A DNA stretch of 64,000 nt from Candidatus Nitrosopumilus salarius BD31 (GTDB lineage Archaea > Thermoproteota > Nitrososphaeria > Nitrososphaerales > Nitrosopumilaceae): contig NZ_AEXL02000090.1 in NCBI RefSeq assembly GCF_000242875.2, positions 1 through 64,000 of the forward strand. Reading direction: 5' to 3'. Below are positions 1 through 64,000 of this stretch, one piece after another; within the stretch, counting starts at the first letter, position 1; the number at the start of each line of letters is the position of its first letter. The position numbers were made by a program, and so were the translations under genes. The notes below the pieces were generated by a model. The model did not search any database and was not told the origin of the DNA. It saw nothing but the letters and a program-made list of their open reading frames with translations.

Positions 1-152
1 CAACTGGTGCCACAGGAGCAACTGGTGCCACAGGAGCAACTGGTGCCACAGGAGCAACTGGTGCCACAGGAGCAACTGGTGCCACAGGAGCAACTGGTGC
101 CACAGGAGCAACTGGTGCCACAGGAGCAACTGGTGCCACAGGAGCAACTGGT
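1..152 (+). repeat. 18-bp perfect tandem repeat encoding Gly-Ala-Thr
   Basis: Eight full identical copies of an 18-base unit (caactggtgccacaggag), then 8 bases of a ninth, at the very start of the window; the array continues to the left. In the coding frame each unit gives two Gly-Ala-Thr triplets. Because 18 is divisible by three, changes in copy number would change protein length without breaking the frame. Identity between copies implies recent expansion or homogenisation. Such arrays also collapse easily in assemblies, so the copy number should not be trusted. Confidence 0.95.
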
Positions 153-767
153 CCTGTGCTTTTCTGTGGACTTCCAATCACTGATTATTCTAGTGTTATT
201 ATAGGTACAAATGGCAATGATAATTTGGTCGGTACCAATTCAATTGATTTGATTCTTGGACTTGATGGTGATGATATTATTGAGGGCAAAAACGGAAATG
301 ATTGTTTAATTGGCGGTTCCGGCAATGATACTATCTTTGGTCAACGTGGTTCTGATACAATTTTTGGAAATGATGGTGATGATATTATTGATGGGGGGAG
401 ACAGACTGATACTATAGATGGCGGTTCCGGCAATGATACCATTTTTGGTGATCGTGGCAATGATCTAATTTTTGGTGGTGGTGATGATGATGTGATATTT
501 GGCCAAAAAGGAAATGATACTATCTTTGGCGGTTCCGGCAATGATACTATTTCCGGCAATGATGGATCTGATATTTTGTACGGGGATTCCGGCAATGATA
601 CTATTTCTGGTGATGCAGGTTCTGATGTTATATTTGGACTTGATGGTGATGATCTACTTTTTGGTGGACCTAATGCTGATACTATAGATGGTGGATTTGA
701 TGTAGATGTTTGTATAGGTAATGGTGGGCCTGATACTCTTACTTTTTGTGAAATTAGTATTCCATAA
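3..767 (+). CDS. Collagen-like / RTX calcium-binding repeat protein, C-terminal part (5' end outside window)
   Basis: The reading frame is already open at the left edge. Its first 50 codons read as an uninterrupted Gly-Ala-Thr triplet repeat (collagen-like G-X-Y pattern). After a short linker containing GPVLFCGLP it runs into roughly twelve glycine/aspartate-rich nonapeptide repeats of the [10 protein letters not shown] type, which form a calcium-binding beta-roll in RTX and hemolysin-type proteins. The last 30 residues contain two cysteines and no repeat. No membrane anchor is visible in this part, so the protein is probably secreted or surface-exposed, with the signal sequence upstream. A GTG at 156 could be mistaken for the start, but the same frame continues upstream without a stop. 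Calcium binding is inferred from the repeat; the biological role (adhesion, surface layer, defence) is unknown. Confidence 0.85.
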
Positions 768-874
768 TTCTTAACATGTATTATTTTTAATAATTATTTT
801 TAAGACAAATCTCTTACGTTCCGCACCTTTGATGGTGTTTAAAACCCAAAACAGCCGTATACTGCTGTAAACAA

Positions 875-1063
875 ATGTCTAGAACTGTTTCTGCCCGTAT
901 TCCGACAAAACTGCACGAAGAACTAAGGGAACGATGCAATCTTGTCGGGGAATCTATCAATGATTTTGTAACTGCTTGCATTGAAGTGGGTCTGCACAAT
1001 TCATGTGAGTTTGATTTTGGTGATGAATTGATAGATGAAAATGACGAAAAAAAGACAACTTAA
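875..1063 (+). CDS. Small ribbon-helix-helix (CopG/Arc-like) DNA-binding protein
   Basis: 62 residues. The N-terminal stretch SRTVSARIPTKLHEEL has the alternating polar/hydrophobic beta-strand followed by an amphipathic helix, a tight turn (LVGES) and a second helix (INDFVTACIEVG). This is the order of the ribbon-helix-helix fold, in which two chains pair to form a DNA-contacting beta ribbon. The C-terminus is acidic (DELIDENDE). It stands alone, with no toxin-like partner directly downstream, so an antitoxin role is not supported. A transcriptional regulator of the local accessory genes is an inference. Confidence 0.6.
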   Translation: MSRTVSARIPTKLHEELRERCNLVGESINDFVTACIEVGLHNSCEFDFGDELIDENDEKKTT

Positions 1064-1081
1064 AATCTATTGCTAATTTGG

Positions 1082-1133
1082 GTGCTGTTACCTTGGTGGT
1101 TGATATTTCTTCATGTTACCTCTCGGTTGGTGG
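1082..1133 (+). repeat. Dispersed 52-base repeat, copy 1
   Basis: A 52-base segment beginning GTGCTGTTACCTTGGTGG recurs at 3366-3417 with the same length. The first 23 bases differ at one position and the last 19 at three, while a 10-base central spacer is unrelated. Each copy contains an internal direct repeat of the form GTTACC followed closely by GGTTG. The conserved flanks with a free spacer suggest that the two arms matter and the middle does not. I do not recognise the element. Confidence 0.6.
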
Positions 1134-1212
1134 TCTCTGCCTATCATTGGCTACAATCATAGCGTTACTTTGTATTCCATTTGGTTTTGCTGGTGGTGTA
1201 CTTTTTTCAATT

Positions 1213-1398
1213 TCATTTCTTATTCCAAATAAATCTCAAAATACCAATAACACCAAAAACGGCAAAAATGATAGAAGTAATTACAATGACTAACCCAAAT
1301 TCTTTATCTTGCATGTAAACTGCAAGAAGTATCAAACAATATCCTACCACGATAAACGTAATACCCGATAAGATGAAATTGATTATTTCCTTCATCAT
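1213..1398 (-). CDS. Small two-helix membrane protein
   Basis: 61 residues. Two hydrophobic segments (about residues 5-27 and 34-57) are separated by a short polar turn (MQDKEFG), and the tail RFIWNKK is positively charged. The start codon overlaps the stop of the upstream gene (1395-1652) by four bases (ATGA), indicating translational coupling in a two-gene operon. I do not recognise a family. Residence in the cytoplasmic membrane is inferred from hydrophobicity. Confidence 0.5.
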   Translation of the reverse strand: MMKEIINFILSGITFIVVGYCLILLAVYMQDKEFGLVIVITSIIFAVFGVIGILRFIWNKK

Positions 1399-1652
1399 GA
1401 GTTTTGTAAATATGTATAATATGAAAACATAAGATACAGGATCAGGCCAAATACTATTCCAATAATTATGGCTATTTTTTTATCCAATTTCTTTTTAGCT
1501 AGTTTGTAAATACCATATCCAATACCGCCAAAAATTAGCAAAGAAGCTCCTAGTTCGCTCATTATAGTCGGATACATAAACAATAAACCAAAAAAGGCAA
1601 CAATCCCAGCACCTACCAAATACATTACAATAATTCTATTCTTTCTTTCCAC
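1395..1652 (-). CDS. Small membrane protein
   Basis: 85 residues with three hydrophobic stretches: about residues 7-29, 34-50 (glycine-rich, SLLIFGGIGYGIYKL) and 58-80. A lysine cluster, AKKKLDKK, precedes the last one. It is the first gene of a pair with the 61-residue membrane protein, overlapping it by four bases. No family is recognised. The location between a 495-base non-coding region and a regulator fits an accessory gene. Confidence 0.5.
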   Translation of the reverse strand: MERKNRIIVMYLVGAGIVAFFGLLFMYPTIMSELGASLLIFGGIGYGIYKLAKKKLDKKIAIIIGIVFGLILYLMFSYYTYLQNS

Positions 1653-2147
1653 AGACTACTTTTCACAAAAGAAGAAAGTAATAACTCTGATCACTTCCTC
1701 CACAACCTGAAAAAAGGTCAAATGTCAGATAGTGTACGATAAAGTGTCAGATTACAGGCGTGAATTTCAAATTTTAAAATGTTTAAAAATTTAAATGCTG
1801 TGAGTCACCAACTTGGAATAGGTAAAGACTACTGAGGAAGTATGGATCTCGTAGATCTTTATTTTCCCATTTTGAACTAAGAAATCATTTAAACTTCTCA
1901 GTAGTCGTCAACTGTTTGTTTTGTTAATATAAAAACATATGATTGAATTTTATTAAATTTCGAATTTTATATAGAAGTATTATTTTTTTCAAAATACAAA
2001 TTTTAAAAAATAAAACTATCACTTTGATTATTGTTGCAAACTTGTAAACACATTCAAGCACTTGCATTAGTTTTTCTTTGCGTTCTGAATCAGGGTTTTG
2101 GCGGTACCGTACCTTAATTTTTTAATTAGTATGAAATTACTATAATA
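1653..2147. other. 495-base AT-rich region without a supported gene
   Basis: No convincing reading frame on either strand. The region is very AT-rich from about 1920 to 2035 and contains one clear long-range inverted repeat (1827-1906, listed separately). It could hold promoters for the divergent flanking operons (leftward from 1652, rightward from about 2148) or a non-coding RNA. Nothing in the sequence decides this. Confidence 0.5.
1827..1906. repeat. Imperfect inverted repeat, 14-15 bp arms, 51-base loop
   Basis: The left arm GACTACTGAGGAAGT (1827-1841) is the reverse complement of the right arm ACTTCTCAGTAGTC (1893-1906), except for one extra G in the left arm. The enclosed 51 bases contain GATC twice (GATCTCGTAGATC). 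Arms of this length by chance are unlikely in a 500-base region. Possible roles are a hairpin RNA, a mobile-element end pair (a small MITE-like unit) or a protein-binding site. No target-site duplication was identified. Confidence 0.55.
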
Positions 2148-2381
2148 TTGAATAGACCTTTAGTATTGATAATTACAATAGGTTTCATATCGTTTGGTAT
2201 TTTTGGAGTGTTTTCAAATGTTGGTTTTATTGTTGATGGTTATGAAAAACCCGAAGAAATTATTGGAATCGGTTGGGATTATTTGTACGGGATATTTCTA
2301 AGCGGTGTATTAATTGTAGCAGGTAGTGTTGCAATATTTTATCAAATTAGAATGTGGAAAGCAAACAAGTATCTAAAATAG
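2148..2381 (+). CDS. Small two-helix membrane protein
   Basis: 77 residues from a TTG start. A hydrophobic helix (about residues 4-26), a polar loop with FIVDGYEKPEEI, a second helix (about 46-66) and a basic tail (RMWKANKYLK). Sixteen bases downstream begins another small membrane gene of the same size and layout, so the two form an operon and may be distant paralogues. The upstream DNA includes an ATG at 2131 in another frame that resembles the start of the downstream gene, so the true 5' end is uncertain. Function unknown. Confidence 0.45.
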   Translation: MNRPLVLIITIGFISFGIFGVFSNVGFIVDGYEKPEEIIGIGWDYLYGIFLSGVLIVAGSVAIFYQIRMWKANKYLK

Positions 2382-2396
2382 TTCTTTTAAGCCAGT

Positions 2397-2639
2397 ATGA
2401 AATTGTTACAATATCAAATGAAAAAAAATACTACATGGACAGTGTTGATCATATTAACAGTATTCATAGTTGTGGGGATAGTGGGGGAATTTTTCATGAT
2501 TGATAATATTGCTCATATTTGGAATAGAGAGATAGACAATAGATACCACGTTGCATGGACATTTGTAGGCGTAGTATCGTTTCCAGTATTAACAGTGATT
2601 GGAATATCAGGTATGTACCGTTATCAAATAAAAAAATAA
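2397..2639 (+). CDS. Small two-helix membrane protein
   Basis: 80 residues. A short basic N-terminus (MKLLQYQMKKN), a first hydrophobic helix (about 13-33), a loop with charged residues (IWNREIDNRYH), a second helix (about 51-72) and a basic end (RYQIKK). Same size and topology as the preceding gene. No family recognised. Membrane location inferred from hydrophobicity. Confidence 0.45.
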   Translation: MKLLQYQMKKNTTWTVLIILTVFIVVGIVGEFFMIDNIAHIWNREIDNRYHVAWTFVGVVSFPVLTVIGISGMYRYQIKK

Positions 2640-2667
2640 AGATGCTGTTGCCTCTCAGGGCATGAAT

Positions 2668-3015
2668 TCAGTTAGTTTTAGGATCTTGAAACGGATGATC
2701 AATATCAGTATGATTTGATAAAAGTTGACCGCATCTAGAACATCTTTTTTCTGTATCCTTATCACTTATCGGACGTTTTGGATATTCAATATATCTCGGA
2801 CGAAATATGCTTGGTGATTTGTATTTAGGGCAGGTACATTTTTTGCATAACCCTCTACCTTCTTGGGATGTGCTGTGGTATTTACCAACAAGTTCATAGC
2901 CTATCATATGATTTGGTTCAAATTCTTGTTCCCATAAATGATCTTTTTTAAAATGACTGCATGTGCATTTTTTATCATCGCTTACAGTCACGAATTTTCT
3001 ATCAGAGTTTTCCAC
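2668..3015 (-). CDS. Cys/His-rich putative zinc-binding protein
   Basis: 115 residues. Three metal-ligand clusters are visible: CTCSHFKKDH near residue 18, CKKCTCPKY near residue 57, and CSRCGQLLSNH near residue 92. The spacing C-x-C-x-H...H...C-x2-C-x-C followed by C-x2-C...H suggests two zinc sites. A similar Cys/His tail (CKHFSHDH...CLSSDCEC) occurs in the broken gene at 17.6 kb, so this may be a recurring small-protein module here. The gene start overlaps the C-terminal end of a transposase remnant (2988-3125) on the same strand. Function unknown. Confidence 0.55.
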   Translation of the reverse strand: MENSDRKFVTVSDDKKCTCSHFKKDHLWEQEFEPNHMIGYELVGKYHSTSQEGRGLCKKCTCPKYKSPSIFRPRYIEYPKRPISDKDTEKRCSRCGQLLSNHTDIDHPFQDPKTN

Positions 3016-3125
3016 TTATCTTTTCCCTTTATCTCAATCCCACAAGCTTCAGCTGGAGTTCTATTGTCTAAAGCCATGTGAGGACGGACATAATTGTGAT
3101 AAATCTGTGATGCTCTTTGATTCAT
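2988..3125 (-). pseudogene. Transposase C-terminal remnant (DDE integrase-type)
   Basis: Reading the minus strand from 3125 to the stop at 2988 gives 45 residues including YHNYVRPHMALDNRTPAEA and, near the end, KGKDKWKTLIEN. The Y-N-x-x-R-P-H-x-x-L-x-x-x-T-P-A-E-x-x-G-I motif is the conserved C-terminal part of the DDE catalytic domain of IS transposases, and the final NKW/DKW-xxLI-N end is typical of archaeal members. Upstream of about 3130 the similarity stops and the DUF1059 gene begins, so the first three quarters of the transposase are missing. It overlaps the start of the Cys/His gene by 28 bases. Confidence 0.75.
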
Positions 3126-3145
3126 GGAGCATAAAAAAGGATGAA

Positions 3146-3337
3146 TTATGCCTCTTGAATCTTTGATTTGACTTTCTGGATAATTTCGTCTGGAATATCA
3201 GTCATATTATGTTCGTTTTTTGCATGTTCTGATATCTTTTGAAATAATTCATTTTCATCATTTGCAGTAGTAGACCATGCACAACCAGTGACAACATCCC
3301 CACAAGCGAATTTTTTTGTCATAACTGAAATTATCAT
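3146..3337 (-). CDS. DUF1059 small putative metal-binding protein
   Basis: 63 residues from the first ATG, or 58 if translation starts at the internal ATG that gives MTKKFACGDVV. The pattern K-F-A-C-G-D-V-V-x-G-C-x-W, then HAKNEHNMTDIP and a C-terminal I-x-x-K-V-x-x-x-I, matches the DUF1059 family, usually annotated as a small predicted metal-binding protein. The two N-terminal cysteines and the histidines are the likely ligands. The shorter start agrees better with the family. Biological role unknown. Confidence 0.8.
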   Translation of the reverse strand: MIISVMTKKFACGDVVTGCAWSTTANDENELFQKISEHAKNEHNMTDIPDEIIQKVKSKIQEA

Positions 3338-3365
3338 TAGATGTTTTTATGATTATCTACTTGCA

Positions 3366-3417
3366 GTGTTGTTACCTTGGTGGTTGATTGATTGACCTGT
3401 TACCCTTCGGTTGATGG
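3366..3417 (+). repeat. Dispersed 52-base repeat, copy 2
   Basis: Partner of 1082-1133. It begins GTGTTGTTACCTTGGTGG and ends GGTTGATGG; four mismatches over the 42 conserved positions and an unrelated 10-base spacer. This copy lies in the short gap between the leftward DUF1059 gene and a rightward membrane-anchored gene, and does not overlap a supported CDS. That argues the repeat is a DNA or RNA element rather than coding sequence. Confidence 0.6.
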
Positions 3418-3451
3418 GAAGTGTTTTCTTTTACTATGAAATTAAGAAAAC

Positions 3452-3889
3452 ATGCGTATGCTATCCAAAATTCTAATCATTTTTGGATTGATTGTTCTAA
3501 GTTTATCCATCATCTTTGGAGTTCTTTTCATTTCTGAAAACAAAATTCGAATTGGTGTCAATGAACCAACTTATGAGTTGGATCCAAATCAAAAAGACAT
3601 ACTTCCTATTTTACCTACAACTAGGGCAGGGATCCCAGAATATGTTGAATTACTAAGAGAGGCAAAAGAAACAAAAGATATTTCAATTTGTCAAACTCTT
3701 CCAGACCCTCAAAAGAGATACAATGTTTTTGATTATGTAGAAAATACTCCGACTAAAGAACAATGGATTGTTTATTGTAAAACTCTAGTGAATGATAATC
3801 CATCACAATGTGATACAATTCCTATTGAACACACAAACCCAAAACTGCATTATGAATGTAAATCTGTTTTTGGAATATTGGGCAAGTAA
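3452..3889 (+). CDS. Membrane-anchored extracytoplasmic protein with four cysteines
   Basis: 145 residues. One hydrophobic helix near the N-terminus (about residues 5-28), without an obvious signal-peptidase site, should anchor the protein, leaving a 115-residue outer domain. Cysteines occur in ICQTLPDP, VYCKTL, QCDTIP and YECKSV; even spacing in a small outer domain suggests two disulfides. No family recognised. It is flanked by a dispersed repeat and a transposase remnant, consistent with accessory DNA. Confidence 0.55.
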   Translation: MRMLSKILIIFGLIVLSLSIIFGVLFISENKIRIGVNEPTYELDPNQKDILPILPTTRAGIPEYVELLREAKETKDISICQTLPDPQKRYNVFDYVENTPTKEQWIVYCKTLVNDNPSQCDTIPIEHTNPKLHYECKSVFGILGK

Positions 3890-3973
3890 ATCTTCAACCA
3901 ACCAAATACATTTCACCCCTAGTTTGGCTAGTTTCTTTATTTTCTCTTTTTGTTCTGGATTATCGTTATCCAT
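3803..3973 (-). CDS. Possible small protein, convergent overlap
   Basis: 56 residues from an ATG at 3973 that is preceded by GGAG at a good distance for ribosome binding. The first 35 residues (starting MDNDNPEQKEKIKKLAKLG) look like a genuine charged helix. The last 20 overlap the 3' end of the membrane-anchored gene on the opposite strand and look less natural. It may be a real gene whose end was altered by rearrangement, or a chance frame. Confidence 0.25.
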   Translation of the reverse strand: MDNDNPEQKEKIKKLAKLGVKCIWLVEDLLAQYSKNRFTFIMQFWVCVFNRNCITL

Positions 3974-4085
3974 TTGATATCTCCTTGATTTCAATACCGC
4001 AGGCTTCGGTGGGGGTTTTTCCGTCTAATGCCACACAATTACGCATAAAATTATGGTCAATTTGACATGGTTGATAATTACATGG
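3966..4085 (-). pseudogene. Second transposase C-terminal remnant
   Basis: The minus strand down to the stop at 3966 reads HNFMRNCVALDGKTPTEAC followed by GIEIKE. This aligns with the remnant at 2988-3125 (HNYVRPHMALDNRTPAEAC then GIEIKG). The conserved R-P-H has decayed to R-N-C and the last dozen residues differ. It is cut off upstream by the recombinase gene (stop at 4094). Two decayed copies 1 kb apart point to past insertion and deletion here. Confidence 0.65.
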
Positions 4086-4093
4086 AATTTCAA

Positions 4094-5503
4094 TTATTTA
4101 TCGGCAACAGATACTCTTGTTTTAGATATGCTATCTAAAAATTCCTCCAACTCCCCATGATTTTCTCTGAGGTAGTGTTCTAGAAAACCGTCTATGTCTA
4201 TTGTGTTTGAATCTATTTTTGCCATTTGAAGTGCATCTGCCTTGTCAGGATTTTCTTCTGCCCACTGGATTAGTCTCTGCTTCATAGCTTCTGTCATCTT
4301 ATTTTTGGCATCTATTCGTTTTACTTCAAATTTTAGCATGTCAATCTCTCTTTGCTGTCTTTCTAGTTTCTCAATTTTTTCAGTCTTCTTTTTGTTTTCA
4401 TGTCTTAGGCGTTTCTCATTTGATATCGTAAGGTTTGGGATTGCATTGAGATATTCTTCTGCAAGCTCCAAAGTGTGGGTCTTGAAATAATTCCTGTCCA
4501 GTTTTATCAATCCAGTATGTCCCATCATGAACTCTTTTTTGATCAATGATCCTAGTGGTGAATCCCTTGATAGTGATTCCTTGCATGTCTTGTTCCAGAA
4601 TCTTCTAAATCCGTTCATAATTGGAACCTCGTATCTTTTTCCCTTGATTGATTCTCTCAACCCTGCTCTCTTGATGACTCTCTCTACTCTTCTTTTGACC
4701 CCTGTTGTGGTAATTCTTCTAAGCAGAGTTCCCTCTTTTTTGAAGATTGGGTCTTCGGGTTTTGGCACTCTTCCAACTTCTCTAGTCCAGTCTGATTTGT
4801 AATCTATTAGAGCATCATATGCCTCTGGCGTGATAAATGCAGGGTATCCTTCGTTTGTTCCTTGGTAAATTCTAATCATTGCACATGCTACGCTTGCATT
4901 CTCTTCTTCGGATTCTGTAATGTCAAACTTTAGCTGGTCATCTACATGATATACTGGCGTCAAGTCCTGCCAGTTCAAATCAAATCCTCCTGCCCTGATT
5001 CCTGAACTTGCACTGAGTAGGATTATTGCCCTGTCGATGGAACCGTTGGTGAATTTTAACATCTTTTGGATTTCATCTCTACTCCATCCTCTAGAGTCTG
5101 AAACGTTGTTTTGCTCTGGAAATGTTGCATAAACCCTGTTCCAAGAAATCACTACACCTGACATGTCAAAGAGTTTCTTGATTGGCTTGAAGTAATTGTC
5201 AACTGAGCTTGGGTTGAGATATTCAGAGTTTTCTTTTGGTAGTTTGGTTCTCTCTTTGAGTTTGATTGACAAATTGATTAACAGATCACGAATCCAATCG
5301 GGATCTTCTTTTGCAAGTTTAACAAACTGGTTTACTCTGTCTTCAAAATCCCCTTCAAAGAGATCTTCAAAAATATTGCACAATACTTGGCGTAGGGTTC
5401 TGGTGTATTTCTCTCGGGTCTCTTTGGCTTTGATGCCTTGGTGGAATAACTCTAGGGGGCTTTCCTCGCCAATCCTCTGAAATTCTTCTTTTGTTATCTT
5501 CAT
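4094..5503 (-). CDS. Tyrosine recombinase / integrase
   Basis: 469 residues. The C-terminal catalytic domain shows Arg170 in SSGIRAGGF, Arg300 in NGFRRFW (the usual His of the H-x-x-R box is Asn297), His329 in MMGHTGL and the nucleophile Tyr339 in RNYFKTH. The N-terminal 150 residues would be the SAM-like core-binding domain. After Tyr339 there is a long charged tail with a coiled coil (about 365-415), unusual for XerC/D-like enzymes but common in archaeal integrases. The gene begins 46 bases from the 3' end of tRNA-Val, the typical arrangement of an element integrated at a tRNA gene, and should act on that attachment site. No second copy of the tRNA end was seen to the left, so the element is larger than the window or decayed. 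Confidence 0.85.
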   Translation of the reverse strand: MKITKEEFQRIGEESPLELFHQGIKAKETREKYTRTLRQVLCNIFEDLFEGDFEDRVNQFVKLAKEDPDWIRDLLINLSIKLKERTKLPKENSEYLNPSSVDNYFKPIKKLFDMSGVVISWNRVYATFPEQNNVSDSRGWSRDEIQKMLKFTNGSIDRAIILLSASSGIRAGGFDLNWQDLTPVYHVDDQLKFDITESEEENASVACAMIRIYQGTNEGYPAFITPEAYDALIDYKSDWTREVGRVPKPEDPIFKKEGTLLRRITTTGVKRRVERVIKRAGLRESIKGKRYEVPIMNGFRRFWNKTCKESLSRDSPLGSLIKKEFMMGHTGLIKLDRNYFKTHTLELAEEYLNAIPNLTISNEKRLRHENKKKTEKIEKLERQQREIDMLKFEVKRIDAKNKMTEAMKQRLIQWAEENPDKADALQMAKIDSNTIDIDGFLEHYLRENHGELEEFLDSISKTRVSVADK

Positions 5504-5548
5504 TTTCTAATTACTCATGTGGGTGGAACCATAAAAGCACCATGAGAG

Positions 5549-5646
5549 TGGTGGACCGAATGGGATTTGAACCCACGACCTTTGCGGGAAATATTTTCCT
5601 TACGCAGTGTGAGTGCGTCATCCAAACCAAACTAGACGACCGGTCC
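5549..5646 (-). tRNA. tRNA-Val (anticodon CAC), intron-containing, CCA encoded
   Basis: The minus strand folds into a full cloverleaf. Acceptor GGACCGG pairs with TCGGTCC (last pair G-U); D stem GTCT/GGAT; anticodon stem ACGCA/TGCGT with loop CTCACAC (U33 present, anticodon CAC, valine); T arm GTGGG-TTCAAAT-CCCAT. The discriminator A is followed by an encoded CCA. The region between anticodon stem and T arm is 25 bases instead of five. Removing 20 bases (5581-5600) leaves AGGTC, a normal class I variable loop. The integrase gene starts just beyond the 3' end. Confidence 0.9.
5581..5600 (-). other. Non-canonical tRNA intron (20 nt, variable region)
   Basis: The precursor forms a bulge-helix-bulge. 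The 4-bp central helix TGCG:CGCA is followed on the 5' strand by a 3-base bulge TAA and on the 3' strand by a 3-base bulge AAG. The intron-side hairpin is GGAAA-ATA-TTTCC. Cutting after the second base of each bulge, the known rule for archaeal splicing endonuclease, removes exactly 20 bases and restores a normal tRNA. The exon-side helix is only two base pairs, so the motif is relaxed. The position, after base 44, is not the canonical 37/38 site. Confidence 0.8.
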
Positions 5647-5743
5647 AACAAATCTACTAAAAGACGCGTTTTTTTACCTTTAGGTTGAATGAATATATTG
5701 TAATTACCTTGACCTTTTCTACTGATTTTGAAAATAATCAATC

Positions 5744-5992
5744 ATGTCTTTACAAGAATTTGATTCTGTAATGGATAGAATGAAGTTGGCTTTTGAATAT
5801 GCATATAATCTTGGTCAATATGTGGAGGCAGTCAAAGTGCTCTATCAAATAAACGATCAATTGCCTGATGAAATTCAGCTGAATTTTGAAGAACTAGATA
5901 ATCCTGAGATGGCAAAATCATTTATCATTAAATATGAATCAGAATTAAAATCAGCAATTGTAGATTATAGGCAAAGATTAATGAATTTTTAA
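5744..5992 (+). CDS. Small conserved-looking helical protein, unknown function
   Basis: 82 residues, acidic and predicted helical throughout, with no cysteines and no membrane segment. The pattern FEYAYNLGQYVEAVKVLYQI resembles a TPR-like or helical-hairpin arrangement, but one hairpin alone is not enough to call a TPR. It lies between tRNA-Val and eL40 and is convergent with eL40, two bases apart. I do not recognise a family. Confidence 0.55.
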   Translation: MSLQEFDSVMDRMKLAFEYAYNLGQYVEAVKVLYQINDQLPDEIQLNFEELDNPEMAKSFIIKYESELKSAIVDYRQRLMNF

Positions 5993-5994
5993 TT

Positions 5995-6162
5995 TTATTT
6001 CTTGACGCCTAGGTTTCTGTTCTTTAGTCTCAGGTATGGGTTTCTGCATTTTCTGCATCTTGATGCCCCGATATCGTTTCTACATCCACATTTAAAACAG
6101 ATTCTCATTACAAGACGTGCTTGTTGTGCAATTCGTTTCTTTTCTGGGTCTGTAATGGGCAT
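5995..6162 (-). CDS. rpl40e: Ribosomal protein eL40
   Basis: 55 residues. It begins MPITDPEKKRIAQQ and carries one zinc-ribbon, C-x-C in CFKCGC and C-x2-C in CRKCRNPYLR, with a basic tail RLKNRNLGVKK. Size, cysteine pattern and the PYLR motif match archaeal L40e of the large ribosomal subunit, close to the factor-binding centre. Upstream at 6194 is sucD on the same strand, 31 bases away, so the two may be cotranscribed. Confidence 0.9.
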   Translation of the reverse strand: MPITDPEKKRIAQQARLVMRICFKCGCRNDIGASRCRKCRNPYLRLKNRNLGVKK

Positions 6163-6193
6163 TTAACTGTCTCCTGAATCTCTCTCTTTTATT

Positions 6194-7111
6194 TTAATCG
6201 GATTTTTCCATCTTTCCTGCTAGTAATACTGGTACTTCTGCAGGTCTTTTTGCTACAGGAATGTTTGCCTTGTTAAACATTGATACTTTGGATTCTGCAG
6301 AACCATAAGTTCCCATGACAATTGCTCCTGCATGACCCATTCTCTTTTCTTTGGGTGCTGCCCTTCCTGCAATGTATGCGACTGTTGGTTTCTTAAATCC
6401 GCTATCAATAATTTTTTGTGCAAGCATCTCTTCAGAATCTCCACCGATTTCACCCACAATTACTAATCCTTCCAAATCTGAAATGTCTTTAACCATATCA
6501 AATGCGTCAATCAGCCTTGTTCCGTTAATTGGGTCTCCTCCAATTCCGATTGTAATTGATTGTCCAAATCCTGAATTAGTTAACGCATCTGAGATTTCAT
6601 AAAGTAATGTTCCACTCTTTGATAGTACTGCAATCTTTCCAGCCTTAAATGGCATGGCAGGCATAATTCCAATTTTGATTAATTCTGGAATCATAATTCC
6701 AGGAGTGTTTGGTCCGATAATTACTGCCCCTTTCTGATTTGCAAGATCTAGTGCTTCCATTGTATCTCTGATTGGAACATGTTCTGGAATTGCAACGAGT
6801 AGCTTGATTCCTGATTCCAGTGCTTCTTTTGCTGCGCCCAGAAAGAATTTTGCTGGAACAAAAACAATTGAAATTTTTGCACCCGTTGCATCTACAGCCT
6901 CTTGCATTGTATTGTAAATTGGAACTTTATCTTCAAATTTCTGACCTCCTTTACCTGGGGTGACTCCTGCAACAACATTCGTTCCGTATGTTATCATGTT
7001 GTGAGCATGTAGTGAACCATATGCTCCTGTGATTCCTTGAACGATTACTCCTTTTTTCTTGTAATCTAAATCCTCAGGCTTTCCTTTTAGTAGTCCAAAA
7101 ATATCCGTCAT
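6194..7111 (-). CDS. sucD: Succinyl-CoA synthetase, alpha subunit (ADP/GDP-forming)
   Basis: 305 residues. N-terminal CoA-binding Rossmann domain (VIVQGITGAYGSLHA near residue 24), the P-N-T-P-G loop at about 131-135, GGDPINGT, and the active-site histidine that is phosphorylated (about His260 in GHAGAIVMG). With sucC it interconverts succinyl-CoA and succinate with nucleotide phosphorylation in the cytoplasm. Its ATG overlaps the sucC stop by four bases, so the subunits are translationally coupled. In autotrophic thaumarchaea succinyl-CoA is also an intermediate of the 3-hydroxypropionate/4-hydroxybutyrate cycle. A related acyl-CoA substrate cannot be excluded from sequence alone. Confidence 0.92.
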   Translation of the reverse strand: MTDIFGLLKGKPEDLDYKKKGVIVQGITGAYGSLHAHNMITYGTNVVAGVTPGKGGQKFEDKVPIYNTMQEAVDATGAKISIVFVPAKFFLGAAKEALESGIKLLVAIPEHVPIRDTMEALDLANQKGAVIIGPNTPGIMIPELIKIGIMPAMPFKAGKIAVLSKSGTLLYEISDALTNSGFGQSITIGIGGDPINGTRLIDAFDMVKDISDLEGLVIVGEIGGDSEEMLAQKIIDSGFKKPTVAYIAGRAAPKEKRMGHAGAIVMGTYGSAESKVSMFNKANIPVAKRPAEVPVLLAGKMEKSD

Positions 7112-8214
7112 TTCTTTATCCCCATAACTGCTGCATTAATTGCCTCTTCTACTGAAGTGAAAATTTTAGTTCTAGATCCTTCGAGCATCTCTTTAGCTTT
7201 TTCTGATTCTGTTCCTTTCAGTCTTGCAAAAACTGGCAAGTCAATTAAATTATCTTCATATGCTTTGAGAAATGCTTCAGCTACTACTGTTGTCTTAACA
7301 ATTCCGCCATAGAGATTTACTAAAATTCCTTTTACTCTCCTAATTCTACTGATCAAAGTCAATGCTTCATACACTGATTCTGTAGTTGCACCGCCACCAA
7401 CATCCAAGAAACATGCTGGCTTGCCTCCGTTATCTGATAGCATGTCTAATGTAGACATTACAAGTCCTGCACCATTTCCAACAACTGCAATATCGCCATC
7501 TAGCTCAACTAATGAAAATCCACTCTTCTCTGCTTGCTCTTCGATCTCTGTCTTTTCTTGATATTTTTGTAACTCTGGATGTCTAAAATTACTATTGTCA
7601 TCTGTTACAAATTTTCCATCCAGTGCCATAATTGTGTCGTCTTGCATAATTGCAAGTGGATTAATTTCTGCAAGTTCTGCTTCTTTTTCAATCGTAAGTC
7701 TTGATAATTTTTTTAATGTGTCTACAAATCCGTCAGCAGTCTTTCCTTCCAATCCAATCTCTTTTGCAACCTCTTTTGCAAGTTCATCTGAGACATCGCC
7801 TAATCCTACCTCTTTGATTACTTGGTTTTTCACTGATTCAATTTCAACTCCGCCTTCAGCTGATGCGATAATTGTATAACACCTTTTTGAGCGGTTCAAA
7901 AATAGTGACAGATACAGCTCTTTTTTGATGTCTGCCATCTTTTCAAGTAAGATTGCCCTTGCCTTTTCACCTTTGATTGTTAAATCCATCACTTGGGGAT
8001 ACTTTAGCTCAAATTCATCGTCATTTTGGCATTTCTGAATACCTCCAGCCTTTCCTCTGCCTCCTACTGGAACTTGGATTTTTATTACAAATGGGTATCC
8101 TAACTCTTTTGCATGCTTTCTACCCTCTTCGATATTTGTAGAAGATATGCTGTCAAGCAAGTTAATGCCATATTCTCGGAACAATTCTTTTGCCTGAAAC
8201 TCGAGTAACTGCAT
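7108..8214 (-). CDS. sucC: Succinyl-CoA synthetase, beta subunit
   Basis: 368 residues, slightly short for the family (about 375-390). N-terminal ATP-grasp domain starting MQLLEFQAKELFREYGI, the nucleotide-binding segment VPVGGRGKAGG near residue 50, metal-binding EINPLAIM near residue 204, and the C-terminal ligase domain with GNGAGLVMSTLDM and DVGGGATTESVY. It provides the nucleotide site, while the alpha subunit carries the phospho-histidine and CoA site. First gene of the sucC-sucD pair. Confidence 0.92.
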   Translation of the reverse strand: MQLLEFQAKELFREYGINLLDSISSTNIEEGRKHAKELGYPFVIKIQVPVGGRGKAGGIQKCQNDDEFELKYPQVMDLTIKGEKARAILLEKMADIKKELYLSLFLNRSKRCYTIIASAEGGVEIESVKNQVIKEVGLGDVSDELAKEVAKEIGLEGKTADGFVDTLKKLSRLTIEKEAELAEINPLAIMQDDTIMALDGKFVTDDNSNFRHPELQKYQEKTEIEEQAEKSGFSLVELDGDIAVVGNGAGLVMSTLDMLSDNGGKPACFLDVGGGATTESVYEALTLISRIRRVKGILVNLYGGIVKTTVVAEAFLKAYEDNLIDLPVFARLKGTESEKAKEMLEGSRTKIFTSVEEAINAAVMGIKK

Positions 8215-8254
8215 GCAAAAATCTTGAATTTTACGGTCTTTATTAACTATGATG

Positions 8255-8599
8255 TTATCTTAACTGCTCATCGAGAAAATCTACCATTTCTAAAAATCTG
8301 TCTTTACTTTTTCTCAATAGTTCTTGGGGATATTCCTCAATTGTAAATACAAATTGTTGGTGAAAACTTGGAACAAGAATTCCCCCTGATGTTACCATCT
8401 GCTCAATGACATATCCTTTGGTAAGTGTACATACAATTTCTTCATATGATTCATCTTCCTCTTCAAGAGTTTGCCTGTACAAAACAATTGGCTTGTTTGT
8501 TCTTGCAACAATGTTTGATCCCTTCTCTAACAGATCTGATAAATGCTGTATCTGCCATGCATCCAAACTGATCTGTTTTACCACAAATTCTTTACGCAT
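8255..8599 (-). CDS. Conserved hypothetical protein
   Basis: 114 residues, soluble, with mixed beta and alpha character. Notable segments are ISLDAWQIQHLSDLLEK and a run of acidic residues (LEEEDESYEEI) in the middle. No metal-ligand clusters, signal peptide or membrane helix. It lies 40 bases upstream of sucC on the same strand and could be cotranscribed. No family recognised. Confidence 0.6.
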   Translation of the reverse strand: MRKEFVVKQISLDAWQIQHLSDLLEKGSNIVARTNKPIVLYRQTLEEEDESYEEIVCTLTKGYVIEQMVTSGGILVPSFHQQFVFTIEEYPQELLRKSKDRFLEMVDFLDEQLR

Positions 8600-8700
8600 T
8601 TTTTCTATTTAACCATAATAAAACAACGCATATTCACAACTTGTCGTCAATAAAGTCACACTAGTTATGAATCTAAAAGAAATAAAATGATGATTGGCAA

Positions 8701-9285
8701 TCATGCCATATCTAGTGCTCTAGAGTGTTTTCTTGTGTGTGGTCTTTCACCAGAATACTTTCTTCTCATGTGTCCTGATGGTCTTCCGTAGATTAACTCT
8801 AAGAACCAAGACTCATGTTCAATCTCTTCAGCTAGGATATCTTTTGCAATATCGTATGTGGCAGGATCTTTTCCTAATGTCATCTGGCAAATTTTGTTCC
8901 AGTTGACAATTGCACCCTGCTCTGCTTTGAGACATTTCTCTAGAATTGCTTTATGGTCTGTTGGATTTGCTGGAAGTTGTAGGAATTCACAACCAGAAAT
9001 TTTGATAAATTCTGTTGCATCATTTGGAAGAGCCCCACCTAATTGGTAGATTCTTTCAAGACATGATTCAAAGTGGCTAAGATCTTCTAGTCTTGCATCT
9101 TCAATAATCCCTTTCAACCCTTCTCCTTCCATGCCTGTACAATGTGCTCTGAGGTTGGTAAAGTAATAGTATGCAGTAAATTCAACTGCTGCATTCTTGA
9201 TCAGCTCCTTTAACAACTCATCCACATCTAGGCCGTTTTGTTTTAGAACGTTAATTCCAACAACATTTGGGTTTGATTCGGACAT
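8701..9285 (-). CDS. Dps-like / ferritin-like diiron protein
   Basis: 194 residues forming a four-helix ferritin-like bundle. Diiron ligands can be picked out: Glu in NAAVEFTAYYYF (helix 1), E-x-x-H in LEDLSHFE (helix 2), Glu in KAEQGAIVNW (helix 3) and E-x-x-H in AEEIEHESW (helix 4). The length and pairs of cysteines (RAHCTGM, GCEFLQL, ICQM) recall the archaeal Dps-like (DPSL) subgroup, which oxidises iron with peroxide and protects DNA under oxidative stress. The basic, histidine-containing tail RKYSGERPHTRKHSR could contact DNA. The exact subgroup is uncertain. Confidence 0.75.
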   Translation of the reverse strand: MSESNPNVVGINVLKQNGLDVDELLKELIKNAAVEFTAYYYFTNLRAHCTGMEGEGLKGIIEDARLEDLSHFESCLERIYQLGGALPNDATEFIKISGCEFLQLPANPTDHKAILEKCLKAEQGAIVNWNKICQMTLGKDPATYDIAKDILAEEIEHESWFLELIYGRPSGHMRRKYSGERPHTRKHSRALDMA

Positions 9286-9337
9286 TTGATTTTGTGATTA
9301 GTAATTGTAATAAAAATATTGCATTGAATTCCAAAAT

Positions 9338-12300
9338 TTATTCTACGGATATTCTGATTTTCTGACCGTCAATATCATCATCCTTGTATTCCTTACATGA
9401 GTCTTCAAAATTTACCTGTTTCACTCTGACCAAAAATGCCAGTTCTTCTGTTCTTTCTTTCATCATTTCTAATGACTCTTCGTCTAAATCCAAAATTGAT
9501 GCCACACCTAAAACATCGGTAGGGTTGTATCCTCTCTCTTTTCTCAATGTTTGCAGTCTTCTTGCAACATCTTTTACCAACCCTTTTGCCATCATCTCCC
9601 TGTTTCTTGCAGTGGAGATCAATACAATGTAGTTGTCTCTTTTTGACGCTGCAAAGTTTTCATCTGCATCAAAGTCTAGGATAAAATCTTCGTTGTCTAG
9701 TGAAATTGTTTCGCCATCTATGTTAAAATCATATTTTCCATCTTTTTGTAATGATGATATAACTTCATCAGGATTTGTTTCATTAAATGTGGAAACTAGT
9801 TTTCCCATGTGCTGTTTTGCTTTTGGTCCTATTTTTTTTCTTTCAAGTTCAATTTTAGCTTTGATTGGTAATCCCAGTTGTTTTAATTCCAAAATTTGTT
9901 CTAACCCTGATTCTTTTTCTGTTTCGAAGATACTGAATTTTTCTACATTTAATTGGGATTGCAATAAATCTGACAGTGATTCCAGTTTAGCTTTCTTTCC
10001 TTTTTCTACACAAATTCGTGCTTCGTTTAGTGGCCATCTTCTCTTTAGCTTTCCTTTCATTCTTGCAGCAGCTGATATTGAAATAATGTCTTTCATAATG
10101 TCAAATGATTCTTCAATTTTTTCATTTACAAGAGATTCTTGGGATTGAGGCCACTTGTCAAGTAGGATGCTTTGCTTTCCATCAAATACTGCTTGATACA
10201 AATACTCACTAGTAAATGGACAGAAAGGATGAATCAAAATATCTAAAGTTTTGAGAACACTGCTAAGCACTGCATAAATTGCCAGACGTCTGTTCTTCTT
10301 TTCTTCATCCTCATCCCATAACTCTCCTCTTGTAATTGGAATGTAAATCTGGCTTAGATTGTTAATTATGAAATCATCTATTGCCTTTGCACCTTCATGG
10401 AATTTGCATGTCTCATTTTTTTCTGTAATTTTTTGAATGAGTTTTTGGAGTTTTGATAAAAGCCAAATGTCTGGCGATGTTAATAAATTGCCTTGCTTTG
10501 CCCATTCAATTGTGTTTGTTGAATCAAAATTATCATACTGACTATTTTGTTTAAAGTATAGATGAAGATTGAATAGTGTGTTAATTACTTGATATGGTCT
10601 TGACATTAACTCCTCGGTGCTGAAACTAAGTGGTTCTATTGGACTTGCTTTCCACATAAAGTAGAATCTAATCAAATCTACGGGATATTTTTCTAGTAAT
10701 TCTTCACCATCCAATACATTTCCATGACTCTTGCTCATCTTTCCTCCCTTTTCATCCAGAACATGTCCTTGGAACAAAAATGCCTTGTATGGTGGAGTCG
10801 CAGCATTGTTCAAAATTACATTTTCAATCAGTAATGTGTACGCCCACCCTCTAGTTTGATCAATCCCTTCAGTGAAAAATGGTGCTGGAATCTCCCTTGA
10901 GTATTCCTCATCAGTCAAAGATGAATAAGGTGCAGATCCGCTATTGTGCCAAGTGTCTAAAACATATTCTTCTCTTTTTGTTTTTACACTGTTACATTTT
11001 TTGCACTTTACTGTGATGTTATCAATCCATGGTCTGTGTAATTCAAAGTCTGGACCGTCCGGTAACTGGTCTGCAGCTTTTACAATTTCCTCTCTGGTAA
11101 AGAACCAATTCTTCTCACCACAGTCTTCACAATTCCAGACAGGTAAAGGACAACCCCAAATTCTTTCTCTAGAAATACACCATGGATGTCTTTCTTTGAT
11201 TATTCCAAGAAATCTATTTTTTGGCTGCTCAAAAAAGTATTCTACACTCTCTGCAGCTTCTATTGCTTTGTTGTCTAGTCTGTCTAATTTGTAAAACCAT
11301 CCTCTTCTTGCAAGCCATACTATTGGGTGGTGTGATCTCCAGCAAAGCGGATACTTGTGTTTTATTTTTCCAATCTTCACTAATGCCTTACACTCTTTTA
11401 GATCTTCAACTATTATTCTGTCTGCATCTCTTACAAACATCCCTTGATACTTTCCAGCCTTTGTTGTGAATTTCACTTCGTCATCTATGGGGCTAAAAAT
11501 TTTCACATTTCTTTTATTTGCAATCTTGATATCTTCTTCACCGTTTGCAGGTGAGAGGTGAACCAGGCCACTTCCTGTACTTGCATCAACAAATGTTTCA
11601 GATACTGCAACATGATAATTCTCCAACTTTGAGCATTCGTTTAGTTCTGGAATTAGATTCAATAAAGGATGGATGTATTTTTTTCCTTCAAACTCTGATC
11701 CTTTCAAAATCTTTTCAATTTTGTAATCTTCAATCTTCAACTCTGTCATTAATTCTTCTAGTCTAGTTTTGCCCACTACCCATGTTTCATCTTCCACTTT
11801 GACATGTGCATAGTCTTCTTCAGGTTGTAGCCCAACCATTGCATCTGTAACTAGTGTGAATGGCATTGTAGTCCATACAATCAAAAATGCATCTTCATCT
11901 ACTAATTTTACTTTATAGTACAGAGAAGGATCCTTTACTTCTTCATATCCTTGATTTACTTCTGCATGACTAAGTGATGTCTGACAGCTTGGACAATATG
12001 CAATTACCGTAAAGTCTTCTTCTAAAATCCCATTCTCATGTGCTTTTTTTAATATCTGCCATTCTCTCTCAATAAATTCATCTCTAAATGTCCAGTATGC
12101 TTTTTTATGATTAAATGACATGCCAAGTAATTCATCAACCTTGACCCATGACTTGTTGAATTTTTCTACAACTTTTTTACATTCCGAAACAATTCTTTCT
12201 ACTCCAAATTGTTTGATTGCCTCAGTTTTTCCACCAGTAACTCCTAACTCTTTTTCCACTTGAAGTTCTACTGGCAGTCCCTGAGTATCCCAACCTCCGT

Positions 12301-12535
12301 TGAACTCTATCTTTTTTCCTTGGAGTGTGTTGTATCTATACCACAAATCTTTGATGACTCTTCCTCTTAGGTGACCCGCATGTGGAACTCCATTCATTGT
12401 AGGTGGGCCTTCGATAAATCTGATCTTTTCAGGTTTATCTGATGCAAAAATCTGTTTTTCTAAATCAAAAGATTTTATGTATTCCTTTATTTGGGATTCT
12501 ATTTCCTTTGCATCAAATTTAGTAGAAAGTTCCAT
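9338..12535 (-). CDS. ileS: Isoleucyl-tRNA synthetase
   Basis: 1065 residues, the expected size. Class I signature HAGH at residues 52-55 (HIGH box), KMSKSHGN at about 600, a CP1 editing domain between them (WTTMPFTLVTDA) and the WNCEDCG and KCKKCNSVKT zinc segments. The C-terminal anticodon-binding region is of the archaeal/eukaryal type. It attaches isoleucine to tRNA-Ile in the cytoplasm. The ATG lies about 27 bases from a TATA-like box on the minus strand, so a leaderless transcript is likely. Divergent from purD. Confidence 0.97.
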   Translation of the reverse strand: MELSTKFDAKEIESQIKEYIKSFDLEKQIFASDKPEKIRFIEGPPTMNGVPHAGHLRGRVIKDLWYRYNTLQGKKIEFNGGWDTQGLPVELQVEKELGVTGGKTEAIKQFGVERIVSECKKVVEKFNKSWVKVDELLGMSFNHKKAYWTFRDEFIEREWQILKKAHENGILEEDFTVIAYCPSCQTSLSHAEVNQGYEEVKDPSLYYKVKLVDEDAFLIVWTTMPFTLVTDAMVGLQPEEDYAHVKVEDETWVVGKTRLEELMTELKIEDYKIEKILKGSEFEGKKYIHPLLNLIPELNECSKLENYHVAVSETFVDASTGSGLVHLSPANGEEDIKIANKRNVKIFSPIDDEVKFTTKAGKYQGMFVRDADRIIVEDLKECKALVKIGKIKHKYPLCWRSHHPIVWLARRGWFYKLDRLDNKAIEAAESVEYFFEQPKNRFLGIIKERHPWCISRERIWGCPLPVWNCEDCGEKNWFFTREEIVKAADQLPDGPDFELHRPWIDNITVKCKKCNSVKTKREEYVLDTWHNSGSAPYSSLTDEEYSREIPAPFFTEGIDQTRGWAYTLLIENVILNNAATPPYKAFLFQGHVLDEKGGKMSKSHGNVLDGEELLEKYPVDLIRFYFMWKASPIEPLSFSTEELMSRPYQVINTLFNLHLYFKQNSQYDNFDSTNTIEWAKQGNLLTSPDIWLLSKLQKLIQKITEKNETCKFHEGAKAIDDFIINNLSQIYIPITRGELWDEDEEKKNRRLAIYAVLSSVLKTLDILIHPFCPFTSEYLYQAVFDGKQSILLDKWPQSQESLVNEKIEESFDIMKDIISISAAARMKGKLKRRWPLNEARICVEKGKKAKLESLSDLLQSQLNVEKFSIFETEKESGLEQILELKQLGLPIKAKIELERKKIGPKAKQHMGKLVSTFNETNPDEVISSLQKDGKYDFNIDGETISLDNEDFILDFDADENFAASKRDNYIVLISTARNREMMAKGLVKDVARRLQTLRKERGYNPTDVLGVASILDLDEESLEMMKERTEELAFLVRVKQVNFEDSCKEYKDDDIDGQKIRISVE

Positions 12536-12621
12536 CTGGATTTTGATATATGGGTGGCATTATAAAGCTAAATTGATTCTGCAAGATTTGGATTATATAA
12601 TTGGTAAAAAGATAATTCCTA
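12536..12621. promoter_or_regulatory. Divergent promoter region for ileS and purD
   Basis: The 86 bases between the two divergent start codons contain a TATA-like TTTATAATG on the minus strand (12559-12568) and ATTATATAAT on the plus strand (about 12592-12601). Each is centred about 25-28 bases from the respective start codon. That is the archaeal TATA-to-start distance and predicts leaderless or nearly leaderless mRNAs in both directions. Confidence 0.6.
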
Positions 12622-13884
12622 TTGGTAAACATCCTGATAATCGGTTCCGGTGGACGCGAACATGCATTATCCTGGAAATTATCTCAAAGTGAAAAGGTTG
12701 AAACCATTTTCACTGCACCTGGCAATGGTGGGACTCCAAACAATGTTCCAATCAATGTTGATGATTTAGATGGTTTAGTAGATTTTGCTAAAAAAAATAA
12801 TTGTTTTACCGTAGTAGGTCCTGAAGCTCCATTGGCTGCAGGAATTGTCAATAAATTTAATGATCATAATCTCAAAATTTTTGGCCCCACTCAACAAGCA
12901 GCACAGCTTGAATCCAGTAAAATTTGGGCAAAGAACTTCATGAAACGCAACAATATTCCTACTTCTAGGTTTGAAATATTTGATGATGCTAAGAAAGCCC
13001 AAAAATATGTAGAATCTCTTGATTACAATGTGGTTGTAAAGGCTGATGGCCTTGCCGCTGGAAAGGGTGTGATCGTTTGTAGTAGTGATGATGAGGCAAA
13101 ATCTGCAATTGAGACAATTTTGATAAAAAAGACATTTGGTGATGCAGGAAATCGAATTATCATTGAAGAGAGAATTGATGGAATTGAGGCATCTTACATT
13201 GCACTCTCTGACGGTGATGTTGCACTACCTATGGCAACAAGTCAAGATCATAAGAGAATTTTTGATGGTGATAAAGGCCCTAACACTGGTGGTATGGGTG
13301 CCTACTCCACCACTCCTATTATTGATGATTCACTTGCAAAAAAAATCCAAGAGGAAATCATTGATAAAACTATTCATGCGATGAAAAATGAGGGAATTCT
13401 ATTCAAGGGATTCTTGTATGCTGGAATAATGATTCGTGATAACGAACCATTTGTTTTAGAGTATAATGTTAGAATGGGTGATCCTGAATGTCAACCAATT
13501 ACAATGAGGATGGATTTTGATTTGTATGATTACTTTGAAGCAAGTGTTGGCGGTAAACTATCCTCAATGCCTACGCCAACTTGGAAAAAGCAATCCGCAG
13601 TATGTGTTGTTTTGGCATCTAAAGGATATCCAGAATCGTATCCTAGCAATGAGGAAATATCTGGATTTGATTCTATCTCAAATGATGTGTGTGTATTTCA
13701 TGCAGGTACAAAAAAGACTGATGGAAAAATACTCTCAAATGGTGGACGTGTTTTGGGCGTAACTGCGTTAGGCGCTTCATTAGAAGATGCAATTTCAAAC
13801 GTATATGCTGCAGTTGAGAAGATATCTTGGCCTCACAAATACTGCAGACAAGATATTGGTCAAAAAGGACTATCTTACTTCTGA
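12622..13884 (+). CDS. purD: Phosphoribosylamine-glycine ligase (GARS)
   Basis: 420 residues from a TTG start; MVNILIIGSGGREHALSW is the canonical PurD N-terminus, so the start is well supported. ATP-grasp central domain with VVKADGLAAGKGV and RMGDPECQP. It joins glycine to phosphoribosylamine in step two of purine synthesis. Its 3' end overlaps the convergent 5-formyl-THF cycloligase gene by ten bases. Grouping with folD, cycloligase and purN places purine and one-carbon genes together in 12.6-16.6 kb. Confidence 0.96.
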   Translation: MVNILIIGSGGREHALSWKLSQSEKVETIFTAPGNGGTPNNVPINVDDLDGLVDFAKKNNCFTVVGPEAPLAAGIVNKFNDHNLKIFGPTQQAAQLESSKIWAKNFMKRNNIPTSRFEIFDDAKKAQKYVESLDYNVVVKADGLAAGKGVIVCSSDDEAKSAIETILIKKTFGDAGNRIIIEERIDGIEASYIALSDGDVALPMATSQDHKRIFDGDKGPNTGGMGAYSTTPIIDDSLAKKIQEEIIDKTIHAMKNEGILFKGFLYAGIMIRDNEPFVLEYNVRMGDPECQPITMRMDFDLYDYFEASVGGKLSSMPTPTWKKQSAVCVVLASKGYPESYPSNEEISGFDSISNDVCVFHAGTKKTDGKILSNGGRVLGVTALGASLEDAISNVYAAVEKISWPHKYCRQDIGQKGLSYF

Positions 13885-14438
13885 GTTTGAAAAATTCTAT
13901 CTTCTGTTGCAATCCAGTCTATAATTATGTCGTGCTCTAATTTTGGAATGTTTTTTATGATCTGTTTTTCCAATGTTAGAGATATTGTTACAGTTTTGTT
14001 TTCTGCTAGAAATTTATCGTAAAATCCATACCCGTATCCTAATCTGACACCACTTTGTGAAATTCCTACAGTTGGAACTAAAATTACATCCAGATTATTG
14101 TCTACTGGGCAATCATCTTTTGGCTCCATGATGTCAAAATTCCCTTTTTCTAGGCTTGAAAAGTCTTCTATTTTTCTAAACTCCATTTTGTCTCCAATCA
14201 CTTTTGGCAAAAAGACATCCTTCCCCTCACTGATTAATTCTTGAATAATATCCTGTGTCATTATTTCACTTCCTATTGGATAGTAGGCTCCAATTTTTTG
14301 TGCATTTTTAAATGCATACACTTTTCTTAATTTTTTCTGAATTTTATCACTTGCAATTTTCATTAGATCAAAAGATGTGTTATCTCTTTTATCTAAAAGA
14401 AAATTTCTAAGTGATTTTCTTTCAGGACTGCCTTCCAA
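13875..14438 (-). CDS. 5-formyltetrahydrofolate cyclo-ligase
   Basis: 187 residues. Basic N-terminal helix (RKSLRNFLLDKRD), central KDVFLPKV, and the substrate/ATP motif VPTVGISQSGVRLGYGYGFYD, matching the family signature G-x-R-L-G-x-G-x-G-x-Y-D. It converts 5-formyl-THF to 5,10-methenyl-THF using ATP. The start overlaps the folD stop by 17 bases, so the two one-carbon genes form an operon. In thaumarchaea the carrier may be tetrahydrofolate or a related pterin. Confidence 0.9.
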   Translation of the reverse strand: MEGSPERKSLRNFLLDKRDNTSFDLMKIASDKIQKKLRKVYAFKNAQKIGAYYPIGSEIMTQDIIQELISEGKDVFLPKVIGDKMEFRKIEDFSSLEKGNFDIMEPKDDCPVDNNLDVILVPTVGISQSGVRLGYGYGFYDKFLAENKTVTISLTLEKQIIKNIPKLEHDIIIDWIATEDRIFQTQK

Positions 14439-15291
14439 TTTTACTGCTCAATGATGCTGCTGTAACTGTATTCTTTAATAGCATTGCAACTGTCATGGGT
14501 CCAACTCCTCCAGGAACCGGCGTTGCAAATGATGCTTTCTGAATAATCTGATCAAAATCTGAATCTCCTACCAATTTTTCATTGAATCGAGATATTGCAA
14601 CATCGATGACTATTGCGCCTTCTTTTATCATGTCCGGAGTTAGAGTGAACTTACTTCTGTCTCCAACTGCTGTGATGATAATGTCTGCAGATTGACATAT
14701 CTCTTTCAAGTTTTTAGTTTTAGAATGGCATGTCAAAACGGTCGCATTTTTTTCAAGCAATAAATGATATAGTGGCTTTCCTACAAGATTACTTCTGTTA
14801 ATCAATACGATATTCTTTCCTTCCAAATCAATTTCGTGATAATCAAACATTTCCATTACTCCTGATGGTGTGCATGCAACTAGAACTGCTTTTTTCATTG
14901 CAAGTAACCCAGCATTATGTGGGGTAAGGCCATCAACATCTTTAATTGGTGAAATTCTTGATATGGTGGAAAACTCATCTAACTGTTTTGGCAGAGGTAG
15001 TTGAATTAAAATTCCGTGAACTGAACTATCCGAATTCAAATCATCAATAATTTTGTTTAATTCTGGTTGAGTGATATTTGCATCAAGTTTGTGATCTTTG
15101 GTTAGAATCCCTACCTCCTCACATGATTTGTGCTTATTTCTGACATACGTTGCTGATGCTGGATTGTCTCCGATTAGGACTGTGGCCAAACACGGGTTGA
15201 TGCCTTGAGATTTGAGTTCATCTACTGCTTTTTTGACTCTTTCTTTGACTGACTTTGCAATAACTATACCGTCAATCCTAATTCCAGTCAT
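14422..15291 (-). CDS. folD: Methylene-THF dehydrogenase / methenyl-THF cyclohydrolase
   Basis: 289 residues. Typical FolD features: ATVLIGDNPASATYVRNKHK (catalytic Tyr and Lys near 50-54), ILIQLPLPKQ, DVDGLTPHNAG, the Rossmann NADP site INRSNLVGKPL and PVPGGVGPMTVAMLL at the C-terminus. It interconverts methylene-, methenyl- and 10-formyl-THF and supplies formyl groups for purine synthesis, in keeping with purD and purN nearby. Probably first in an operon with the cycloligase. Confidence 0.96.
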   Translation of the reverse strand: MTGIRIDGIVIAKSVKERVKKAVDELKSQGINPCLATVLIGDNPASATYVRNKHKSCEEVGILTKDHKLDANITQPELNKIIDDLNSDSSVHGILIQLPLPKQLDEFSTISRISPIKDVDGLTPHNAGLLAMKKAVLVACTPSGVMEMFDYHEIDLEGKNIVLINRSNLVGKPLYHLLLEKNATVLTCHSKTKNLKEICQSADIIITAVGDRSKFTLTPDMIKEGAIVIDVAISRFNEKLVGDSDFDQIIQKASFATPVPGGVGPMTVAMLLKNTVTAASLSSKIGRQS

Positions 15292-15335
15292 AGGATATTT
15301 TTGATTTATAGATATTTAATTCTTGGAGTTCTTTG

Positions 15336-15668
15336 ATGAAAATCTTAGAAAAGAAATTAAATGGTGTTTTTTCTAGTCATGGTATGTTTGTAATGATGGC
15401 AGATGTGCAACTCAAAGAAGGTGCAGAAGAAGATTTTAAAAGTTGGTTCTCTGAATCAAACAAAGTTTTGTCAAGTTTTCCTGGTTTTGTCTCTAGACGA
15501 TTTCTAAAATCTAACGATGGAAGTTATAGAATAATTGTAGAACATGAAAGTAAAGAGACTTTTATCAAAATGCACCAAAGTCCTGAACATGAAAAACTTC
15601 ATCCAAAAGGACATTCATTCATGAGTGCAGATCCTGTAAGAAAAACATTCACTGTAGCTGCTGAATAG
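15336..15668 (+). CDS. Antibiotic-biosynthesis-monooxygenase (ABM) fold protein
   Basis: 110 residues from the ATG at 15336, which has GGAG seven bases before it; a TTG three bases upstream is less likely. The pattern MFVMMADVQLKEGAEEDFKSWF...FPGFVSRR...YRIIVEHESKETF...HQSPEHEKLHP is that of the dimeric alpha/beta ABM barrel, which also includes heme-degrading monooxygenases and stress proteins. No heme ligand can be assigned with certainty. Followed after one base by a cupin gene, so an operon is likely. Confidence 0.75.
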   Translation: MKILEKKLNGVFSSHGMFVMMADVQLKEGAEEDFKSWFSESNKVLSSFPGFVSRRFLKSNDGSYRIIVEHESKETFIKMHQSPEHEKLHPKGHSFMSADPVRKTFTVAAE

Positions 15669-15669
15669 A

Positions 15670-15990
15670 TTGAAGCTTGAATTCAATCTGGATGATTATG
15701 TTGAAAAAATAAAAAATGGAAATTCATTTTTTCATACTTTTATCAATAGAGATAGTTTAGCTGCAGGCGTTTTGGTGCTTCAGCCAGGTGAAGAAGATAC
15801 GCAAGAGCCTCATGAAAGCGATGAGGTTTATTATGTAATTTCAGGTAACGGTTATTTGAAAATCAAAGATAAAGACTATGCAGTATCTACAGGGAAACTA
15901 TTTTTTGTTGCAAAAGATGTTGAGCATTTTTTTCACGGCAATACTGCAGAACTCAAAGTTTTGTATTTCTTTGGCGGTCCTGATTCTTAA
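15670..15990 (+). CDS. Single-domain cupin protein
   Basis: 106 residues from a TTG start immediately after the ABM gene stop. Cupin motif 1 is EPHESDEVYYVISGNGYLKI (metal ligands His and Glu, with Glu in DEVYYV), and motif 2 contains FVAKDVEHFFHG (His). A small metal-binding beta-barrel that could be an isomerase, dioxygenase or sensor. Linkage to the ABM protein suggests a shared oxidative or detoxification role, but this is only inferred. Its stop overlaps the convergent purN stop by four bases. Confidence 0.8.
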   Translation: MKLEFNLDDYVEKIKNGNSFFHTFINRDSLAAGVLVLQPGEEDTQEPHESDEVYYVISGNGYLKIKDKDYAVSTGKLFFVAKDVEHFFHGNTAELKVLYFFGGPDS

Positions 15991-16603
15991 CTAATTATTG
16001 TTCGTCTACCCAAAACCTTTATCTTTTTTCTAGCAAACAAGTTCACTGCTTTTGGATAAATTTTATGTTCCTCTTTTAGAATTCTTTTCGATAATGATTC
16101 TTCTGTGTCATTTTCTTTAACTTTTACAACTGCTTGAATGATTACTGGCCCTGAATCCATTCCTGCATCTACAAAATGAACTGTACATCCTGAATATTTT
16201 GCACCGTACTCTAGTGCTTGTTTTTGAGAATCAAGTCCTGGAAATGCAGGTAATAATGCCGGATGAATGTTGATAATTCTATTTTTATATTTTTTTACAA
16301 ATTCTGGGCTAATAATTCTCATAAATCCTGCAAGGCAAACAAGTCCGTTTTTTGGTGTGACGCCGTATTTTGATAGCATCCTCATAATTTTTTTGTCATA
16401 CTCTGCCCTGCTTCCTGTGAATCCTTTACTTTCAACTACTTCTATGTTGACTCCGAGCTTTTTTGCAATTTCTAGTCCTTTTGCATCATACTTGTTTGAG
16501 ATTACAACTGCTGGTTTAATTGGGATCTTATTTTTTTAATTGATTTTAGAATGGACTCCATGTTGCTTCCACGACCTGAGATTAAAATTCCTAAATTTAG
16601 CAA
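15987..16603 (-). pseudogene. purN: Phosphoribosylglycinamide formyltransferase, interrupted by a one-base frameshift
   Basis: From a TTG at 16603 the minus strand reads LLNLGILISGRGSNMESI (PurN phosphate-binding N-terminus) up to a run of seven A (T7 at 16531-16537), then goes out of frame and stops. Adding one A restores KIPIKPAVVISNKYDAKG and links to the rest. That rest contains LAGFMRIISPEFV, NIHPALLPAFPG (catalytic Asn and His), SGCTVHFVDAGMDSGPVI and the C-terminal helix. Everything else is intact and well conserved. PurN adds the first formyl group in purine synthesis and is normally essential in autotrophs lacking purT, so a sequencing error in the homopolymer is the first explanation. 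Transcriptional slippage or a real null are alternatives. Confidence 0.85.
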
Positions 16604-16661
16604 CTAGTCAATACTAGATCAAACCTGCAATTTATATCAAATCCAACTGGTCTCATCTTCA

Positions 16662-17642
16662 TTGCCAAGACAAGTTAGGATGACTAAAAATGGAATCCTT
16701 TGTGAAATTAATGATAAACGTGTCTACTTAGATCCCAAAAACTCAGATGTCAGGGGAATCAATTTTGTCTCTCATGCACACTCTGATCATCTTCCTTCGA
16801 AAAATGGAGGAACGATACTCTCTTCGATTGAAACAAACGAAATAGCTAATCTTCGTGGATTTAAGATGGAAAATCATGTGGAGTCACTAGATGATTTTTC
16901 ATTAATTGACAGTGGTCATATTCTTGGCGCAAAAGGACTTCTCTTTGATGATATTTTTTACACTGGGGATATCTGTACTCGAGATCGTGGATTTCTAAAA
17001 GGTGCAAAAATCCCCCAATGCAAAACTTTGATCACTGAATGTACATTTGGTCTGCCTGAATTTGTTTTTCCTAAACTTGAAGAAACACTACAACAAGTCA
17101 ACGAATTAATCTCCGAACTTTATGGCAAGGGCATCCCTGTAATATTGATGGGGTATCAATTAGGTAAAGCCCAAACTATCACTCAATTATTTGGTCATTG
17201 GGGTCCTCTTTATTTCCATGATTCTGTAAAAGATATGAATTCACTTCACCAGAAATTTGGTGTACTTCTCAATAATGGTATAGGTCATTCAGAAGCTGTA
17301 GAGAAGGGGTTGCTTGAGAAAAAACCTTGGATAATGGTTGCACCGATGCTATCTGCCAAAAACAAATTTGTTCAAGAAATGAAATCAAAATACGGTGCAG
17401 TGACAATTGGATTTAGTGGCTGGGCCCAATCATCACGGTTCTCATTTGGGCGAAGAACTGACTATTCAATCCCAATGAGCGACCACTGTGATTACAATGA
17501 ACTCCTCGATATGGTGATAAAATCAGGAGCAGAACAAGTTTACACTATTCATGGTTTTGTGGATGAATTTGCACACGATTTGAGAAAACTAGGGATTAGT
17601 GCTCAACCCTTACTTGAAAATTCTTTAGATGATTTTACTTAG
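16662..17642 (+). CDS. MBL-fold nuclease of the CPSF/mRNA 3'-end processing exonuclease type
   Basis: 326 residues, TTG start. Metallo-beta-lactamase motif SHAHSDHLP near residue 37 (zinc ligands), DSGHILGAKGL and YTGDICTRDRG, then the beta-CASP-like middle with VILMGYQLGKAQ, and C-terminal SDHCDYNELL and TIHGFVDEFA histidines. It resembles archaeal exonucleases related to the CPSF73/Ysh1 family and to DNA-repair SNM1. It lacks the N-terminal KH domain of aCPSF1, so it is a stand-alone member. RNA or DNA exonuclease activity is inferred from the family. Confidence 0.75.
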   Translation: MPRQVRMTKNGILCEINDKRVYLDPKNSDVRGINFVSHAHSDHLPSKNGGTILSSIETNEIANLRGFKMENHVESLDDFSLIDSGHILGAKGLLFDDIFYTGDICTRDRGFLKGAKIPQCKTLITECTFGLPEFVFPKLEETLQQVNELISELYGKGIPVILMGYQLGKAQTITQLFGHWGPLYFHDSVKDMNSLHQKFGVLLNNGIGHSEAVEKGLLEKKPWIMVAPMLSAKNKFVQEMKSKYGAVTIGFSGWAQSSRFSFGRRTDYSIPMSDHCDYNELLDMVIKSGAEQVYTIHGFVDEFAHDLRKLGISAQPLLENSLDDFT

Positions 17643-17915
17643 AAAATCCACTACACTCACAATCAGAAGATAGACATGTTCCTGTATTTCTTATATGATC
17701 ATGTGAGAAATGTTTACACTTTTCATTTTTTACAAATTCTTCTTTGTGCTTCTTTTTGTACTACTGCCTGTGCAATTGAATTTGCCTTATCCTTAGAATA
17801 TCCTTTTTTGTCCATGTAGAAATGAACGATTCGGTTGTATAACAAATCAGGGTTGAATTGTTTTTCTAACAATATTGTCTCTTCTCGTTTCCTCTTCTAA
17901 AACTTGATCCTTCAT
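17635..17915 (-). pseudogene. Small helical protein with Cys/His tail, broken by two +1 frameshifts
   Basis: Three reading frames join into one plausible protein of about 92 residues: MKDQVLEEETR, then ETILLEKQFNPDLLYNRIV and FYMDKKGYSKDKANSIAQ, then RRICKNEKCKHFSHDH with CLSSDCECSGF. Joining them needs removal of one A near 17880-17885 and one from the six-A run at 17726-17731. The tail pattern C-x4-C-x-H-x3-H...C-x4-C-x-C looks like a zinc site and resembles the protein at 2668-3015. If the frameshifts are real, a TTG at 17872 could still give a 49-residue fragment. Function unknown. Confidence 0.5.
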
Positions 17916-17970
17916 GGCAATTACATTTACAAGATTCATCCTCACAAAACCCTTTCTCATTTTTTGACAT
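17866..17970 (-). CDS. Possible 34-residue Cys-rich microprotein
   Basis: Starts MSKNEKGFCEDESCKCNCH and ends with a lone cysteine. The cluster C-x4-C-x-C-x-C-H resembles the small protein at 18136-18243 (CRCECH). It overlaps the start of the frameshifted gene at 17915 in another frame. Short and unproven; the cysteine pattern is the only support. Confidence 0.35.
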   Translation of the reverse strand: MSKNEKGFCEDESCKCNCHEGSSFRRGNEKRQYC

Positions 17971-18135
17971 ATTCTTTATAGGTGATTCTGATATTTGAAG
18001 CCCCTCCGTCATCTAGTAATCATTTGTTTAGTTTAAACCAATTTTTTGAATATTTTTTTCAGATTTTTGATGTTATTGAATGCCAATTGTCTATATGCTT
18101 AAGTTTGCATACCTACAAATCTTTTAGTGGTATAA

Positions 18136-18243
18136 TTGGATAAAGAGTGGCTTCGAGTCAAAAGTGGAAGAAGTAAGGGGTGCAAAGACTGTCTTGCTCA
18201 TAGATGTATTCCTAACAGTTGCAGATGTGAATGTCATACATGA
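18136..18243 (+). CDS. 35-residue Cys-rich microprotein
   Basis: TTG start, reading MDKEWLRVKSGRSKGC, then KDCLAHRCIPNSCRCECHT. Six cysteines and two histidines in the last 20 residues suggest one or two zinc sites. It ends eight bases before the convergent glycerate kinase stop. The C-x-C-x-C-H ending recurs in other tiny frames of this window. No ATG is available in frame, so the start is inferred. Confidence 0.45.
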   Translation: MDKEWLRVKSGRSKGCKDCLAHRCIPNSCRCECHT

Positions 18244-18251
18244 TACTTGAT

Positions 18252-19538
18252 TTATCTTAGAATGACACCTATATCCATTAGATTTGTATGTGTAAAGTTT
18301 GTCACAATGTTTCCTTTTTGTTTTTGAAAGAATCTTCCTGAATCGCTATTTTTAAGAAACTCTTTCATTATGTCCAAATCTATTTTGATGTTCTCTGTAA
18401 TTGCTCCTGCAAATACTGAATTCCCATCTATGCCATCAGTTCCTATTGATGCAATTACCATCGGTTTTGATCTCCTTGAATTTTTTAGCATTCTTAAAAC
18501 CAACTCTTGATTTCTTCCACCCATTCCTTTGCCAAGAACTTTGACTGTTGTCTCTCCGCCAAAAATTAAACAAGTTTTTTCACTCTCTGAAATTTTTTCA
18601 AGAATTTCTTTCACTGCATCTTTTAGATCTCCAAAAATCTGCATTATGTCTACTGTGTATCCTATTTGTTCAGCTGTTTTTTTCATAGCTTCTAAACAAT
18701 CACTGTTATTTGCAATAATGAAATTTTCAATCTTTGATTTTTTTGAACTTTCCAATTTTTCATTCTTTGCTCCTTTTTCTAATACTTGTAAAACCTCTAT
18801 TGGTATTTTCCATTTTAGTTTGTATTTATCTAAAATTTCTAGAGCATCCGCATATGTTGTGTCATCCATGTATGTTGTACCTGATGCAATAGATGATAGA
18901 TCATCTCCTTCCACATCTGACATTACCAAGCTAATCCCATCACATTTCATGTTTTCCACTAATTTGCCCCCTTTGATCTTTGAGAGATGTTTTCTAATGC
19001 AATTGAATTCTTGAATTGTTGCTCCTGATTTTAACAGGACATTTGTAACATGAATTTTGTCATCTAATGTGATATTGTCTGGCATTGCAAGAAGCGATGA
19101 ACCTCCTCCTGATACAAGAAAAATAATTAATTCATCTCCTCGCTTATTTTGAACAAACTTCATTACTTCCTTTGCTGCCTTCACACTTGTTTGGTCTGGC
19201 TTGGGATGCCTTGAATTAAAAATCTGAAATTTCTTCCCCTTGATTATTGATTTGGAACCTTTGGGAATTACAACTATTCCACTTTTTATTGGAATAATCG
19301 CATTAAGTGCTCTAGTCATCGAGTCTCCTGCTTTTCCAAATGCTACAGAGTAAATATTGGAATATTTGCTGATGTCGAATACTTTGTCATTGATTTTGAT
19401 TTGAGTAGGTGTGACATATTTTGGAATGATGTTTTCTGGATTTGCTGCTTGAAGACCTGCTTCTAAAATTTGAAGACACTCTTTTTTCTTGTCCGTTGTT
19501 GCCAATTCATTAAAATTTTGTATAATCACGCTGTACAT
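18252..19538 (-). CDS. Glycerate 2-kinase (GckA/MOFRL type)
   Basis: 428 residues. N-terminal DUF4147 domain with AFGKAGDSM, the glycine-rich LVSGGGSSLLAMP (about 148-160) and LSKIKGGKL, and the C-terminal MOFRL domain with CLIFGGETTVKVLGKGMGGRNQEL and IASIGTDGIDGNS. This family phosphorylates D-glycerate to 2-phosphoglycerate in archaea. Some members were earlier annotated as hydroxypyruvate reductase, but the MOFRL arrangement favours the kinase. Divergent from the Fe-ADH gene 43 bases away. Confidence 0.9.
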   Translation of the reverse strand: MYSVIIQNFNELATTDKKKECLQILEAGLQAANPENIIPKYVTPTQIKINDKVFDISKYSNIYSVAFGKAGDSMTRALNAIIPIKSGIVVIPKGSKSIIKGKKFQIFNSRHPKPDQTSVKAAKEVMKFVQNKRGDELIIFLVSGGGSSLLAMPDNITLDDKIHVTNVLLKSGATIQEFNCIRKHLSKIKGGKLVENMKCDGISLVMSDVEGDDLSSIASGTTYMDDTTYADALEILDKYKLKWKIPIEVLQVLEKGAKNEKLESSKKSKIENFIIANNSDCLEAMKKTAEQIGYTVDIMQIFGDLKDAVKEILEKISESEKTCLIFGGETTVKVLGKGMGGRNQELVLRMLKNSRRSKPMVIASIGTDGIDGNSVFAGAITENIKIDLDIMKEFLKNSDSGRFFQKQKGNIVTNFTHTNLMDIGVILR

Positions 19539-19581
19539 CAGTAATGCAAGATATAATAATAATCAATGACGGCTTTCATTC

Positions 19582-20526
19582 ATGAATACAGTACGCATTC
19601 CAAAAGTTATCAACTTTGGAGAAAATGCACTTGGTGAAACAGAGTATCCAAAAAATGCCCTTGTTGTCACAACCGTTCCACCAGCACTCTCTGATAAATG
19701 GTTGGCAAAAATGGGAATCCAGGATTACATGTTGTATGATCAAGTAAAACCTGAACCATCAATTGACGATGTCAATACTGTAATTTCACAATTCAAAGAC
19801 AAAAACCCATCTGTTCTAATCGGATTGGGTGGTGGAAGTTCTATGGATGTAGTAAAATATGCTGCACCAGAGATGAAAAAAGAAAAAATCTTAATTCCAA
19901 CAACATTTGGAACTGGAGCTGAAATGACAACTTATTGTGTTCTAAAATTTGATGGTAAAAAGAAACTGTTACGTGAAGACAGATTTTTAGCTGACATGGC
20001 AGTAGTCGATTCATACTTTATGGACGGCACTCCTGAACAAGTCATCAAAAATTCTGTTTGTGATGCATGTGCTCAAGCTACTGAAGGCTATGATAGCAAA
20101 CTCGGTAATGACTTGACAAGAACTCTATGTAAACAAGCATTTGAGATTCTCTATGATGCAATTATGAATGACAAACCAGAAAACTATCCATATGGTTCTA
20201 TGTTATCTGGTATGGGATTTGGAAACTGCTCTACGACTCTAGGACATGCTTTGTCCTACGTGTTCTCAAATGAAGGTGTACCTCATGGATATTCTCTATC
20301 CTCTTGTACTACTGTTGCACACAAGCATAACAAGTCAATCTTTTATGATAGATTCAAAGAAGCTATGGACAAACTCGGTTTTGACAAGTTAGACCTCAAA
20401 GCTGATGTCTCAGAAGCTGCAGATACTGTAATGACTGATAGAGGTCACTTGGATCCAAATCCAATCCCAATATCAAAAGAAGACGTCATTAAATGTCTTG
20501 AAGATATCAAAGCAGGTAATTTGTAA
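19582..20526 (+). CDS. Iron-containing alcohol dehydrogenase, probable malonic/succinic semialdehyde reductase
   Basis: 314 residues, short for the family. NAD(P) site LIGLGGGSSMDVVKY near residue 75, PTTFGTGAEMT, and C-terminal metal ligands in GHALSYVFSNEGVPHGYSLS. This resembles the Fe-ADH of Nitrosopumilus reported to reduce malonic (and succinic) semialdehyde in the 3-hydroxypropionate/4-hydroxybutyrate carbon-fixation cycle. The assignment rests on overall likeness, so the substrate is an inference. Followed by a T-rich stretch that may be a terminator. Confidence 0.8.
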   Translation: MNTVRIPKVINFGENALGETEYPKNALVVTTVPPALSDKWLAKMGIQDYMLYDQVKPEPSIDDVNTVISQFKDKNPSVLIGLGGGSSMDVVKYAAPEMKKEKILIPTTFGTGAEMTTYCVLKFDGKKKLLREDRFLADMAVVDSYFMDGTPEQVIKNSVCDACAQATEGYDSKLGNDLTRTLCKQAFEILYDAIMNDKPENYPYGSMLSGMGFGNCSTTLGHALSYVFSNEGVPHGYSLSSCTTVAHKHNKSIFYDRFKEAMDKLGFDKLDLKADVSEAADTVMTDRGHLDPNPIPISKEDVIKCLEDIKAGNL

Positions 20527-20565
20527 AAAATTCAATTTTTTTACCTTTTTTCATTTTTCTTGATA
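20527..20565 (+). terminator. T-rich archaeal-type terminator
   Basis: Directly after the Fe-ADH stop there are three closely spaced T runs (seven, six and five T). Archaeal RNA polymerase terminates at such U-rich tracts without needing a hairpin. No stem-loop is evident. Confidence 0.4.
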
Positions 20566-20618
20566 AACTGCGAAATTGGCAGCTTGGTTAAACTTTTTAT
20601 TCTAATACTCTGACCTAG

Positions 20619-21725
20619 ATGTACTTGACTCAAAATAAACTGAAATTTGGTATACAAAATGGACTAAATGTTGCAAGAGCCGGTTATACTGAAGATCAAA
20701 TTCTAACAGCTTGTATGCTTGCTGATAAAACCGGATATGATTCCATTTTCTATATGGATCACACAAATGTCCCACAATGGAAAAATGCAACCGTGTTGGA
20801 CCCATGGGTCATGCTATCTGCAATTGCTGCAGTTACAAATAATGTCGAGTTGGGTACTTGTGTTACTGATGCAATTAGGCGACATCCATCTAACATTGCA
20901 CTAGCTGCAATTACTCTTGATAGAATTTCAAAAGGTAGAGCGATACTTGGGATTGGAGCAGGTGAAGCACAAAACCTAAAAGAATTCTGTATCCCATTTG
21001 AAAAACCTGTTTCAAAATGGGAAGAACAAATTGAAGTTATTCATACATTATATGATTCAACTCCTGATAACACTGTAGATTACACAGGAAAATATTATCA
21101 ACTTGAAGGAGCATGTTTGCAAGCTCCTCCAATTAGAAAACCACGTCCTCCAACTTACATGGCATCTGGTGGTAAGAGAACACTTGAATTAACTGGAAAA
21201 CTCGGTGATGGATGGTTACCAATTGGATATACGCCTGAACTCTTTGAAGATCATGCTGGTCAAATCAATGCATCCATGGATAAACACAATAGAACTCAAG
21301 AAGAAAAAGACAACTTCCAATATGCGCTTGACATTGATGTGTATTTTTCAGAAGATGCAGAAGAGTCATGGGCAAAAATGAAAGAGGCTGTAAAAGTTAG
21401 TTTGTTCAAGCCTGAAGTTTTGAGAGTTCACGGATTAAAAGAGATTGAAGGATTTGACTTTGTAAAATACTTTACAGAATATTCAATGTCTGATCAAAGT
21501 TGGATTGTAAAGATGAGAGAGGCTGCAACAAAAATCCCTGACAAAGTAGCACGTTCATCTACTGCCGTTGGAACTCCAGAGGATATCATTCCAACCTTTG
21601 AGAGATTCATGGATGCAGGTGTGAATCACTTTGTAATTAGATTCTGGGGCAAGAACTACTTTGGCTCTATTGATAAATTTGCAAGCCATGTAATGCCTGT
21701 ATTAAGAGAAAAAGCCAAACATTAA
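20619..21725 (+). CDS. LLM-class flavin/F420-dependent oxidoreductase (Mer-like)
   Basis: 368 residues. Bacterial luciferase-like TIM barrel: KFGIQNGLNVARAGY at the start, a cofactor-binding SIFYMDHTN, ELGTCVTDAIRRHPSNIALAAITLDRISKGRAILGIGAGE (the family's best-known block), and a C-terminal VGTPEDIIPTFERFMDAGVNHFVIRFWG. The family includes F420-dependent methylene-tetrahydromethanopterin reductase. Thaumarchaea have F420, so this cofactor is likely. Substrate unknown. Confidence 0.85.
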   Translation: MYLTQNKLKFGIQNGLNVARAGYTEDQILTACMLADKTGYDSIFYMDHTNVPQWKNATVLDPWVMLSAIAAVTNNVELGTCVTDAIRRHPSNIALAAITLDRISKGRAILGIGAGEAQNLKEFCIPFEKPVSKWEEQIEVIHTLYDSTPDNTVDYTGKYYQLEGACLQAPPIRKPRPPTYMASGGKRTLELTGKLGDGWLPIGYTPELFEDHAGQINASMDKHNRTQEEKDNFQYALDIDVYFSEDAEESWAKMKEAVKVSLFKPEVLRVHGLKEIEGFDFVKYFTEYSMSDQSWIVKMREAATKIPDKVARSSTAVGTPEDIIPTFERFMDAGVNHFVIRFWGKNYFGSIDKFASHVMPVLREKAKH

Positions 21726-21785
21726 GGGCGTTTTATGATATAACATACAGCAAATCATTTACTTTACTTGTTTCTATGATGTGTG

Positions 21786-22016
21786 ATGGATGACGACCTT
21801 CCAGAATCTGTAAGAAAATGCCTTGATATTTTAGATGAAAATGTCGAAATCTTGGCAGATCTTGAGTTTAATTTGGATGATGAAAAGGAAGATGAATTGA
21901 CTCCAAACATGGAACTTCACAATCTGTATGATATGACTGAAGATGTTGCACAATCCGCAAAAATCAAACGTGCTGAATCGAATCTTGCCCGAAGGCAGTC
22001 TGAAGATTCTTTATGA
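21786..22016 (+). CDS. Small acidic protein, unknown function
   Basis: 76 residues from the ATG at 21786 (a GTG three bases earlier is also possible). Strongly acidic first 60 residues (MDDDLPESVRKC...DDEKEDELTP) and a basic helix at the end (KIKRAESNLARRQ). No motif recognised. Its 3' end overlaps the convergent 22011-22430 gene by six bases. Confidence 0.55.
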   Translation: MDDDLPESVRKCLDILDENVEILADLEFNLDDEKEDELTPNMELHNLYDMTEDVAQSAKIKRAESNLARRQSEDSL

Positions 22017-22430
22017 TTTGTGCGGTCTTTTGTTTTTAGCTCTTGTAAACGCCTTGACTTTGCGTTTGTTTCTCTGTTTTTCTATTCTTTTTCTTGTACG
22101 TTCTGTTGCGTTTGTTGCCCCCTGAATAATCTTAGTTTTACTCCCATCTCTGAGCATGATCTCTTTTCCTTTGAATCTAAATTCTATGTCTCTACATTTG
22201 ACATAGTATTTTGATAGACAAAAAAATATTCTATTGTTTGTCCCGTGCATATCTTTGACTTCTTTTGATTTTTTTAATTCGTTGAGAATATTTCGCAAAA
22301 TGCCTTTCTCTATATCTGTAATCCTATGTAATTCTCTAAACCAGATGAATCTTGAATCCGCACCCCATTCTTCTAGAGTTTTTAGAACTTTTAGTGTAGC
22401 CTCTTCATACCCTTCATCAATTACATTCAT
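22011..22430 (-). CDS. Putative winged-helix-like protein with basic tail
   Basis: 139 residues. Residues 1-60 (ATLKVLKTLEEWGADSRFIWF then RELHRITDIEKGILRNILNELKKSKEV) have the helix-turn-helix spacing of a winged-helix domain. The following strands include RIFFCLSKYYVKC. The last 35 residues are almost entirely basic (RTRKRIEKQRNKRKVKA), suggesting nucleic-acid binding. A DNA- or RNA-binding role is inferred; no family is recognised. Confidence 0.5.
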   Translation of the reverse strand: MNVIDEGYEEATLKVLKTLEEWGADSRFIWFRELHRITDIEKGILRNILNELKKSKEVKDMHGTNNRIFFCLSKYYVKCRDIEFRFKGKEIMLRDGSKTKIIQGATNATERTRKRIEKQRNKRKVKAFTRAKNKRPHKS

Positions 22431-22545
22431 TGTTTATCTTGAATTGATCCTAAATTTAGCAATTTACATTGATGAATAATTTGAATGAAAAAAGTCAAGT
22501 TTTTGAAATGCTGACTTCTTTTGATTATTTTAGTAACTAGTAATC

Positions 22546-22635
22546 ATGGATGTGGAATTAAATGAATACTCTAAACTCGAATGCAGGATTTTAGAGATAT
22601 CTGCACTTGCTAAAGAACTGGATGAGGTAGATTGA
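22546..22635 (+). CDS. Possible 29-residue protein
   Basis: Reads MDVELNEYSKLECRILEIS then ALAKELDEVD. It is an amphipathic helical peptide with natural-looking composition in a gap between two leftward genes. No ribosome-binding site is obvious. It could be chance. Confidence 0.25.
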   Translation: MDVELNEYSKLECRILEISALAKELDEVD

Positions 22636-22637
22636 GT

Positions 22638-22862
22638 TTACCTCTTTGATTTTTTCTTTAATTCCTTTATTCTTGATTTCGTTACCTTGACTGACTGCTT
22701 TTGATTATTTTCCATCTTGTTTGCCAGTGAATCTATCTGTTTGACTATTTTTGATTGTAATTCTGGAGATTTTGTTTTTAGAAGTTTATCTTTTAATTTC
22801 TTTAATTGATTTGAATATGTATCAAAGTCATCTTTTAGTTCATCAAGATATGGATCTCTCAC
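22638..22862 (-). CDS. Small coiled-coil protein, unknown function
   Basis: 74 residues, nearly all heptad-patterned helix (DELKDDFDTYSNQLKKLKDK...IDSLANKMENNQ), ending in a lysine-rich tail KSRIKELKKKSKR. No cysteine or membrane segment. Divergent from the flavin-nucleotide-binding protein gene. No family recognised. Confidence 0.5.
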   Translation of the reverse strand: MRDPYLDELKDDFDTYSNQLKKLKDKLLKTKSPELQSKIVKQIDSLANKMENNQKQSVKVTKSRIKELKKKSKR

Positions 22863-22938
22863 AATAATTTTTCGTATGTCTGGTATTTTAGGGATTTCAA
22901 TGATCTGGATTTATAATATTATTTCTCTACATTAATTC

Positions 22939-23571
22939 ATGCAGCTAGTTGGGATACTACAGATTAGATCATATGAAAAAATAAAAGAATTTCTCAATGA
23001 AGAACATGTTGGACGTGTAGCAAGCATTGATTCAAATGGATTTCCACAAATAATTCCAATGAATTTTGTGTTCCTAGATGACGCAATTTACATGCACTCT
23101 CATGTTAGAGGTGAAAAATTAGATAATATTTCTCGAAATAACAAGGTAGGCTTTGAGGCTGACAGGGAATTGGAATTCCTCCCTTCGTATTTTGAAGATC
23201 CTCATAATGCATCTCTTGCAGATACATTATACATCAGTGTTGTAATTAAGGGAATTGCATCATTTGTATCTGATAGGGAAGAAAAAACACTTGCACTAAA
23301 TGGACTGATGGAAAAATATCAACCTGAAGGAAACTATGATCCAATTCAATCTGATATGCGGGTTTTGGATGCAGTCAGTATAATTAAGATCGTTCCTCAA
23401 ACACTTCATGGAAAATACAAGATAGGACAACATCTCAAATCTGAAGATAAGGTGAAACTAGCACAAAATATCTTGAAAAGAAATTCCTCTACTGCAGAGC
23501 AGACTCTGAAAATTATGGGTTTTGAGATTGTTGATGGTGGTCTTAAAATGGTTGATGAACCTATGTGGTGA
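22939..23571 (+). CDS. Pyridoxamine 5'-phosphate oxidase-like flavin-binding protein
   Basis: 210 residues. The N-terminal split-barrel pattern EEHVGRVASIDSNGFPQIIPMNFVF, with DAIYMHSHVRGEKLDNI and NKVGFEAD, is typical of the Pyridox_ox_2 / FMN- or F420-binding family. A C-terminal helical extension of about 60 residues (KYKIGQHLKSEDKVKL onward) is extra. Probably a flavin or heme-binding reductase; the substrate cannot be told. Confidence 0.75.
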   Translation: MQLVGILQIRSYEKIKEFLNEEHVGRVASIDSNGFPQIIPMNFVFLDDAIYMHSHVRGEKLDNISRNNKVGFEADRELEFLPSYFEDPHNASLADTLYISVVIKGIASFVSDREEKTLALNGLMEKYQPEGNYDPIQSDMRVLDAVSIIKIVPQTLHGKYKIGQHLKSEDKVKLAQNILKRNSSTAEQTLKIMGFEIVDGGLKMVDEPMW

Positions 23572-23612
23572 CAAATTAATTTATTCCAAATTCAATTAAA
23601 CAATTCCGTTAA

Positions 23613-23735
23613 TCACATTTGGACTCTGTTCTTTCTGGTTTGATCCCTGAGTTTTTTGAGAAATTCGTCTGTCTTGAGCTTTAATTCAATCATTACTTCT
23701 TGTTCTGTTTCTCTTAATTCCTTTTCAGGATCCAT
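23613..23735 (-). CDS. Possible 40-residue charged helical protein
   Basis: Reads MDPEKELRETEQEVMIELK then LKTDEFLKKLRDQ and a basic end. It is a regular charged helix that occupies most of the gap before uvrB. No ribosome-binding site or family evidence, so support is limited to composition and length. Confidence 0.35.
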   Translation of the reverse strand: MDPEKELRETEQEVMIELKLKTDEFLKKLRDQTRKNRVQM

Positions 23736-23862
23736 CTCTTTCAATCTGACGTTCTTTCACAAAAAAACAATTTAAGCACCTCTTTGTTTTCCCAATTTTG
23801 AGAATATGTTGACCTGTAGTTTTAATCAAACAAGCGTTAGCTATAAGTTCAGTTTTTGATGA

Positions 23863-25824
23863 TTGGATCTGTTGGAACAATCACTACATTTTGAATTGGT
23901 ATCTGAATATGGACCTACTGGGGATCAACCTCAGGCAATAGATGCCCTAGTTGAGGGTGTCAAGAAAGGAACAGTTCAGACATTATTGGGGGTAACTGGA
24001 AGCGGCAAGACATTCTCAATTGCCAATGTTATTGCAAGGACTGGCAAAAATACTCTGGTGATTTCACATAACAAAACTTTGGCAGCTCAACTATATTCAG
24101 AATTAAAACAATTTTTTCCAAAAAATAACGTTGGTTATTTTGTATCCTACTATGACTATTATCAGCCTGAAAGTTACTTGCCACAGACTGATACATACAT
24201 CGAAAAAGATACCCAAATCAATGAAAAGATCGAAAAATTAAGATTAGAAGCAACTGCAATGCTTCTCTCAGATGAACCTACCATTATTGTCTCTACTGTA
24301 TCATGCATTTACTCTCTAGGAAATCCACAAGACTGGAAAGATCTTGCTATAATGATTAACACAGGCGATGTGATTAAGAGAAATGATGTTGTTCGAAAAC
24401 TCATAGATGCAAGATATGAGAGAAATGACACTGAAGTCGCACCTGGAAATTTTAGAGTTAAAGGTGATACGATTGATGTCACTCCTGCATATTCTGAAGA
24501 TATAGTTAGAATCTCGATGTTCGGTGATGAAATTGAAAAAATCACTTTACTTGATCATGTGTCACTAAAAGAAAAAAAGAAACTATCTCAAATAAAAATT
24601 TTTCCTGCAAAGCACTATCTTATTGCAAAAGATGTTCGAAAAAGAGCTGTAAAATCAATCAAAGATGAATTGAAAAAAAGATTACCTGAATTAAATGAAT
24701 TAGAAAAACAAAGACTTGAGATGAGAACAAAATATGATCTAGAAATGATTGAAGAATTGGGATATTGTTCTGGCATTGAAAATTATTCTAGACACTTTGA
24801 TGGCAGAAAGTCTGGAGAAAAGGCATTTTGTTTAATGGATTTTTTTGGGGATGATTATCTTTTGGTAATTGACGAATCTCACGTTACTTTACCACAACTA
24901 CATGGAATGTACAAAGGTGATCATTCAAGAAAAAATGAACTGGTCACATATGGTTTCAGACTGCCAAGTGCATTTGATAACCGCCCTCTGAAATTTGAAG
25001 AATTTGAAGATTATATCAAAAATACAATTTTTGTCTCTGCAACTCCTTCTGAATATGAGCGAAAAATCTCCTCTACCATCGCAGAGCAGCTAGTTAGACC
25101 CACTGGCTTGCTTGATCCAAAAATTGAGGTCAGACCTACAAAAGACCAAATGGACGATTTAATCAAAGAAATTCAGAAAAGATCTGACAATTCTGAGCGT
25201 GTTTTAGTTACTACTCTAACCAAAAGAATGGCCGAAGATCTGGCAGAATATCTCTCCACAAAGCTAGTCAGAGTAAGGTATATGCACTCAGAGATTGATG
25301 GACTGCAACGAACTGAGATAATTAGGCAATTACGAATGGGCGAATTTGATGTCTTAGTTGGAATTAATTTGCTTCGAGAAGGACTGGATATTCCAGAAGT
25401 TTCTCTAGTTGCAATCTTGGATGCAGACAAGGAAGGATTTTTGAGAAATTTTACCAGTTTGATTCAAACATGTGGTCGTGCTGCAAGAAATGTTAATGGA
25501 ACTGTGATTATGTATGCCAACAACACTACGCAATCCATGAAAAATACTATTGATGAAACTAATCGTCGTAGAGAAAAACAAATTCAATATAACAAAGAAC
25601 ACAATATTACCCCAAGAACAATAATCAAATCAGTTCCTGAACAAGAAACAATATTAGATGATTCTAAATTAAAATCTCTTCATGATCTTACAAATGATAT
25701 TATTGATCTTGAAGCACAGATGAAAAAATACTCTGAAGATTTAGACTTTGAAAAAGCAATAGAGTGCAGAGATAGAATAAAAAGAATAGAAAAGGAGATT
25801 CAATACAAAGATGACAGAAAATAA
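23863..25824 (+). CDS. uvrB: Excinuclease ABC subunit B
   Basis: 653 residues, full length, TTG start. Walker A GVTGSGKT near residue 44, the beta-hairpin YYDYYQPESYLPQTDTYIEKD that clamps DNA, DESHVTLPQ (Walker B region), RLPSAFDNRPL, motif VI QTCGRAARN and a C-terminal UVR coiled coil (MKKYSEDLDFEKAIECRDRIK) that binds UvrC. It locates and presents damage in nucleotide excision repair. First gene of uvrB-uvrA-uvrC with 14- and 4-base overlaps. The system is bacterial in origin and was presumably acquired by transfer. Confidence 0.97.
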   Translation: MDLLEQSLHFELVSEYGPTGDQPQAIDALVEGVKKGTVQTLLGVTGSGKTFSIANVIARTGKNTLVISHNKTLAAQLYSELKQFFPKNNVGYFVSYYDYYQPESYLPQTDTYIEKDTQINEKIEKLRLEATAMLLSDEPTIIVSTVSCIYSLGNPQDWKDLAIMINTGDVIKRNDVVRKLIDARYERNDTEVAPGNFRVKGDTIDVTPAYSEDIVRISMFGDEIEKITLLDHVSLKEKKKLSQIKIFPAKHYLIAKDVRKRAVKSIKDELKKRLPELNELEKQRLEMRTKYDLEMIEELGYCSGIENYSRHFDGRKSGEKAFCLMDFFGDDYLLVIDESHVTLPQLHGMYKGDHSRKNELVTYGFRLPSAFDNRPLKFEEFEDYIKNTIFVSATPSEYERKISSTIAEQLVRPTGLLDPKIEVRPTKDQMDDLIKEIQKRSDNSERVLVTTLTKRMAEDLAEYLSTKLVRVRYMHSEIDGLQRTEIIRQLRMGEFDVLVGINLLREGLDIPEVSLVAILDADKEGFLRNFTSLIQTCGRAARNVNGTVIMYANNTTQSMKNTIDETNRRREKQIQYNKEHNITPRTIIKSVPEQETILDDSKLKSLHDLTNDIIDLEAQMKKYSEDLDFEKAIECRDRIKRIEKEIQYKDDRK

Positions 25825-28630
25825 ATTAAAAATTCGTGGAGCCCGACATCATAATCTAAAAAATATAGATATTGACATTCCAAAAAACAAACTAGTAGTA
25901 ATTAGCGGATTGTCTGGCTCTGGAAAATCAACATTAGCCTTTGATACTATCTATGCTGAGGGTCAGAGACGATACGTAGAATCACTTTCTGCATATGCAC
26001 GACAATTTTTAGAGATGATGGATAAACCAGATGTTGACTCTATTGATGGTCTCTCTCCTGCAATTGCAATCCAGCAAAAAACAACGAGCAAAAATCCCCG
26101 TTCAACTGTTGGAACTACCACTGAAATTTATGATTATATGAGATTGTTGTTTGCAAGGATTGGAATTCCATACTGTACAAATTGTGGAAGAAAAGTTTCT
26201 ACTCAATCAGTTGAGAGAATATGTGATTCTGTACTCAAAGATTTTTCAGGAAAACAAATTCTAATTCTAGCTCCAATAATTCAGCGAAAAAAAGGAACGT
26301 ATGAGAAATTATTTGAACAAATCAAAAAGGATGGATATTCCAGAATACGTCTAAATGGCGAAATTTTGAGCCTGGATGATGAAATTCCGCCCCTTGATAG
26401 GCAAAAGTGGCATAATATTGAGATTGTAGTTGATAGAATTACTACTGAAAAATCAGAAAGATCTAGACTCTTTGAGGCCATTCAGACTTCTATCAAAGCA
26501 TCAAAAGGAGATGTAATGATTGCAACTGAAAAGTTAGAAAAAATTTTCTCGCAAAACAATGCATGTCCTTATTGTGGATTAACTGTTGGTGAACTAGAGC
26601 CAAGATCATTTTCTTTCAATTCTCCATTTGGAATGTGTAAGACATGTAATGGATTGGGTGTAAAGATGGAGTTTGATGCTGATCTTGTAGTTCCTGATAA
26701 GACAAAGTCCATTTTAGACGGTGCAATAATTCCTTGGAGTGGGCGTTTCTCATCATTTAGAAGACAAGCGTTAAGGGCTGTTGGAAAGAAATTTGGGTTT
26801 GATTTAATGACTCCTATTGAAAAAATAAAACCAAAACATTTCAAAATTATCATGGACGGTACTGATGATCTAATTGATTTTAATTATCGCTCGAAATCTG
26901 GAGACTCTTCTTGGCAATACACAAATGCATTTGAAGGCGTACTTGCAAATCTACAACGGGTATTTTTAGAAACTGATTCTGAATCAAAACGTGAATGGCT
27001 TAAACAATTCATGAGAGATACTCCTTGTAATGTATGTAATGGTAAAAAACTAAAACCTGAATCACTTGCTGTGAAAATCAATGAACAAGGAATTATGGAC
27101 GTCTGTGACATGTCTATTGATAATTGCTATGACTTTTTCTCGACTCTGAAATTAACTGAAAATGAACAATACATCGCAAGGGATGTTCTAAAGGAGATTA
27201 AGGAGCGTCTTGAGTTTTTAATGAACGTTGGGTTGAACTATCTTACACTAAACAGACTAAGCTCTACATTGTCTGGAGGTGAATCCCAAAGAATTCGTCT
27301 TGCTACTCAAATTGGTTCTAATCTTACTGGCGTCTTGTATGTCCTTGATGAACCAACAATCGGATTACATCAGCGTGATAATGCCCGACTTATTAAAACG
27401 CTACATAAGCTACGAAATCTAGGAAATACCGTCATTGTAGTGGAGCATGACGAAGAAGTTATACGAAATTCAGATTGGATGGTGGATTTAGGTCCTGGTG
27501 CTGGTGTGCATGGCGGAAATGTAGTCTTTGAAGGAACTGTTAATGATATTCTTAAAGACACAAAATCTGTAACTGGTAAATATCTGAAAGATAATTCTTT
27601 GATTATTCTAAAAGATAAAACACGAAATCATTATGGCTCGTTATTAATAAAGAATGCATCTGAAAACAATTTAAAAAATATAGATGTTGAAATTCCATTA
27701 GGGCTTTTTGTATCTATTACGGGAGTTTCAGGTTCAGGAAAGTCTACATTGATTAATGACATTTTGCTTAAAACATTAGAAAATCATTTTAATAAATCAA
27801 ACATACGTTCTGGAAGTCACAAAGAAATTATTGGTTTAGAAAATATTGACAAGGTTATTGCAATTGACCAGTCTCCAATTGGAAGAACACCTCGTTCAAA
27901 CCCTGCAACGTACATTGGTGCATTTACTCCTATTCGAGAATTATATGCGAATACTGCATTATCGAAAGAAAGAGGATATGCTCCAGGACAGTTCTCATTT
28001 AATGTTGCAGATGGGCGATGTTTTGCATGTGATGGCGATGGAGTAAAACAAATTGAAATGCAATTTTTGTCTGATGTATATGTAAAGTGCGATGAATGCA
28101 AAGGAAAAAGATACAACACTGAAACACTATCTGTTCTATACAAGGGTAAGAATATTTCAGATGTTTTAGACATGACAGTGTATGAGGCATTGAACTTTTT
28201 TGAGAATATTCCTGCAATTAAACGAAAATTACAAACAGTATATGATGTTGGATTGGGTTATATCAAACTAGGGCAGTCTTCAACTACTCTTTCAGGTGGT
28301 GAGGCTCAGAGAGTAAAACTTGCATCAGAATTATCAAAGCGTGGAACTGGCAAGACTTTCTATATCTTAGATGAGCCTACAACCGGATTACATTTTGCCG
28401 ATGTTCAAAAATTACTGGATGTTCTGAATCGTTTGGTGAATTTAGGAAACACTGTGGTGGTAATTGAACATAACATGGATGTGATCAAAAATTCTGATTG
28501 GTTAATTGATCTTGGACCAGAAGGTGGTAACGAAGGTGGCATGGTAGTAGCTACTGGAACTCCTCGGGATATCGTAAAGGCACCTGGAAGTTATACTGGA
28601 AAGTATCTGAAAAAATTACTAAAAAAATGA
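25811..28630 (+). CDS. uvrA: Excinuclease ABC subunit A
   Basis: 939 residues, complete. Two ABC ATPase modules: Walker [14 protein letters not shown] and [13 protein letters not shown], signatures LSGGESQR and LSGGEAQR. Zinc modules [16 protein letters not shown]...CKTCNG and CFACDGDG...CDECKGKRY are present; CTNCGRK is an additional pair. It recognises distorted DNA as a dimer and loads UvrB. Overlaps uvrB by 14 bases and uvrC by four, a tight operon. Confidence 0.97.
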
Positions 28631-30213
28631 CTTTTGACATCTCTAAAATCCAAATTCCGACTGATCCTGGAATTTACTTGATGAAAGACTCTGATGCAAA
28701 AATTATTTACATTGGAAAGGCAAAGAATCTAAAACATCGAGTAAAGTCATATTTTCTAAAAAACCAAAATTACAAGACACAGAAATTAGTTGAAAATATT
28801 GCAAATATTGAGTTTGTTTTAACTGATAATGAAAGTGAAGCTTTTCTTTTAGAATCAAACATGATCAAAAAATATCGCCCGAGATTTAACATTGAACTAA
28901 AAGACCAACAAAGATACACGTACCTTAGAATATCTGATGAAAAATATCCTAGACTTTTAGTAGCACGAAGAACACGAGATGGAAAGTTTTTGGGAAAAGG
29001 AAAGATCTTTGGGCCATTTACTCAAGGCAGCTCAAAGTTGCTAACAATTGGTACTTTGAGAAAATCATTTCAAATCCGAATCTGTAAAACACTTCCAAAA
29101 AAAGTATGTTTGGAATACCATTTGGGAAATTGTGAAGGTCCGTGTGAATTCAAAGATGCTCAAGAAAGATACTCGAAGCATGTCTCTGCATTAGAGGATG
29201 TTCTTAAAGGTAAAAATCAAATGAAAATTTTTACAAAAAAACTAGAGGACGAGATGCATCAAGCTGCAGATTTGCAGCAATTTGAGAGGGCTAAAGATAT
29301 CCGTGATACCCTGATCAGACTTGGAAGTCTTCAAACCAAGCAAAAAATGGAATATGTTGACAATTCTGATGAGGAATATTTTGGAATTGGGATAAAAGAA
29401 CATACTGCTACTGTGATGAATTTTAGAATGATTCATGGCGTGATAAGAGACAGCGACAAATTCTTTTTTGATTTGGTAGGTGACAATTCATTTTCAAATT
29501 TTCTTTACCAATATTACACAACACACAAAATTCCAAAATTCATTCTTGTCAGTGATCTTCCAGAGAATTATAAATTGTTAGAGTCCTTACTGTCTGAGCA
29601 ATCTGGATTTGAAGTGAAGATTTTGGTTCCATCCAAAGGAAAAAGAAAAAACATAATTAGTTTGATCATCAAAAATATTGAATTAATTCATTCTACAGGT
29701 GGTGATCCTGGATTGGCAGAACTCAAAGATCTGCTTGATCTTCCTGTAATTCCAAACATCATTGAATGTTTTGATATTTCAAATCACGGTGAGGATTTTG
29801 CAGTAGGTTCAATGTCTAGATTTGTAAATGGGATTCCTGACAAATCTGGATATCGAAAATTCAAAATCCAAACAGTATCTGGCAGGGATGATTTTGCAAT
29901 GATTGGTGAAATCATTAAAAGAAGATATTATAGATTATTAGAAGAAAACTCTGAACTGCCTGATTTGATAGTAATTGATGGTGGTAAAGGACAACTTAGT
30001 TCTGCTATAAAGTCATTGATCTCACTTGGATTGAAATTACCATGTATCTCACTTGCAAAAGAAAACGAGGAAGTCTATACTCCAAAAAGTAAAAATCCTA
30101 TAGTAATCCCAAAAAACAAACCTTCTCTGAAAATTTTACAACATGCACGAGATGAGGCTCATAGATTTGGTGTATCATACAACAGAACAATAAGGAAAAA
30201 TCAAATAAAATAA
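28627..30213 (+). CDS. uvrC: Excinuclease ABC subunit C, lacking the C-terminal HhH domain
   Basis: 528 residues. GIY-YIG nuclease at the N-terminus (GIYLMKDSDAKIIYIGKAK), a four-cysteine cluster region (RICKTLP...CLEYHLGNCEGPCEF), a UVR segment (QQFERAKDIRDTLIRL) for UvrB, and the RNase H-like 5'-incision domain (ECFDISNHGEDFAVGSMSRF, IVIDGGKGQL). It stops shortly after DEAHRFGVSYNR, where bacterial UvrC continues with a tandem helix-hairpin-helix of about 60-80 residues. Both nuclease domains are present; the DNA-binding tail is missing. Confidence 0.93.
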   Translation: MTFDISKIQIPTDPGIYLMKDSDAKIIYIGKAKNLKHRVKSYFLKNQNYKTQKLVENIANIEFVLTDNESEAFLLESNMIKKYRPRFNIELKDQQRYTYLRISDEKYPRLLVARRTRDGKFLGKGKIFGPFTQGSSKLLTIGTLRKSFQIRICKTLPKKVCLEYHLGNCEGPCEFKDAQERYSKHVSALEDVLKGKNQMKIFTKKLEDEMHQAADLQQFERAKDIRDTLIRLGSLQTKQKMEYVDNSDEEYFGIGIKEHTATVMNFRMIHGVIRDSDKFFFDLVGDNSFSNFLYQYYTTHKIPKFILVSDLPENYKLLESLLSEQSGFEVKILVPSKGKRKNIISLIIKNIELIHSTGGDPGLAELKDLLDLPVIPNIIECFDISNHGEDFAVGSMSRFVNGIPDKSGYRKFKIQTVSGRDDFAMIGEIIKRRYYRLLEENSELPDLIVIDGGKGQLSSAIKSLISLGLKLPCISLAKENEEVYTPKSKNPIVIPKNKPSLKILQHARDEAHRFGVSYNRTIRKNQIK

Positions 30214-30235
30214 GAAAAAAGGAAAAAGTTTTTGG

Positions 30236-31552
30236 TTAGTTCACTGTAACACTGCCAGTCATCCAAGGATGTACCATACAGAAGTAATCATAGCTGCCTT
30301 TGTCATTAAAGGTAAATGCATAATCTGCACCTGCCATAACTAAACTGCTATCAAATACGCCAGAAGGTCCATCTGCTGGGCTTCCACCAGTTACTGTGTG
30401 TGCGGCTGTGTCTGCGTTATTCCATGTAACTGTATCTCCAGCATTGATTGTAATGCTTGCTGGTGAGAAGCATGATTTGTTGCTTTCACATCCTGGAACT
30501 GAAGTGCCTGCTGGGATTGAAACTTTATGAGTTTGTGGCCCTGCTGGTTCTTTTGCCATGGTTTCTTCTTTTGTTTCTTTCATGGTTACGTCTTCTTTTA
30601 GTTCCATCGTTTTTCCTGCAGTTGCAGTTGCACTTACAGAATAACTAACAGTGAATTGGTTTGTGTTCATTGTGTGAACTGCTAAAGCATTACCTGAGAA
30701 TTCCCATGAACCCATTGCATTCTTTGGATCAACAAATGTTAATTCAAAGACGGTTTCACCATCAGGAGTCCAAGTCTTTGCTGGTTTTTCATCAGCGCCG
30801 ATTGGTCCTCTTAGTGAGACTAGTTGAATATTTTCAGAAGCAGAGTATGAAAGAATTCCTGAATAAACATCACTTGATGGTGCTAAAAGCACTGCAAGTT
30901 GATGACCTTCATGACCCATACCTGGATCCTGTACTGACTTTGTTGTAGCAGTCTTTACAGTATCTGACATGGCTTTTTCTTTGTAGTCTACTTTGTAATC
31001 AACTGTGAATGGTTCGGTTTTCATTGTGTGTACTGCTAAAGCATTACCGGCAAATTTCCATTCGCCTTTTGCATTCTTTGGATCAACAAATGTTAATGCA
31101 AACTTTGTTTTTCCATCAGGGCTCCAAGTTGCTTGTCCTGCATCTTCTCCAGCCTTTAATGGACCATGTAATGTAACAAGTTGAATTGGTTCAGATGCAT
31201 CATACATGAGTGTACCTGAATATACTTTGTTACTTGGTGCCAAAATGATTGCTAGTTGATGAGCTTCATGACCTACACCAGGATCTTGTGCTGATGTTGC
31301 TCTTTCCCAACCTGCTTTCAATGGTTTTGTTGGTGCTTCACTTTTTACCTTATCTGCAATATCTGCAAATGGGTCTGCTTGAGTTTTTGGCTCAACAGTT
31401 TTTGAAGCTACTGGAGCAGAAACGACTGGACCGGCATCTTGAACTGCACCCATATAGAATGCAAATCCTACACCGACAGCTACAATTGCAATTGAAAATG
31501 CAATTGCAGCTTTGTCTATACCTGCCATAATTGATCCATTGGCTCCGTACAT
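30236..31552 (-). CDS. Membrane-anchored cupredoxin with two duplicated domains
   Basis: 438 residues. An N-terminal helix (AAIAFSIAIVAVGVGFAFY, about 16-34) anchors it outside the membrane. Two homologous domains of about 125 residues follow, each opening DPGVGHEAHQLAIILAP or DPGMGHEGHQLAVLLAP and each containing TFVDPKNA and GNALAVHTM. The C-terminal 100 residues are a plastocyanin-like domain with type 1 copper ligands His in AAHTVTGG and Cys, His, Met in FCMVHPWM; a C-x5-C pair (GCESNKSC) may form a disulfide. Probable electron carrier of copper-rich ammonia-oxidiser respiration. The histidines of the repeated domains might bind copper too (inference). Convergent with uvrC. Confidence 0.88.
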   Translation of the reverse strand: MYGANGSIMAGIDKAAIAFSIAIVAVGVGFAFYMGAVQDAGPVVSAPVASKTVEPKTQADPFADIADKVKSEAPTKPLKAGWERATSAQDPGVGHEAHQLAIILAPSNKVYSGTLMYDASEPIQLVTLHGPLKAGEDAGQATWSPDGKTKFALTFVDPKNAKGEWKFAGNALAVHTMKTEPFTVDYKVDYKEKAMSDTVKTATTKSVQDPGMGHEGHQLAVLLAPSSDVYSGILSYSASENIQLVSLRGPIGADEKPAKTWTPDGETVFELTFVDPKNAMGSWEFSGNALAVHTMNTNQFTVSYSVSATATAGKTMELKEDVTMKETKEETMAKEPAGPQTHKVSIPAGTSVPGCESNKSCFSPASITINAGDTVTWNNADTAAHTVTGGSPADGPSGVFDSSLVMAGADYAFTFNDKGSYDYFCMVHPWMTGSVTVN

Positions 31553-31846
31553 GCTAAATAAATCTAATTGTCATTTTGCTCAATTTTCTTAACTTCTTCT
31601 CTCCGAACTCTTTGTACTGGTTTTTAATTAATTCTGAATGTCGATTTAACCATATTTTTGAAATTTTTACAAAAATTATAAATTTCTGTTGAAAATTCCA
31701 TATGATCGCTTTAATTGAGAACTTGATATTGTCAATGTTATTGAACAACTAATTGTTTTATGAAAATGACTCTTTATGATTTTCATAGGTTGCAATTGAG
31801 ATGTCACCAAGTAGCTAATCGCTTTTGGTCTTAATCTCTTTTGCAA

Positions 31847-32227
31847 TTAGATGTTATTTTTAGCAATATTTTCATCTTGATCAATTAACTCAAATCTAAT
31901 TTTTAATTTTCTCTGATCAATTAACTGTTTGATAAATCGTAGACGTTTTTGTATAAATGAATCTTCGATTTTTAAATCATTGGTAAATTGATCAAACATG
32001 ATTTTTTCATCTAATTTTATTTTGACGGTATCTTCATTTTTGATTATGAATGTTCCAATTCCCCAAAACAATCCAACATGCAGTGCTACATATTTTGATT
32101 GTAATTTTGTCACTTTGTCTTTGTACATATCCACATGCTCTCGATTTTCAACAAATGATGAATCCTCATTTTGAATAACCCATGTTATTTTTTGAGCATC
32201 TCCATTTGAATAAATAACATGGTTCAA
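31847..32227 (-). CDS. Hypothetical protein
   Basis: 126 residues, soluble, mixed beta/alpha, AT-rich codons (many Lys, Ile, Asn). The N-terminus (HVIYSNGDAQKITWVIQNED) looks like beta hairpins. No motif recognised. Divergent from the small 32304-32510 gene. The 294 bases downstream, before the cupredoxin gene, hold no supported gene. Confidence 0.45.
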   Translation of the reverse strand: MNHVIYSNGDAQKITWVIQNEDSSFVENREHVDMYKDKVTKLQSKYVALHVGLFWGIGTFIIKNEDTVKIKLDEKIMFDQFTNDLKIEDSFIQKRLRFIKQLIDQRKLKIRFELIDQDENIAKNNI

Positions 32228-32303
32228 TTGTCAACCAAAAAGTGGTCTTTTGTTAATATATTTTGAATCCCCCACTTATGATCAAAGATTGAAAGGTCTA
32301 CAT

Positions 32304-32510
32304 ATGTTAGAGTCTCACGCCTTTTTCTCAAAAATGGTAGATGAATTAGTAGAGTTTTCAGAATATGACCCAGAATTAGCAGATGGAATCAAGTGGCTTG
32401 ATGATCAGGCACAGAAGAAAGGTATCACATTTTACGATATGGTTTTTGAAGTATTGTATAAACACGATGTAAATTCTAAAGCTAAAGAATGGCTTAGTAC
32501 AAGAAATTAA
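32304..32510 (+). CDS. Small helical protein, paralogue of 33796-33987
   Basis: 68 residues from the ATG at 32304, preceded by AAAGG; a TTG 54 bases upstream is in frame but less likely. Core motif DDQAQKKGITFYDMVFE. The same motif (DQQTQMEGLSFYDVYLD) ends the small protein on the other side of citrate synthase. Acidic helical segment SEYDPELADGIKWL. Function unknown; the shared G-x-[ST]-F-Y-D motif marks a small family. Confidence 0.55.
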   Translation: MLESHAFFSKMVDELVEFSEYDPELADGIKWLDDQAQKKGITFYDMVFEVLYKHDVNSKAKEWLSTRN

Positions 32511-32513
32511 AAA

Positions 32514-33677
32514 TTATTTTCTCAAGTCTAGTGTTTTGTATTCACAACCTTCAGGTCCGCAATATTTTCCAACATAGGTTGCCTTTGGTCTGTACAATGC
32601 TGGCTTTGGCGCAGCTTCTGCAAATTTCTCTTCAATTATGTGAGCTGCCCATCCAACAACTCTCGCAATAGCGAAGATTGGTGTGTTCAAATCCATTGGG
32701 ATTTTTAACATATAGTATAATGATGCACTATACAAGTCCACGTTTGGATAAATATCCCTACCTTTCTGTGATTTCATTTCTGTTATAGTCACAGTCTCAA
32801 TTTTTTCAGTAATTGCATACCATGGATCCTTTGTTTTTTCTGCAAGTTTTCTTGATAATTCCTTAAGTACTTGTGCTCTAGGATCATATGTTTTGTAAAC
32901 TGCATGACCCATTCCCATGATTCTCTCACCTGCATTCATCTTTTCTTTAATCCATTCTTCTACTTTGTTTATGTCTCCAATCTCTAGAAGCATCTTCATC
33001 ACTTCAGTATTTGCACCTCCATGCAACTCTCCGCTCAGGGCTCCAATTGCCGCACTGCATGCAGAATACATGTGTGCTCTAGTTGATGCAACTTGTCTTG
33101 CTGTAAATGTGGATGCATTGAAAGTATGATCTGCATGTAAAATTAAACATACATCAAATATTCTCTCAACTTCCGGATCTGGTTTTTCCCCTGACATCAT
33201 GTATAGGAAATTAGCTGCATGGCTAAGTGCTGGATCAGGATCTACAATTTCTAATCCGTTTCTGATTCTGTTCCAACTTGCTATGATTGTTGGAACCTTT
33301 GCAATTAGATTGATTGCCTTATCGTAACTAGCTTCCTTGTTTGCAAATTCTTCATCGTAGTATCCTGCAAGCGCAGCTACAAATGCCTGGAGCATATCCA
33401 TTGGGTCTGCGTCCTTTCTCCAGTTCCCCATGTTTTTCTGCATCTGTTTTGGGATGAATCTTGCCTCAATCAATTTTGTATTGAATTCATCTAATTGTTG
33501 CCTTGTAGGCAAGTTGTCATATAGAAGCAAGTATGCTGTCTCTTCAAATGTTGAATTTTTGGTAAGTTCTAAAATGTCATATCCTCTGTAAATGAGCTTG
33601 CCTCGCTCTCCGTCAATATTTGAGATCCTAGTATCTGCTACCTCGATTCCTCGCAAGCCTATGTTTTTGGTCTCCAT
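32514..33677 (-). CDS. gltA: Citrate synthase
   Basis: 387 residues. Two active-site histidines are in SGELHGGANTEVM (His near 218) and GMGHAVYKTYDPRA (His near 258), with the Asp in the C-terminal part. LHADHTFNASTF and RVVGWAAHIIEE are also typical. It condenses acetyl-CoA and oxaloacetate for biosynthetic TCA reactions. Ends three bases from the convergent small gene at 32304-32510. The C-terminal CGPEGCEYKTL contains two cysteines, unusual for the family. Confidence 0.95.
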   Translation of the reverse strand: METKNIGLRGIEVADTRISNIDGERGKLIYRGYDILELTKNSTFEETAYLLLYDNLPTRQQLDEFNTKLIEARFIPKQMQKNMGNWRKDADPMDMLQAFVAALAGYYDEEFANKEASYDKAINLIAKVPTIIASWNRIRNGLEIVDPDPALSHAANFLYMMSGEKPDPEVERIFDVCLILHADHTFNASTFTARQVASTRAHMYSACSAAIGALSGELHGGANTEVMKMLLEIGDINKVEEWIKEKMNAGERIMGMGHAVYKTYDPRAQVLKELSRKLAEKTKDPWYAITEKIETVTITEMKSQKGRDIYPNVDLYSASLYYMLKIPMDLNTPIFAIARVVGWAAHIIEEKFAEAAPKPALYRPKATYVGKYCGPEGCEYKTLDLRK

Positions 33678-33795
33678 ACTGAGCCTACAAGAATTGTTTT
33701 ATTATATTTTCTCCAAAATCGTGTCTATGAAGTTTAGTAGTTAGTCTAATATGCCAACTTTCGGTCATAAATGAGAATTTTTAATCAAAAATTAA

Positions 33796-33987
33796 ATGAC
33801 TCCTAAAGAGCGAGAACATCTCAAAAAATTAGATGAATTAGTGCTTGGTGCATCATCTGAGGAACTAAAAAAAATTCAAGAAATTGATCAGCAAACTCAG
33901 ATGGAGGGACTATCATTTTATGATGTGTATTTGGATTCCAGTTCTTTGATTAATCAAACAGCAAGAAAGCCTTTCAGAGAATCTTAA
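33796..33987 (+). CDS. Small helical protein, paralogue of 32304-32510
   Basis: 63 residues. Charged N-terminal helices (MTPKEREHLKKLDELV) and the motif QTQMEGLSFYDVYLDSS, shared with the small gene at 32304-32510. The pair flanks gltA. No enzyme motif is visible, so a binding or regulatory role is possible but unproven. Confidence 0.5.
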   Translation: MTPKEREHLKKLDELVLGASSEELKKIQEIDQQTQMEGLSFYDVYLDSSSLINQTARKPFRES

Positions 33988-34034
33988 TTTTTCATTCTTA
34001 CTTTAAATGAGGGTTTATAATTTTTCTAAATATA

Positions 34035-35135
34035 TTGGCAGCATCAAAAACAAAGAAATCTGTAAAGAAAAAAACAACAACCAAAAAAACTAGCACTAAA
34101 AAAACAACAACCAAAAAAACTAGCACTAAAAAAACAACAACCAAAAAAACATCTTCACAGCGAACTAAGGTGATTTGCATATCTCACAAAGAAGACTGTG
34201 ATGGAATTAGCTCTGCTGCACTTATTAGACAAGCCTTTGGTGGTGATGCTATTCTTGTTGATTATCCTGGCCAAATGGAGGCATTAAATCAGGTTGTATC
34301 TGATGAAAAATTAAAGTCATTATTTATCTGTGATTTAGGATTAAGCAAAAAAACTCAAGATGAGTTTATTGATATTATGAAAACATTGAGAAAAAACAAA
34401 GTTTCAGTAACTTACATTGACCATCATGATATAGATCCTAATGTTGTAAAGGCATTAAATAAAATTAAAGTGAAGGTAATACATGATATTAATGAGTGTA
34501 CTGCGGTTTTAGCTTATGCTGCATTCAAATCAAAACTAAATGATCATGCATCCTTTGTTGCAGCATGTGCTGCCATTACTGATTACATGGAAACCAGACC
34601 AATTGGGGCAAAATTACTTCAGATTTATGATAGGCAATTTGCATTGATTAGCGCAACTGTTCTTACTTACAATATTGTGGGGCATCAAAAAGAACCTGAC
34701 TATCTACTGTATTTGGTGGAAGAACTAGCTGAATCCAAATTCCCACATGCAATTCCTAACACTTTTGAGTTTGCACAAATACAAGTAGAGAAACTATCTC
34801 AAATGATTGCCAAAGTAAAACAAGGAATGAAAACTATGAAAAATCTTGGTTATATGGAAATTTTAGATGCTGGTGCTAGTGGCGCTGTTAATTTTGTGAT
34901 GGGTTTGTCTGGAAAAGACGTTGGTGTTGCATACAAGGAACGAATTGATCATGGAATTTACGCCGTATCCGTACGTGGTTCTAAAGACTGTAAAGTTCAC
35001 TTGGGAAAAATTGTTAATATCTTAGCTACTGATCTTGGTGGTTCTGGAGGGGGTCATGATAAGGCATGTGGTGCAGTAATTCCAAAACCAAAAATAAAAA
35101 AATTCATTACAGAATTAAACAAAAAAATCGCTTAA
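34035..35135 (+). CDS. DHH/DHHA1 phosphoesterase with Lys/Thr-rich N-terminal tail
   Basis: 366 residues from a TTG start. Residues 5-42 are a Lys/Thr/Ser repeat (KKTTTKKTSTKKTTTKKTST). The DHH domain follows with KEDCDGISSAAL (metal-binding Asp residues), FICDLGL and YIDHHDIDP, then a DHHA1 domain with GGSGGGHDKACGA. The family includes RecJ-like nucleases and nano-RNases/pAp phosphatases; this size suggests an archaeal RecJ/NrnA-like enzyme. The basic tail would bind nucleic acid non-specifically, by analogy with histone-like tails (inference). Overlaps the convergent PPOX gene by four bases. Confidence 0.82.
   Translation: MAASKTKKSVKKKTTTKKTSTKKTTTKKTSTKKTTTKKTSSQRTKVICISHKEDCDGISSAALIRQAFGGDAILVDYPGQMEALNQVVSDEKLKSLFICDLGLSKKTQDEFIDIMKTLRKNKVSVTYIDHHDIDPNVVKALNKIKVKVIHDINECTAVLAYAAFKSKLNDHASFVAACAAITDYMETRPIGAKLLQIYDRQFALISATVLTYNIVGHQKEPDYLLYLVEELAESKFPHAIPNTFEFAQIQVEKLSQMIAKVKQGMKTMKNLGYMEILDAGASGAVNFVMGLSGKDVGVAYKERIDHGIYAVSVRGSKDCKVHLGKIVNILATDLGGSGGGHDKACGAVIPKPKIKKFITELNKKIA
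34071..34150 (+). repeat. 30-bp tandem repeat encoding the Lys/Thr tail
   Basis: A perfect 30-base unit, 34081-34110 repeated at 34111-34140, with 10-base partial copies on each side. It encodes ten residues per unit (TKKTSTKKTT pattern). Being a multiple of three, copy-number change would alter tail length only. Confidence 0.9.
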
Positions 35136-35500
35136 TCTAGTTTAATTGTAAAAGCCACAAAATCACCTTTGTTTCTAGTTACAAATTTGGCAATTTTTGC
35201 TGCAATGCCATATTTCTTATCTCTCAACTTTACTACGTTACCTGTCTGAACATCTGGCAAAAATTTTGCAATACCTGATATCCATTTTCCAGTAATCTTT
35301 CCCCTCATTGTGCATGTTGCAATCTTTACTTGCTGATTATTTCTAATCCTTTTTACTTTACCTGTCAATTCTCTTGTAACTATGACGATCAAATCATTTT
35401 CTACTACAAACCATACTGGTGTTCTTATTGGTTGATTATTTTTTCTGTATGATTCAAGTGAGATATATTTTTGTGATTTTAGCTCGTCTAAAGTTGACAT
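35132..35500 (-). CDS. PPOX-class (F420/FMN) split-barrel protein
   Basis: 122 residues. The opening LKSQKYISLESYRKNNQPIRTPVWFVVEND and TGKVKRIRNNQQVKIATCTMRG are the signature of the PPOX-class F420-dependent oxidoreductases (Rv2061-like). A small dimeric flavin- or F420-binding barrel; substrate unknown. Its stop overlaps the convergent DHH gene by four bases. Confidence 0.75.
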   Translation of the reverse strand: MSTLDELKSQKYISLESYRKNNQPIRTPVWFVVENDLIVIVTRELTGKVKRIRNNQQVKIATCTMRGKITGKWISGIAKFLPDVQTGNVVKLRDKKYGIAAKIAKFVTRNKGDFVAFTIKLD

Positions 35501-35520
35501 ATTTTGTTGCTGTTCTCATC

Positions 35521-36345
35521 TTAAAATCTAGGAATTATGCTGATTTTTGATTTTGATGAAACCATGATTATTGCAATTACTGATACTAGTAAAACCAGCG
35601 ATGCTATTGTCCCAAATTCTGGAACTACTACCCCGTCTTTGATTTCAACCTGAATCGATTTTTTGTACTCTGATGATGATCCTTGGTTTGCTGTAATTGA
35701 ATACATTCCATTCTCTTTCCATATTGGACCACCTGTTTTAATTTCTAATTGGAATTTTCCTTGTGCATCTGGACTTACTTGCCCAATTGAAATTATGTTT
35801 CCACTTGGTGCATTTACGATAAATGTAATATCCGTACTTCTAATTTCTGTATATCCGTTAATTTTGATAATGTTTGATCCGTTAACTGTGTCTGCTGTAA
35901 GTGTGATCTTACTTGAACCTGTTGCTTGCGGTGTGCTTACTGCTGGTTCTGGAGATGGTTGAGTAATTTGGTTTCTTGGCATTGCCTCAGATGTTACTGT
36001 AAATTGTGTTTTTGCTGTAACTTGTGTTTCTTCCTGACTTGCAATTACGGTGTATGTTCCTGTTTTGAAACTTGGAAGAGTTGGATGCATTAGATCTCTG
36101 AATGTCCCATCATCACTTATTGCCACTGATGGTCTATACACAACAATTCCATCTGGATCAGTTACGGTAATTCTTACTGATTTCCATTGTGAGACATCAG
36201 TTATTTTTCCAGTTATCCAAATTGAATCCAAAGACTTGATGTTTTCCTCAGAGACGCTAACTTGTATTGTTGATTCTGCAAACACCGAAGTTGAAAATAT
36301 TGAAACTGCGATTAATGCTAATAATGAAACCCTAAACACATACAT
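35521..36345 (-). CDS. Secreted surface protein with PEFG C-terminal sorting signal
   Basis: 274 residues. N-terminal signal peptide (SLLALIAVSIFSTSVFAES; cleavage probably after FAE or VFA). Two repeated Ig-like or MG2-like segments follow (ITDVSQWKSVRITVTDPDGIVVYRP; TGTYTVIASQEETQVTA; then NGMYSITANQG), separated by a Pro/Ser linker (TQPSPEPAVSTPQATGSS). The C-terminus VVVPEFGTIASLVLLVSVIA plus a basic end is the PEFG-CTERM signal, a thaumarchaeal substrate of an exosortase/archaeosortase-like enzyme. The mature protein should be at the cell surface. Role unknown. Confidence 0.85.
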   Translation of the reverse strand: MYVFRVSLLALIAVSIFSTSVFAESTIQVSVSEENIKSLDSIWITGKITDVSQWKSVRITVTDPDGIVVYRPSVAISDDGTFRDLMHPTLPSFKTGTYTVIASQEETQVTAKTQFTVTSEAMPRNQITQPSPEPAVSTPQATGSSKITLTADTVNGSNIIKINGYTEIRSTDITFIVNAPSGNIISIGQVSPDAQGKFQLEIKTGGPIWKENGMYSITANQGSSSEYKKSIQVEIKDGVVVPEFGTIASLVLLVSVIAIIMVSSKSKISIIPRF

Positions 36346-36413
36346 TCTGAATATTGCATATATATGAATTGTATATATGATTTTATAGTAATAATCATAT
36401 CTTTGAATCTTTT

Positions 36414-36869
36414 TTATCCCGAAAATTCAATGATGGCGTCAATTTCTGTCATGGCATCTAATGGCAGACTAGCAACACCCACTGCAATTCTAGAATGCTT
36501 TCCTTTTTCCCCAAATATCTCAAAAAACAAATCTGAAGCTGGATTGATTACTTTTGGTTGCTGGGAAAATTCTGGAACAGAATTTACAAATCCTGACAAT
36601 CTTACTATTTTACTTACTTTATCCAGATTTCCTAACTCTTTTTTTATCTGAGCCAAGATATTGATAGCACACATCCTTGCAGATTTTTGGGCAGTCTCTA
36701 AATTATCATCTGATACCTTTCCCGTGAAAATCATCTTACCATCCTCCATTGGAATCTGTCCTGAGATGAAAAGCAAATTACTTGTTTTTACTGCTGGAAC
36801 ATAAGATCCTGCTGGTGTCGGTGGATTTGGAAGTTTAATTCCCAATGACTCTAGTTTCTCTTCTATCAC
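36414..36869 (-). CDS. RidA (YjgF/UK114) family protein
   Basis: 151 residues. Typical blocks PPTPAGSYVPAVKTSNLLFISGQIP, MCAINILAQIKKELGNLDKVSKIVRLSGFVNSVPEF and RIAVGVASLPLDAMTEIDAI. The catalytic Arg of RidA enamine deaminases normally lies in R-x-x-V-x-V-x-x-L-P; here HSRIAVGVASLPLDA fits. It clears reactive enamines arising from PLP enzymes, though this longer, atypical N-terminal subgroup may differ. Confidence 0.88.
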   Translation of the reverse strand: MIEEKLESLGIKLPNPPTPAGSYVPAVKTSNLLFISGQIPMEDGKMIFTGKVSDDNLETAQKSARMCAINILAQIKKELGNLDKVSKIVRLSGFVNSVPEFSQQPKVINPASDLFFEIFGEKGKHSRIAVGVASLPLDAMTEIDAIIEFSG

Positions 36870-36895
36870 AAATATGGTGGCGTCTTTTGGTGATT

Positions 36896-38056
36896 TTAGT
36901 TTTTACTTATCTTGATGTGGACTTTTTCGCCTTTGTTTGAGTTATTTTGATAAACAGTTCTAGTTTTGTAACCTTGGTTTTGCAGACACCCGTCTAGAAT
37001 TGATACCCATGGTAATGAATGACCGCTGTTAAGTTTGGATTCTACTGTAATATTTTTTGTATTTGCTTCAAAGTTGACATGTCCAGAACACGTAATTTGC
37101 ATTACTGCATCCATTATCTCAATAACGTCGTCTAGTGATTTTGATTTCAAAGATATTCCATTTTTTTCTAGCATCTTGAACATTTCTAATTCTGGTTTTT
37201 TTGATATTATTGATGCACTAAGAATGTGGTGCAAACCTGTTTCATTTACTGTTTTGATTATCTTGCAGATCTCTTGAGCTTCTACTTTTGACATATCTGC
37301 AAGTGCTTTTGTTTTCATTGCATTTTTCCAAATGTTTGAAAATACTCTCTCTTGATTTGTTCCAAGAATTTCAGTTGATGAAAAAATTGCCCCTTTCCCA
37401 TTATCGTTATTCACCATCAATAATTCTGTCTCATCAAAAATAAAGCAGTTCTGACAAATCTCCGATGCCCTAATTTCAACTCCATCTGGAATAGATCTGA
37501 AAGCCTCAGAACCAATTTGTATGGGAGTGACAAGAACTTTGACATCTAAATTGCGACGCAAAACTGATAGTAGTTGGTCTTTGCATTCTGCTAACAACCC
37601 AAACCCCCATTGGTCTGCCATAATTTTGATTGATGATTTTGAACCTTCAATCATAGTTTGAAGCTGAGTTACAACATTATTTGCACTCATGTGGAAATAT
37701 CTTCTCTCTTCTGATCCTCTTGTTTTTCTACTTTCCTCACTTGCTTTCTTCAAGTTTGAGATTAGTGTATTCATTGCATTTACCTTGTTTATTTGCTCGT
37801 GAATTATTCCATCAAATGCATCCTCTGGCGCAATTGCAGTACACATGATTGGCTTACTTTTTGAAATGATTACCAGTTTTTTGCTTTCCAATTTTAACAA
37901 AGTTGGATATATCTTAGTTCGTGGAATCTCTGAATGATACGCCAGTTCTCCAGCTGAAACTGCACCTCTTGAAATTAATGCCACATATGCTTGTGCCTCA
38001 TACTTGCTCAGTCCAAATTCTTCCAAGCTTACTGTCAGTACTTTCTCATTTACCAT
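36896..38056 (-). CDS. TrmB-family transcriptional regulator
   Basis: 386 residues. The N-terminal winged helix (LEEFGLSKYEAQAYVALISRG...IPRTKIYPTLLKLESKKLV) is the TrmB family signature. A coiled-coil dimer segment and a PLD-like effector domain follow (SIKIMADQWGFGLLAECKDQ, VLVTPIQIG, CQNCFIFDETELLMVNN). The C-terminal 130 residues add a further domain (ITCSGHVNFEANTKNITVES). It binds DNA and probably a sugar or metabolite ligand. It is transcribed divergently from the division operon, 114 bases away. Confidence 0.85.
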   Translation of the reverse strand: MVNEKVLTVSLEEFGLSKYEAQAYVALISRGAVSAGELAYHSEIPRTKIYPTLLKLESKKLVIISKSKPIMCTAIAPEDAFDGIIHEQINKVNAMNTLISNLKKASEESRKTRGSEERRYFHMSANNVVTQLQTMIEGSKSSIKIMADQWGFGLLAECKDQLLSVLRRNLDVKVLVTPIQIGSEAFRSIPDGVEIRASEICQNCFIFDETELLMVNNDNGKGAIFSSTEILGTNQERVFSNIWKNAMKTKALADMSKVEAQEICKIIKTVNETGLHHILSASIISKKPELEMFKMLEKNGISLKSKSLDDVIEIMDAVMQITCSGHVNFEANTKNITVESKLNSGHSLPWVSILDGCLQNQGYKTRTVYQNNSNKGEKVHIKISKN

Positions 38057-38170
38057 GTATTTCTTTGATTTGTTATTAGGTAAAATTGAGAGCTAAATTC
38101 CTTTACACAAATACTCAAAAAAAATTCAAATTGTATCTGCGGACAGGTGTCACTGCGGTTACTAAATTAG

Positions 38171-38776
38171 ATGATACGCTGTCCTCATATACAAAATCTA
38201 GAAGAATTGTCTGTTATGTTGGTAAAATACAGTATTCCTTTAGAACAAGGAACTATCTCTCACTCTGTAACTCTTGTTCCAAGACTAGAGTATTCATTTA
38301 ATTTGTTAAATGGTGTGATTGAAATTCTTGAGGAAAAACGAAATGAGCTAAAAGAATCAAACAAATTCTTGATTTTAGATTTTAATGAATATGATAAACT
38401 TCATCTAAATGCTATAAGACTAGAGCAAATCATGATCCGCTCCCTTGATATTCTCTTGCACATCAAACAGAAAACTGGTTGTATCACTGGAATTCACAGT
38501 ATTCCTGAGGTTCTGCCTGTCTCTATTCCTATGATTAGGACTGTAAGTGCACAACTCTTTGGTATTATTCCGCACTGCAGCCAGAAACTCTCTGAACTAT
38601 CTGTTCATCTTGGTAGCATAGTGCTTGATTCTGCAGTTCTTACTAAAGCAAGATTTGATTTTAGTCAGTCAAACGAGGAATCTGCGAGTATTCTTGATGA
38701 AGTAAAATTGATGGCAGACTCTAAATTAAGTAAGCAGTACCCTAATCTTGATTTTTCGAAATTATGCAATAATTAA
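38171..38776 (+). CDS. Divergent CdvB / ESCRT-III-like protein
   Basis: 201 residues. Long helical N-terminal half with an early hairpin (NLLNGVIEILEEKRNELKES...NAIRLEQIMIRSLDILLHI). Then comes a block that lines up with archaeal CdvB: VLPVSIPMIRTVSAQLFGIIP, QKLSELSVHLGSIVL, and SASILDEVKLMADSKLSKQYP (the usual ending I-L-x-E-A...A-E-x-K-x-x-x-x-F/Y-P). The position directly upstream of cdvC supports a role as a membrane-remodelling filament disassembled by CdvC. Sequence similarity is weak, so the assignment is by pattern and context. The start could also be a downstream codon near MLVKYS. Confidence 0.6.
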   Translation: MIRCPHIQNLEELSVMLVKYSIPLEQGTISHSVTLVPRLEYSFNLLNGVIEILEEKRNELKESNKFLILDFNEYDKLHLNAIRLEQIMIRSLDILLHIKQKTGCITGIHSIPEVLPVSIPMIRTVSAQLFGIIPHCSQKLSELSVHLGSIVLDSAVLTKARFDFSQSNEESASILDEVKLMADSKLSKQYPNLDFSKLCNN

Positions 38777-38778
38777 TT

Positions 38779-39264
38779 ATGTTGAACTCTATTCGTGATT
38801 TCTCAAAGGATATTGGAAGAATAAAATCTATTTCTTCTAAAATTGACAAGAAATTATCTGAGATAAAGCCATCTGATGAGAATACTATTGATCATCTTAC
38901 CTTTGAAGAACTGCAAGATTTGAACAAGCTAGTTGGAATTGCCGATTTCCTGCTATGTAAACATTCAGACAAAAAGGAACTCCAGTCAATTTTACAATAT
39001 TTCAAATCTGTTATATCTGATACTGCAAATTCCATAATAGAAATTGATGATGATGTCTCTGAACTAATTCTTGCTGCAGAAGACTCTATTAACAAAGTCA
39101 AGGACATGCATACTAACATCTCAGATAAATCCGATTTTAAGAAAAAGTATCATGATGGACCTGACTATAACGAGTATGAAACAAGTGCAATAAATTTAAC
39201 AACTTTTGTTACACAGATTCACCCTCTAGGATACCAAGAAAAATCTCAAGAGGATACTGCGTAG
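38779..39264 (+). CDS. Unknown helical protein in the cdv operon
   Basis: 161 residues, almost all helix and acidic (IRDFSKDIGRIKSISSKIDKK; IIEIDDDVSELILAAEDSINK). A less structured C-terminus contains HPLGYQEKSQEDTA. No membrane or metal motif. It begins two bases after the CdvB-like gene and ends nine bases before cdvC, so it is cotranscribed and may be a division partner or another very divergent ESCRT-III-like subunit. That is inference. Confidence 0.6.
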   Translation: MLNSIRDFSKDIGRIKSISSKIDKKLSEIKPSDENTIDHLTFEELQDLNKLVGIADFLLCKHSDKKELQSILQYFKSVISDTANSIIEIDDDVSELILAAEDSINKVKDMHTNISDKSDFKKKYHDGPDYNEYETSAINLTTFVTQIHPLGYQEKSQEDTA

Positions 39265-39273
39265 GTAATTAAG

Positions 39274-40467
39274 ATGAGTTTAGCCCCCCAAGAATTAGAG
39301 AACACAGCAAGCAAATATGCTTCTGAAGCCATCAAATGTGATTCTCAAGGTGCACGTGGAATGGCAATATCTCATTATCAAAATGCCATTGATACTCTCG
39401 TTAAACTAGTGCAATTATACCCAAACAACAAACTAAACCAAATTTACAAAGACCGATGTAACTCTTATCATAACAGAATAGGTGCGCTCCAGCAAGCACA
39501 TGGAATAGAACCTGCAGTTGATCCAAAGGCTACAGATTCTGAACAAAAGGCATCTGTCCAAAGACAAGAAAATGAAAATGATTTTGAAGAATTAATCATG
39601 AAAGAAAAGCCAGATGTTACTTGGGATCAAGTAATTGGTTTGGATGAAGCTAAAAGCGCATTGCGTGAATCAATAGTGTATCCTACAAAGAGACCCGACT
39701 TGTTTCCTTTAGGTTGGCCAAAAGGAATGTTGCTTTATGGGCCCCCAGGAACTGGTAAAACAATGCTTGCAGCAGCAACTGCAAATGAGATGGATGGTTA
39801 TTTCATTAATGTTGATGCATCGTCCATGATGAGCAAATGGCTTGGTGAGGCAGAAAAGAATGTCTCAAAACTATTTGCAATGGCAAGACAACATGCAGAA
39901 AAAGAAGGTAAACCTGTGATTTTGTTTGTGGATGAAGTTGACTCCTTACTTGGTTCAAGAAATAGTGAAGTAGGTGGGGAGGTTAGAACCAAAAATCAAT
40001 TCCTGACCGAGATGGATGGTGTAAACGGCAAAGGTAAACAACTGATGCTTTATGTAATTGGTGCAACAAACAAACCTTGGAGTCTTGATTGGCCCTTCCT
40101 TAGAAGATTCCAAAAGAGAATCTATGTTTCTCTTCCAACACAAGCCGCAAGAGAAAATCTTTTCAAGCAATACACTGCACCCCTAAGCAAAAATTACAAT
40201 GTAAATAATACTGAACTTGCAAAATTATTTGACGGTTATAGTGCAAGTGATATCAAAGATGTTTGTCAAGCCGCCCAAATCAAAACAGTACATGAAATTT
40301 TCAATGATCCAGAATACCATGAACCCGTAGAAGGTGAGACTCCAAAACAACCAAGAGATCTTACAACCGCTGATTTTAAAGATATTATGGCAAGAAGAAA
40401 ACCAAGTGTTTCTCTTGAAATGATTCGTGCATATCACAAGTGGAGCGAAGAGTTTCAAGCACTGTAG
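39274..40467 (+). CDS. cdvC: CdvC / Vps4-like AAA ATPase
   Basis: 397 residues. MIT domain at residues 5-75 (ASKYASEAIKCDSQGARGMAISHYQNAID), linker, then AAA module: Walker A GPPGTGKT (about 156-163), Walker B ILFVDEVDS, SRH with ATNKPWSLDWPFLRRFQKR, and a Vps4-type C-terminal helix (EMIRAYHKWSEEF). It uses ATP to remodel CdvB filaments during cell division in the Cdv system of thaumarchaea and Sulfolobales. Third gene in an operon with a CdvB-like gene and an unknown gene. Confidence 0.95.
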   Translation: MSLAPQELENTASKYASEAIKCDSQGARGMAISHYQNAIDTLVKLVQLYPNNKLNQIYKDRCNSYHNRIGALQQAHGIEPAVDPKATDSEQKASVQRQENENDFEELIMKEKPDVTWDQVIGLDEAKSALRESIVYPTKRPDLFPLGWPKGMLLYGPPGTGKTMLAAATANEMDGYFINVDASSMMSKWLGEAEKNVSKLFAMARQHAEKEGKPVILFVDEVDSLLGSRNSEVGGEVRTKNQFLTEMDGVNGKGKQLMLYVIGATNKPWSLDWPFLRRFQKRIYVSLPTQAARENLFKQYTAPLSKNYNVNNTELAKLFDGYSASDIKDVCQAAQIKTVHEIFNDPEYHEPVEGETPKQPRDLTTADFKDIMARRKPSVSLEMIRAYHKWSEEFQAL

Positions 40468-40529
40468 ATCTCAAAAATCTTTAAATTTTCATAATATTGC
40501 GATCAATTTTTACATTTTAATTTTCACAT

Positions 40530-40565
40530 AAAACTTAAATTCGCTTTCTAGCGGACTTATCGAGG
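40530..40565 (+). promoter_or_regulatory. Probable carA promoter (TATA-like box)
   Basis: CTTAAAT at 40534-40540 is centred about 29 bases before the first homologous codon of carA (40566), with T/A-rich bases upstream. The distance fits a leaderless transcript starting at or just before 40566, which supports translation from that region despite the lack of a standard start codon. Confidence 0.4.
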
Positions 40566-41729
40566 GTCACAATTACTACAAAGAAATCAAACCACGCAAA
40601 AAAGTTTGGAAAGCTGATTTTTGACGATGGAACTGTTCTTGATGGTGAAGGTTTTGGTTATTCTACAACTACTTTTGGCGAAATTGTCTTCAATACCGGA
40701 ATGGTCGGCTATACTGAAGCCCTCACAGACCCTTCATACTGTGGTCAAATTCTTACACTTACATATCCACTAGTTGGAAATTATGGCGTTCCTGATGTTT
40801 CCATTAAAGATAGCGATGGAATCCCAAAGTTCTTTGAATCTGAGAAAATCCAGGTTCGGGGTCTCGTAGTTCATGAACTATCCCTTACTGCAAGTCACTG
40901 GAATCTTTCCATGACACTAGATGAATGGTTATACAACGAAAAGATTCCGGGAATCTCTGGAATTGATACACGTGAGCTAACAAAGAAGATTAGAACTGGC
41001 GGTGTCATGATGGCAGCACTAGTTGTATCTGATTCTGAAATTAATGTAGATGAGATAAAAAAACAGCTTACAATTGCTCCAAAATATGATTCTGAGCAAT
41101 TTATGGATGATGTGTCAACTAAACAAGAAAAAGTATATGGAAATGAAATCCAGTCTGTGGTTGTAGTTGACACTGGTGCAAAAAATGCAATAATTCGAAA
41201 CATTCGTGAAATTGGTTACAAAGTAATTCGTCTTCCATGGGATACTACATATGAGAAGATAATGTCTTACCATCCAAAAGGCGTCGTGTTAAGTAGCGGT
41301 CCTGGTGATCCTCAAAAATGCCCTGACACGATTAACACTGCTAAAAAATTAATTGAAAATAATGTTCCTACGTTGGGGATTTGTTTGGGCGCACAAATTA
41401 TTGGCATTGCAGGAAACACTGACACTTACAAACTAAAGTACGGGCATCGTGGACAAAACAAACCATGTGTCAATTTAGAGAACAATCAAGTTTATGTGAC
41501 TAGTCAGAATCATGGGTATGGGATTACTCCAGAATCTCTTGCAAAGTCTGAATTTAATTTATGGTTTACAAATGCAGACGACAAAACAGTTGAAGGAATA
41601 AAACACAAAAAACAAAAGTGCATTGCAGTACAGTTTCACCCCGAAGCTGCACCTGGTCCTTACGATTGCAAGTTCGTCTTTGAAGAGCTACAACACCTTA
41701 TGGAGGAAGGAACATCTGCCAAAGAATGA
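40566..41729 (+). CDS. carA: Carbamoyl-phosphate synthase small subunit, start codon non-standard
   Basis: About 387 residues if read from 40566. The first ATG in frame (40701) is inside the conserved core. The 45 codons before it are clearly coding (FGKLIFDDGTVLDGEGFGY, then STTTFGEIVFNTG), so the real start is at GTC 40566 or ATT 40572, neither a usual start. Class I amidotransferase domain with Cys nucleophile in GICLGAQIIG, and His and Glu in QFHPEA. It hydrolyses glutamine and channels ammonia to CarB for pyrimidine and arginine synthesis. Its 3' end overlaps carB by 14 bases. Confidence 0.9.
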   Translation, partial: VTITTKKSNHAKKFGKLIFDDGTVLDGEGFGYSTTTFGEIVFNTGMVGYTEALTDPSYCGQILTLTYPLVGNYGVPDVSIKDSDGIPKFFESEKIQVRGLVVHELSLTASHWNLSMTLDEWLYNEKIPGISGIDTRELTKKIRTGGVMMAALVVSDSEINVDEIKKQLTIAPKYDSEQFMDDVSTKQEKVYGNEIQSVVVVDTGAKNAIIRNIREIGYKVIRLPWDTTYEKIMSYHPKGVVLSSGPGDPQKCPDTINTAKKLIENNVPTLGICLGAQIIGIAGNTDTYKLKYGHRGQNKPCVNLENNQVYVTSQNHGYGITPESLAKSEFNLWFTNADDKTVEGIKHKKQKCIAVQFHPEAAPGPYDCKFVFEELQHLMEEGTSAKE

Positions 41730-44700
41730 ATCGTTAAAGAAAATTCTTGTACTTGGAAGTGGGGCTATCAAAATCGGAGAAGCCGGCGAGAGTCGCTAAA
41801 AACGACCGCTAATTTGACTACTCCGGAAGCCAATGCCTCAAAGCCATACGAGAAGATGGTCTGAAGAGTGTTTTAATCAATCCGAACATTGCTACAATCC
41901 AGACTGATACTAGATTTGCAGATCAAGTGTATCTTCTTCCCGTAAACCAGCAGTATGTGGAATCTATTATCGAAAAAGAAAGGCCAGACGGAATTATGCT
42001 GGCATATGGTGGTCAAACCGCTCTAAACTGTGGGGTTAGCCTAGAGGAATCTGGCGCACTCCAAAAGTATGGAGTACAAGTACTGGGAACCCAAATCAAA
42101 GGAATTCAAAAGACTGAGGATCGACAGTTGTTCAAGGATTCAATGTCTGAGTGCGACGTACCTGTATTGAGAAGCAAGACTGTCACAAATTTTGAAGATG
42201 CAAAAAAGGCAGCAGAAGAGTTGGCCTATCCTGTAATAGTTAGAGTTGCATACACTCTGGGTGGACGAGGTGGCGGAGTTGCATATAATGAAATTGAACT
42301 ACATGAAATTGTTGAGCGAGGATTCAAGGCAAGTATTGTTGGCCAAGTTCTGATTGAAGAATACATTGGACACTGGAAGCAAATTGAATATGAGGTAATG
42401 CAAGACTATGATGGAAATAACGTAATTGTATGTAACATGGAAAACATTCTTTCCATGAAAGCACACACTGGTGATAACATTGTAGTTGCACCATCACAAA
42501 CAATTGACAATCATGAATACCATATGTTACGCTCTGCCGCATTACGTGCAACTAAGCATGTTGGAATTGTCGGCGAATGCAACATCCAATATGCACTTGA
42601 ACCAAACTCTGACCGATATGTTGCAATTGAAATTAACCCACGACTTTCTCGATCTTCTGCTCTTGCAAGTAAGGCAACTGGATATCCACTTGCATACATG
42701 TCTGCAAAAATTGGACTTGGTTACAACTTATCTGAACTAGTAAACAGAATCACAAAAAATACTACAGCTTGTTTTGAACCCTCACTTGATTACATTGTAT
42801 GCAAACATCCTCGTTGGGATTTTGAAAAGTTTGAACTAGTAAACAGACGACTCGGACCTACAATGAAATCGGTTGGCGAAGTAATGGCAGTTGGAAGAAC
42901 GTTTGAGGAATCATTTCAAAAAGCAATTCGAATGCTTGACATTGGAAATGACGGACTAGTTTTGAATCGTGTAAACGGAAAAACTTACTCTGAAGAAGAA
43001 ATTGAAGACAAACTCTCTCACCATGATGATCACATTATGTACAATGTTGCAATTGCCTTGAAAATGGGGATCTCTGTTGAGAGAATCTATAAACTCTCTA
43101 CCATTGATCCTTGGTTTATTGAAAAATAAAAATATTGTAGATGTAGAATCAAAAATAAAACAATCGGAACTTGATGAATCGCTTCTATGGGAGGCAAAAA
43201 AGATGGGCTTTTCAGACAAGCAAATTGCTCGAGCCAAAGACCAAACCCCTGATGATGTGCGTGCGTTACGCAAGAAATACGGTGTATTGCCATCTGTAAA
43301 GCAAATTGACACATTAGCTGCTGAATGGCCTGCCGTGACAAACTACCTGTACCTTACATATGGAGGACACTCAAATGACATCATTATTCCTTCTGATGAA
43401 AAAGGAATTGTAGTTCTTGGTGCAGGTCCATACCGAATTGGAAGTAGTGTTGAATTTGATTGGGGTACAGTCAACATGGTATGGGGTCTACAAGAAAATG
43501 GAGAGAAGAGCGTATCTGTTGTAAACTGTAATCCTGAAACTGTCTCTACTGATTATGATATTTGTACTAGACTATACTTTGAAGAACTAACTGAAGAGCG
43601 AATTTTAGACATCAATGAGTTTGAACATCCAAAAGGAATCATTACTTGTGTTGGAGGACAGACTGCAAATAATCTTACTCCTGGACTTGCAGCACATGGA
43701 ATCCATATCTTGGGAACTAGTGCATATGATGTTGATAGAGCAGAGAACCGTTCAAAATTTAGTGCAGAGCTTGACAAACTTCACATACAGCAACCACGAT
43801 GGCAAGCATTTACCAATCTTAACGAGGCAAAAATTTTTGCCCAAGATGTTGGATTTCCAGTAATTGTTAGACCATCGTATGTTTTATCAGGTGCTGCCAT
43901 GAAAGTTGTCTGGTCTCAAGAACAACTAAAACAATATGTCCAAGAAGCAACAGATGTATCTCCGGACCATCCTGTAGTTATCTCGAAATTCATGTTAAAT
44001 TCCCTTGAAGTAGACGTTGATGGAATCAGTAATGGTAAGGAAGTTGTAATTGGTGCAATAGTTGAACACATTGACAGTGCAGGTGTTCACTCTGGTGACG
44101 CAATGATGTGCATTCCACCATGGCGTCTAAGTAACAAAATAATTGAAATCATAAATGATTATACAAAAAAGATTGCACTTACATTTAATGTCAAAGGACC
44201 ATTCAACTTACAATTTCTTATCTCCGATGATCATGTCTATGTGATTGAGCTTAACATTAGAGCATCACGTTCAATGCCATTTGTATCAAAACTAGTCAAA
44301 ACGAACCTCATATCACTTGCAGCAAAGGCAATTTTGGACAAACCCTTGCCTAAAATCCCTGAAAACAAGTGGCAGAGAATTCACAATTATGGTATCAAAG
44401 TACCACAGTTTTCCTTTATGCAATTAGAAGGGGCAGATATTGCACTGGGAGTAGAAATGCAGTCTACTGGTGAGGCTGCATGCTTCGGAAACAGCTTCTA
44501 TGATGCACTATCAAAGGGATTGATATCAGTAGGATACACTCTGCCAAAATCTGGAACTGCGTTAGTAACAGTAGGCGGTGCTCAAAATAAGGAGAAACTA
44601 GTATCTACCATTGCAAAACTCAAACAACTTGGTTTTGATATTCTGGGAACAGAGCACACTGCAGAGTTCTTTAAAGAAAAAATTGGTGAGGTACAAATAG

Positions 44701-44978
44701 TTCACAAAATTTCAGAACCTGACAGAAAACCAAATATTGCAGATCTTCTCTATGAGCGAAAGATTGACTTTATCATAAACATTCCAAGTACTTCCACTCT
44801 GGAAAAATATGTTGGGATGCTTGATGATGAATATCAAATCCGACGCAAGTCTTTGGAGTTGGGAATTCCAGTACTTACTACAATAGAATTAGCTGATTCC
44901 TTTGTAAAGACTCTTGATTGGCTAAAAAACAATAAACCTACAATTGAGCCCATTGAACCCTATGATCATTACGAATGA
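41716..44978 (+). CDS. carB: Carbamoyl-phosphate synthase large subunit, split by a 22-nt intron-like insertion and a second frameshift
   Basis: Homology begins at CTG 41716 (then PKNESLKKILVLGSGAIKIG), overlapping carA. It runs 25 codons to GEAGE and is interrupted by 22 bases (41791-41812) bringing an in-frame stop. It resumes as FDYSGSQCLKAIRED in the ORF to 43129 (first ATP-grasp: VRVAYTLGGRGGGVAYN, EINPRLSRSSALASKATGYP), stops after DPWFIEK, and continues two bases short (or one too many) from about 43125 as NIVDVESKIKQ. The second ATP-grasp (VRPSYVLSGAAMKVVW, ELNIRASRSMPFVSK) and the MGS-like allosteric domain follow. Repaired length is about 1080 residues, normal for CarB. Both synthetase halves are well conserved, which argues the gene is under selection. 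Type CDS is kept because removal of the insertion rejoins the frame exactly. Confidence 0.9.
41791..41812 (+). other. Candidate 22-nt protein-gene intron with bulge-helix-bulge motif
   Basis: Flanks: GGC GAG (41785-41790) and TTT GAC (41813 onward) encode the invariant G-E-F-D. Structure: central helix GGCG (41785-41788) pairs with CGCT (41807-41810; one G-U). The 5' bulge is AGA (41789-41791), the intron hairpin GTCG-CTAAAAA-CGAC (41792-41806), the 3' bulge AAT (41811-41813). Cutting between the second and third base of each bulge excises exactly 41791-41812. The immediate outer helix is absent, but CGGAG (41775-41779) can pair with CTCCG (41821-41825) beyond an internal loop. The insertion contains TAA in frame, so unspliced mRNA cannot give full CarB. 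Confidence 0.7.
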
Positions 44979-45025
44979 TTCTACATTTATGAAAAAAGAT
45001 AAACCTGTTTACTACAATTTAGTAT

Positions 45026-45478
45026 ATGGCAAAAAAGTTCTCTGATGATGAGCTTGATGAAGTCTTAAACAAGATTGAGAAGTTTGAAAATGACGGAATA
45101 AGATTTGTTCATCTAAAAAATAGTGTGAAAAAAAATTATGTCAACACAAAGATTGCAGAGTTCAAACTCAAAGACATCTTGGTGTTTCTTGATGAAAATG
45201 GATTGGTTCAAAGAATTCCTTTTGATGATAAACCTGGCTTTCATGATTTGACTCTGTACAGAATATCTGAAAAAGGACGCAAGCTAGTTGATACATTTAA
45301 CCGTGATCCTAATGATGATTGGAATAAGAATAGCTATCTAGCAAATGTCTTGTGTCTAAACTGTGGTTATTCTTATGAAGTTCGAGTTGTATATTCTGAG
45401 ACCGTAAAAATCTGGGCAAAATCTCAAAGATGCTATAATTGTGCTCATAAGGCAACGTTTGTTACAAAGTCTGTTTAA
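45026..45478 (+). CDS. Winged-helix / zinc-ribbon protein
   Basis: 150 residues. The N-terminal half (KFSDDELDEVLNKIEKF...VLVFLDENGLVQRIP...LYRISEKGRKLVD) resembles a winged helix-turn-helix with the typical terminal strand pair. The C-terminal half has a zinc ribbon, C-x2-C in CLNCGYSY and C-x2-C in CYNCAHKA, 29 residues apart. Likely nucleic-acid binding. 47 bases after carB; its stop overlaps the convergent metallophosphoesterase stop by four bases. Confidence 0.6.
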   Translation: MAKKFSDDELDEVLNKIEKFENDGIRFVHLKNSVKKNYVNTKIAEFKLKDILVFLDENGLVQRIPFDDKPGFHDLTLYRISEKGRKLVDTFNRDPNDDWNKNSYLANVLCLNCGYSYEVRVVYSETVKIWAKSQRCYNCAHKATFVTKSV

Positions 45479-46227
45479 ATTACTTGCTCTATATTTGATT
45501 CATTTCCAATAATTGTTCCATCAAGTGTTATTATTTTTGCAGAAGTCACTGGTTTTATCTTGTCGATGATTGGTGAGATTGATTTTTTGTAATGTTTTCT
45601 GTATGTTGCATAAAAATATCTGTTAAATGATGGTATGATGATTATTTCTATCTCTCCAGATTTATTTGGAAATATTTTTTCTTTTTCCGTCTTTATTGAC
45701 ACCCAAACTCTTTGACCATTAATTATGGATTCTTCTTGGAAAAACACCGGATGAATATGACCCATGATAATTTTGTTTACATGTGAAAAATTCTCTGAAG
45801 GCATTGTATGTCCATGTGTTAATAACACATTATCTTGCACCATTCCAGTTGAACTGATCATAGATATATTGTCTGGAATCAATCTCTGAATATTGGCATC
45901 ATGATTTCCTGGAATTAGTATCACTTCACATTTTTCTCCAACCTCTTTGAAAAATCTTGGAACTTCATCCCATTCGTTTCTTGAAATGCTTTTGATACTT
46001 GATTTGATGTCCCCTAATAAAATTACAGAGTCTGGTTTTTCTGATTCTATTATCTCTAATACTTCTTGAATTGTTTCATTGATTGTGGAATTTTTTCCAA
46101 CAAAAATTTCGTTTGATGTCATGTTACTTTCAAATCCTATGTGCAAATCTGTGATTACAATGTTCTTTTTTTCTCCCTCTATGATTAATGCAGGCTTTGT
46201 TGACAATATTCTAATTTGCGGCATCAA
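45475..46227 (-). CDS. Calcineurin-like metallophosphoesterase
   Basis: 250 residues. Dimetal motifs in order: DLHIGFE (about 27), GDIKSS (about 74), GNHDAN (about 108), THGHTMP (about 136) and MGHIHP (about 155). The archaeal MJ0037-like family, often encoded near helicases or Lhr, is thought to hydrolyse phosphodiesters in nucleic acid or nucleotides. Leftward gene, divergent from the SWIM protein gene. Confidence 0.85.
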   Translation of the reverse strand: MMPQIRILSTKPALIIEGEKKNIVITDLHIGFESNMTSNEIFVGKNSTINETIQEVLEIIESEKPDSVILLGDIKSSIKSISRNEWDEVPRFFKEVGEKCEVILIPGNHDANIQRLIPDNISMISSTGMVQDNVLLTHGHTMPSENFSHVNKIIMGHIHPVFFQEESIINGQRVWVSIKTEKEKIFPNKSGEIEIIIIPSFNRYFYATYRKHYKKSISPIIDKIKPVTSAKIITLDGTIIGNESNIEQVI

Positions 46228-46258
46228 AGTTATACCTTGGATATGTGATTAAACCCTT

Positions 46259-46561
46259 ATGAACAAAGACCTAGGACGCATCCAATCAATAGTTTCTGAA
46301 AAACGCGTCAAACTGCATATTTTTGAGCCTAGTCAGAGAAAAATATGGACCGTAGTTGGTGTCGGAGAAGAGCATTGGATAGATCCTGATGACAAATATT
46401 GCTCTTGTCCTGGATTTTATTTTGGGCAATTAACTGGAAAAACTTCTTGCTATCATCTAGAATCTACAGAACTAGCTAGGAAGGAGAATTTAGTTGAAAA
46501 AATTATTTTTTCTGATGATGAATTTTCTGATTTTCTTTCAGGATTAATTTCTGATTTGTAA
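46259..46561 (+). CDS. SWIM zinc-finger protein
   Basis: 100 residues. The SWIM pattern C-x-C...C-x-H is present as KYCSCPGFYFG...GKTSCYHL (about residues 48-67), preceded by WTVVGVGEEHWID and followed by an acidic tail. SWIM domains bind DNA or protein; a stand-alone one often pairs with RadA-like recombinase paralogues. No such partner is adjacent here. Confidence 0.75.
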   Translation: MNKDLGRIQSIVSEKRVKLHIFEPSQRKIWTVVGVGEEHWIDPDDKYCSCPGFYFGQLTGKTSCYHLESTELARKENLVEKIIFSDDEFSDFLSGLISDL

Positions 46562-46609
46562 TGATTTGTTATTCGAACGTGTTAATAACTAGAAAAAATA
46601 TACAAAATT

Positions 46610-46861
46610 ATGGATGACGACCAACAAAATACTGAAATTGAAAAAATAGCAAACCTGATGGTTCATGATAATATTTCATTTGATGAACAAGATACTACTA
46701 AACTGGAAAAATACAAAAATCTAATCAAAGAAGATTGTAGCCTTGATGATGATGATGCAATGAAGTTAGTTTTTGAAACCTTGTTGTATAGAAAACTAAA
46801 AAGTGCTGACTCTGGTGATCTACTAGAGAAAGGTACTGATTTTGGTGCTGGATTCAGTTAA
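46610..46861 (+). CDS. Small acidic hypothetical protein
   Basis: 83 residues, acidic and helical (DDDQQNTEIEKIANLMV, SLDDDDAMKLVFETLLYRKL). Ends directly against the convergent 46862-47158 gene. No cysteine, membrane helix or known motif. Confidence 0.5.
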   Translation: MDDDQQNTEIEKIANLMVHDNISFDEQDTTKLEKYKNLIKEDCSLDDDDAMKLVFETLLYRKLKSADSGDLLEKGTDFGAGFS

Positions 46862-47158
46862 CTATAACGTAACAGTGTCAACATCCTCTTTTGAGACGCC
46901 TTTCCAAAGACCGATCATTCCTTCTGGTTTTACTTCTTCAATCTTGGTGATTTGTTGAATCTTTATGTGATCTGGATTCGGTGGCATCCATAACATTGCC
47001 ATGTAATCTCCTACATTTCCAACTTTATTTGGTAATGCCATGATGATTTTCTCACTTGCAAATCCCTTTGAGCCAAGTGCTGTGTTTGCTTTTTCTCTAA
47101 GATCCATTCTTCCATGTAGGAACAAATAGACATCTTTTCCAGTATCAATTTCTGTCAT
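46862..47158 (-). CDS. Conserved hypothetical small protein
   Basis: 98 residues, mixed alpha/beta (VYLFLHGRMDLREKANTALGSKGFASEKI, YMAMLWMPPNPDHIKIQQI). The IMALPNKVGNVGDYMAMLW centre looks structured, but I recognise no family. Divergent from the ATP synthase F subunit gene. Confidence 0.55.
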   Translation of the reverse strand: MTEIDTGKDVYLFLHGRMDLREKANTALGSKGFASEKIIMALPNKVGNVGDYMAMLWMPPNPDHIKIQQITKIEEVKPEGMIGLWKGVSKEDVDTVTL

Positions 47159-47245
47159 GAATTCACTGGTTTTTCAGAGTAAATCAATCTTTCCTGAACT
47201 TATACGCCAAAAAGGGTTAAATTAGAATGAACGAAATTCATAACT

Positions 47246-47539
47246 GTGAAAATCTTCACCGTTGGCAGTAAATCCTTTGTAACTAGTTTCCAATTAGCTG
47301 GAATTCCAGGAATAATTTCTGAAACTCCTCAAAAGGCATTGGACCAAATTAGAACACTAACTGATGATTCTGATGTTGGGTTGGTACTGGTAAGTGACGA
47401 TATCACAGAATCAATCAATGATGAATTAACATCCCTCAGATCTGAAAAATCGACTCTTGTATTTGCACTGCCTGCAGCTGGAAGTGAAAAATCTGAAGTC
47501 GACTATAGATTAATGCTCAAGAAAATCCTCGGTGTATAG
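47246..47539 (+). CDS. atpF: A-type ATP synthase subunit F
   Basis: 97 residues, GTG start. Pattern KIFTVGSKSFVTSFQLAGIPG, then VGLVLVSDDITESI, and a C-terminal helix DYRLMLKKILGV, matching the V/A-ATPase F subunit (Rossmann-like domain plus helix of the central stalk). It stands apart from other atp genes here, which in this lineage may be separated; the assignment rests on the fold pattern and size. Confidence 0.75.
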   Translation: MKIFTVGSKSFVTSFQLAGIPGIISETPQKALDQIRTLTDDSDVGLVLVSDDITESINDELTSLRSEKSTLVFALPAAGSEKSEVDYRLMLKKILGV

Positions 47540-47580
47540 TTCTTTTAATCTACTTATAATCAACTCTCTAATGCTCTACC

Positions 47581-48609
47581 ATGAAAACTGCATCTGTCAA
47601 AGAATCTGGTGTAATTTCAGTTGATGATGTAGAGACACCACAGCTAAACTCTGGAGATATTCTAATCCAGATGGAATCTTGTGGGATATGCGGTTCTGAT
47701 TTGGAAAAAGTCTTTGGCCACTATGGTCAACCATCGATGCGTTTAGGTCATGAACCAGCTGGTATAGTTTTAGATGTTGGGTCCAATGTAACATCATTCA
47801 AAAAAGGTGATAGAGTCTTCACACATCACCACGTCCCTTGCTATGATTGTCATTTTTGCAATCACGGCAATGAAACAATGTGTCCAAAATATTATGAAAC
47901 TAATCTTTCTCCATGTGGTTTATCTGAAAAATATATTGTTCCAGCTTGGAATGTTTCTCATGATGGTGTATTGAAAATCTCTGAGAAGACAAGTTTTGAG
48001 GAAGCAGCACTGATTGAGCCACTTGCTTGCTGTGTTAGAGCGTGGACTAAATTCCCTTACCAACAAGGTGATTCAGCTGCCATTTTTGGGGTTGGTCCAA
48101 CTGGCATGATGCATGTGATGTTAGCTCATGCAAAAAAGTTTTCAAAAATTTTCTGTTTGGATGTCAATGACTTTCGATTGAATTTTGCAAAAAAATTCAA
48201 CATTACTGAATCTATCAACTCTATGGATGAAAACAGAAAACAAAAGATTCTTGATACTACTGATGGGCTAGGTGTGGATGTGGCAATTGTTGCAACAAGT
48301 AGCCTCAAAGCACTAGAAGATGCAATTGGAATTGTTCGCAAAGGAGGATCTGTAATGATGTTCGGCGTACCTTCAAAAGGTGCAATGATGAATTTGGATA
48401 TGAGTATAATTTACTCTAAAGAAATAACTCTGGTTACTAGCTACGCTGCATCTGACAAGGACACAACTGAAGCATTGAATTTAATCGAATCATCTCAGAT
48501 TGATGTCAAGCAACTAATCACTCACACTTACTCCATAAATGATTCCCAAAAAGCATTTGATCATGCACGTACAGGTGAGAATGCAATGAAAATAATTATT
48601 ACAAAATAA
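47581..48609 (+). CDS. Zinc-dependent medium-chain alcohol dehydrogenase
   Basis: 342 residues. Catalytic zinc ligands in CGICGSD (Cys37) and GHEPAG (His61), structural zinc set CYDCHFCNHGNETMC (four Cys), and the NAD(P) Rossmann site AIFGVGPTGMMHVMLA. Closest in pattern to threonine or sorbitol dehydrogenase-like enzymes. Physiological substrate unknown. Precedes the aldolase gene by 46 bases. Confidence 0.88.
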   Translation: MKTASVKESGVISVDDVETPQLNSGDILIQMESCGICGSDLEKVFGHYGQPSMRLGHEPAGIVLDVGSNVTSFKKGDRVFTHHHVPCYDCHFCNHGNETMCPKYYETNLSPCGLSEKYIVPAWNVSHDGVLKISEKTSFEEAALIEPLACCVRAWTKFPYQQGDSAAIFGVGPTGMMHVMLAHAKKFSKIFCLDVNDFRLNFAKKFNITESINSMDENRKQKILDTTDGLGVDVAIVATSSLKALEDAIGIVRKGGSVMMFGVPSKGAMMNLDMSIIYSKEITLVTSYAASDKDTTEALNLIESSQIDVKQLITHTYSINDSQKAFDHARTGENAMKIIITK

Positions 48610-48655
48610 GAAAGGCTTAAGAAAGGTATTTCTTTTCAAAAAAAATCGAAGAAAT

Positions 48656-49567
48656 ATGGATTGGGGATTACAAAACAGATTATCTAGTATAATTAAACCA
48701 CAAAATAACCGCGCACTAATGCTTGCAGTAGACCACGGATACTTTCTTGGCCCGACTGAAAAATTAGAAAACCCAAAGAAGGTCATTGCACCACTTTTGA
48801 AATACTGTGACTCATTGATGGTCACTCGCGGTGTTCAGAGAACATCTGTTTCTGCAACTACTGATACTCCAATGGTATTGAGAGTATCTGGCGGTTCTAG
48901 CATTATAGGTGAGGATCTATCTCAAGAAGACATTACAGTATCAATCCAAGATGCAATCCGACTTAATGCAAGCGCACTTGCGATGTCTATCTTTGTTGGC
49001 TCAAAATATGAATATCAAACTATTGTAAATCTTGGAAAATTAGTCAGTGAGGCTGAATCATATGGAATTCCAGTTTTAGCTGTTACTGCGGTTGGAAAAG
49101 AACTAGGAAAGGATGCAAGATATCTCTCACTTGCTTGCAGAGTTGCAGCAGAACAAGGTGCTCACATTGTCAAGACATACTACTGTGATAATTTTGAAAA
49201 AGTTGTTCAATCATGTCCTGTTCCAATCATTGTTGCAGGTGGAAAGAAAATTCCTGAGCGTGATGCTTTACAATTAACATTTAATGCAATCAAAGGTGGT
49301 GCAGTTGGAGTTGATATGGGTCGAAACATCTGGCAATCAGAACATCCAGTTGCAATGATTCGTGCAGTACGATCTATAGTACATGGAAACTCAAATGTTG
49401 ATCAAGCATTCAAACTATATCAAAAATTAGTCAGTGAGGAATCCAAAAATCGACCAAAGAACAAAAACAAACCAAACAATCCTAATCAAAACAAATCAAA
49501 GAACAAAAACAAACCAAACAATCCTAATCAAAACAAATCAAAGAACCCCAATCCTTCAAAGAAATAG
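48656..49567 (+). CDS. DeoC/FbaB-type class I aldolase with repetitive Asn/Lys tail
   Basis: 303 residues. TIM barrel with ALMLAVDHGYFLGPTEKLENP at the start, YYCDNFEKVVQSCPVPIIVAGGKK (Lys for the Schiff base would be the VK in HIVKTYY), and GAVGVDMGRNIWQSEHP. The LsrF/fructose-bisphosphate aldolase class I group also includes ADH-synthase of archaeal aromatic synthesis, so the substrate is not fixed. The last 45 residues are a low-complexity tail (KNKNKPNNPNQNKS) encoded by a 42-base tandem repeat, not part of the fold. Confidence 0.8.
   Translation: MDWGLQNRLSSIIKPQNNRALMLAVDHGYFLGPTEKLENPKKVIAPLLKYCDSLMVTRGVQRTSVSATTDTPMVLRVSGGSSIIGEDLSQEDITVSIQDAIRLNASALAMSIFVGSKYEYQTIVNLGKLVSEAESYGIPVLAVTAVGKELGKDARYLSLACRVAAEQGAHIVKTYYCDNFEKVVQSCPVPIIVAGGKKIPERDALQLTFNAIKGGAVGVDMGRNIWQSEHPVAMIRAVRSIVHGNSNVDQAFKLYQKLVSEESKNRPKNKNKPNNPNQNKSKNKNKPNNPNQNKSKNPNPSKK
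49456..49546 (+). repeat. 42-bp tandem repeat encoding an Asn/Lys/Pro tail
   Basis: Two consecutive identical 42-base units (49456-49497, 49498-49539) and the first seven bases of a third, at the 3' end of the aldolase gene. Each unit adds 14 residues. In-frame expansion without affecting the barrel. Confidence 0.85.
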
Positions 49568-49571
49568 AAAA

Positions 49572-50027
49572 TCAATTAATCTTTGATAGGTGAATGTGTG
49601 CAATTTTCCATGTTGGTTGTTTTACTAGTACAAATGTTGCTCTTCCGTTAACTATCATGTGCTCTCCCGTGTATGCTTTGGTATCTACTAGCATTCCTTT
49701 TTGAATCAATTCAAATGCAACAACTGCAGCATCCCCAAATATGCTGATCTTTGGATTTTTAATTTCATAGGTATAGTCTGAGATGCTTACAAATCGTAAC
49801 TCTTCTAATTCTATCGTGTTTTGATAATCTTTAAGATCATAAGGTGGTAAATCACTAAAGCTTGAAAATCTAGGATCGTTTAGGTGAATATCTTTTAGAA
49901 TGCCTAAATCTTTTGTTATTCCTGCCTCGAATAACGACTCAATAATTTTTATAATTTCTTCATTGTCTGTCAAAACAGTCATTCGGAATATGAAAATTCT
50001 CAGTTTAAGTCTTCTGTATGATTGCAA
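49572..50027 (-). CDS. SnoaL/NTF2-like protein
   Basis: 151 residues from the first start, 136 if translation begins at MTVLTDNEEIIKIIESLFEAG (49982), which fits the family better. The cone-shaped NTF2-like pattern appears as ISIFGDAAVVAFEL, YTGEHMIVNGRATFVLVKQ and PTWKIAHIHLSK (typical end W-K-I-x-H-x-H). Probable ligand-binding or SnoaL_3-type enzyme, unspecified. Confidence 0.75.
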   Translation of the reverse strand: MQSYRRLKLRIFIFRMTVLTDNEEIIKIIESLFEAGITKDLGILKDIHLNDPRFSSFSDLPPYDLKDYQNTIELEELRFVSISDYTYEIKNPKISIFGDAAVVAFELIQKGMLVDTKAYTGEHMIVNGRATFVLVKQPTWKIAHIHLSKIN

Positions 50028-50093
50028 ACAAAATTACGATTATTATTTAGAGAATCTTTATTAATTATCAGTTGGTGATTTTTTTTGATTTGA

Positions 50094-50153
50094 ATGAGCA
50101 GCACATTAACTGAATTTATTGGCAATGATTTGCCTCTTGTAGTTTCACTGTAA
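50094..50153 (+). CDS. Possible leader peptide upstream of ilvB
   Basis: 19 codons, 31 bases before ilvB. The peptide (MSSTLTEFIGNDLPLVVSL) has four Leu, two Val and one Ile. A leader rich in the pathway's end products is the design of attenuator peptides in bacteria. No alternative hairpin pair was worked out and archaeal attenuation of this type is unproven, so this may be chance. Confidence 0.2.
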   Translation: MSSTLTEFIGNDLPLVVSL

Positions 50154-50184
50154 AGTGTGCTCAAAAATTTACTAGCTTAAAATT

Positions 50185-51897
50185 ATGGAGATTGATTTGA
50201 TGAATAAAATGGAAAAAATGATTGGCGCAAAGGCATTGATGGTCGCAATGGAAAAAGAAGGCGTCAAAGAAGTATTTGGATTACCTGGAGGTGCAAATCT
50301 TCCAATGTATGATGAATTTGCTAGATGTAATATTAGACATATTTTGACAAGACATGAACAATCAGCTGCGCATATGGCAGATGGTTTTGGAAGAGTCAGC
50401 AGAAAACCTGGTGTTTGTTTTGCAACATCAGGACCTGGTGCTACAAATATCTTAACTGGAATTGCAACAGCTCAAGCTGATTCTTCTCCCATGATTGCAG
50501 TAACTGGTCAAGTACCAGTAGCAATGATCGGACGAGATGCATTTCAAGAAAGTGATATTATTGGAATGGCAAACCCTGTTGTAAAATATGCATTTCAACC
50601 AAGAACCGCTGCTGAAGTTCCTGAAGTTGTAAGAAAAGGATTTTTCATTGCAGAGACTGGCAGACCAGGACCCGTTCTGATTGACATTCCAAAAGATGTT
50701 CAACAAAATGAAGCTGAGATGGTTTTTCCTGATGAGTTTAAGATTCGCGGTTATCATCCATGGGCTGATCCTGATATCGTTAATGTCGAAAAAGCAATTG
50801 ACATGCTTCTTCATTCTGAAAAACCAATTATCTTAGCTGGCGGTGGAACCATTATCTCATCAGCATTTGCTGAGCTCCAAGCAATAGCTGAAACTTTAAT
50901 GCTTCCAGTAGTTACTACTTTCAAAGGCAAAGGTGCATTTCCTGAAAATCACCCATTGTCATTAGGTCCAATTGGAATGCATGGACATGCAGAGGCAAAC
51001 AAAATGATGGCAGAAGCTGATTGTGTTTTGGCAATTGGAACTCGATTTTCAGACAGATCGGTTGGAACCTTTGAGGCTTTTGAAAAGAGATTAAAAATTA
51101 TTCATATGGATGTTGACCCTGCAGAGATTGGCAAAAACCAGACCGCGCAAATTGCAGTCGTAGGTGACGTTCGTGCATCACTTAGAATCATGGTAAAATT
51201 ACTCTTACAAAGATCAATAAAAAAATCTGCAGAAAGTCCTTGGGTTAAACATGTCAAAGAAACCAAAGCATATTGGAAAGAAAACTTAAAACTTCATCCT
51301 GGAGAGATGGGTGCTGCAAAGATTTTGAGAAAACTCAGAGAACTATTGCCAAAAGAGTCTATTGTAACTACTGAAGTAGGACAACATCAAATGTGGGCAT
51401 CATTATTCTATGACGTAATTCAACCTGGAACTTTCTTTAGCTCAACTGGACTTGGTACTATGGGCTGGGGGTTTCCTGCATCAATTGGTGCCAAAGTTGC
51501 AAGACCTGACGTTCCAGTTGTAGATATTGCAGGCGATGGCAGCTTTAGCATGACTGAAAATTCCCTTGCAACTGCAGTTTTAGAAGACATCCCAGTAATT
51601 GTATTTATTTTAAACAATTCTACATTGGGCATGGTAGCTCAATGGCAACGAACTTTCTATAACCGACGTATGATTGGAGTTGACCAAGGTCATTGTCCTG
51701 ATTATGTTAAACTAGCTGAATCATACGGTGCTCAAGGAATTCGTGCACAATCAATGGACGAACTAGACAAAGCAATTAAGAATGCATTAAGCAGTGATGT
51801 TGCAACTGTAATTGATATCCCAATTGATCCTGAAGAAGATGTATTGCCATTTGTTGCACCTGGAACTTCACTTTCGGATATGATATTACCCTCTTAG
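50185..51897 (+). CDS. ilvB: Acetolactate synthase, large subunit
   Basis: 570 residues. ThDP glutamate in RHEQSAAHMADG (about Glu60), FAD/central domain with DPAEIGKNQ, and the C-terminal ThDP motif GDGSFSMTENSLATA...NNSTLGM. MIGRDAFQESDIIG is also typical of AHAS. It makes acetolactate or acetohydroxybutyrate for branched-chain amino acids. First of ilvB-ilvN-leuA-leuB; ilvN starts ten bases downstream. Confidence 0.95.
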   Translation: MEIDLMNKMEKMIGAKALMVAMEKEGVKEVFGLPGGANLPMYDEFARCNIRHILTRHEQSAAHMADGFGRVSRKPGVCFATSGPGATNILTGIATAQADSSPMIAVTGQVPVAMIGRDAFQESDIIGMANPVVKYAFQPRTAAEVPEVVRKGFFIAETGRPGPVLIDIPKDVQQNEAEMVFPDEFKIRGYHPWADPDIVNVEKAIDMLLHSEKPIILAGGGTIISSAFAELQAIAETLMLPVVTTFKGKGAFPENHPLSLGPIGMHGHAEANKMMAEADCVLAIGTRFSDRSVGTFEAFEKRLKIIHMDVDPAEIGKNQTAQIAVVGDVRASLRIMVKLLLQRSIKKSAESPWVKHVKETKAYWKENLKLHPGEMGAAKILRKLRELLPKESIVTTEVGQHQMWASLFYDVIQPGTFFSSTGLGTMGWGFPASIGAKVARPDVPVVDIAGDGSFSMTENSLATAVLEDIPVIVFILNNSTLGMVAQWQRTFYNRRMIGVDQGHCPDYVKLAESYGAQGIRAQSMDELDKAIKNALSSDVATVIDIPIDPEEDVLPFVAPGTSLSDMILPS

Positions 51898-51906
51898 TGA
51901 TTAATT

Positions 51907-52389
51907 ATGTGGGCAATTCTTTCTATTCTAGTTGAAAATAAACCTGGAATCTTGTTTAAGGTAACACATCTTTTCAGATCTAGAAATTTCAATATTGATA
52001 GCATCTCAGTTGGTATTACTGAAAATCCTGAATATTCTAAAATGACTATCACTACATATGGTGATGAAAAACAAATTGAGCAGATTGTAAAACAGCTCGA
52101 TAAAATGATAGATACTGTCAAAGTTGAGCGTCTTGATGAGCACAAAACAGTATACCGTGAACTCAGTCTTTTTAAGATAAAACTAAGTAATGCTAATGAT
52201 AGTATGGAAATTAACAAACTCGCAAATGCATATGGCGCCAAGGTTCATGATGTAAGAAAGGAATCAATAATGGTTGAATTGACTGCAACTCCAGATCAAA
52301 TTGCAGCATTTGAAGAATTGGCAAAACCATTTGGAATCCTTGATGTTGCACGAACAGGTGTTGCAGCTTTACAAAGGAGTGGAGCATGA
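51907..52389 (+). CDS. ilvN: Acetolactate synthase, small regulatory subunit
   Basis: 160 residues. ACT domain at the N-terminus (AILSILVENKPGILFKVTHLF, SRNFNIDSISVG) and the C-terminal ALS_ss domain (ELSLFKIKL...GAKVHDVRKESIMVELT). It binds branched-chain amino acids and confers feedback inhibition on IlvB. Overlaps leuA by four bases. Confidence 0.94.
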   Translation: MWAILSILVENKPGILFKVTHLFRSRNFNIDSISVGITENPEYSKMTITTYGDEKQIEQIVKQLDKMIDTVKVERLDEHKTVYRELSLFKIKLSNANDSMEINKLANAYGAKVHDVRKESIMVELTATPDQIAAFEELAKPFGILDVARTGVAALQRSGA

Positions 52390-53900
52390 AAATTAGAATA
52401 TTTGATACAACATTAAGAGACGGAGAGCAAACAATTGGTGTATCATTATCACCAGATCAAAAACTTGCAATTGCAAAAAAACTTGACGAGCTTGGCGTTG
52501 ATGCAATTGAAGCTGGGTTCCCAGTAATTTCAGAAGGTGAATTCAAAGCAGTCAAAATGATCACAAGTGAAGGATTATCTTGTGAGATTGCAGGATTGAC
52601 AAGAACTATAAAAAAAGATATTGACGCTGCAGTTGATGCTGGATTAAATTATATCCACACATTCATTGCAACATCTGACATTCACTTGGAGCATAAACTC
52701 AAAATGACCCGAGATCAAGCCCTTGCAAAAGCAATTGAGGCAGTAGAATATGGAAAATCACGTGGTCTTCAAGTAGAATTTTCAGCTGAAGATGCTTCGA
52801 GAACAGAAAGAGATTTTTTAAAAAAAGTATTTGGTCAAGTAGCAAAAGCAGGAGCTGATAGAGTTAACATTCCTGACACTGTGGGATATGCTACTCCTGA
52901 ATATATGGCAGAAATTACCAGAGATACAATAGAAGCTACAAAACTTCCAGTTAGTGTTCACTGTCATAATGATTTTGGATTAGCTGTTGCAAACTCTTTG
53001 GCTGGAATTCATGCCGGAGCATCATGTGCACATGTGACAATAAATGGTATTGGTGAACGTGCAGGAAATGCATCGTTGGAAGAACTTTCTATGGCATTGA
53101 AATGTTTACCCTATGAACAAAAATATGAAACTAATGTCAAATCTGAATTAATTTACGAGACATCTAGATTTATCTCGAAGACTGTAGGAATTATGGTCCA
53201 ACCAAACAAGGCAATTGTTGGTGCTAACGCATTTGGTCATGAATCAGGTATTCATACGCATGGTGTGTTGAGCAACCCCCTCACTTACGAGCCTATCAGT
53301 CCTGAATTAGTTGGAAGAAAGAGATGGCTTCAAGTTGGAAAACATGCTGGAGTTCATGGAATGAATGCAATGCTTGCAGAATATGGGGTAAAACCAACTG
53401 AAGAGCAATCACAACAAATCTTAGACAAAGTCAAAGTGCTAGGTGATCAAGGAAAGCAAATCACTGATGTTGAGTTACTCTCTATCGCAAGTGATGTTTT
53501 GGGAGAAAAAGAACTCAAAAGAATTGTTCAGTTAACTGGGTTCTCAGTATCAACAGGTATTGGAACAATGCCTTACGCATTTGTAAAGTTAAACATTGAT
53601 GGTCAAGATCATATTGGAACTGATTATGGTGTTGGTCCGGTAGATGCCGCACTTAATGCAATTCAAAAGATTACTGGAAAGATTTCAGAGATTAGGATAA
53701 AAGATTATGGGTTGGCATCTATCTCCGGCGGTTCTTCGGCACTATGTGAAGTCACAGTAAAAGTTGAAGATGCATTAGGAAATAAGGTATCTGCAAAATC
53801 AGTTGGTGAGGACATTGTAACCACTTCAGTTAAAGCAGTAATTGATGCCATTAATAGAATAATGCTCAAAAAAATGCTTGGCGAAAAACAGTTAAGCTAA
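52386..53900 (+). CDS. leuA: 2-isopropylmalate synthase (LeuA family)
   Basis: 504 residues. N-terminal TIM barrel with DTTLRDGEQTIGVSL, HCHNDFGLAVANS (metal His) and GIGERAGNASLEE. The LeuA dimer/regulatory domain follows (from about 380: GIGTMPYAFVKLNIDG, YGVGPVDAALNAI, GLASISGGSSA). It condenses acetyl-CoA with 2-oxoisovalerate. A citramalate or homocitrate role is possible in this family, but the operon with ilvBN and leuB favours leucine synthesis. Confidence 0.9.
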   Translation: MKIRIFDTTLRDGEQTIGVSLSPDQKLAIAKKLDELGVDAIEAGFPVISEGEFKAVKMITSEGLSCEIAGLTRTIKKDIDAAVDAGLNYIHTFIATSDIHLEHKLKMTRDQALAKAIEAVEYGKSRGLQVEFSAEDASRTERDFLKKVFGQVAKAGADRVNIPDTVGYATPEYMAEITRDTIEATKLPVSVHCHNDFGLAVANSLAGIHAGASCAHVTINGIGERAGNASLEELSMALKCLPYEQKYETNVKSELIYETSRFISKTVGIMVQPNKAIVGANAFGHESGIHTHGVLSNPLTYEPISPELVGRKRWLQVGKHAGVHGMNAMLAEYGVKPTEEQSQQILDKVKVLGDQGKQITDVELLSIASDVLGEKELKRIVQLTGFSVSTGIGTMPYAFVKLNIDGQDHIGTDYGVGPVDAALNAIQKITGKISEIRIKDYGLASISGGSSALCEVTVKVEDALGNKVSAKSVGEDIVTTSVKAVIDAINRIMLKKMLGEKQLS

Positions 53901-53925
53901 ATCAATCTTTAATGATGATGGTATA

Positions 53926-54939
53926 ATGTACAAAATTTCATTAATTACTGGTGACGGAATAGGTCCTGAGTTATCAGAATCTGCAATATCTGTATTAAAT
54001 ACAATTCATGACAAGCTTGACTTGAAATTTGATATAACAAAATTGTCAGCTGGTGACAAGGCTTTGGCTGAAACCGGAAAGGCACTTCCTGATGAAGTTG
54101 TTTCCACAATAAAACAATCTGATGTTTGCCTTAAAGCTCCTGTTGGAGAGAGTGCAGCTGATGTTATTGTTGTATTGAGGAGATTACTTGATTTGTATGC
54201 TAATATCCGACCTGCGAAATCATATCCACATATGCCTGCATTACGAGATGATATTGATATGGTAATAGTCCGAGAGAACACTGAAGATCTTTACACCGGC
54301 AAGGAATTTAGCTTGGGTAATGCCGCAGTTGCATTGAGAATAATTTCAGAATATGCCTCAAAACGTATTGCAAAATATGCTTTTGAGACTGCAAAGCAAC
54401 GTGATTCTATGAGAAAAGTGACATGTGTTCACAAATCAAATGTCATGCGAGTAACTGATGGATTGTTTGCAAAAGCCTGTATTGATATCTCGAAAGATTA
54501 TCCCGACATTACATTTGAGCAGATGTATGTTGATGCATGTGCAATGAATCTAATTCGTCAGCCTGAACAGTTCGATGTTATAGTTACGACAAATTTGTTT
54601 GGTGATATTTTGTCTGATGAATCATCTCAAGTAGTTGGTGGATTGGGAATGGCACCTGCTGCTAACATTGGAGATAACTTTGCACTCTTTGAGCCAGTTC
54701 ATGGTGCTGCATTTGATATTGCAGGACAAAACATTGCAAATCCATCATCATTTTTACTTTCAATTAAAATGATGCTTGATTGGCTTGGCAACAAACACAA
54801 TGATAAAAAATGTATTGAAGTGGGAGAGAAATTAGAATCCACCATCTTTGATTTGGTAAAGACAGGTGTAAAGACTAAAGACATTGGTGGCGACAAGACC
54901 ACCAAAGAATTTACAAAACAGATTACTGACAATCTCTAA
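53926..54939 (+). CDS. leuB: 3-isopropylmalate dehydrogenase (or isocitrate/isopropylmalate family)
   Basis: 337 residues. ISLITGDGIGPELSES at the start, substrate motif VIVLRRLLDLYANIRPAKSYP, VIVRENTEDLYTGKEF, DACAMNLIRQPEQFDVIVTTNLFGDILSDESS (metal Asp residues) and the NAD loop EPVHGAAFDIAGQNIANP. NAD-type residues and operon position after leuA support the leucine pathway. A dual role with isocitrate-type substrates cannot be excluded. Confidence 0.9.
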   Translation: MYKISLITGDGIGPELSESAISVLNTIHDKLDLKFDITKLSAGDKALAETGKALPDEVVSTIKQSDVCLKAPVGESAADVIVVLRRLLDLYANIRPAKSYPHMPALRDDIDMVIVRENTEDLYTGKEFSLGNAAVALRIISEYASKRIAKYAFETAKQRDSMRKVTCVHKSNVMRVTDGLFAKACIDISKDYPDITFEQMYVDACAMNLIRQPEQFDVIVTTNLFGDILSDESSQVVGGLGMAPAANIGDNFALFEPVHGAAFDIAGQNIANPSSFLLSIKMMLDWLGNKHNDKKCIEVGEKLESTIFDLVKTGVKTKDIGGDKTTKEFTKQITDNL

Positions 54940-54989
54940 AAAGGCAAAGCCCCGTTTTGGAAAGAAAAACACCCTTAATCTTTGATTTT

Positions 54990-55178
54990 TTATTTCTGAT
55001 GCTTTCCGACAAAACATTGTTTGCATAATTTACTTCCTATTCTGGTCTTTAGGAATGAGATTTGATCCTGACTTAATCTTCCATGTTGAATCAGATTGAT
55101 CAATTCTTCAGTTTCTATGGTTTCAAATTTTTCATGACAAGAACATTCTAAACATTGACAATTAATTTTTGAGCCCAT
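54990..55178 (-). CDS. Small Cys-rich putative zinc protein
   Basis: 62 residues. N-terminal CQCLECSCHEKF and C-terminal CKQCFVGKHQK bracket a helical middle (EELINLIQHGRLSQDQISFLKTR). Six cysteines and two histidines suggest one or two zinc ions. Shares the C-x-C-H style with the microproteins at 17.9-18.2 kb. Convergent with leuB. Confidence 0.55.
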   Translation of the reverse strand: MGSKINCQCLECSCHEKFETIETEELINLIQHGRLSQDQISFLKTRIGSKLCKQCFVGKHQK

Positions 55179-55500
55179 AAAGATGAAAATTTCTGGAAAT
55201 TTTAATTTGTTTACTTAACTCATTGAGATTTGAGTAAGTTTTGATAAGATCTCATTTGTCATCTTTCGTAAATCTGAAATGTTGTAATTACTTTCAAATT
55301 GGTTTTCCATGGTTATAATTATGGCAAAAACTAGATAATGATTTGTTCGTTTTTAATGTTACACTTTTGGGTTCTGTTTTGTATCTGCCTCCTTACCCTG
55401 CTTGTTTTTTTACAAATGTGATCATTTCTCTATTTCACTAGTGTGTACGGCTGTTACATACACATCATTTAATGGCTACTTTCATTAATTTTATCTAGGT
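55179..55500. other. 322-base region with little recognisable content
   Basis: Contains a possible 31-residue frame on the minus strand (listed separately) and a small palindrome TGTGTA...TACACA near 55442-55464 that could be an operator for the following gene. No RNA gene seen. Confidence 0.4.
55215..55310 (-). CDS. Possible 31-residue helical protein
   Basis: Reads MENQFESNYNISDLRKMTN, then a helix ending in ISMS. Natural composition but no ribosome-binding site or family; may be chance. Confidence 0.25.
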   Translation of the reverse strand: MENQFESNYNISDLRKMTNEILSKLTQISMS

Positions 55501-55710
55501 ATGGGTATAGATGAAGCCATTAGGAGATTAGAAACTTCCAATCAGGGATTACGTGGAATTTTAGACGATATTGATACTACGCTTTTAGGACTCAGATCAG
55601 ACCCTCGACTAGATGGGCTAATTGATGATTTGGAGAATCTATTTAATGCATATCTTAAAACTTGGATAAAGAGCAACTCTGAAATTTTAGATATTTTAAA
55701 AAAGATTTGA
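55501..55710 (+). CDS. Small helical hypothetical protein
   Basis: 69 residues, helical (IDEAIRRLETSNQGLRGIL; LIDDLENLFNAYLKTW), no Cys. Five bases upstream of the matrixin-like protease gene, so the two are probably cotranscribed. Function unknown. Confidence 0.5.
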   Translation: MGIDEAIRRLETSNQGLRGILDDIDTTLLGLRSDPRLDGLIDDLENLFNAYLKTWIKSNSEILDILKKI

Positions 55711-55715
55711 AATAA

Positions 55716-56681
55716 TTGAAGATAAAATCAGTAATTATTCTTGCACTAGTTTTGCTGATTCCAATTGATACTTTTGCAGAACCTCCTGAATACTATGCTT
55801 CGCCAATAATCTGTATCAGAGATTTTCCAAACGATGATTCTGTATCTGCAATAAAAAAAACCCTTTACATTAAAGCCATCAAAGCAAGCATTACTGAGTG
55901 GGATAATATGCTAAAACAACAATCAACACTTCCAAGATCTGAGAACTGGAAGTGGGATCTTGATGTGAAAAATGTGAATTCATTTTCAAGTGATTGTAGC
56001 ATCAATATCCAATTTATTGCAGAACCTGCATCTGAGAAAAAAGATCTTGTGTTAGGTGAGTATTATTCTAGTAGTAATTTGATAAACTTGTATTACTATA
56101 CTCCATATAGATGTGAAACACATAGAGATTCATCCTACATCTATTATGGAATATGTAGAAGTTCAATCGACTTGGCTACAACTGATGAGATGAGCTCAAT
56201 ATTCAAACATGAGTTTGGCCATGCTTTAGGATTAGGACATGATATTTCTGAAACATCTTTAATGAATGCCATCTATGAACAGATACCATACAAAGGAAGA
56301 ATCACTCCTCATGATGTAGATAAAGTTACAGATTTACATCCAAATGGATTTTTTTATGCGCCAATTGAATCACAATATGACTCAGAATATTCACTTGATT
56401 CTAATCCTCAAATTCCAGAATGGATAAAGACTAATGCACTGTGGTGGTCTGAAAATCAAATTGATGATGAGACATTTGTTTCAGGAATAAAATATTTGAT
56501 TGATCAAAAAATTATAACAATTCCACATACTGTACAAAATACAATTTCTGATTCAAATGAAATTCCTGCATGGGTTAAAAATAATGCAGATTGGTGGGCA
56601 AATGGTTCGATAGATGATGATTCGTTTATTTTAGCAATCCAGTATTTGATTTCAAATGGAATCTTGAGGCTATCTGCTTAG
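55716..56681 (+). CDS. Secreted matrixin-like metalloprotease with duplicated C-terminal repeats
   Basis: 321 residues, TTG start. Signal peptide (KSVIILALVLLIPIDTFAEP). Zinc-protease motif HEFGHALGLGHD (H-E-x-x-H-x-x-G-x-x-H) with a following Met in SLMNAIYEQ as Met-turn: the metzincin/matrixin pattern. The C-terminus has two copies of a 35-40-residue repeat, IPEWIKTNALWWSENQIDDE and IPAWVKNNADWWANGSIDDD, each ending in a hydrophobic helix (IKYLIDQKII; IQYLISNGIL). Such repeats occur in many secreted thaumarchaeal proteins and may mediate surface attachment. Function outside the cell inferred. Confidence 0.85.
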   Translation: MKIKSVIILALVLLIPIDTFAEPPEYYASPIICIRDFPNDDSVSAIKKTLYIKAIKASITEWDNMLKQQSTLPRSENWKWDLDVKNVNSFSSDCSINIQFIAEPASEKKDLVLGEYYSSSNLINLYYYTPYRCETHRDSSYIYYGICRSSIDLATTDEMSSIFKHEFGHALGLGHDISETSLMNAIYEQIPYKGRITPHDVDKVTDLHPNGFFYAPIESQYDSEYSLDSNPQIPEWIKTNALWWSENQIDDETFVSGIKYLIDQKIITIPHTVQNTISDSNEIPAWVKNNADWWANGSIDDDSFILAIQYLISNGILRLSA

Positions 56682-56693
56682 CTCTCTGATAGT

Positions 56694-56777
56694 TTAAGAT
56701 ATTTTTGCGATATAGTCTTCATGGATTCTCTTCTGGTTTTGAATTATCCACAAAAATGCCTCATAATTTACATCCAT
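56694..56777 (-). CDS. Possible 27-residue protein
   Basis: Minus-strand frame beginning MDVNYEAFLWIIQNQKR and ending AKIS, an amphipathic helix, between two rightward genes. No ribosome-binding site or relatives identified. Confidence 0.2.
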   Translation of the reverse strand: MDVNYEAFLWIIQNQKRIHEDYIAKIS

Positions 56778-56924
56778 AGAAAGTACTGATTTTTTATTTT
56801 AACCCATTCAAAGTAAAAAAAATTTGATTTGCTGGATTCCTATTTTTGAAAACTAAGCCTAGATGCCTTTCCATCTTTGGGAAATTCTGTAATTCTTTAA
56901 GAATAATCCTTATCCATTAGCAAT

Positions 56925-57608
56925 GTGAACATTTCACTATATTTGCTTGCAGGATTTGCTTTGATACTGTTGATGTTTCCATCTGTATATTCTGATGATC
57001 TGATAGTTCTTGGAAACGGGCATGCTCCAATATACATGTCAAACTCTGATAGTGGTAGATATGATCTTAATGGTGATGGAAATGCAGATTATTTTGTAAA
57101 AGCGCATTATGCTGGCAATTATCATCAAAAATTAAAGATTGATTACAAAATTCAAGATGAATGCGTTGACCTAGGTCCAAAAGACGGTGATAATGTAGGT
57201 GGTGATACATTTGATGATGCCGCAATGAAGATTGGTTTTTCAACAATACCTTATGTTGATAGAGATTGGACAATAGACGGTACCGTGATATCTAATCCTT
57301 GGTTTAATTCACAAAAAAATGATGACAACAGGCAAATTGCTTTGGTGTCTTTTCCTAATGGATTTATTCCATCAGAATTCCCCTCATTTGAAAATGGTGA
57401 CGATGTGATTCAAGGGAAAGGTAAAAAAGGATCTTTTAAACATCTTGATTCTATTTCTGAATTAGGTGGACAGTCTGGATGGACAGGTTCAATTTATGTG
57501 ACTGGGCCAGTTGGCAATTTTGCTTTGTGGACAATTCATCCTTCTGGAGGATATGGTGGATGTGATGGTTTGACTGGATTTGGCATTCCTATTTTTATTG
57601 CAGAGTAA
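56925..57608 (+). CDS. Secreted protein with an EF-hand-like calcium loop
   Basis: 227 residues, GTG start. Signal peptide (LLAGFALILLMFPSVYSD). The loop DLNGDGNADYF near residue 45 has the D-x-[ND]-x-D-G-x-x-D pattern of dockerin and thrombospondin-type calcium sites. The rest is beta-rich with Gly/Asp turns and two distant cysteines (DECVDLG, GGCDGLTG). No enzymatic motif. Probably an extracellular, calcium-binding protein of unknown role. Confidence 0.7.
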   Translation: MNISLYLLAGFALILLMFPSVYSDDLIVLGNGHAPIYMSNSDSGRYDLNGDGNADYFVKAHYAGNYHQKLKIDYKIQDECVDLGPKDGDNVGGDTFDDAAMKIGFSTIPYVDRDWTIDGTVISNPWFNSQKNDDNRQIALVSFPNGFIPSEFPSFENGDDVIQGKGKKGSFKHLDSISELGGQSGWTGSIYVTGPVGNFALWTIHPSGGYGGCDGLTGFGIPIFIAE

Positions 57609-57650
57609 CTGATCTTATACTATGGACTTTTCTTAAAGAGAATTTTTGGT

Positions 57651-58007
57651 CTAATCTTTTCTCTTTTTGAGGTCTGATTTTGGGGGATTAAGCGACCAGA
57701 AAAACATGGCAAGCCCTATTGGTATCATGATTAGTATAGCTGCCACAATTGATATGGTGTAAAACATTGGGTCAAGCCCTGGAATAAATGGCCCTGGAAA
57801 AACTGCGTAGGCCCACAAGATTGCAACAAATATCAAAACAACTCTGTTTTTTCGTACAAGTTTTCTCCATCCTAGTCTTCTCTTTTTGATATAGCATTCT
57901 TTACATCGTGTTTTGTCGTCAGTCATACATGATGTGCAACAATCCTTGTCGCAAAAATAACAAATCCTATCCCCAAATGATGATCCACAGTAATCACACT
58001 TGAACAC
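57651..58007 (-). CDS. Zinc-ribbon plus two-helix membrane protein
   Basis: 118 residues. N-terminal zinc-binding cluster (CDYCGSSFGDRICYFCDKDCCTSC...CKECYIK; nine Cys) of the AN1/B-box type. A basic region (KKRRLGWRKLVRKNR) and two hydrophobic helices (about 57-70 and 83-106) follow. The cytoplasmic zinc finger is tethered to the membrane. Function unknown. Confidence 0.65.
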   Translation of the reverse strand: MFKCDYCGSSFGDRICYFCDKDCCTSCMTDDKTRCKECYIKKRRLGWRKLVRKNRVVLIFVAILWAYAVFPGPFIPGLDPMFYTISIVAAILIMIPIGLAMFFWSLNPPKSDLKKRKD

Positions 58008-58087
58008 TGTTCTTGATCTGTTTTATAGAATTTATCTCTTTTTCAAAAATTACCAATTTTTATTAATTACATATTCTGACAGTTCTC

Positions 58088-58219
58088 ATGGTAGATTGTT
58101 GTATTTGCAAAGTAGTGCCTGGCACTCTAAAAATTAAAGATGGTAATCCAAAATACATTGGCAAACCAGTTTGTAAAGAGTGTGAAGGGTATAGAAAATT
58201 ACTCAAAGAAACAAAATAA
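58088..58219 (+). CDS. 43-residue zinc-ribbon microprotein
   Basis: Reads MVDCCICKVVPGTLKIKDG then a PVCKECEGYRKLL end. Two C-x2-C pairs (CCIC and CKEC) 26 residues apart form a treble-clef or ribbon. ATG start. Convergent with the 58220-58462 gene, adjacent stops. Confidence 0.6.
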   Translation: MVDCCICKVVPGTLKIKDGNPKYIGKPVCKECEGYRKLLKETK

Positions 58220-58462
58220 CTATTCTCTTGTTTTGTTCTTTGCAGCCCAGTCTTCATACATTTTAATTAATTCGTCTACGTCTTTTCCGTCTTCTGAATA
58301 CGTCACTATCACTCCAAATGTTCCCTTTGTATCGTGGCCTCTTGCAAAGTATCCCCAATACGAGTCTGGTAATTTTGCAAAACTGCTTGAATCATGTGAT
58401 ACTCCAATCAGATTATTTCCAATTACCTCGACGACTTTTTTTGCATCTGTCTTCTCTATCAT
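58220..58462 (-). CDS. Small hypothetical protein
   Basis: 80 residues, mixed alpha/beta (AKKVVEVIGNNLIGV; YWGYFARGHDTKGTFGVIVTY; LIKMYEDWAAKNK). No metal or membrane motif. Stop is adjacent to the 43-residue zinc protein stop. Family not recognised. Confidence 0.5.
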   Translation of the reverse strand: MIEKTDAKKVVEVIGNNLIGVSHDSSSFAKLPDSYWGYFARGHDTKGTFGVIVTYSEDGKDVDELIKMYEDWAAKNKTRE

Positions 58463-58507
58463 GGAATTACAAAACCTTGATACAATAAAAATCTGAATGA
58501 TTTTTGA

Positions 58508-58621
58508 CTAGTTTAGAAATGGATTATCGATTATTCCCATTGCTAACATGGCCATCATTGATACTACAGTACCTGTACCTGTTAAAATTCCAATTAATAC
58601 CAAGGCATCTCGTTTATCCAA
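58508..58621 (-). CDS. 37-residue small membrane protein downstream of aspS
   Basis: Reads MDKRDALVLIGILTGTGTV then a second hydrophobic stretch and ends NPFLN. The TTG start at 58621 is preceded by GGAGATAT (Shine-Dalgarno spacing about 7). It lies 11 bases after the aspS stop and is likely cotranscribed. A single transmembrane helix is predicted; function unknown. Confidence 0.55.
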   Translation of the reverse strand: MDKRDALVLIGILTGTGTVVSMMAMLAMGIIDNPFLN

Positions 58622-58632
58622 AATATCTCCAA

Positions 58633-59919
58633 TTATGGGCTTAGTCTGTCAGGATCTCGTGGATATAAGACCACTTCGCGTACATTGTCAATTCCGATTA
58701 GTGTTGTCATCAGTCTGTCTAACCCCATTCCCCAACCTGAGTGCGGTGGCATCCCCCAATCAAATGTCTTAAGATGGTCTGCAAACTGGGCAGGATTAAG
58801 TCCTTGTTCAGCTAATCTGCTTTTCAGTGTTTCAGGATTATGAAGTCTGGTGCCCCCCGAGGCTAATTCTAGATATCCATATTGTAAATCAAATGATCGT
58901 GATAGTGCTGCATCTTCATCTTTTTCTCTAATGTAAAACGGCTTTAACTTCATTGGCCAGTCCATCAAAAAGAAAAATCCTGGATGGTTCTTTCCAATTA
59001 TTCTCAAGTGTGAGTCAAGCAAGTCATCCCCAAACTCTACTTTCTCACCTTCTTTCTTTAATTCTTCAATACATTGAGTGTATGTTATTCTTTCAAATGG
59101 TGAAGATGGCACTACGATCTCATGTTCAATTGCTTGTTGCTCTTTTTTACAATTCTCTGCTGTAAATTTGTATACTTCTAACACCAGTGATTCTAAAACA
59201 TTCATCACATCATTGTAATCCATGAATGCAGCTTCAATGTCTACACTTGTAAATTCACTAAGATGTCTACCTGTATGTGAATGCTCTGCACGATAAAAGT
59301 TTGAAATCTCAAATACTCGCTCAAGCCCTATTGTCATCTGTTCTTTGTATAGTTGGGGGCTTTGTGCCAAATATGCAGTCTTTCCAAAATAGTCCAGTGA
59401 AAACAAATCAGCTCCACCTTCACTTGCACTGCCAATAATTTTTGGTGTTGTAATTTCAATAAATTTTTTCTCTGCTAGTGTTTTTCGTAATGATTGTAAT
59501 ACCTGATGTCTTAGCTTGAAAATTGATGCTGTCTTTTGATTTCGCATATCAAGTGCACGATGATTCAATCTTGTGTCGATGTTACTCTCTAGTCTTCCAA
59601 TGGGATCTACTGGTAATGGGTGAATTGCTTTTCCTAATACTTCGATCTCGTCTGCTTTAATCTCAAATTCAAAGTCACGAGCTTTAGTCTCTTGAACTAT
59701 TCCTTTAATACTAACAACACTTTGACGATTAATCTCAGGTAGATTATCATTTAGTTCTCCTTTGACAATGACTTGGGAAATTCCTGACACATCACGTAGT
59801 GTGATAAATGACATCTTTCCTAGCTTTCGAAGATCTTCAATCCATCCTCCCAAAACTACCTGCTTTCCAATTAAGTCAGAACTAAGTTCTGAAATATCAT
59901 GAGTTTTTACAAATACCAT
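58633..59919 (-). CDS. aspS: Aspartyl-tRNA synthetase (archaeal type)
   Basis: 428 residues. OB-fold anticodon domain (VVLGGWIEDLRKLGKMSFITLRD), class II motif 2 (NFYRAEHSHTGRHLSEFTSVDIE) and motif 3 (GWGMGLDRLMTTLIG). The archaeal form may be discriminating or charge Asn too; no gatCAB genes are in view to decide. Operon with the upstream NusA-like KH gene (stop and start touch) and the small membrane protein. Confidence 0.95.
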   Translation of the reverse strand: MVFVKTHDISELSSDLIGKQVVLGGWIEDLRKLGKMSFITLRDVSGISQVIVKGELNDNLPEINRQSVVSIKGIVQETKARDFEFEIKADEIEVLGKAIHPLPVDPIGRLESNIDTRLNHRALDMRNQKTASIFKLRHQVLQSLRKTLAEKKFIEITTPKIIGSASEGGADLFSLDYFGKTAYLAQSPQLYKEQMTIGLERVFEISNFYRAEHSHTGRHLSEFTSVDIEAAFMDYNDVMNVLESLVLEVYKFTAENCKKEQQAIEHEIVVPSSPFERITYTQCIEELKKEGEKVEFGDDLLDSHLRIIGKNHPGFFFLMDWPMKLKPFYIREKDEDAALSRSFDLQYGYLELASGGTRLHNPETLKSRLAEQGLNPAQFADHLKTFDWGMPPHSGWGMGLDRLMTTLIGIDNVREVVLYPRDPDRLSP

Positions 59920-60449
59920 TATCTTTTATCCTCAAATTCAATCTCAATGTCAAGGTTTCGGGCGTCTTTTACTATTTGTATTACTTTTTGAGTGTCTATT
60001 GGGAATTTTGGGGTCCATTTGCCTGATACCACCGCTTTTGTCTTTTGTACTCCGCCTGGTGCCCATACTGCATTAATTGATAATATTTTGGTTGGAAAGA
60101 ACAGATCTTCTATGAATCTCTTGTCTGTCTCGTCAGCTTCAACAAGCCAAATCTTTCCCTTAAACTGATCTTGAAATTGCCTGTACAATGTACGGCTTTG
60201 CCTAATTTTCATAATATCGTTTTTAGCCAAAGACAAAACAAAATTTCCGTCAAACTCTTTGCACGAATATAGGGTAAAGTCATCGATCTCTTTGTTTGAT
60301 TTTGCAATGTTTGCAAGTATAATTGATGCATCAACATCTGCCTTTGTCAGTTGGCCTGACTCTACTTTGCCTTCACATTGAGGGCAAAGAATTGAATTTT
60401 TTGCATCAAAGCCACAAATTGGTAGTATCATTTGAATCGACTTTTTCAT
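59919..60449 (-). CDS. NusA-like KH/zinc protein
   Basis: 176 residues, or 170 if starting at the second Met (MILPICGFDAK). An N-terminal C-x-x-C pair (CPQCEGKVESG; with CGFD upstream) is followed by a KH-like fold (FIEDLFFPTKILSINAVWAPGG...KTKAVVSGK). Annotated in related archaea as a NusA-like transcription elongation factor. RNA binding is inferred from the KH pattern. Its stop overlaps the aspS start. Confidence 0.65.
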   Translation of the reverse strand: MKKSIQMILPICGFDAKNSILCPQCEGKVESGQLTKADVDASIILANIAKSNKEIDDFTLYSCKEFDGNFVLSLAKNDIMKIRQSRTLYRQFQDQFKGKIWLVEADETDKRFIEDLFFPTKILSINAVWAPGGVQKTKAVVSGKWTPKFPIDTQKVIQIVKDARNLDIEIEFEDKR

Positions 60450-60513
60450 TCTGACAATCTTGTTTATATCCCTTAGTGCAAAACAAAAATTCTAGCTTGG
60501 ATCTAAGATACAC

Positions 60514-61443
60514 ATGACACTCATATCTGTCAAGGGATTGTCGACAAAGTATGATTCTACAAATGGCCCAGTTTATGCAGTAGATGATGTTGATTTTGAA
60601 TTAAAGGACGGTGAATCCATAGGAATTGCAGGTGAGAGTGCATGTGGTAAGAGCACATTAGGATTGTCTATCATTCGTATGCTTTCAGGTGGAAAAGCAA
60701 ATGGAGAGATACTTTTTGATGGCGAATCTCTTTTAGACTTGCCAGAGTCAGAATTTAACAAAAGATTCCGATGGAAAAAGATCTCAATGATATTTCAAGG
60801 TGCAATGAACTCCTTAGATCCTGTATTTACCATTTATGATCAATTTATTGAAATAATAAAACAGCACAACTACGTTGGAGATTCTAAAAAGATAATCTTG
60901 GATGCAATTTATGCTGTTAGCTTGGATGAGTCCATCTTGAAAAAATACCCGCATGAGCTAAGTGGGGGTATGAAGCAAAGAGTGGTGATTGCAATGGCCC
61001 TTTTGCTAAAGCCAAAGTTTGTAATTGCAGATGAGCCAACAACAGCGCTTGACGTGCTGATTCAGGCTCAAATTGTCAACTTGCTCAAACATCTCAAAAA
61101 AGACGGCATGTCATTCATGCTGATCACACACGACTTGGCAGTTCTGTCTGAAATTGCAGAAAAAATTGGGATAATGTACGGGGGGCAAATAGTAGAATTT
61201 GGCTCTTCTCAAGAAATTTACAAAAATCCAAAACATCCATACACCAAAGGTCTGTTAGAATCAATCCCTACCCTTAGTGGAAACACTCCAAAATACATCA
61301 AAGGAATTCCGCCTAGTTTACTTGATGCACCAACTCAGTGTAGATTTCTAGATAGATGTCCTGTTGCAGTTGAAAAATGCAAACAACTTCCACCAAAATT
61401 TAAAACTGAAACTGGCTATGTTAGATGCTGGTTATATGAATAA
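60514..61443 (+). CDS. Peptide/oligopeptide-type ABC transporter ATPase
   Basis: 309 residues. Walker A GESACGKSTLG, signature LSGGMKQRV, Walker B KFVIADEPTTALD, H-loop THDLA. The C-terminal CRFLDRCPVAVEKC (Cys cluster) is the OppD/DppD extension, which in some members binds a 4Fe-4S cluster. It should energise uptake of peptides or nickel with permeases encoded elsewhere (none adjacent). Confidence 0.9.
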   Translation: MTLISVKGLSTKYDSTNGPVYAVDDVDFELKDGESIGIAGESACGKSTLGLSIIRMLSGGKANGEILFDGESLLDLPESEFNKRFRWKKISMIFQGAMNSLDPVFTIYDQFIEIIKQHNYVGDSKKIILDAIYAVSLDESILKKYPHELSGGMKQRVVIAMALLLKPKFVIADEPTTALDVLIQAQIVNLLKHLKKDGMSFMLITHDLAVLSEIAEKIGIMYGGQIVEFGSSQEIYKNPKHPYTKGLLESIPTLSGNTPKYIKGIPPSLLDAPTQCRFLDRCPVAVEKCKQLPPKFKTETGYVRCWLYE

Positions 61444-61737
61444 TTATTTTGAATCTAGATATTCTTCATCAATTTTTTTTAAATACACTTCCTGAATATC
61501 TGAAATCTCTCTTGCTATTGTATTGCTACAAAGAATTCTTGCGTATTCGATTAATTCAGAGTTTTGTTGTGTTTTTTCAAACTCTTCAATTCTCTTAAAT
61601 GCCTCTTGCTCATATCTCATTATTTCTTTGAATTCTTTGCTAATTTCAGATGCTCTCATGTTTTGATAGTCTTTGGAATTTGATTTTCTAAATGTTATCT
61701 CGTTGATTAATTCCTCAATTTCATCAGGCTCTTCCAT
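61444..61737 (-). CDS. Small acidic helical hypothetical protein
   Basis: 97 residues, highly charged helix (DEIEELINEITFRK; EIMRYEQEAFKRIEEFEK) with a later hydrophobic helix (LIEYARILCSNTIAREI). No family. Stop adjacent to the ABC ATPase stop (convergent). Confidence 0.5.
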   Translation of the reverse strand: MEEPDEIEELINEITFRKSNSKDYQNMRASEISKEFKEIMRYEQEAFKRIEEFEKTQQNSELIEYARILCSNTIAREISDIQEVYLKKIDEEYLDSK

Positions 61738-61763
61738 GTTTTTTTAAAAACTAGTAAAATAAA

Positions 61764-61859
61764 TTATTTTTGTCTTTTCTTCTTGTGTTCTAAAATGTGT
61801 TTTAGTCCATCTGTCATGGATAATGAATCCAAATCGATTTCACAATCAGGACATTTCAC
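61764..61859 (-). CDS. 31-residue C2H2-like zinc microprotein
   Basis: GTG start, reading MKCPDCEIDLDSLSMTDGL then KHILEHKKKRQK. C-x2-C...H-x4-H fits a classical zinc finger of minimal length, with a basic tail for nucleic-acid contact. It begins three bases after the stop of the upstream 61863-62237 gene, so it is coupled to it. Confidence 0.6.
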   Translation of the reverse strand: MKCPDCEIDLDSLSMTDGLKHILEHKKKRQK

Positions 61860-61862
61860 GTC

Positions 61863-62237
61863 TTAAGAGAATTTTTTTACAATTGGCAAGCATGAATCAA
61901 TAATTCTCAGCATCTCTGATCTGATTACTTTTTTGTCAATTGATACCCAAACTCGAGACTTCTCAATTGCAAATGATATGGTCTGAACTTTCTTTCTTTC
62001 CTCCCATACAAATTCAATCTCTCCAAGATTCTTGTCAAAGAATCCTTCAAGATCTGTCTTCATTGCAATGTGTGAGAATTGATACTGTGTGTTTTTCTCA
62101 TCTAAAAGTGGAATCAAATCTACCCTTCTTCTATATGCTAATAACTCCCCACTCTCACCAATCACGCCTACAAATCTGATATAAGGGCTAATTCCAATGA
62201 TTGCATTACAGATATCTTCAGAGTCTTTCCTTTCCAT
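61863..62237 (-). CDS. Roadblock/LC7-like hypothetical protein
   Basis: 124 residues. IIGISPYIRFVGVIGESGELLAYRRR has the beta-turn-beta of a small alpha/beta sensor (roadblock/profilin-like), with a later strand FAIEKSRVWVSIDKK. Thaumarchaeal genomes carry several such proteins; function unknown. Operon with the C2H2 microprotein. Confidence 0.5.
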   Translation of the reverse strand: MERKDSEDICNAIIGISPYIRFVGVIGESGELLAYRRRVDLIPLLDEKNTQYQFSHIAMKTDLEGFFDKNLGEIEFVWEERKKVQTISFAIEKSRVWVSIDKKVIRSEMLRIIDSCLPIVKKFS

Positions 62238-62321
62238 TTGCTAAAGATGTGAAATGAATGTTATTTTAATGATTTCTCGGTTCTAGTTTTAATTAAATAC
62301 TGCCTGCAAACAGTCTGATTT

Positions 62322-62954
62322 GTGGATTTTGTTGACCTGTTTCCATTTGCACCGGAAGTAGGTTATCTTAGTTTGTCACTTGTAAATTTTTTTGGTTCAC
62401 TGATACCTTTTGTTCCATTACCTGGTTTTCTGCTTTTAGCAACAATGTCCGTTGGTGATACATTTGATCTTCACATCTTGGCATTGTCCTCAGCTATTAC
62501 TGCCACTGTTGCAAAACAAATTATTTTCTATGTTAGCTATGGGGGGCGAAAAATAATCAATGAAAAGACTAGAAAGCGAATGCGCCCCTTTGAAAGACTA
62601 GTTAAAAGATATGGTGCAGCAGCTGCATTCTTTGCTGCAGCAACTCCGATTCCTGATGATTTGGTGTATGTCCCACTTGGTTTGGCAAAGTATAACCCTA
62701 AAAGATTTTTTATTGCGACACTAACTGGAAAAATTGTTCTAAGTTACGTGATAGTTTTGATTTCTCACTATTTGGGATTGTCATTAGTTGAGCCATTTCT
62801 TGAAAATATTGATGATGCAACTCCTGTTTACATTGGAATAGCTATCTTTGGAGTCATGATGACTGCTGCAGTTGTATTGTTATTGAGATTGGATTGGGCA
62901 AGAATCCTTGGAAGGTTTGCACCATGGACTCTAGATGAGAATCAAGAGGACTAA
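62322..62954 (+). CDS. VTT-domain (DedA/SNARE-associated) membrane protein
   Basis: 210 residues, GTG start. Helices around residues 14-40, 45-70, 98-118, 125-150 and 165-190. Characteristic residues include FVPLPGFLLLATMSVGD, AAAAFFAAATPIPDDLVYVPLGLAKYNPKRFFIATLTGK (the VTT loop with Pro-Asp). The family acts as lipid scramblases or undecaprenyl/polyprenyl-phosphate transporters. Overlaps the convergent glycosylase stop by four bases. Confidence 0.85.
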   Translation: MDFVDLFPFAPEVGYLSLSLVNFFGSLIPFVPLPGFLLLATMSVGDTFDLHILALSSAITATVAKQIIFYVSYGGRKIINEKTRKRMRPFERLVKRYGAAAAFFAAATPIPDDLVYVPLGLAKYNPKRFFIATLTGKIVLSYVIVLISHYLGLSLVEPFLENIDDATPVYIGIAIFGVMMTAAVVLLLRLDWARILGRFAPWTLDENQED

Positions 62955-63508
62955 ATTTTTATTTTAAAATTCCACAACTTGTCAGTTGCCTCTTTAATTC
63001 CTATTCTTGGTGATGCTGTGATCTTTTTTGGCTTTATTCCTTCTGTGATGTATAGTGTCGATTTTTTTGTCAAATCCAAACCATAGTGTTCTTTTGTAAT
63101 TTGCATGGCTTGTGCTAGCTTTGCAGGGCCATTTGTAAGATTTTGTAATTTTACATCCCTCCTGTTTTTTATCATCTCCTCAATCCCTTTTTCAGGTTCT
63201 ATTGCACGAATAAGCACTGCACCTGCAGCAGTTTTTGAATTCCTTGCTACAACATTAAAACAATAATGCATCCCATATGTGAAATATACGTATGCAACAC
63301 CTACCTCCCCAAACATTACCTTGTTCCTATCCGTAATTTTTCTAAATGCATGACTTGCAGGATCATCTGTATGTCTGTAGGCTTCCGTCTCTGTAATAAT
63401 TCCTGATATTGTATTGTTTCCTATTTTTCTGATGATTCTTTTTCCTAGTATGTTTTTTGCAACCGTAACTGTATCACATAAATAAAATTCTCTAGGAAGA
63501 ATACTCAA
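62951..63508 (-). CDS. 3-methyladenine DNA glycosylase (AAG/MPG family)
   Basis: 185 residues. LPREFYLCDTVTVAKNILGK, the catalytic Glu in GIITETEAY, DDPASHAFRKITDRNKVMFG and YVYFTYGMHYCFNVV are the AAG signature. It removes alkylated purines. The start overlaps the uracil-DNA glycosylase stop by 17 bases: a base-excision repair operon. Confidence 0.92.
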   Translation of the reverse strand: MSILPREFYLCDTVTVAKNILGKRIIRKIGNNTISGIITETEAYRHTDDPASHAFRKITDRNKVMFGEVGVAYVYFTYGMHYCFNVVARNSKTAAGAVLIRAIEPEKGIEEMIKNRRDVKLQNLTNGPAKLAQAMQITKEHYGLDLTKKSTLYITEGIKPKKITASPRIGIKEATDKLWNFKIKI

Positions 63509-64000
63509 TGTCTATTTGTATCTCTTTATTGTTTTTTAACTCTCTGATTACATCAAACAACTTTTTGATATCATTGTTTAGTACTGTTATTAATTCTTGA
63601 TTGTAAATTGTAGCTGCTGGATGAACTGTTAAAAAATACAATTGGTTGTCTTTTCTTACAATTTTCCCACGGAATTTTGTGATTTCAGAGCCACCTAGTA
63701 TTGAATTAAATGCCGTATTGCCCAAGATGCATATTATTTTTGGTTTGATTATGGAAATTTCTTGCTTGATGTACTCTTTGCATGTATCTCTTTCAATTGA
63801 GTTTGGAACTCTGTTGTTTGGCGGTCGGCATTTTACAATGTTTGTGATGTATACATCATCTCTTGACACTCCTGCTTCTTCAAGTGCAGCTGAGAGTTTC
63901 TTTCCTGCCACTCCTACAAATGGCTCTCCGTTTTTATCTTCATTTCTTCCTGGTGCCTCTCCTACAAAAATTACATTCGATTGAAAATTACCTTTTCCTG
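63492..64000 (-). CDS. Family 4 uracil-DNA glycosylase (5' end outside window)
   Basis: 169 codons visible. Motif 1 VGEAPGRNEDKNGEPFVG near the visible start (frame begins at 63998), ITNIVKCRPPNNR, CILGNTAFNSILGG and the C-terminal TVHPAATIY (His of motif 2). Family 4 enzymes carry a 4Fe-4S cluster; Cys85-type ligands include KCRPP and TCKEYI. The first ATG in view (63911) is inside the gene. It excises uracil from DNA. Operon with the alkyladenine glycosylase. Confidence 0.92.
   Translation of the reverse strand, partial: GKGNFQSNVIFVGEAPGRNEDKNGEPFVGVAGKKLSAALEEAGVSRDDVYITNIVKCRPPNNRVPNSIERDTCKEYIKQEISIIKPKIICILGNTAFNSILGGSEITKFRGKIVRKDNQLYFLTVHPAATIYNQELITVLNNDIKKLFDVIRELKNNKEIQIDIEYSS

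Follow-up and report, generated by a model that had tools for sequence, protein, structure and literature searches.

The minus strand of positions 5549–5646 in the 64-kb stretch of DNA analysed here (the window) is called as tRNA-Val(cac) by ARAGORN and, unspliced and with its insert included, scores 46.3 bits against the Rfam model RF00005. The acceptor, D, anticodon, and T arms of this tRNA are all complete, and the anticodon stem is separated from the T stem by 25 bases instead of 5. On the minus strand, and with the predicted intron in brackets, the gene reads GGACCGGTCGTCTAGTTTGGTTTGGATGACGCACTCACACTGCGTA[AGGAAAATATTTCCCGCAAA]GGTCGTGGGTTCAAATCCCATTCGGTCCACCA. A second insert of similar architecture lies in carB (41716–44978), which follows carA and encodes the domains CPSase_L_D1, D2, and D3 and MGS. 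The features of the two genes are listed below, each with its coordinates in the window.

5601..5646, minus strand: tRNA-Val(CAC) exon 1, mature positions 1–44, with the anticodon CAC (ARAGORN, RF00005; the spliced form is a class I cloverleaf)
5603..5606, minus strand: central helix, exon strand TGCG, also within the anticodon-stem 3´ strand (pairs with 5583–5586)
5581..5600, minus strand: 20-nt bulge-helix-bulge (BHB) intron AGGAAAATATTTCCCGCAAA, between mature positions 44/45 (BHB geometry; family conservation and covariation)
5583..5586, minus strand: central helix, intron strand CGCA (BHB geometry, family alignment)
5549..5580, minus strand: tRNA-Val exon 2, comprising the rest of the V-loop (GGTC), the T-arm, the acceptor, and an encoded CCA (ARAGORN, spliced-sequence test)
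41716..41790, plus strand: carB exon 1, encoding LPKNESLKKILVLGSGAIKIGEAGE in 25 codons, the first of them CTG; the end of carA overlaps with it
41791..41812, plus strand: carB intron AGTCGCTAAAAACGACCGCTAA, a 22-nt BHB intron
41813..44978, plus strand: carB exon 2, FDYSGSQC... to the stop

In the first-pass annotation, the tRNA cloverleaf was held to be complete only after removal of 5581–5600, by way of a precursor with a 4-bp central helix and two 3-base bulges, and to yield an AGGTC variable loop. This is exactly what we find. With precursor positions counted from 1 = 5646, TGCG at 41–44 (5606–5603) pairs with CGCA at 61–64 (5586–5583). The helix is flanked by the bulges TAA at 45–47 (5602–5600) and AAG at 65–67 (5582–5580), which lie on opposite strands at the two exon–intron junctions, and the intron forms an inner stem GGAAA/TTTCC with the loop ATA. 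If each bulge is cut behind its second base, precursor positions 47–66 (5600–5581), 20 nt in all, are removed and the V-loop AGGTC is left; the spliced sequence is accepted by ARAGORN as a tRNA-Val(cac) with a class I cloverleaf. In the unspliced RNA, the BHB motif is part of the ensemble centroid, together with two outer exon pairs, C40–G68 and A39–U69. The position of the intron, at 44/45 in the V-loop, is indeed non-canonical. It shares the BHB and the class of enzyme with canonical tRNA introns at 37/38, but differs from these in two respects: on the exon side, the helix uses the anticodon-stem 3´ strand, and the cut falls in the V-loop. Introns near the anticodon are predicted by ARAGORN elsewhere in the same genome (G000), in tRNA-Leu(CAA) (20 nt), tRNA-Tyr(GTA) (50 nt), and tRNA-Ser(GGA) (14 nt), located on contigs C110 (6238–6337 and 32342–32465) and C41 (2997–3094) and labelled as loci L131, L136, and L132.

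At the second site, GGCG (41785–41788) pairs with CGCT (41807–41810) between the bulges AGA (41789–41791) and AAT (41811–41813), giving a strict BHB in the order GGCG / AGA / GTCG...CGAC / CGCT / AAT. Each of the two sites has the strict 3-4-3 geometry of a BHB as well as an inner helix, in agreement with the earlier observation that they have the same architecture. A chance origin of the motif at tRNA-Val is ruled out by shuffling, by its rank in a scan of the window, and by the compensatory changes described below. When the 25-nt V region was shuffled, a BHB of the right length arose in 80 of 20,000 sequences and the product AGGTC in none. A BHB search of the kind proposed in the first-pass annotation, run on both strands of the 64 kb for strict motifs with at least four GC pairs and at most one GU pair, gave 18 matches, compared with 12–14 in shuffled windows; the carB site ranked first and the tRNA-Val site second. 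The third-ranking BHB-like motif, at 52741 on the minus strand (GCCT CAA TTGC..GCAA GGGC TTG), is probably a chance match.

The carB insert sits at GEAGE^FDYSG, and its removal restores the conserved frame GEAGEFDYSG that is found uninterrupted in 22 intronless relatives. It is present in 8 of the 30 loci fetched from the genus, either 22 nt long or as a 21-nt form that holds an in-frame TAA; the remaining matching loci join GARTTY directly. A wider scan at this codon boundary, covering one genome per species from 84,980 species and combined with the genus loci, returned at least 110 carB loci with an insert (a number that may include a few genomes twice, once from each collection), nearly all of them from Nitrososphaeria where titles were shown. 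Among the matches listed, the insert ranges over Nitrosopumilus, Nitrosarchaeum, Nitrosotenuis, Nitrosotalea, Cenarchaeum, Nitrososphaera, and Nitrosocosmicus, with a few cases in Woesearchaeota and Iainarchaeota. These few, from two Woesearchaeota (L178, L189) and one Candidatus Iainarchaeum (L187) among the matches listed, are likewise of BHB type and lie between the same two codons; such DPANN cases could have arisen independently, date from deep ancestry, or have been acquired by horizontal transfer. The sequence comparison suggests that most of the phylum inherited the intron from a common ancestor, and part of Nitrosopumilus appears to have lost it cleanly.

At least 74 distinct carB inserts were collected, 17–34 nt in length and mostly of 20–26 nt. 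None of the 74 distinct inserts among the matches listed can be read through, all of them being frame-breaking or stop-containing; in the same set, the central helix has 4 bp in 67 cases and 3 bp in the other 7, and the inner stems covary. One half of the helix is provided by an exon Gly codon, which is GGC in 108 of the 110 intron loci listed. The two exceptions among these matches have GGT, in both cases paired with CACC in the intron. In intronless relatives, the same codon is GGA in 12, GGT in 8, and GGC in 2. Such compensation between exon and intron is hard to explain except by RNA splicing. That the carB frame reopens right behind the insert, with a downstream start being possible, leaves some room for a reading in which splicing is confined to the tRNA and CarB is produced by restart or by translational bypass of the insert. 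We consider this improbable in view of the Gly codon, fixed as GGC and with GGT only opposite an intron CACC, and of the 3-4-3 geometry kept in 67 of 74 distinct versions (both among the matches listed). Moreover, the insert is precisely absent in relatives and varies in length where present, and a restart would lose the conserved N-terminal GSGAIKIGEAGE motif, which is kept upstream.

The tRNA-Val intron is similarly conserved, at the level of the family. The 98-base gene, insert included, was matched by sequence search in 50 of 60 genus genomes, with the window's own genome counted. In a pattern search of 200 relatives, about 97 of 120 family genomes had the insert, made up of about 79 of 95 within the genus and 18 of 25 from the family's other genera. 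Named genomes with the intron in Val(CAC) are an uncultured Nitrosopumilus, Nitrosopumilus sp. b1, a Nitrosarchaeum, and a Cenarchaeum; two named Nitrosotalea have Val(CAC) without an intron. Three family genomes (G132, G139, and G142) match the Val(CAC) pattern without an intron, and the pattern is unmatched in about 20, which are incomplete assemblies or have divergent genes. All four pairs of the central helix are formed in 66 of 67 distinct family sequences, across which the exon and intron strands co-vary (TGCG/CGCA, AGCG/CGCT, GGCG/CGTC). Inner pairs 2 and 3 are formed in all 67 (shuffle maxima 62 and 57), in the versions G-C, A-U, and C-G, and the first bulge is TAA or TAT throughout. 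In other families of the order, the V-loop of Val(CAC) is mostly of normal length and often AGGTC. The simplest history is that the family's ancestor gained the intron, which Nitrosotalea and a few others have lost or otherwise lack. Longer spans between the anticodon and the T-arm were seen in Val(CAC)-like genes of families f2, f8, and f9 (G162:C5, G164, G081:C72, G165:C64, and G171:C293), and these are possibly introns at other positions.

The 25-nt V region might instead be a true long variable arm, retained in the mature molecule of an atypical class II tRNA-Val, since the unspliced form, too, passes as a tRNA in ARAGORN, with a variable region of this length, and the insert holds a 5-bp hairpin. 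The first-pass annotation had named a better cloverleaf with a long variable arm as the result that would overturn the intron. No such cloverleaf emerges: in several Val(CAC) orthologues that lack the intron, the V-loop is 5 nt long and its sequence, AGGTC, is identical to that of the predicted spliced product. Furthermore, the hairpin is off-centre and followed by ten bases, CGCAAAGGTC, the insert varies in length from 16 to 25 nt in the family, and the intron CGCA covaries with a strand of the anticodon stem, which is not required by a variable arm. We consequently do not place the gene among the class II tRNAs, on the grounds of the orthologue V-loops and the covariation with the anticodon stem, and find a retained long arm very unlikely. 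Least credible of all is a decaying pseudogene with a chance insertion, for which one could cite a covariance score of 46 bits, lower than that of most tRNAs of the genome, but which is ruled out by conservation of the insert with compensation across the whole family, and which would have to be reconciled with intact arms in the one Val(CAC) gene that a pattern search finds in this genome.

The enzymes expected to act on such introns are encoded in the same genome, which has two genes matching the profile PF01974 as well as a gene for the RtcB ligase (E = 1.5e-179). The gene for the putative alpha subunit of the splicing endonuclease, a type assigned from sequence, is found on the same contig, 12.7 kb past the window. 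By inspection, it has the Tyr, His, and Lys of the catalytic triad, and it matches crenarchaeal alpha subunits (2cv8, 1.2e-41; 3p1z chain B, 1.1e-40), the latter of which we take to be the alpha subunit of Aeropyrum pernix. Lys35 of the alpha subunit aligns to position 44 of 3p1z_B in a gap-free stretch of the alignment. In the Aeropyrum pernix enzyme, Lys44 of the specific loop is required for broad endonuclease specificity (PMC6379350). In the second PF01974 gene no catalytic His was seen by inspection, which fits a beta subunit, and alpha2beta2 endonucleases have been assigned to Thaumarchaeota in a review (PMC4090602). The separate alpha and beta genes and Lys35 of alpha suggest that the genome encodes an endonuclease of the type known for broad specificity.

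We propose, with a probability of about 95%, that the locus encodes a functional tRNA-Val(CAC) with a BHB intron in the V-loop that would be cut by an alpha2beta2 endonuclease and joined by RtcB, and that the same enzymes act on carB. In the precursor, the anticodon-stem 3´ strand TGCG would pair with CGCA of the intron and not with the 5´ strand of the anticodon stem, creating a 4-bp helix between two 3-nt bulges, with the intron hairpin closing the structure. The endonuclease is predicted to cut after 5601 and after 5581 (in the order of the transcript). Ligation of the exons by RtcB would then allow the anticodon stem to close, giving a class I tRNA with the V-loop AGGTC. Very probably, the same enzymes take out the carB intron at 41791–41812 to produce the GEAGE-FDYSG frame of carbamoyl-phosphate synthase. 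Cleavage and ligation, the assembly of the subunits, and the use of one enzyme for both sites are predictions made from sequence. The first-pass annotation had suggested that both inserts could be handled by one endonuclease with relaxed specificity. The link to carB stands in our analysis, and the relaxed recognition can be dispensed with because neither motif departs from the strict form; only their locations, a V-loop and an mRNA, are unusual.

The tRNA-Val intron belongs to a known class, the non-canonical tRNA introns of Thaumarchaeota, with which it has in common a short BHB, a position outside 37/38, a normal tRNA as the product, and the phylum. The account of tRNAscan-SE 2.0 mentions a dedicated thaumarchaeal BHB model and 107 non-canonical introns in the phylum (PMC8450103), and the intron at 44/45 may already be among these. 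The open-licence literature yielded nothing specific on V-loop introns in the tRNAs of Nitrosopumilus. What the present example adds is one well-supported case that is family-wide and has clear covariation between exon and intron.

The intron in carB is the more important of the two, as cbf5 is almost the only archaeal protein gene for which introns are documented. The BHB introns in cbf5 pre-mRNA, known from Sulfolobales and Desulfurococcales (PMC2738675), serve as a model for the carB insert, which differs from them in gene, phylum, and a length of mostly 20–26 nt. In that survey from 2009, no cbf5 intron was recorded in Nitrosopumilus or Cenarchaeum (PMC2738675). We found no paper on the carB intron in a search confined to the open-licence literature, which makes this weak evidence of novelty; an intron in this essential protein gene is apparently rare and undescribed. 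We consider it highly likely, judging from the comparison of genomes, that carB carries a true pre-mRNA intron passed down through most of Nitrososphaerota, such that arginine and pyrimidine synthesis in ammonia-oxidising archaea would depend on the tRNA-splicing enzymes that also process tRNA-Val. If so, carB has a second and very widespread archaeal protein-gene intron beside that of cbf5. Conserved over most of a phylum whose ammonia oxidisers matter globally, such an intron would also make pre-mRNA splicing by tRNA enzymes directly testable in cultured strains; the insert is present, for example, in Candidatus Nitrosotalea devanaterra and in Nitrososphaera sp. AFS.

Introns in protein genes disrupt annotation, and carB would be annotated as a fragment or given a start too far downstream. 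The apparent CTG start of carB (41716–41718, plus strand) is found here and in seven other intron-bearing genomes of the genus that were checked; several intronless relatives start with ATG or TTG. An ORF at 9338–12535, considered as a candidate for carB, was rejected and by inspection reads as isoleucyl-tRNA synthetase. A second break in the carB frame occurs at 43117–43131 on the plus strand, where the window has GAAAAATAAAAATATT compared with GAAAAAATAAAAAATATT or similar in relatives. None of the other loci compared shows this break, which fits two one-base losses in runs of A and is probably a sequencing error and not an intron.
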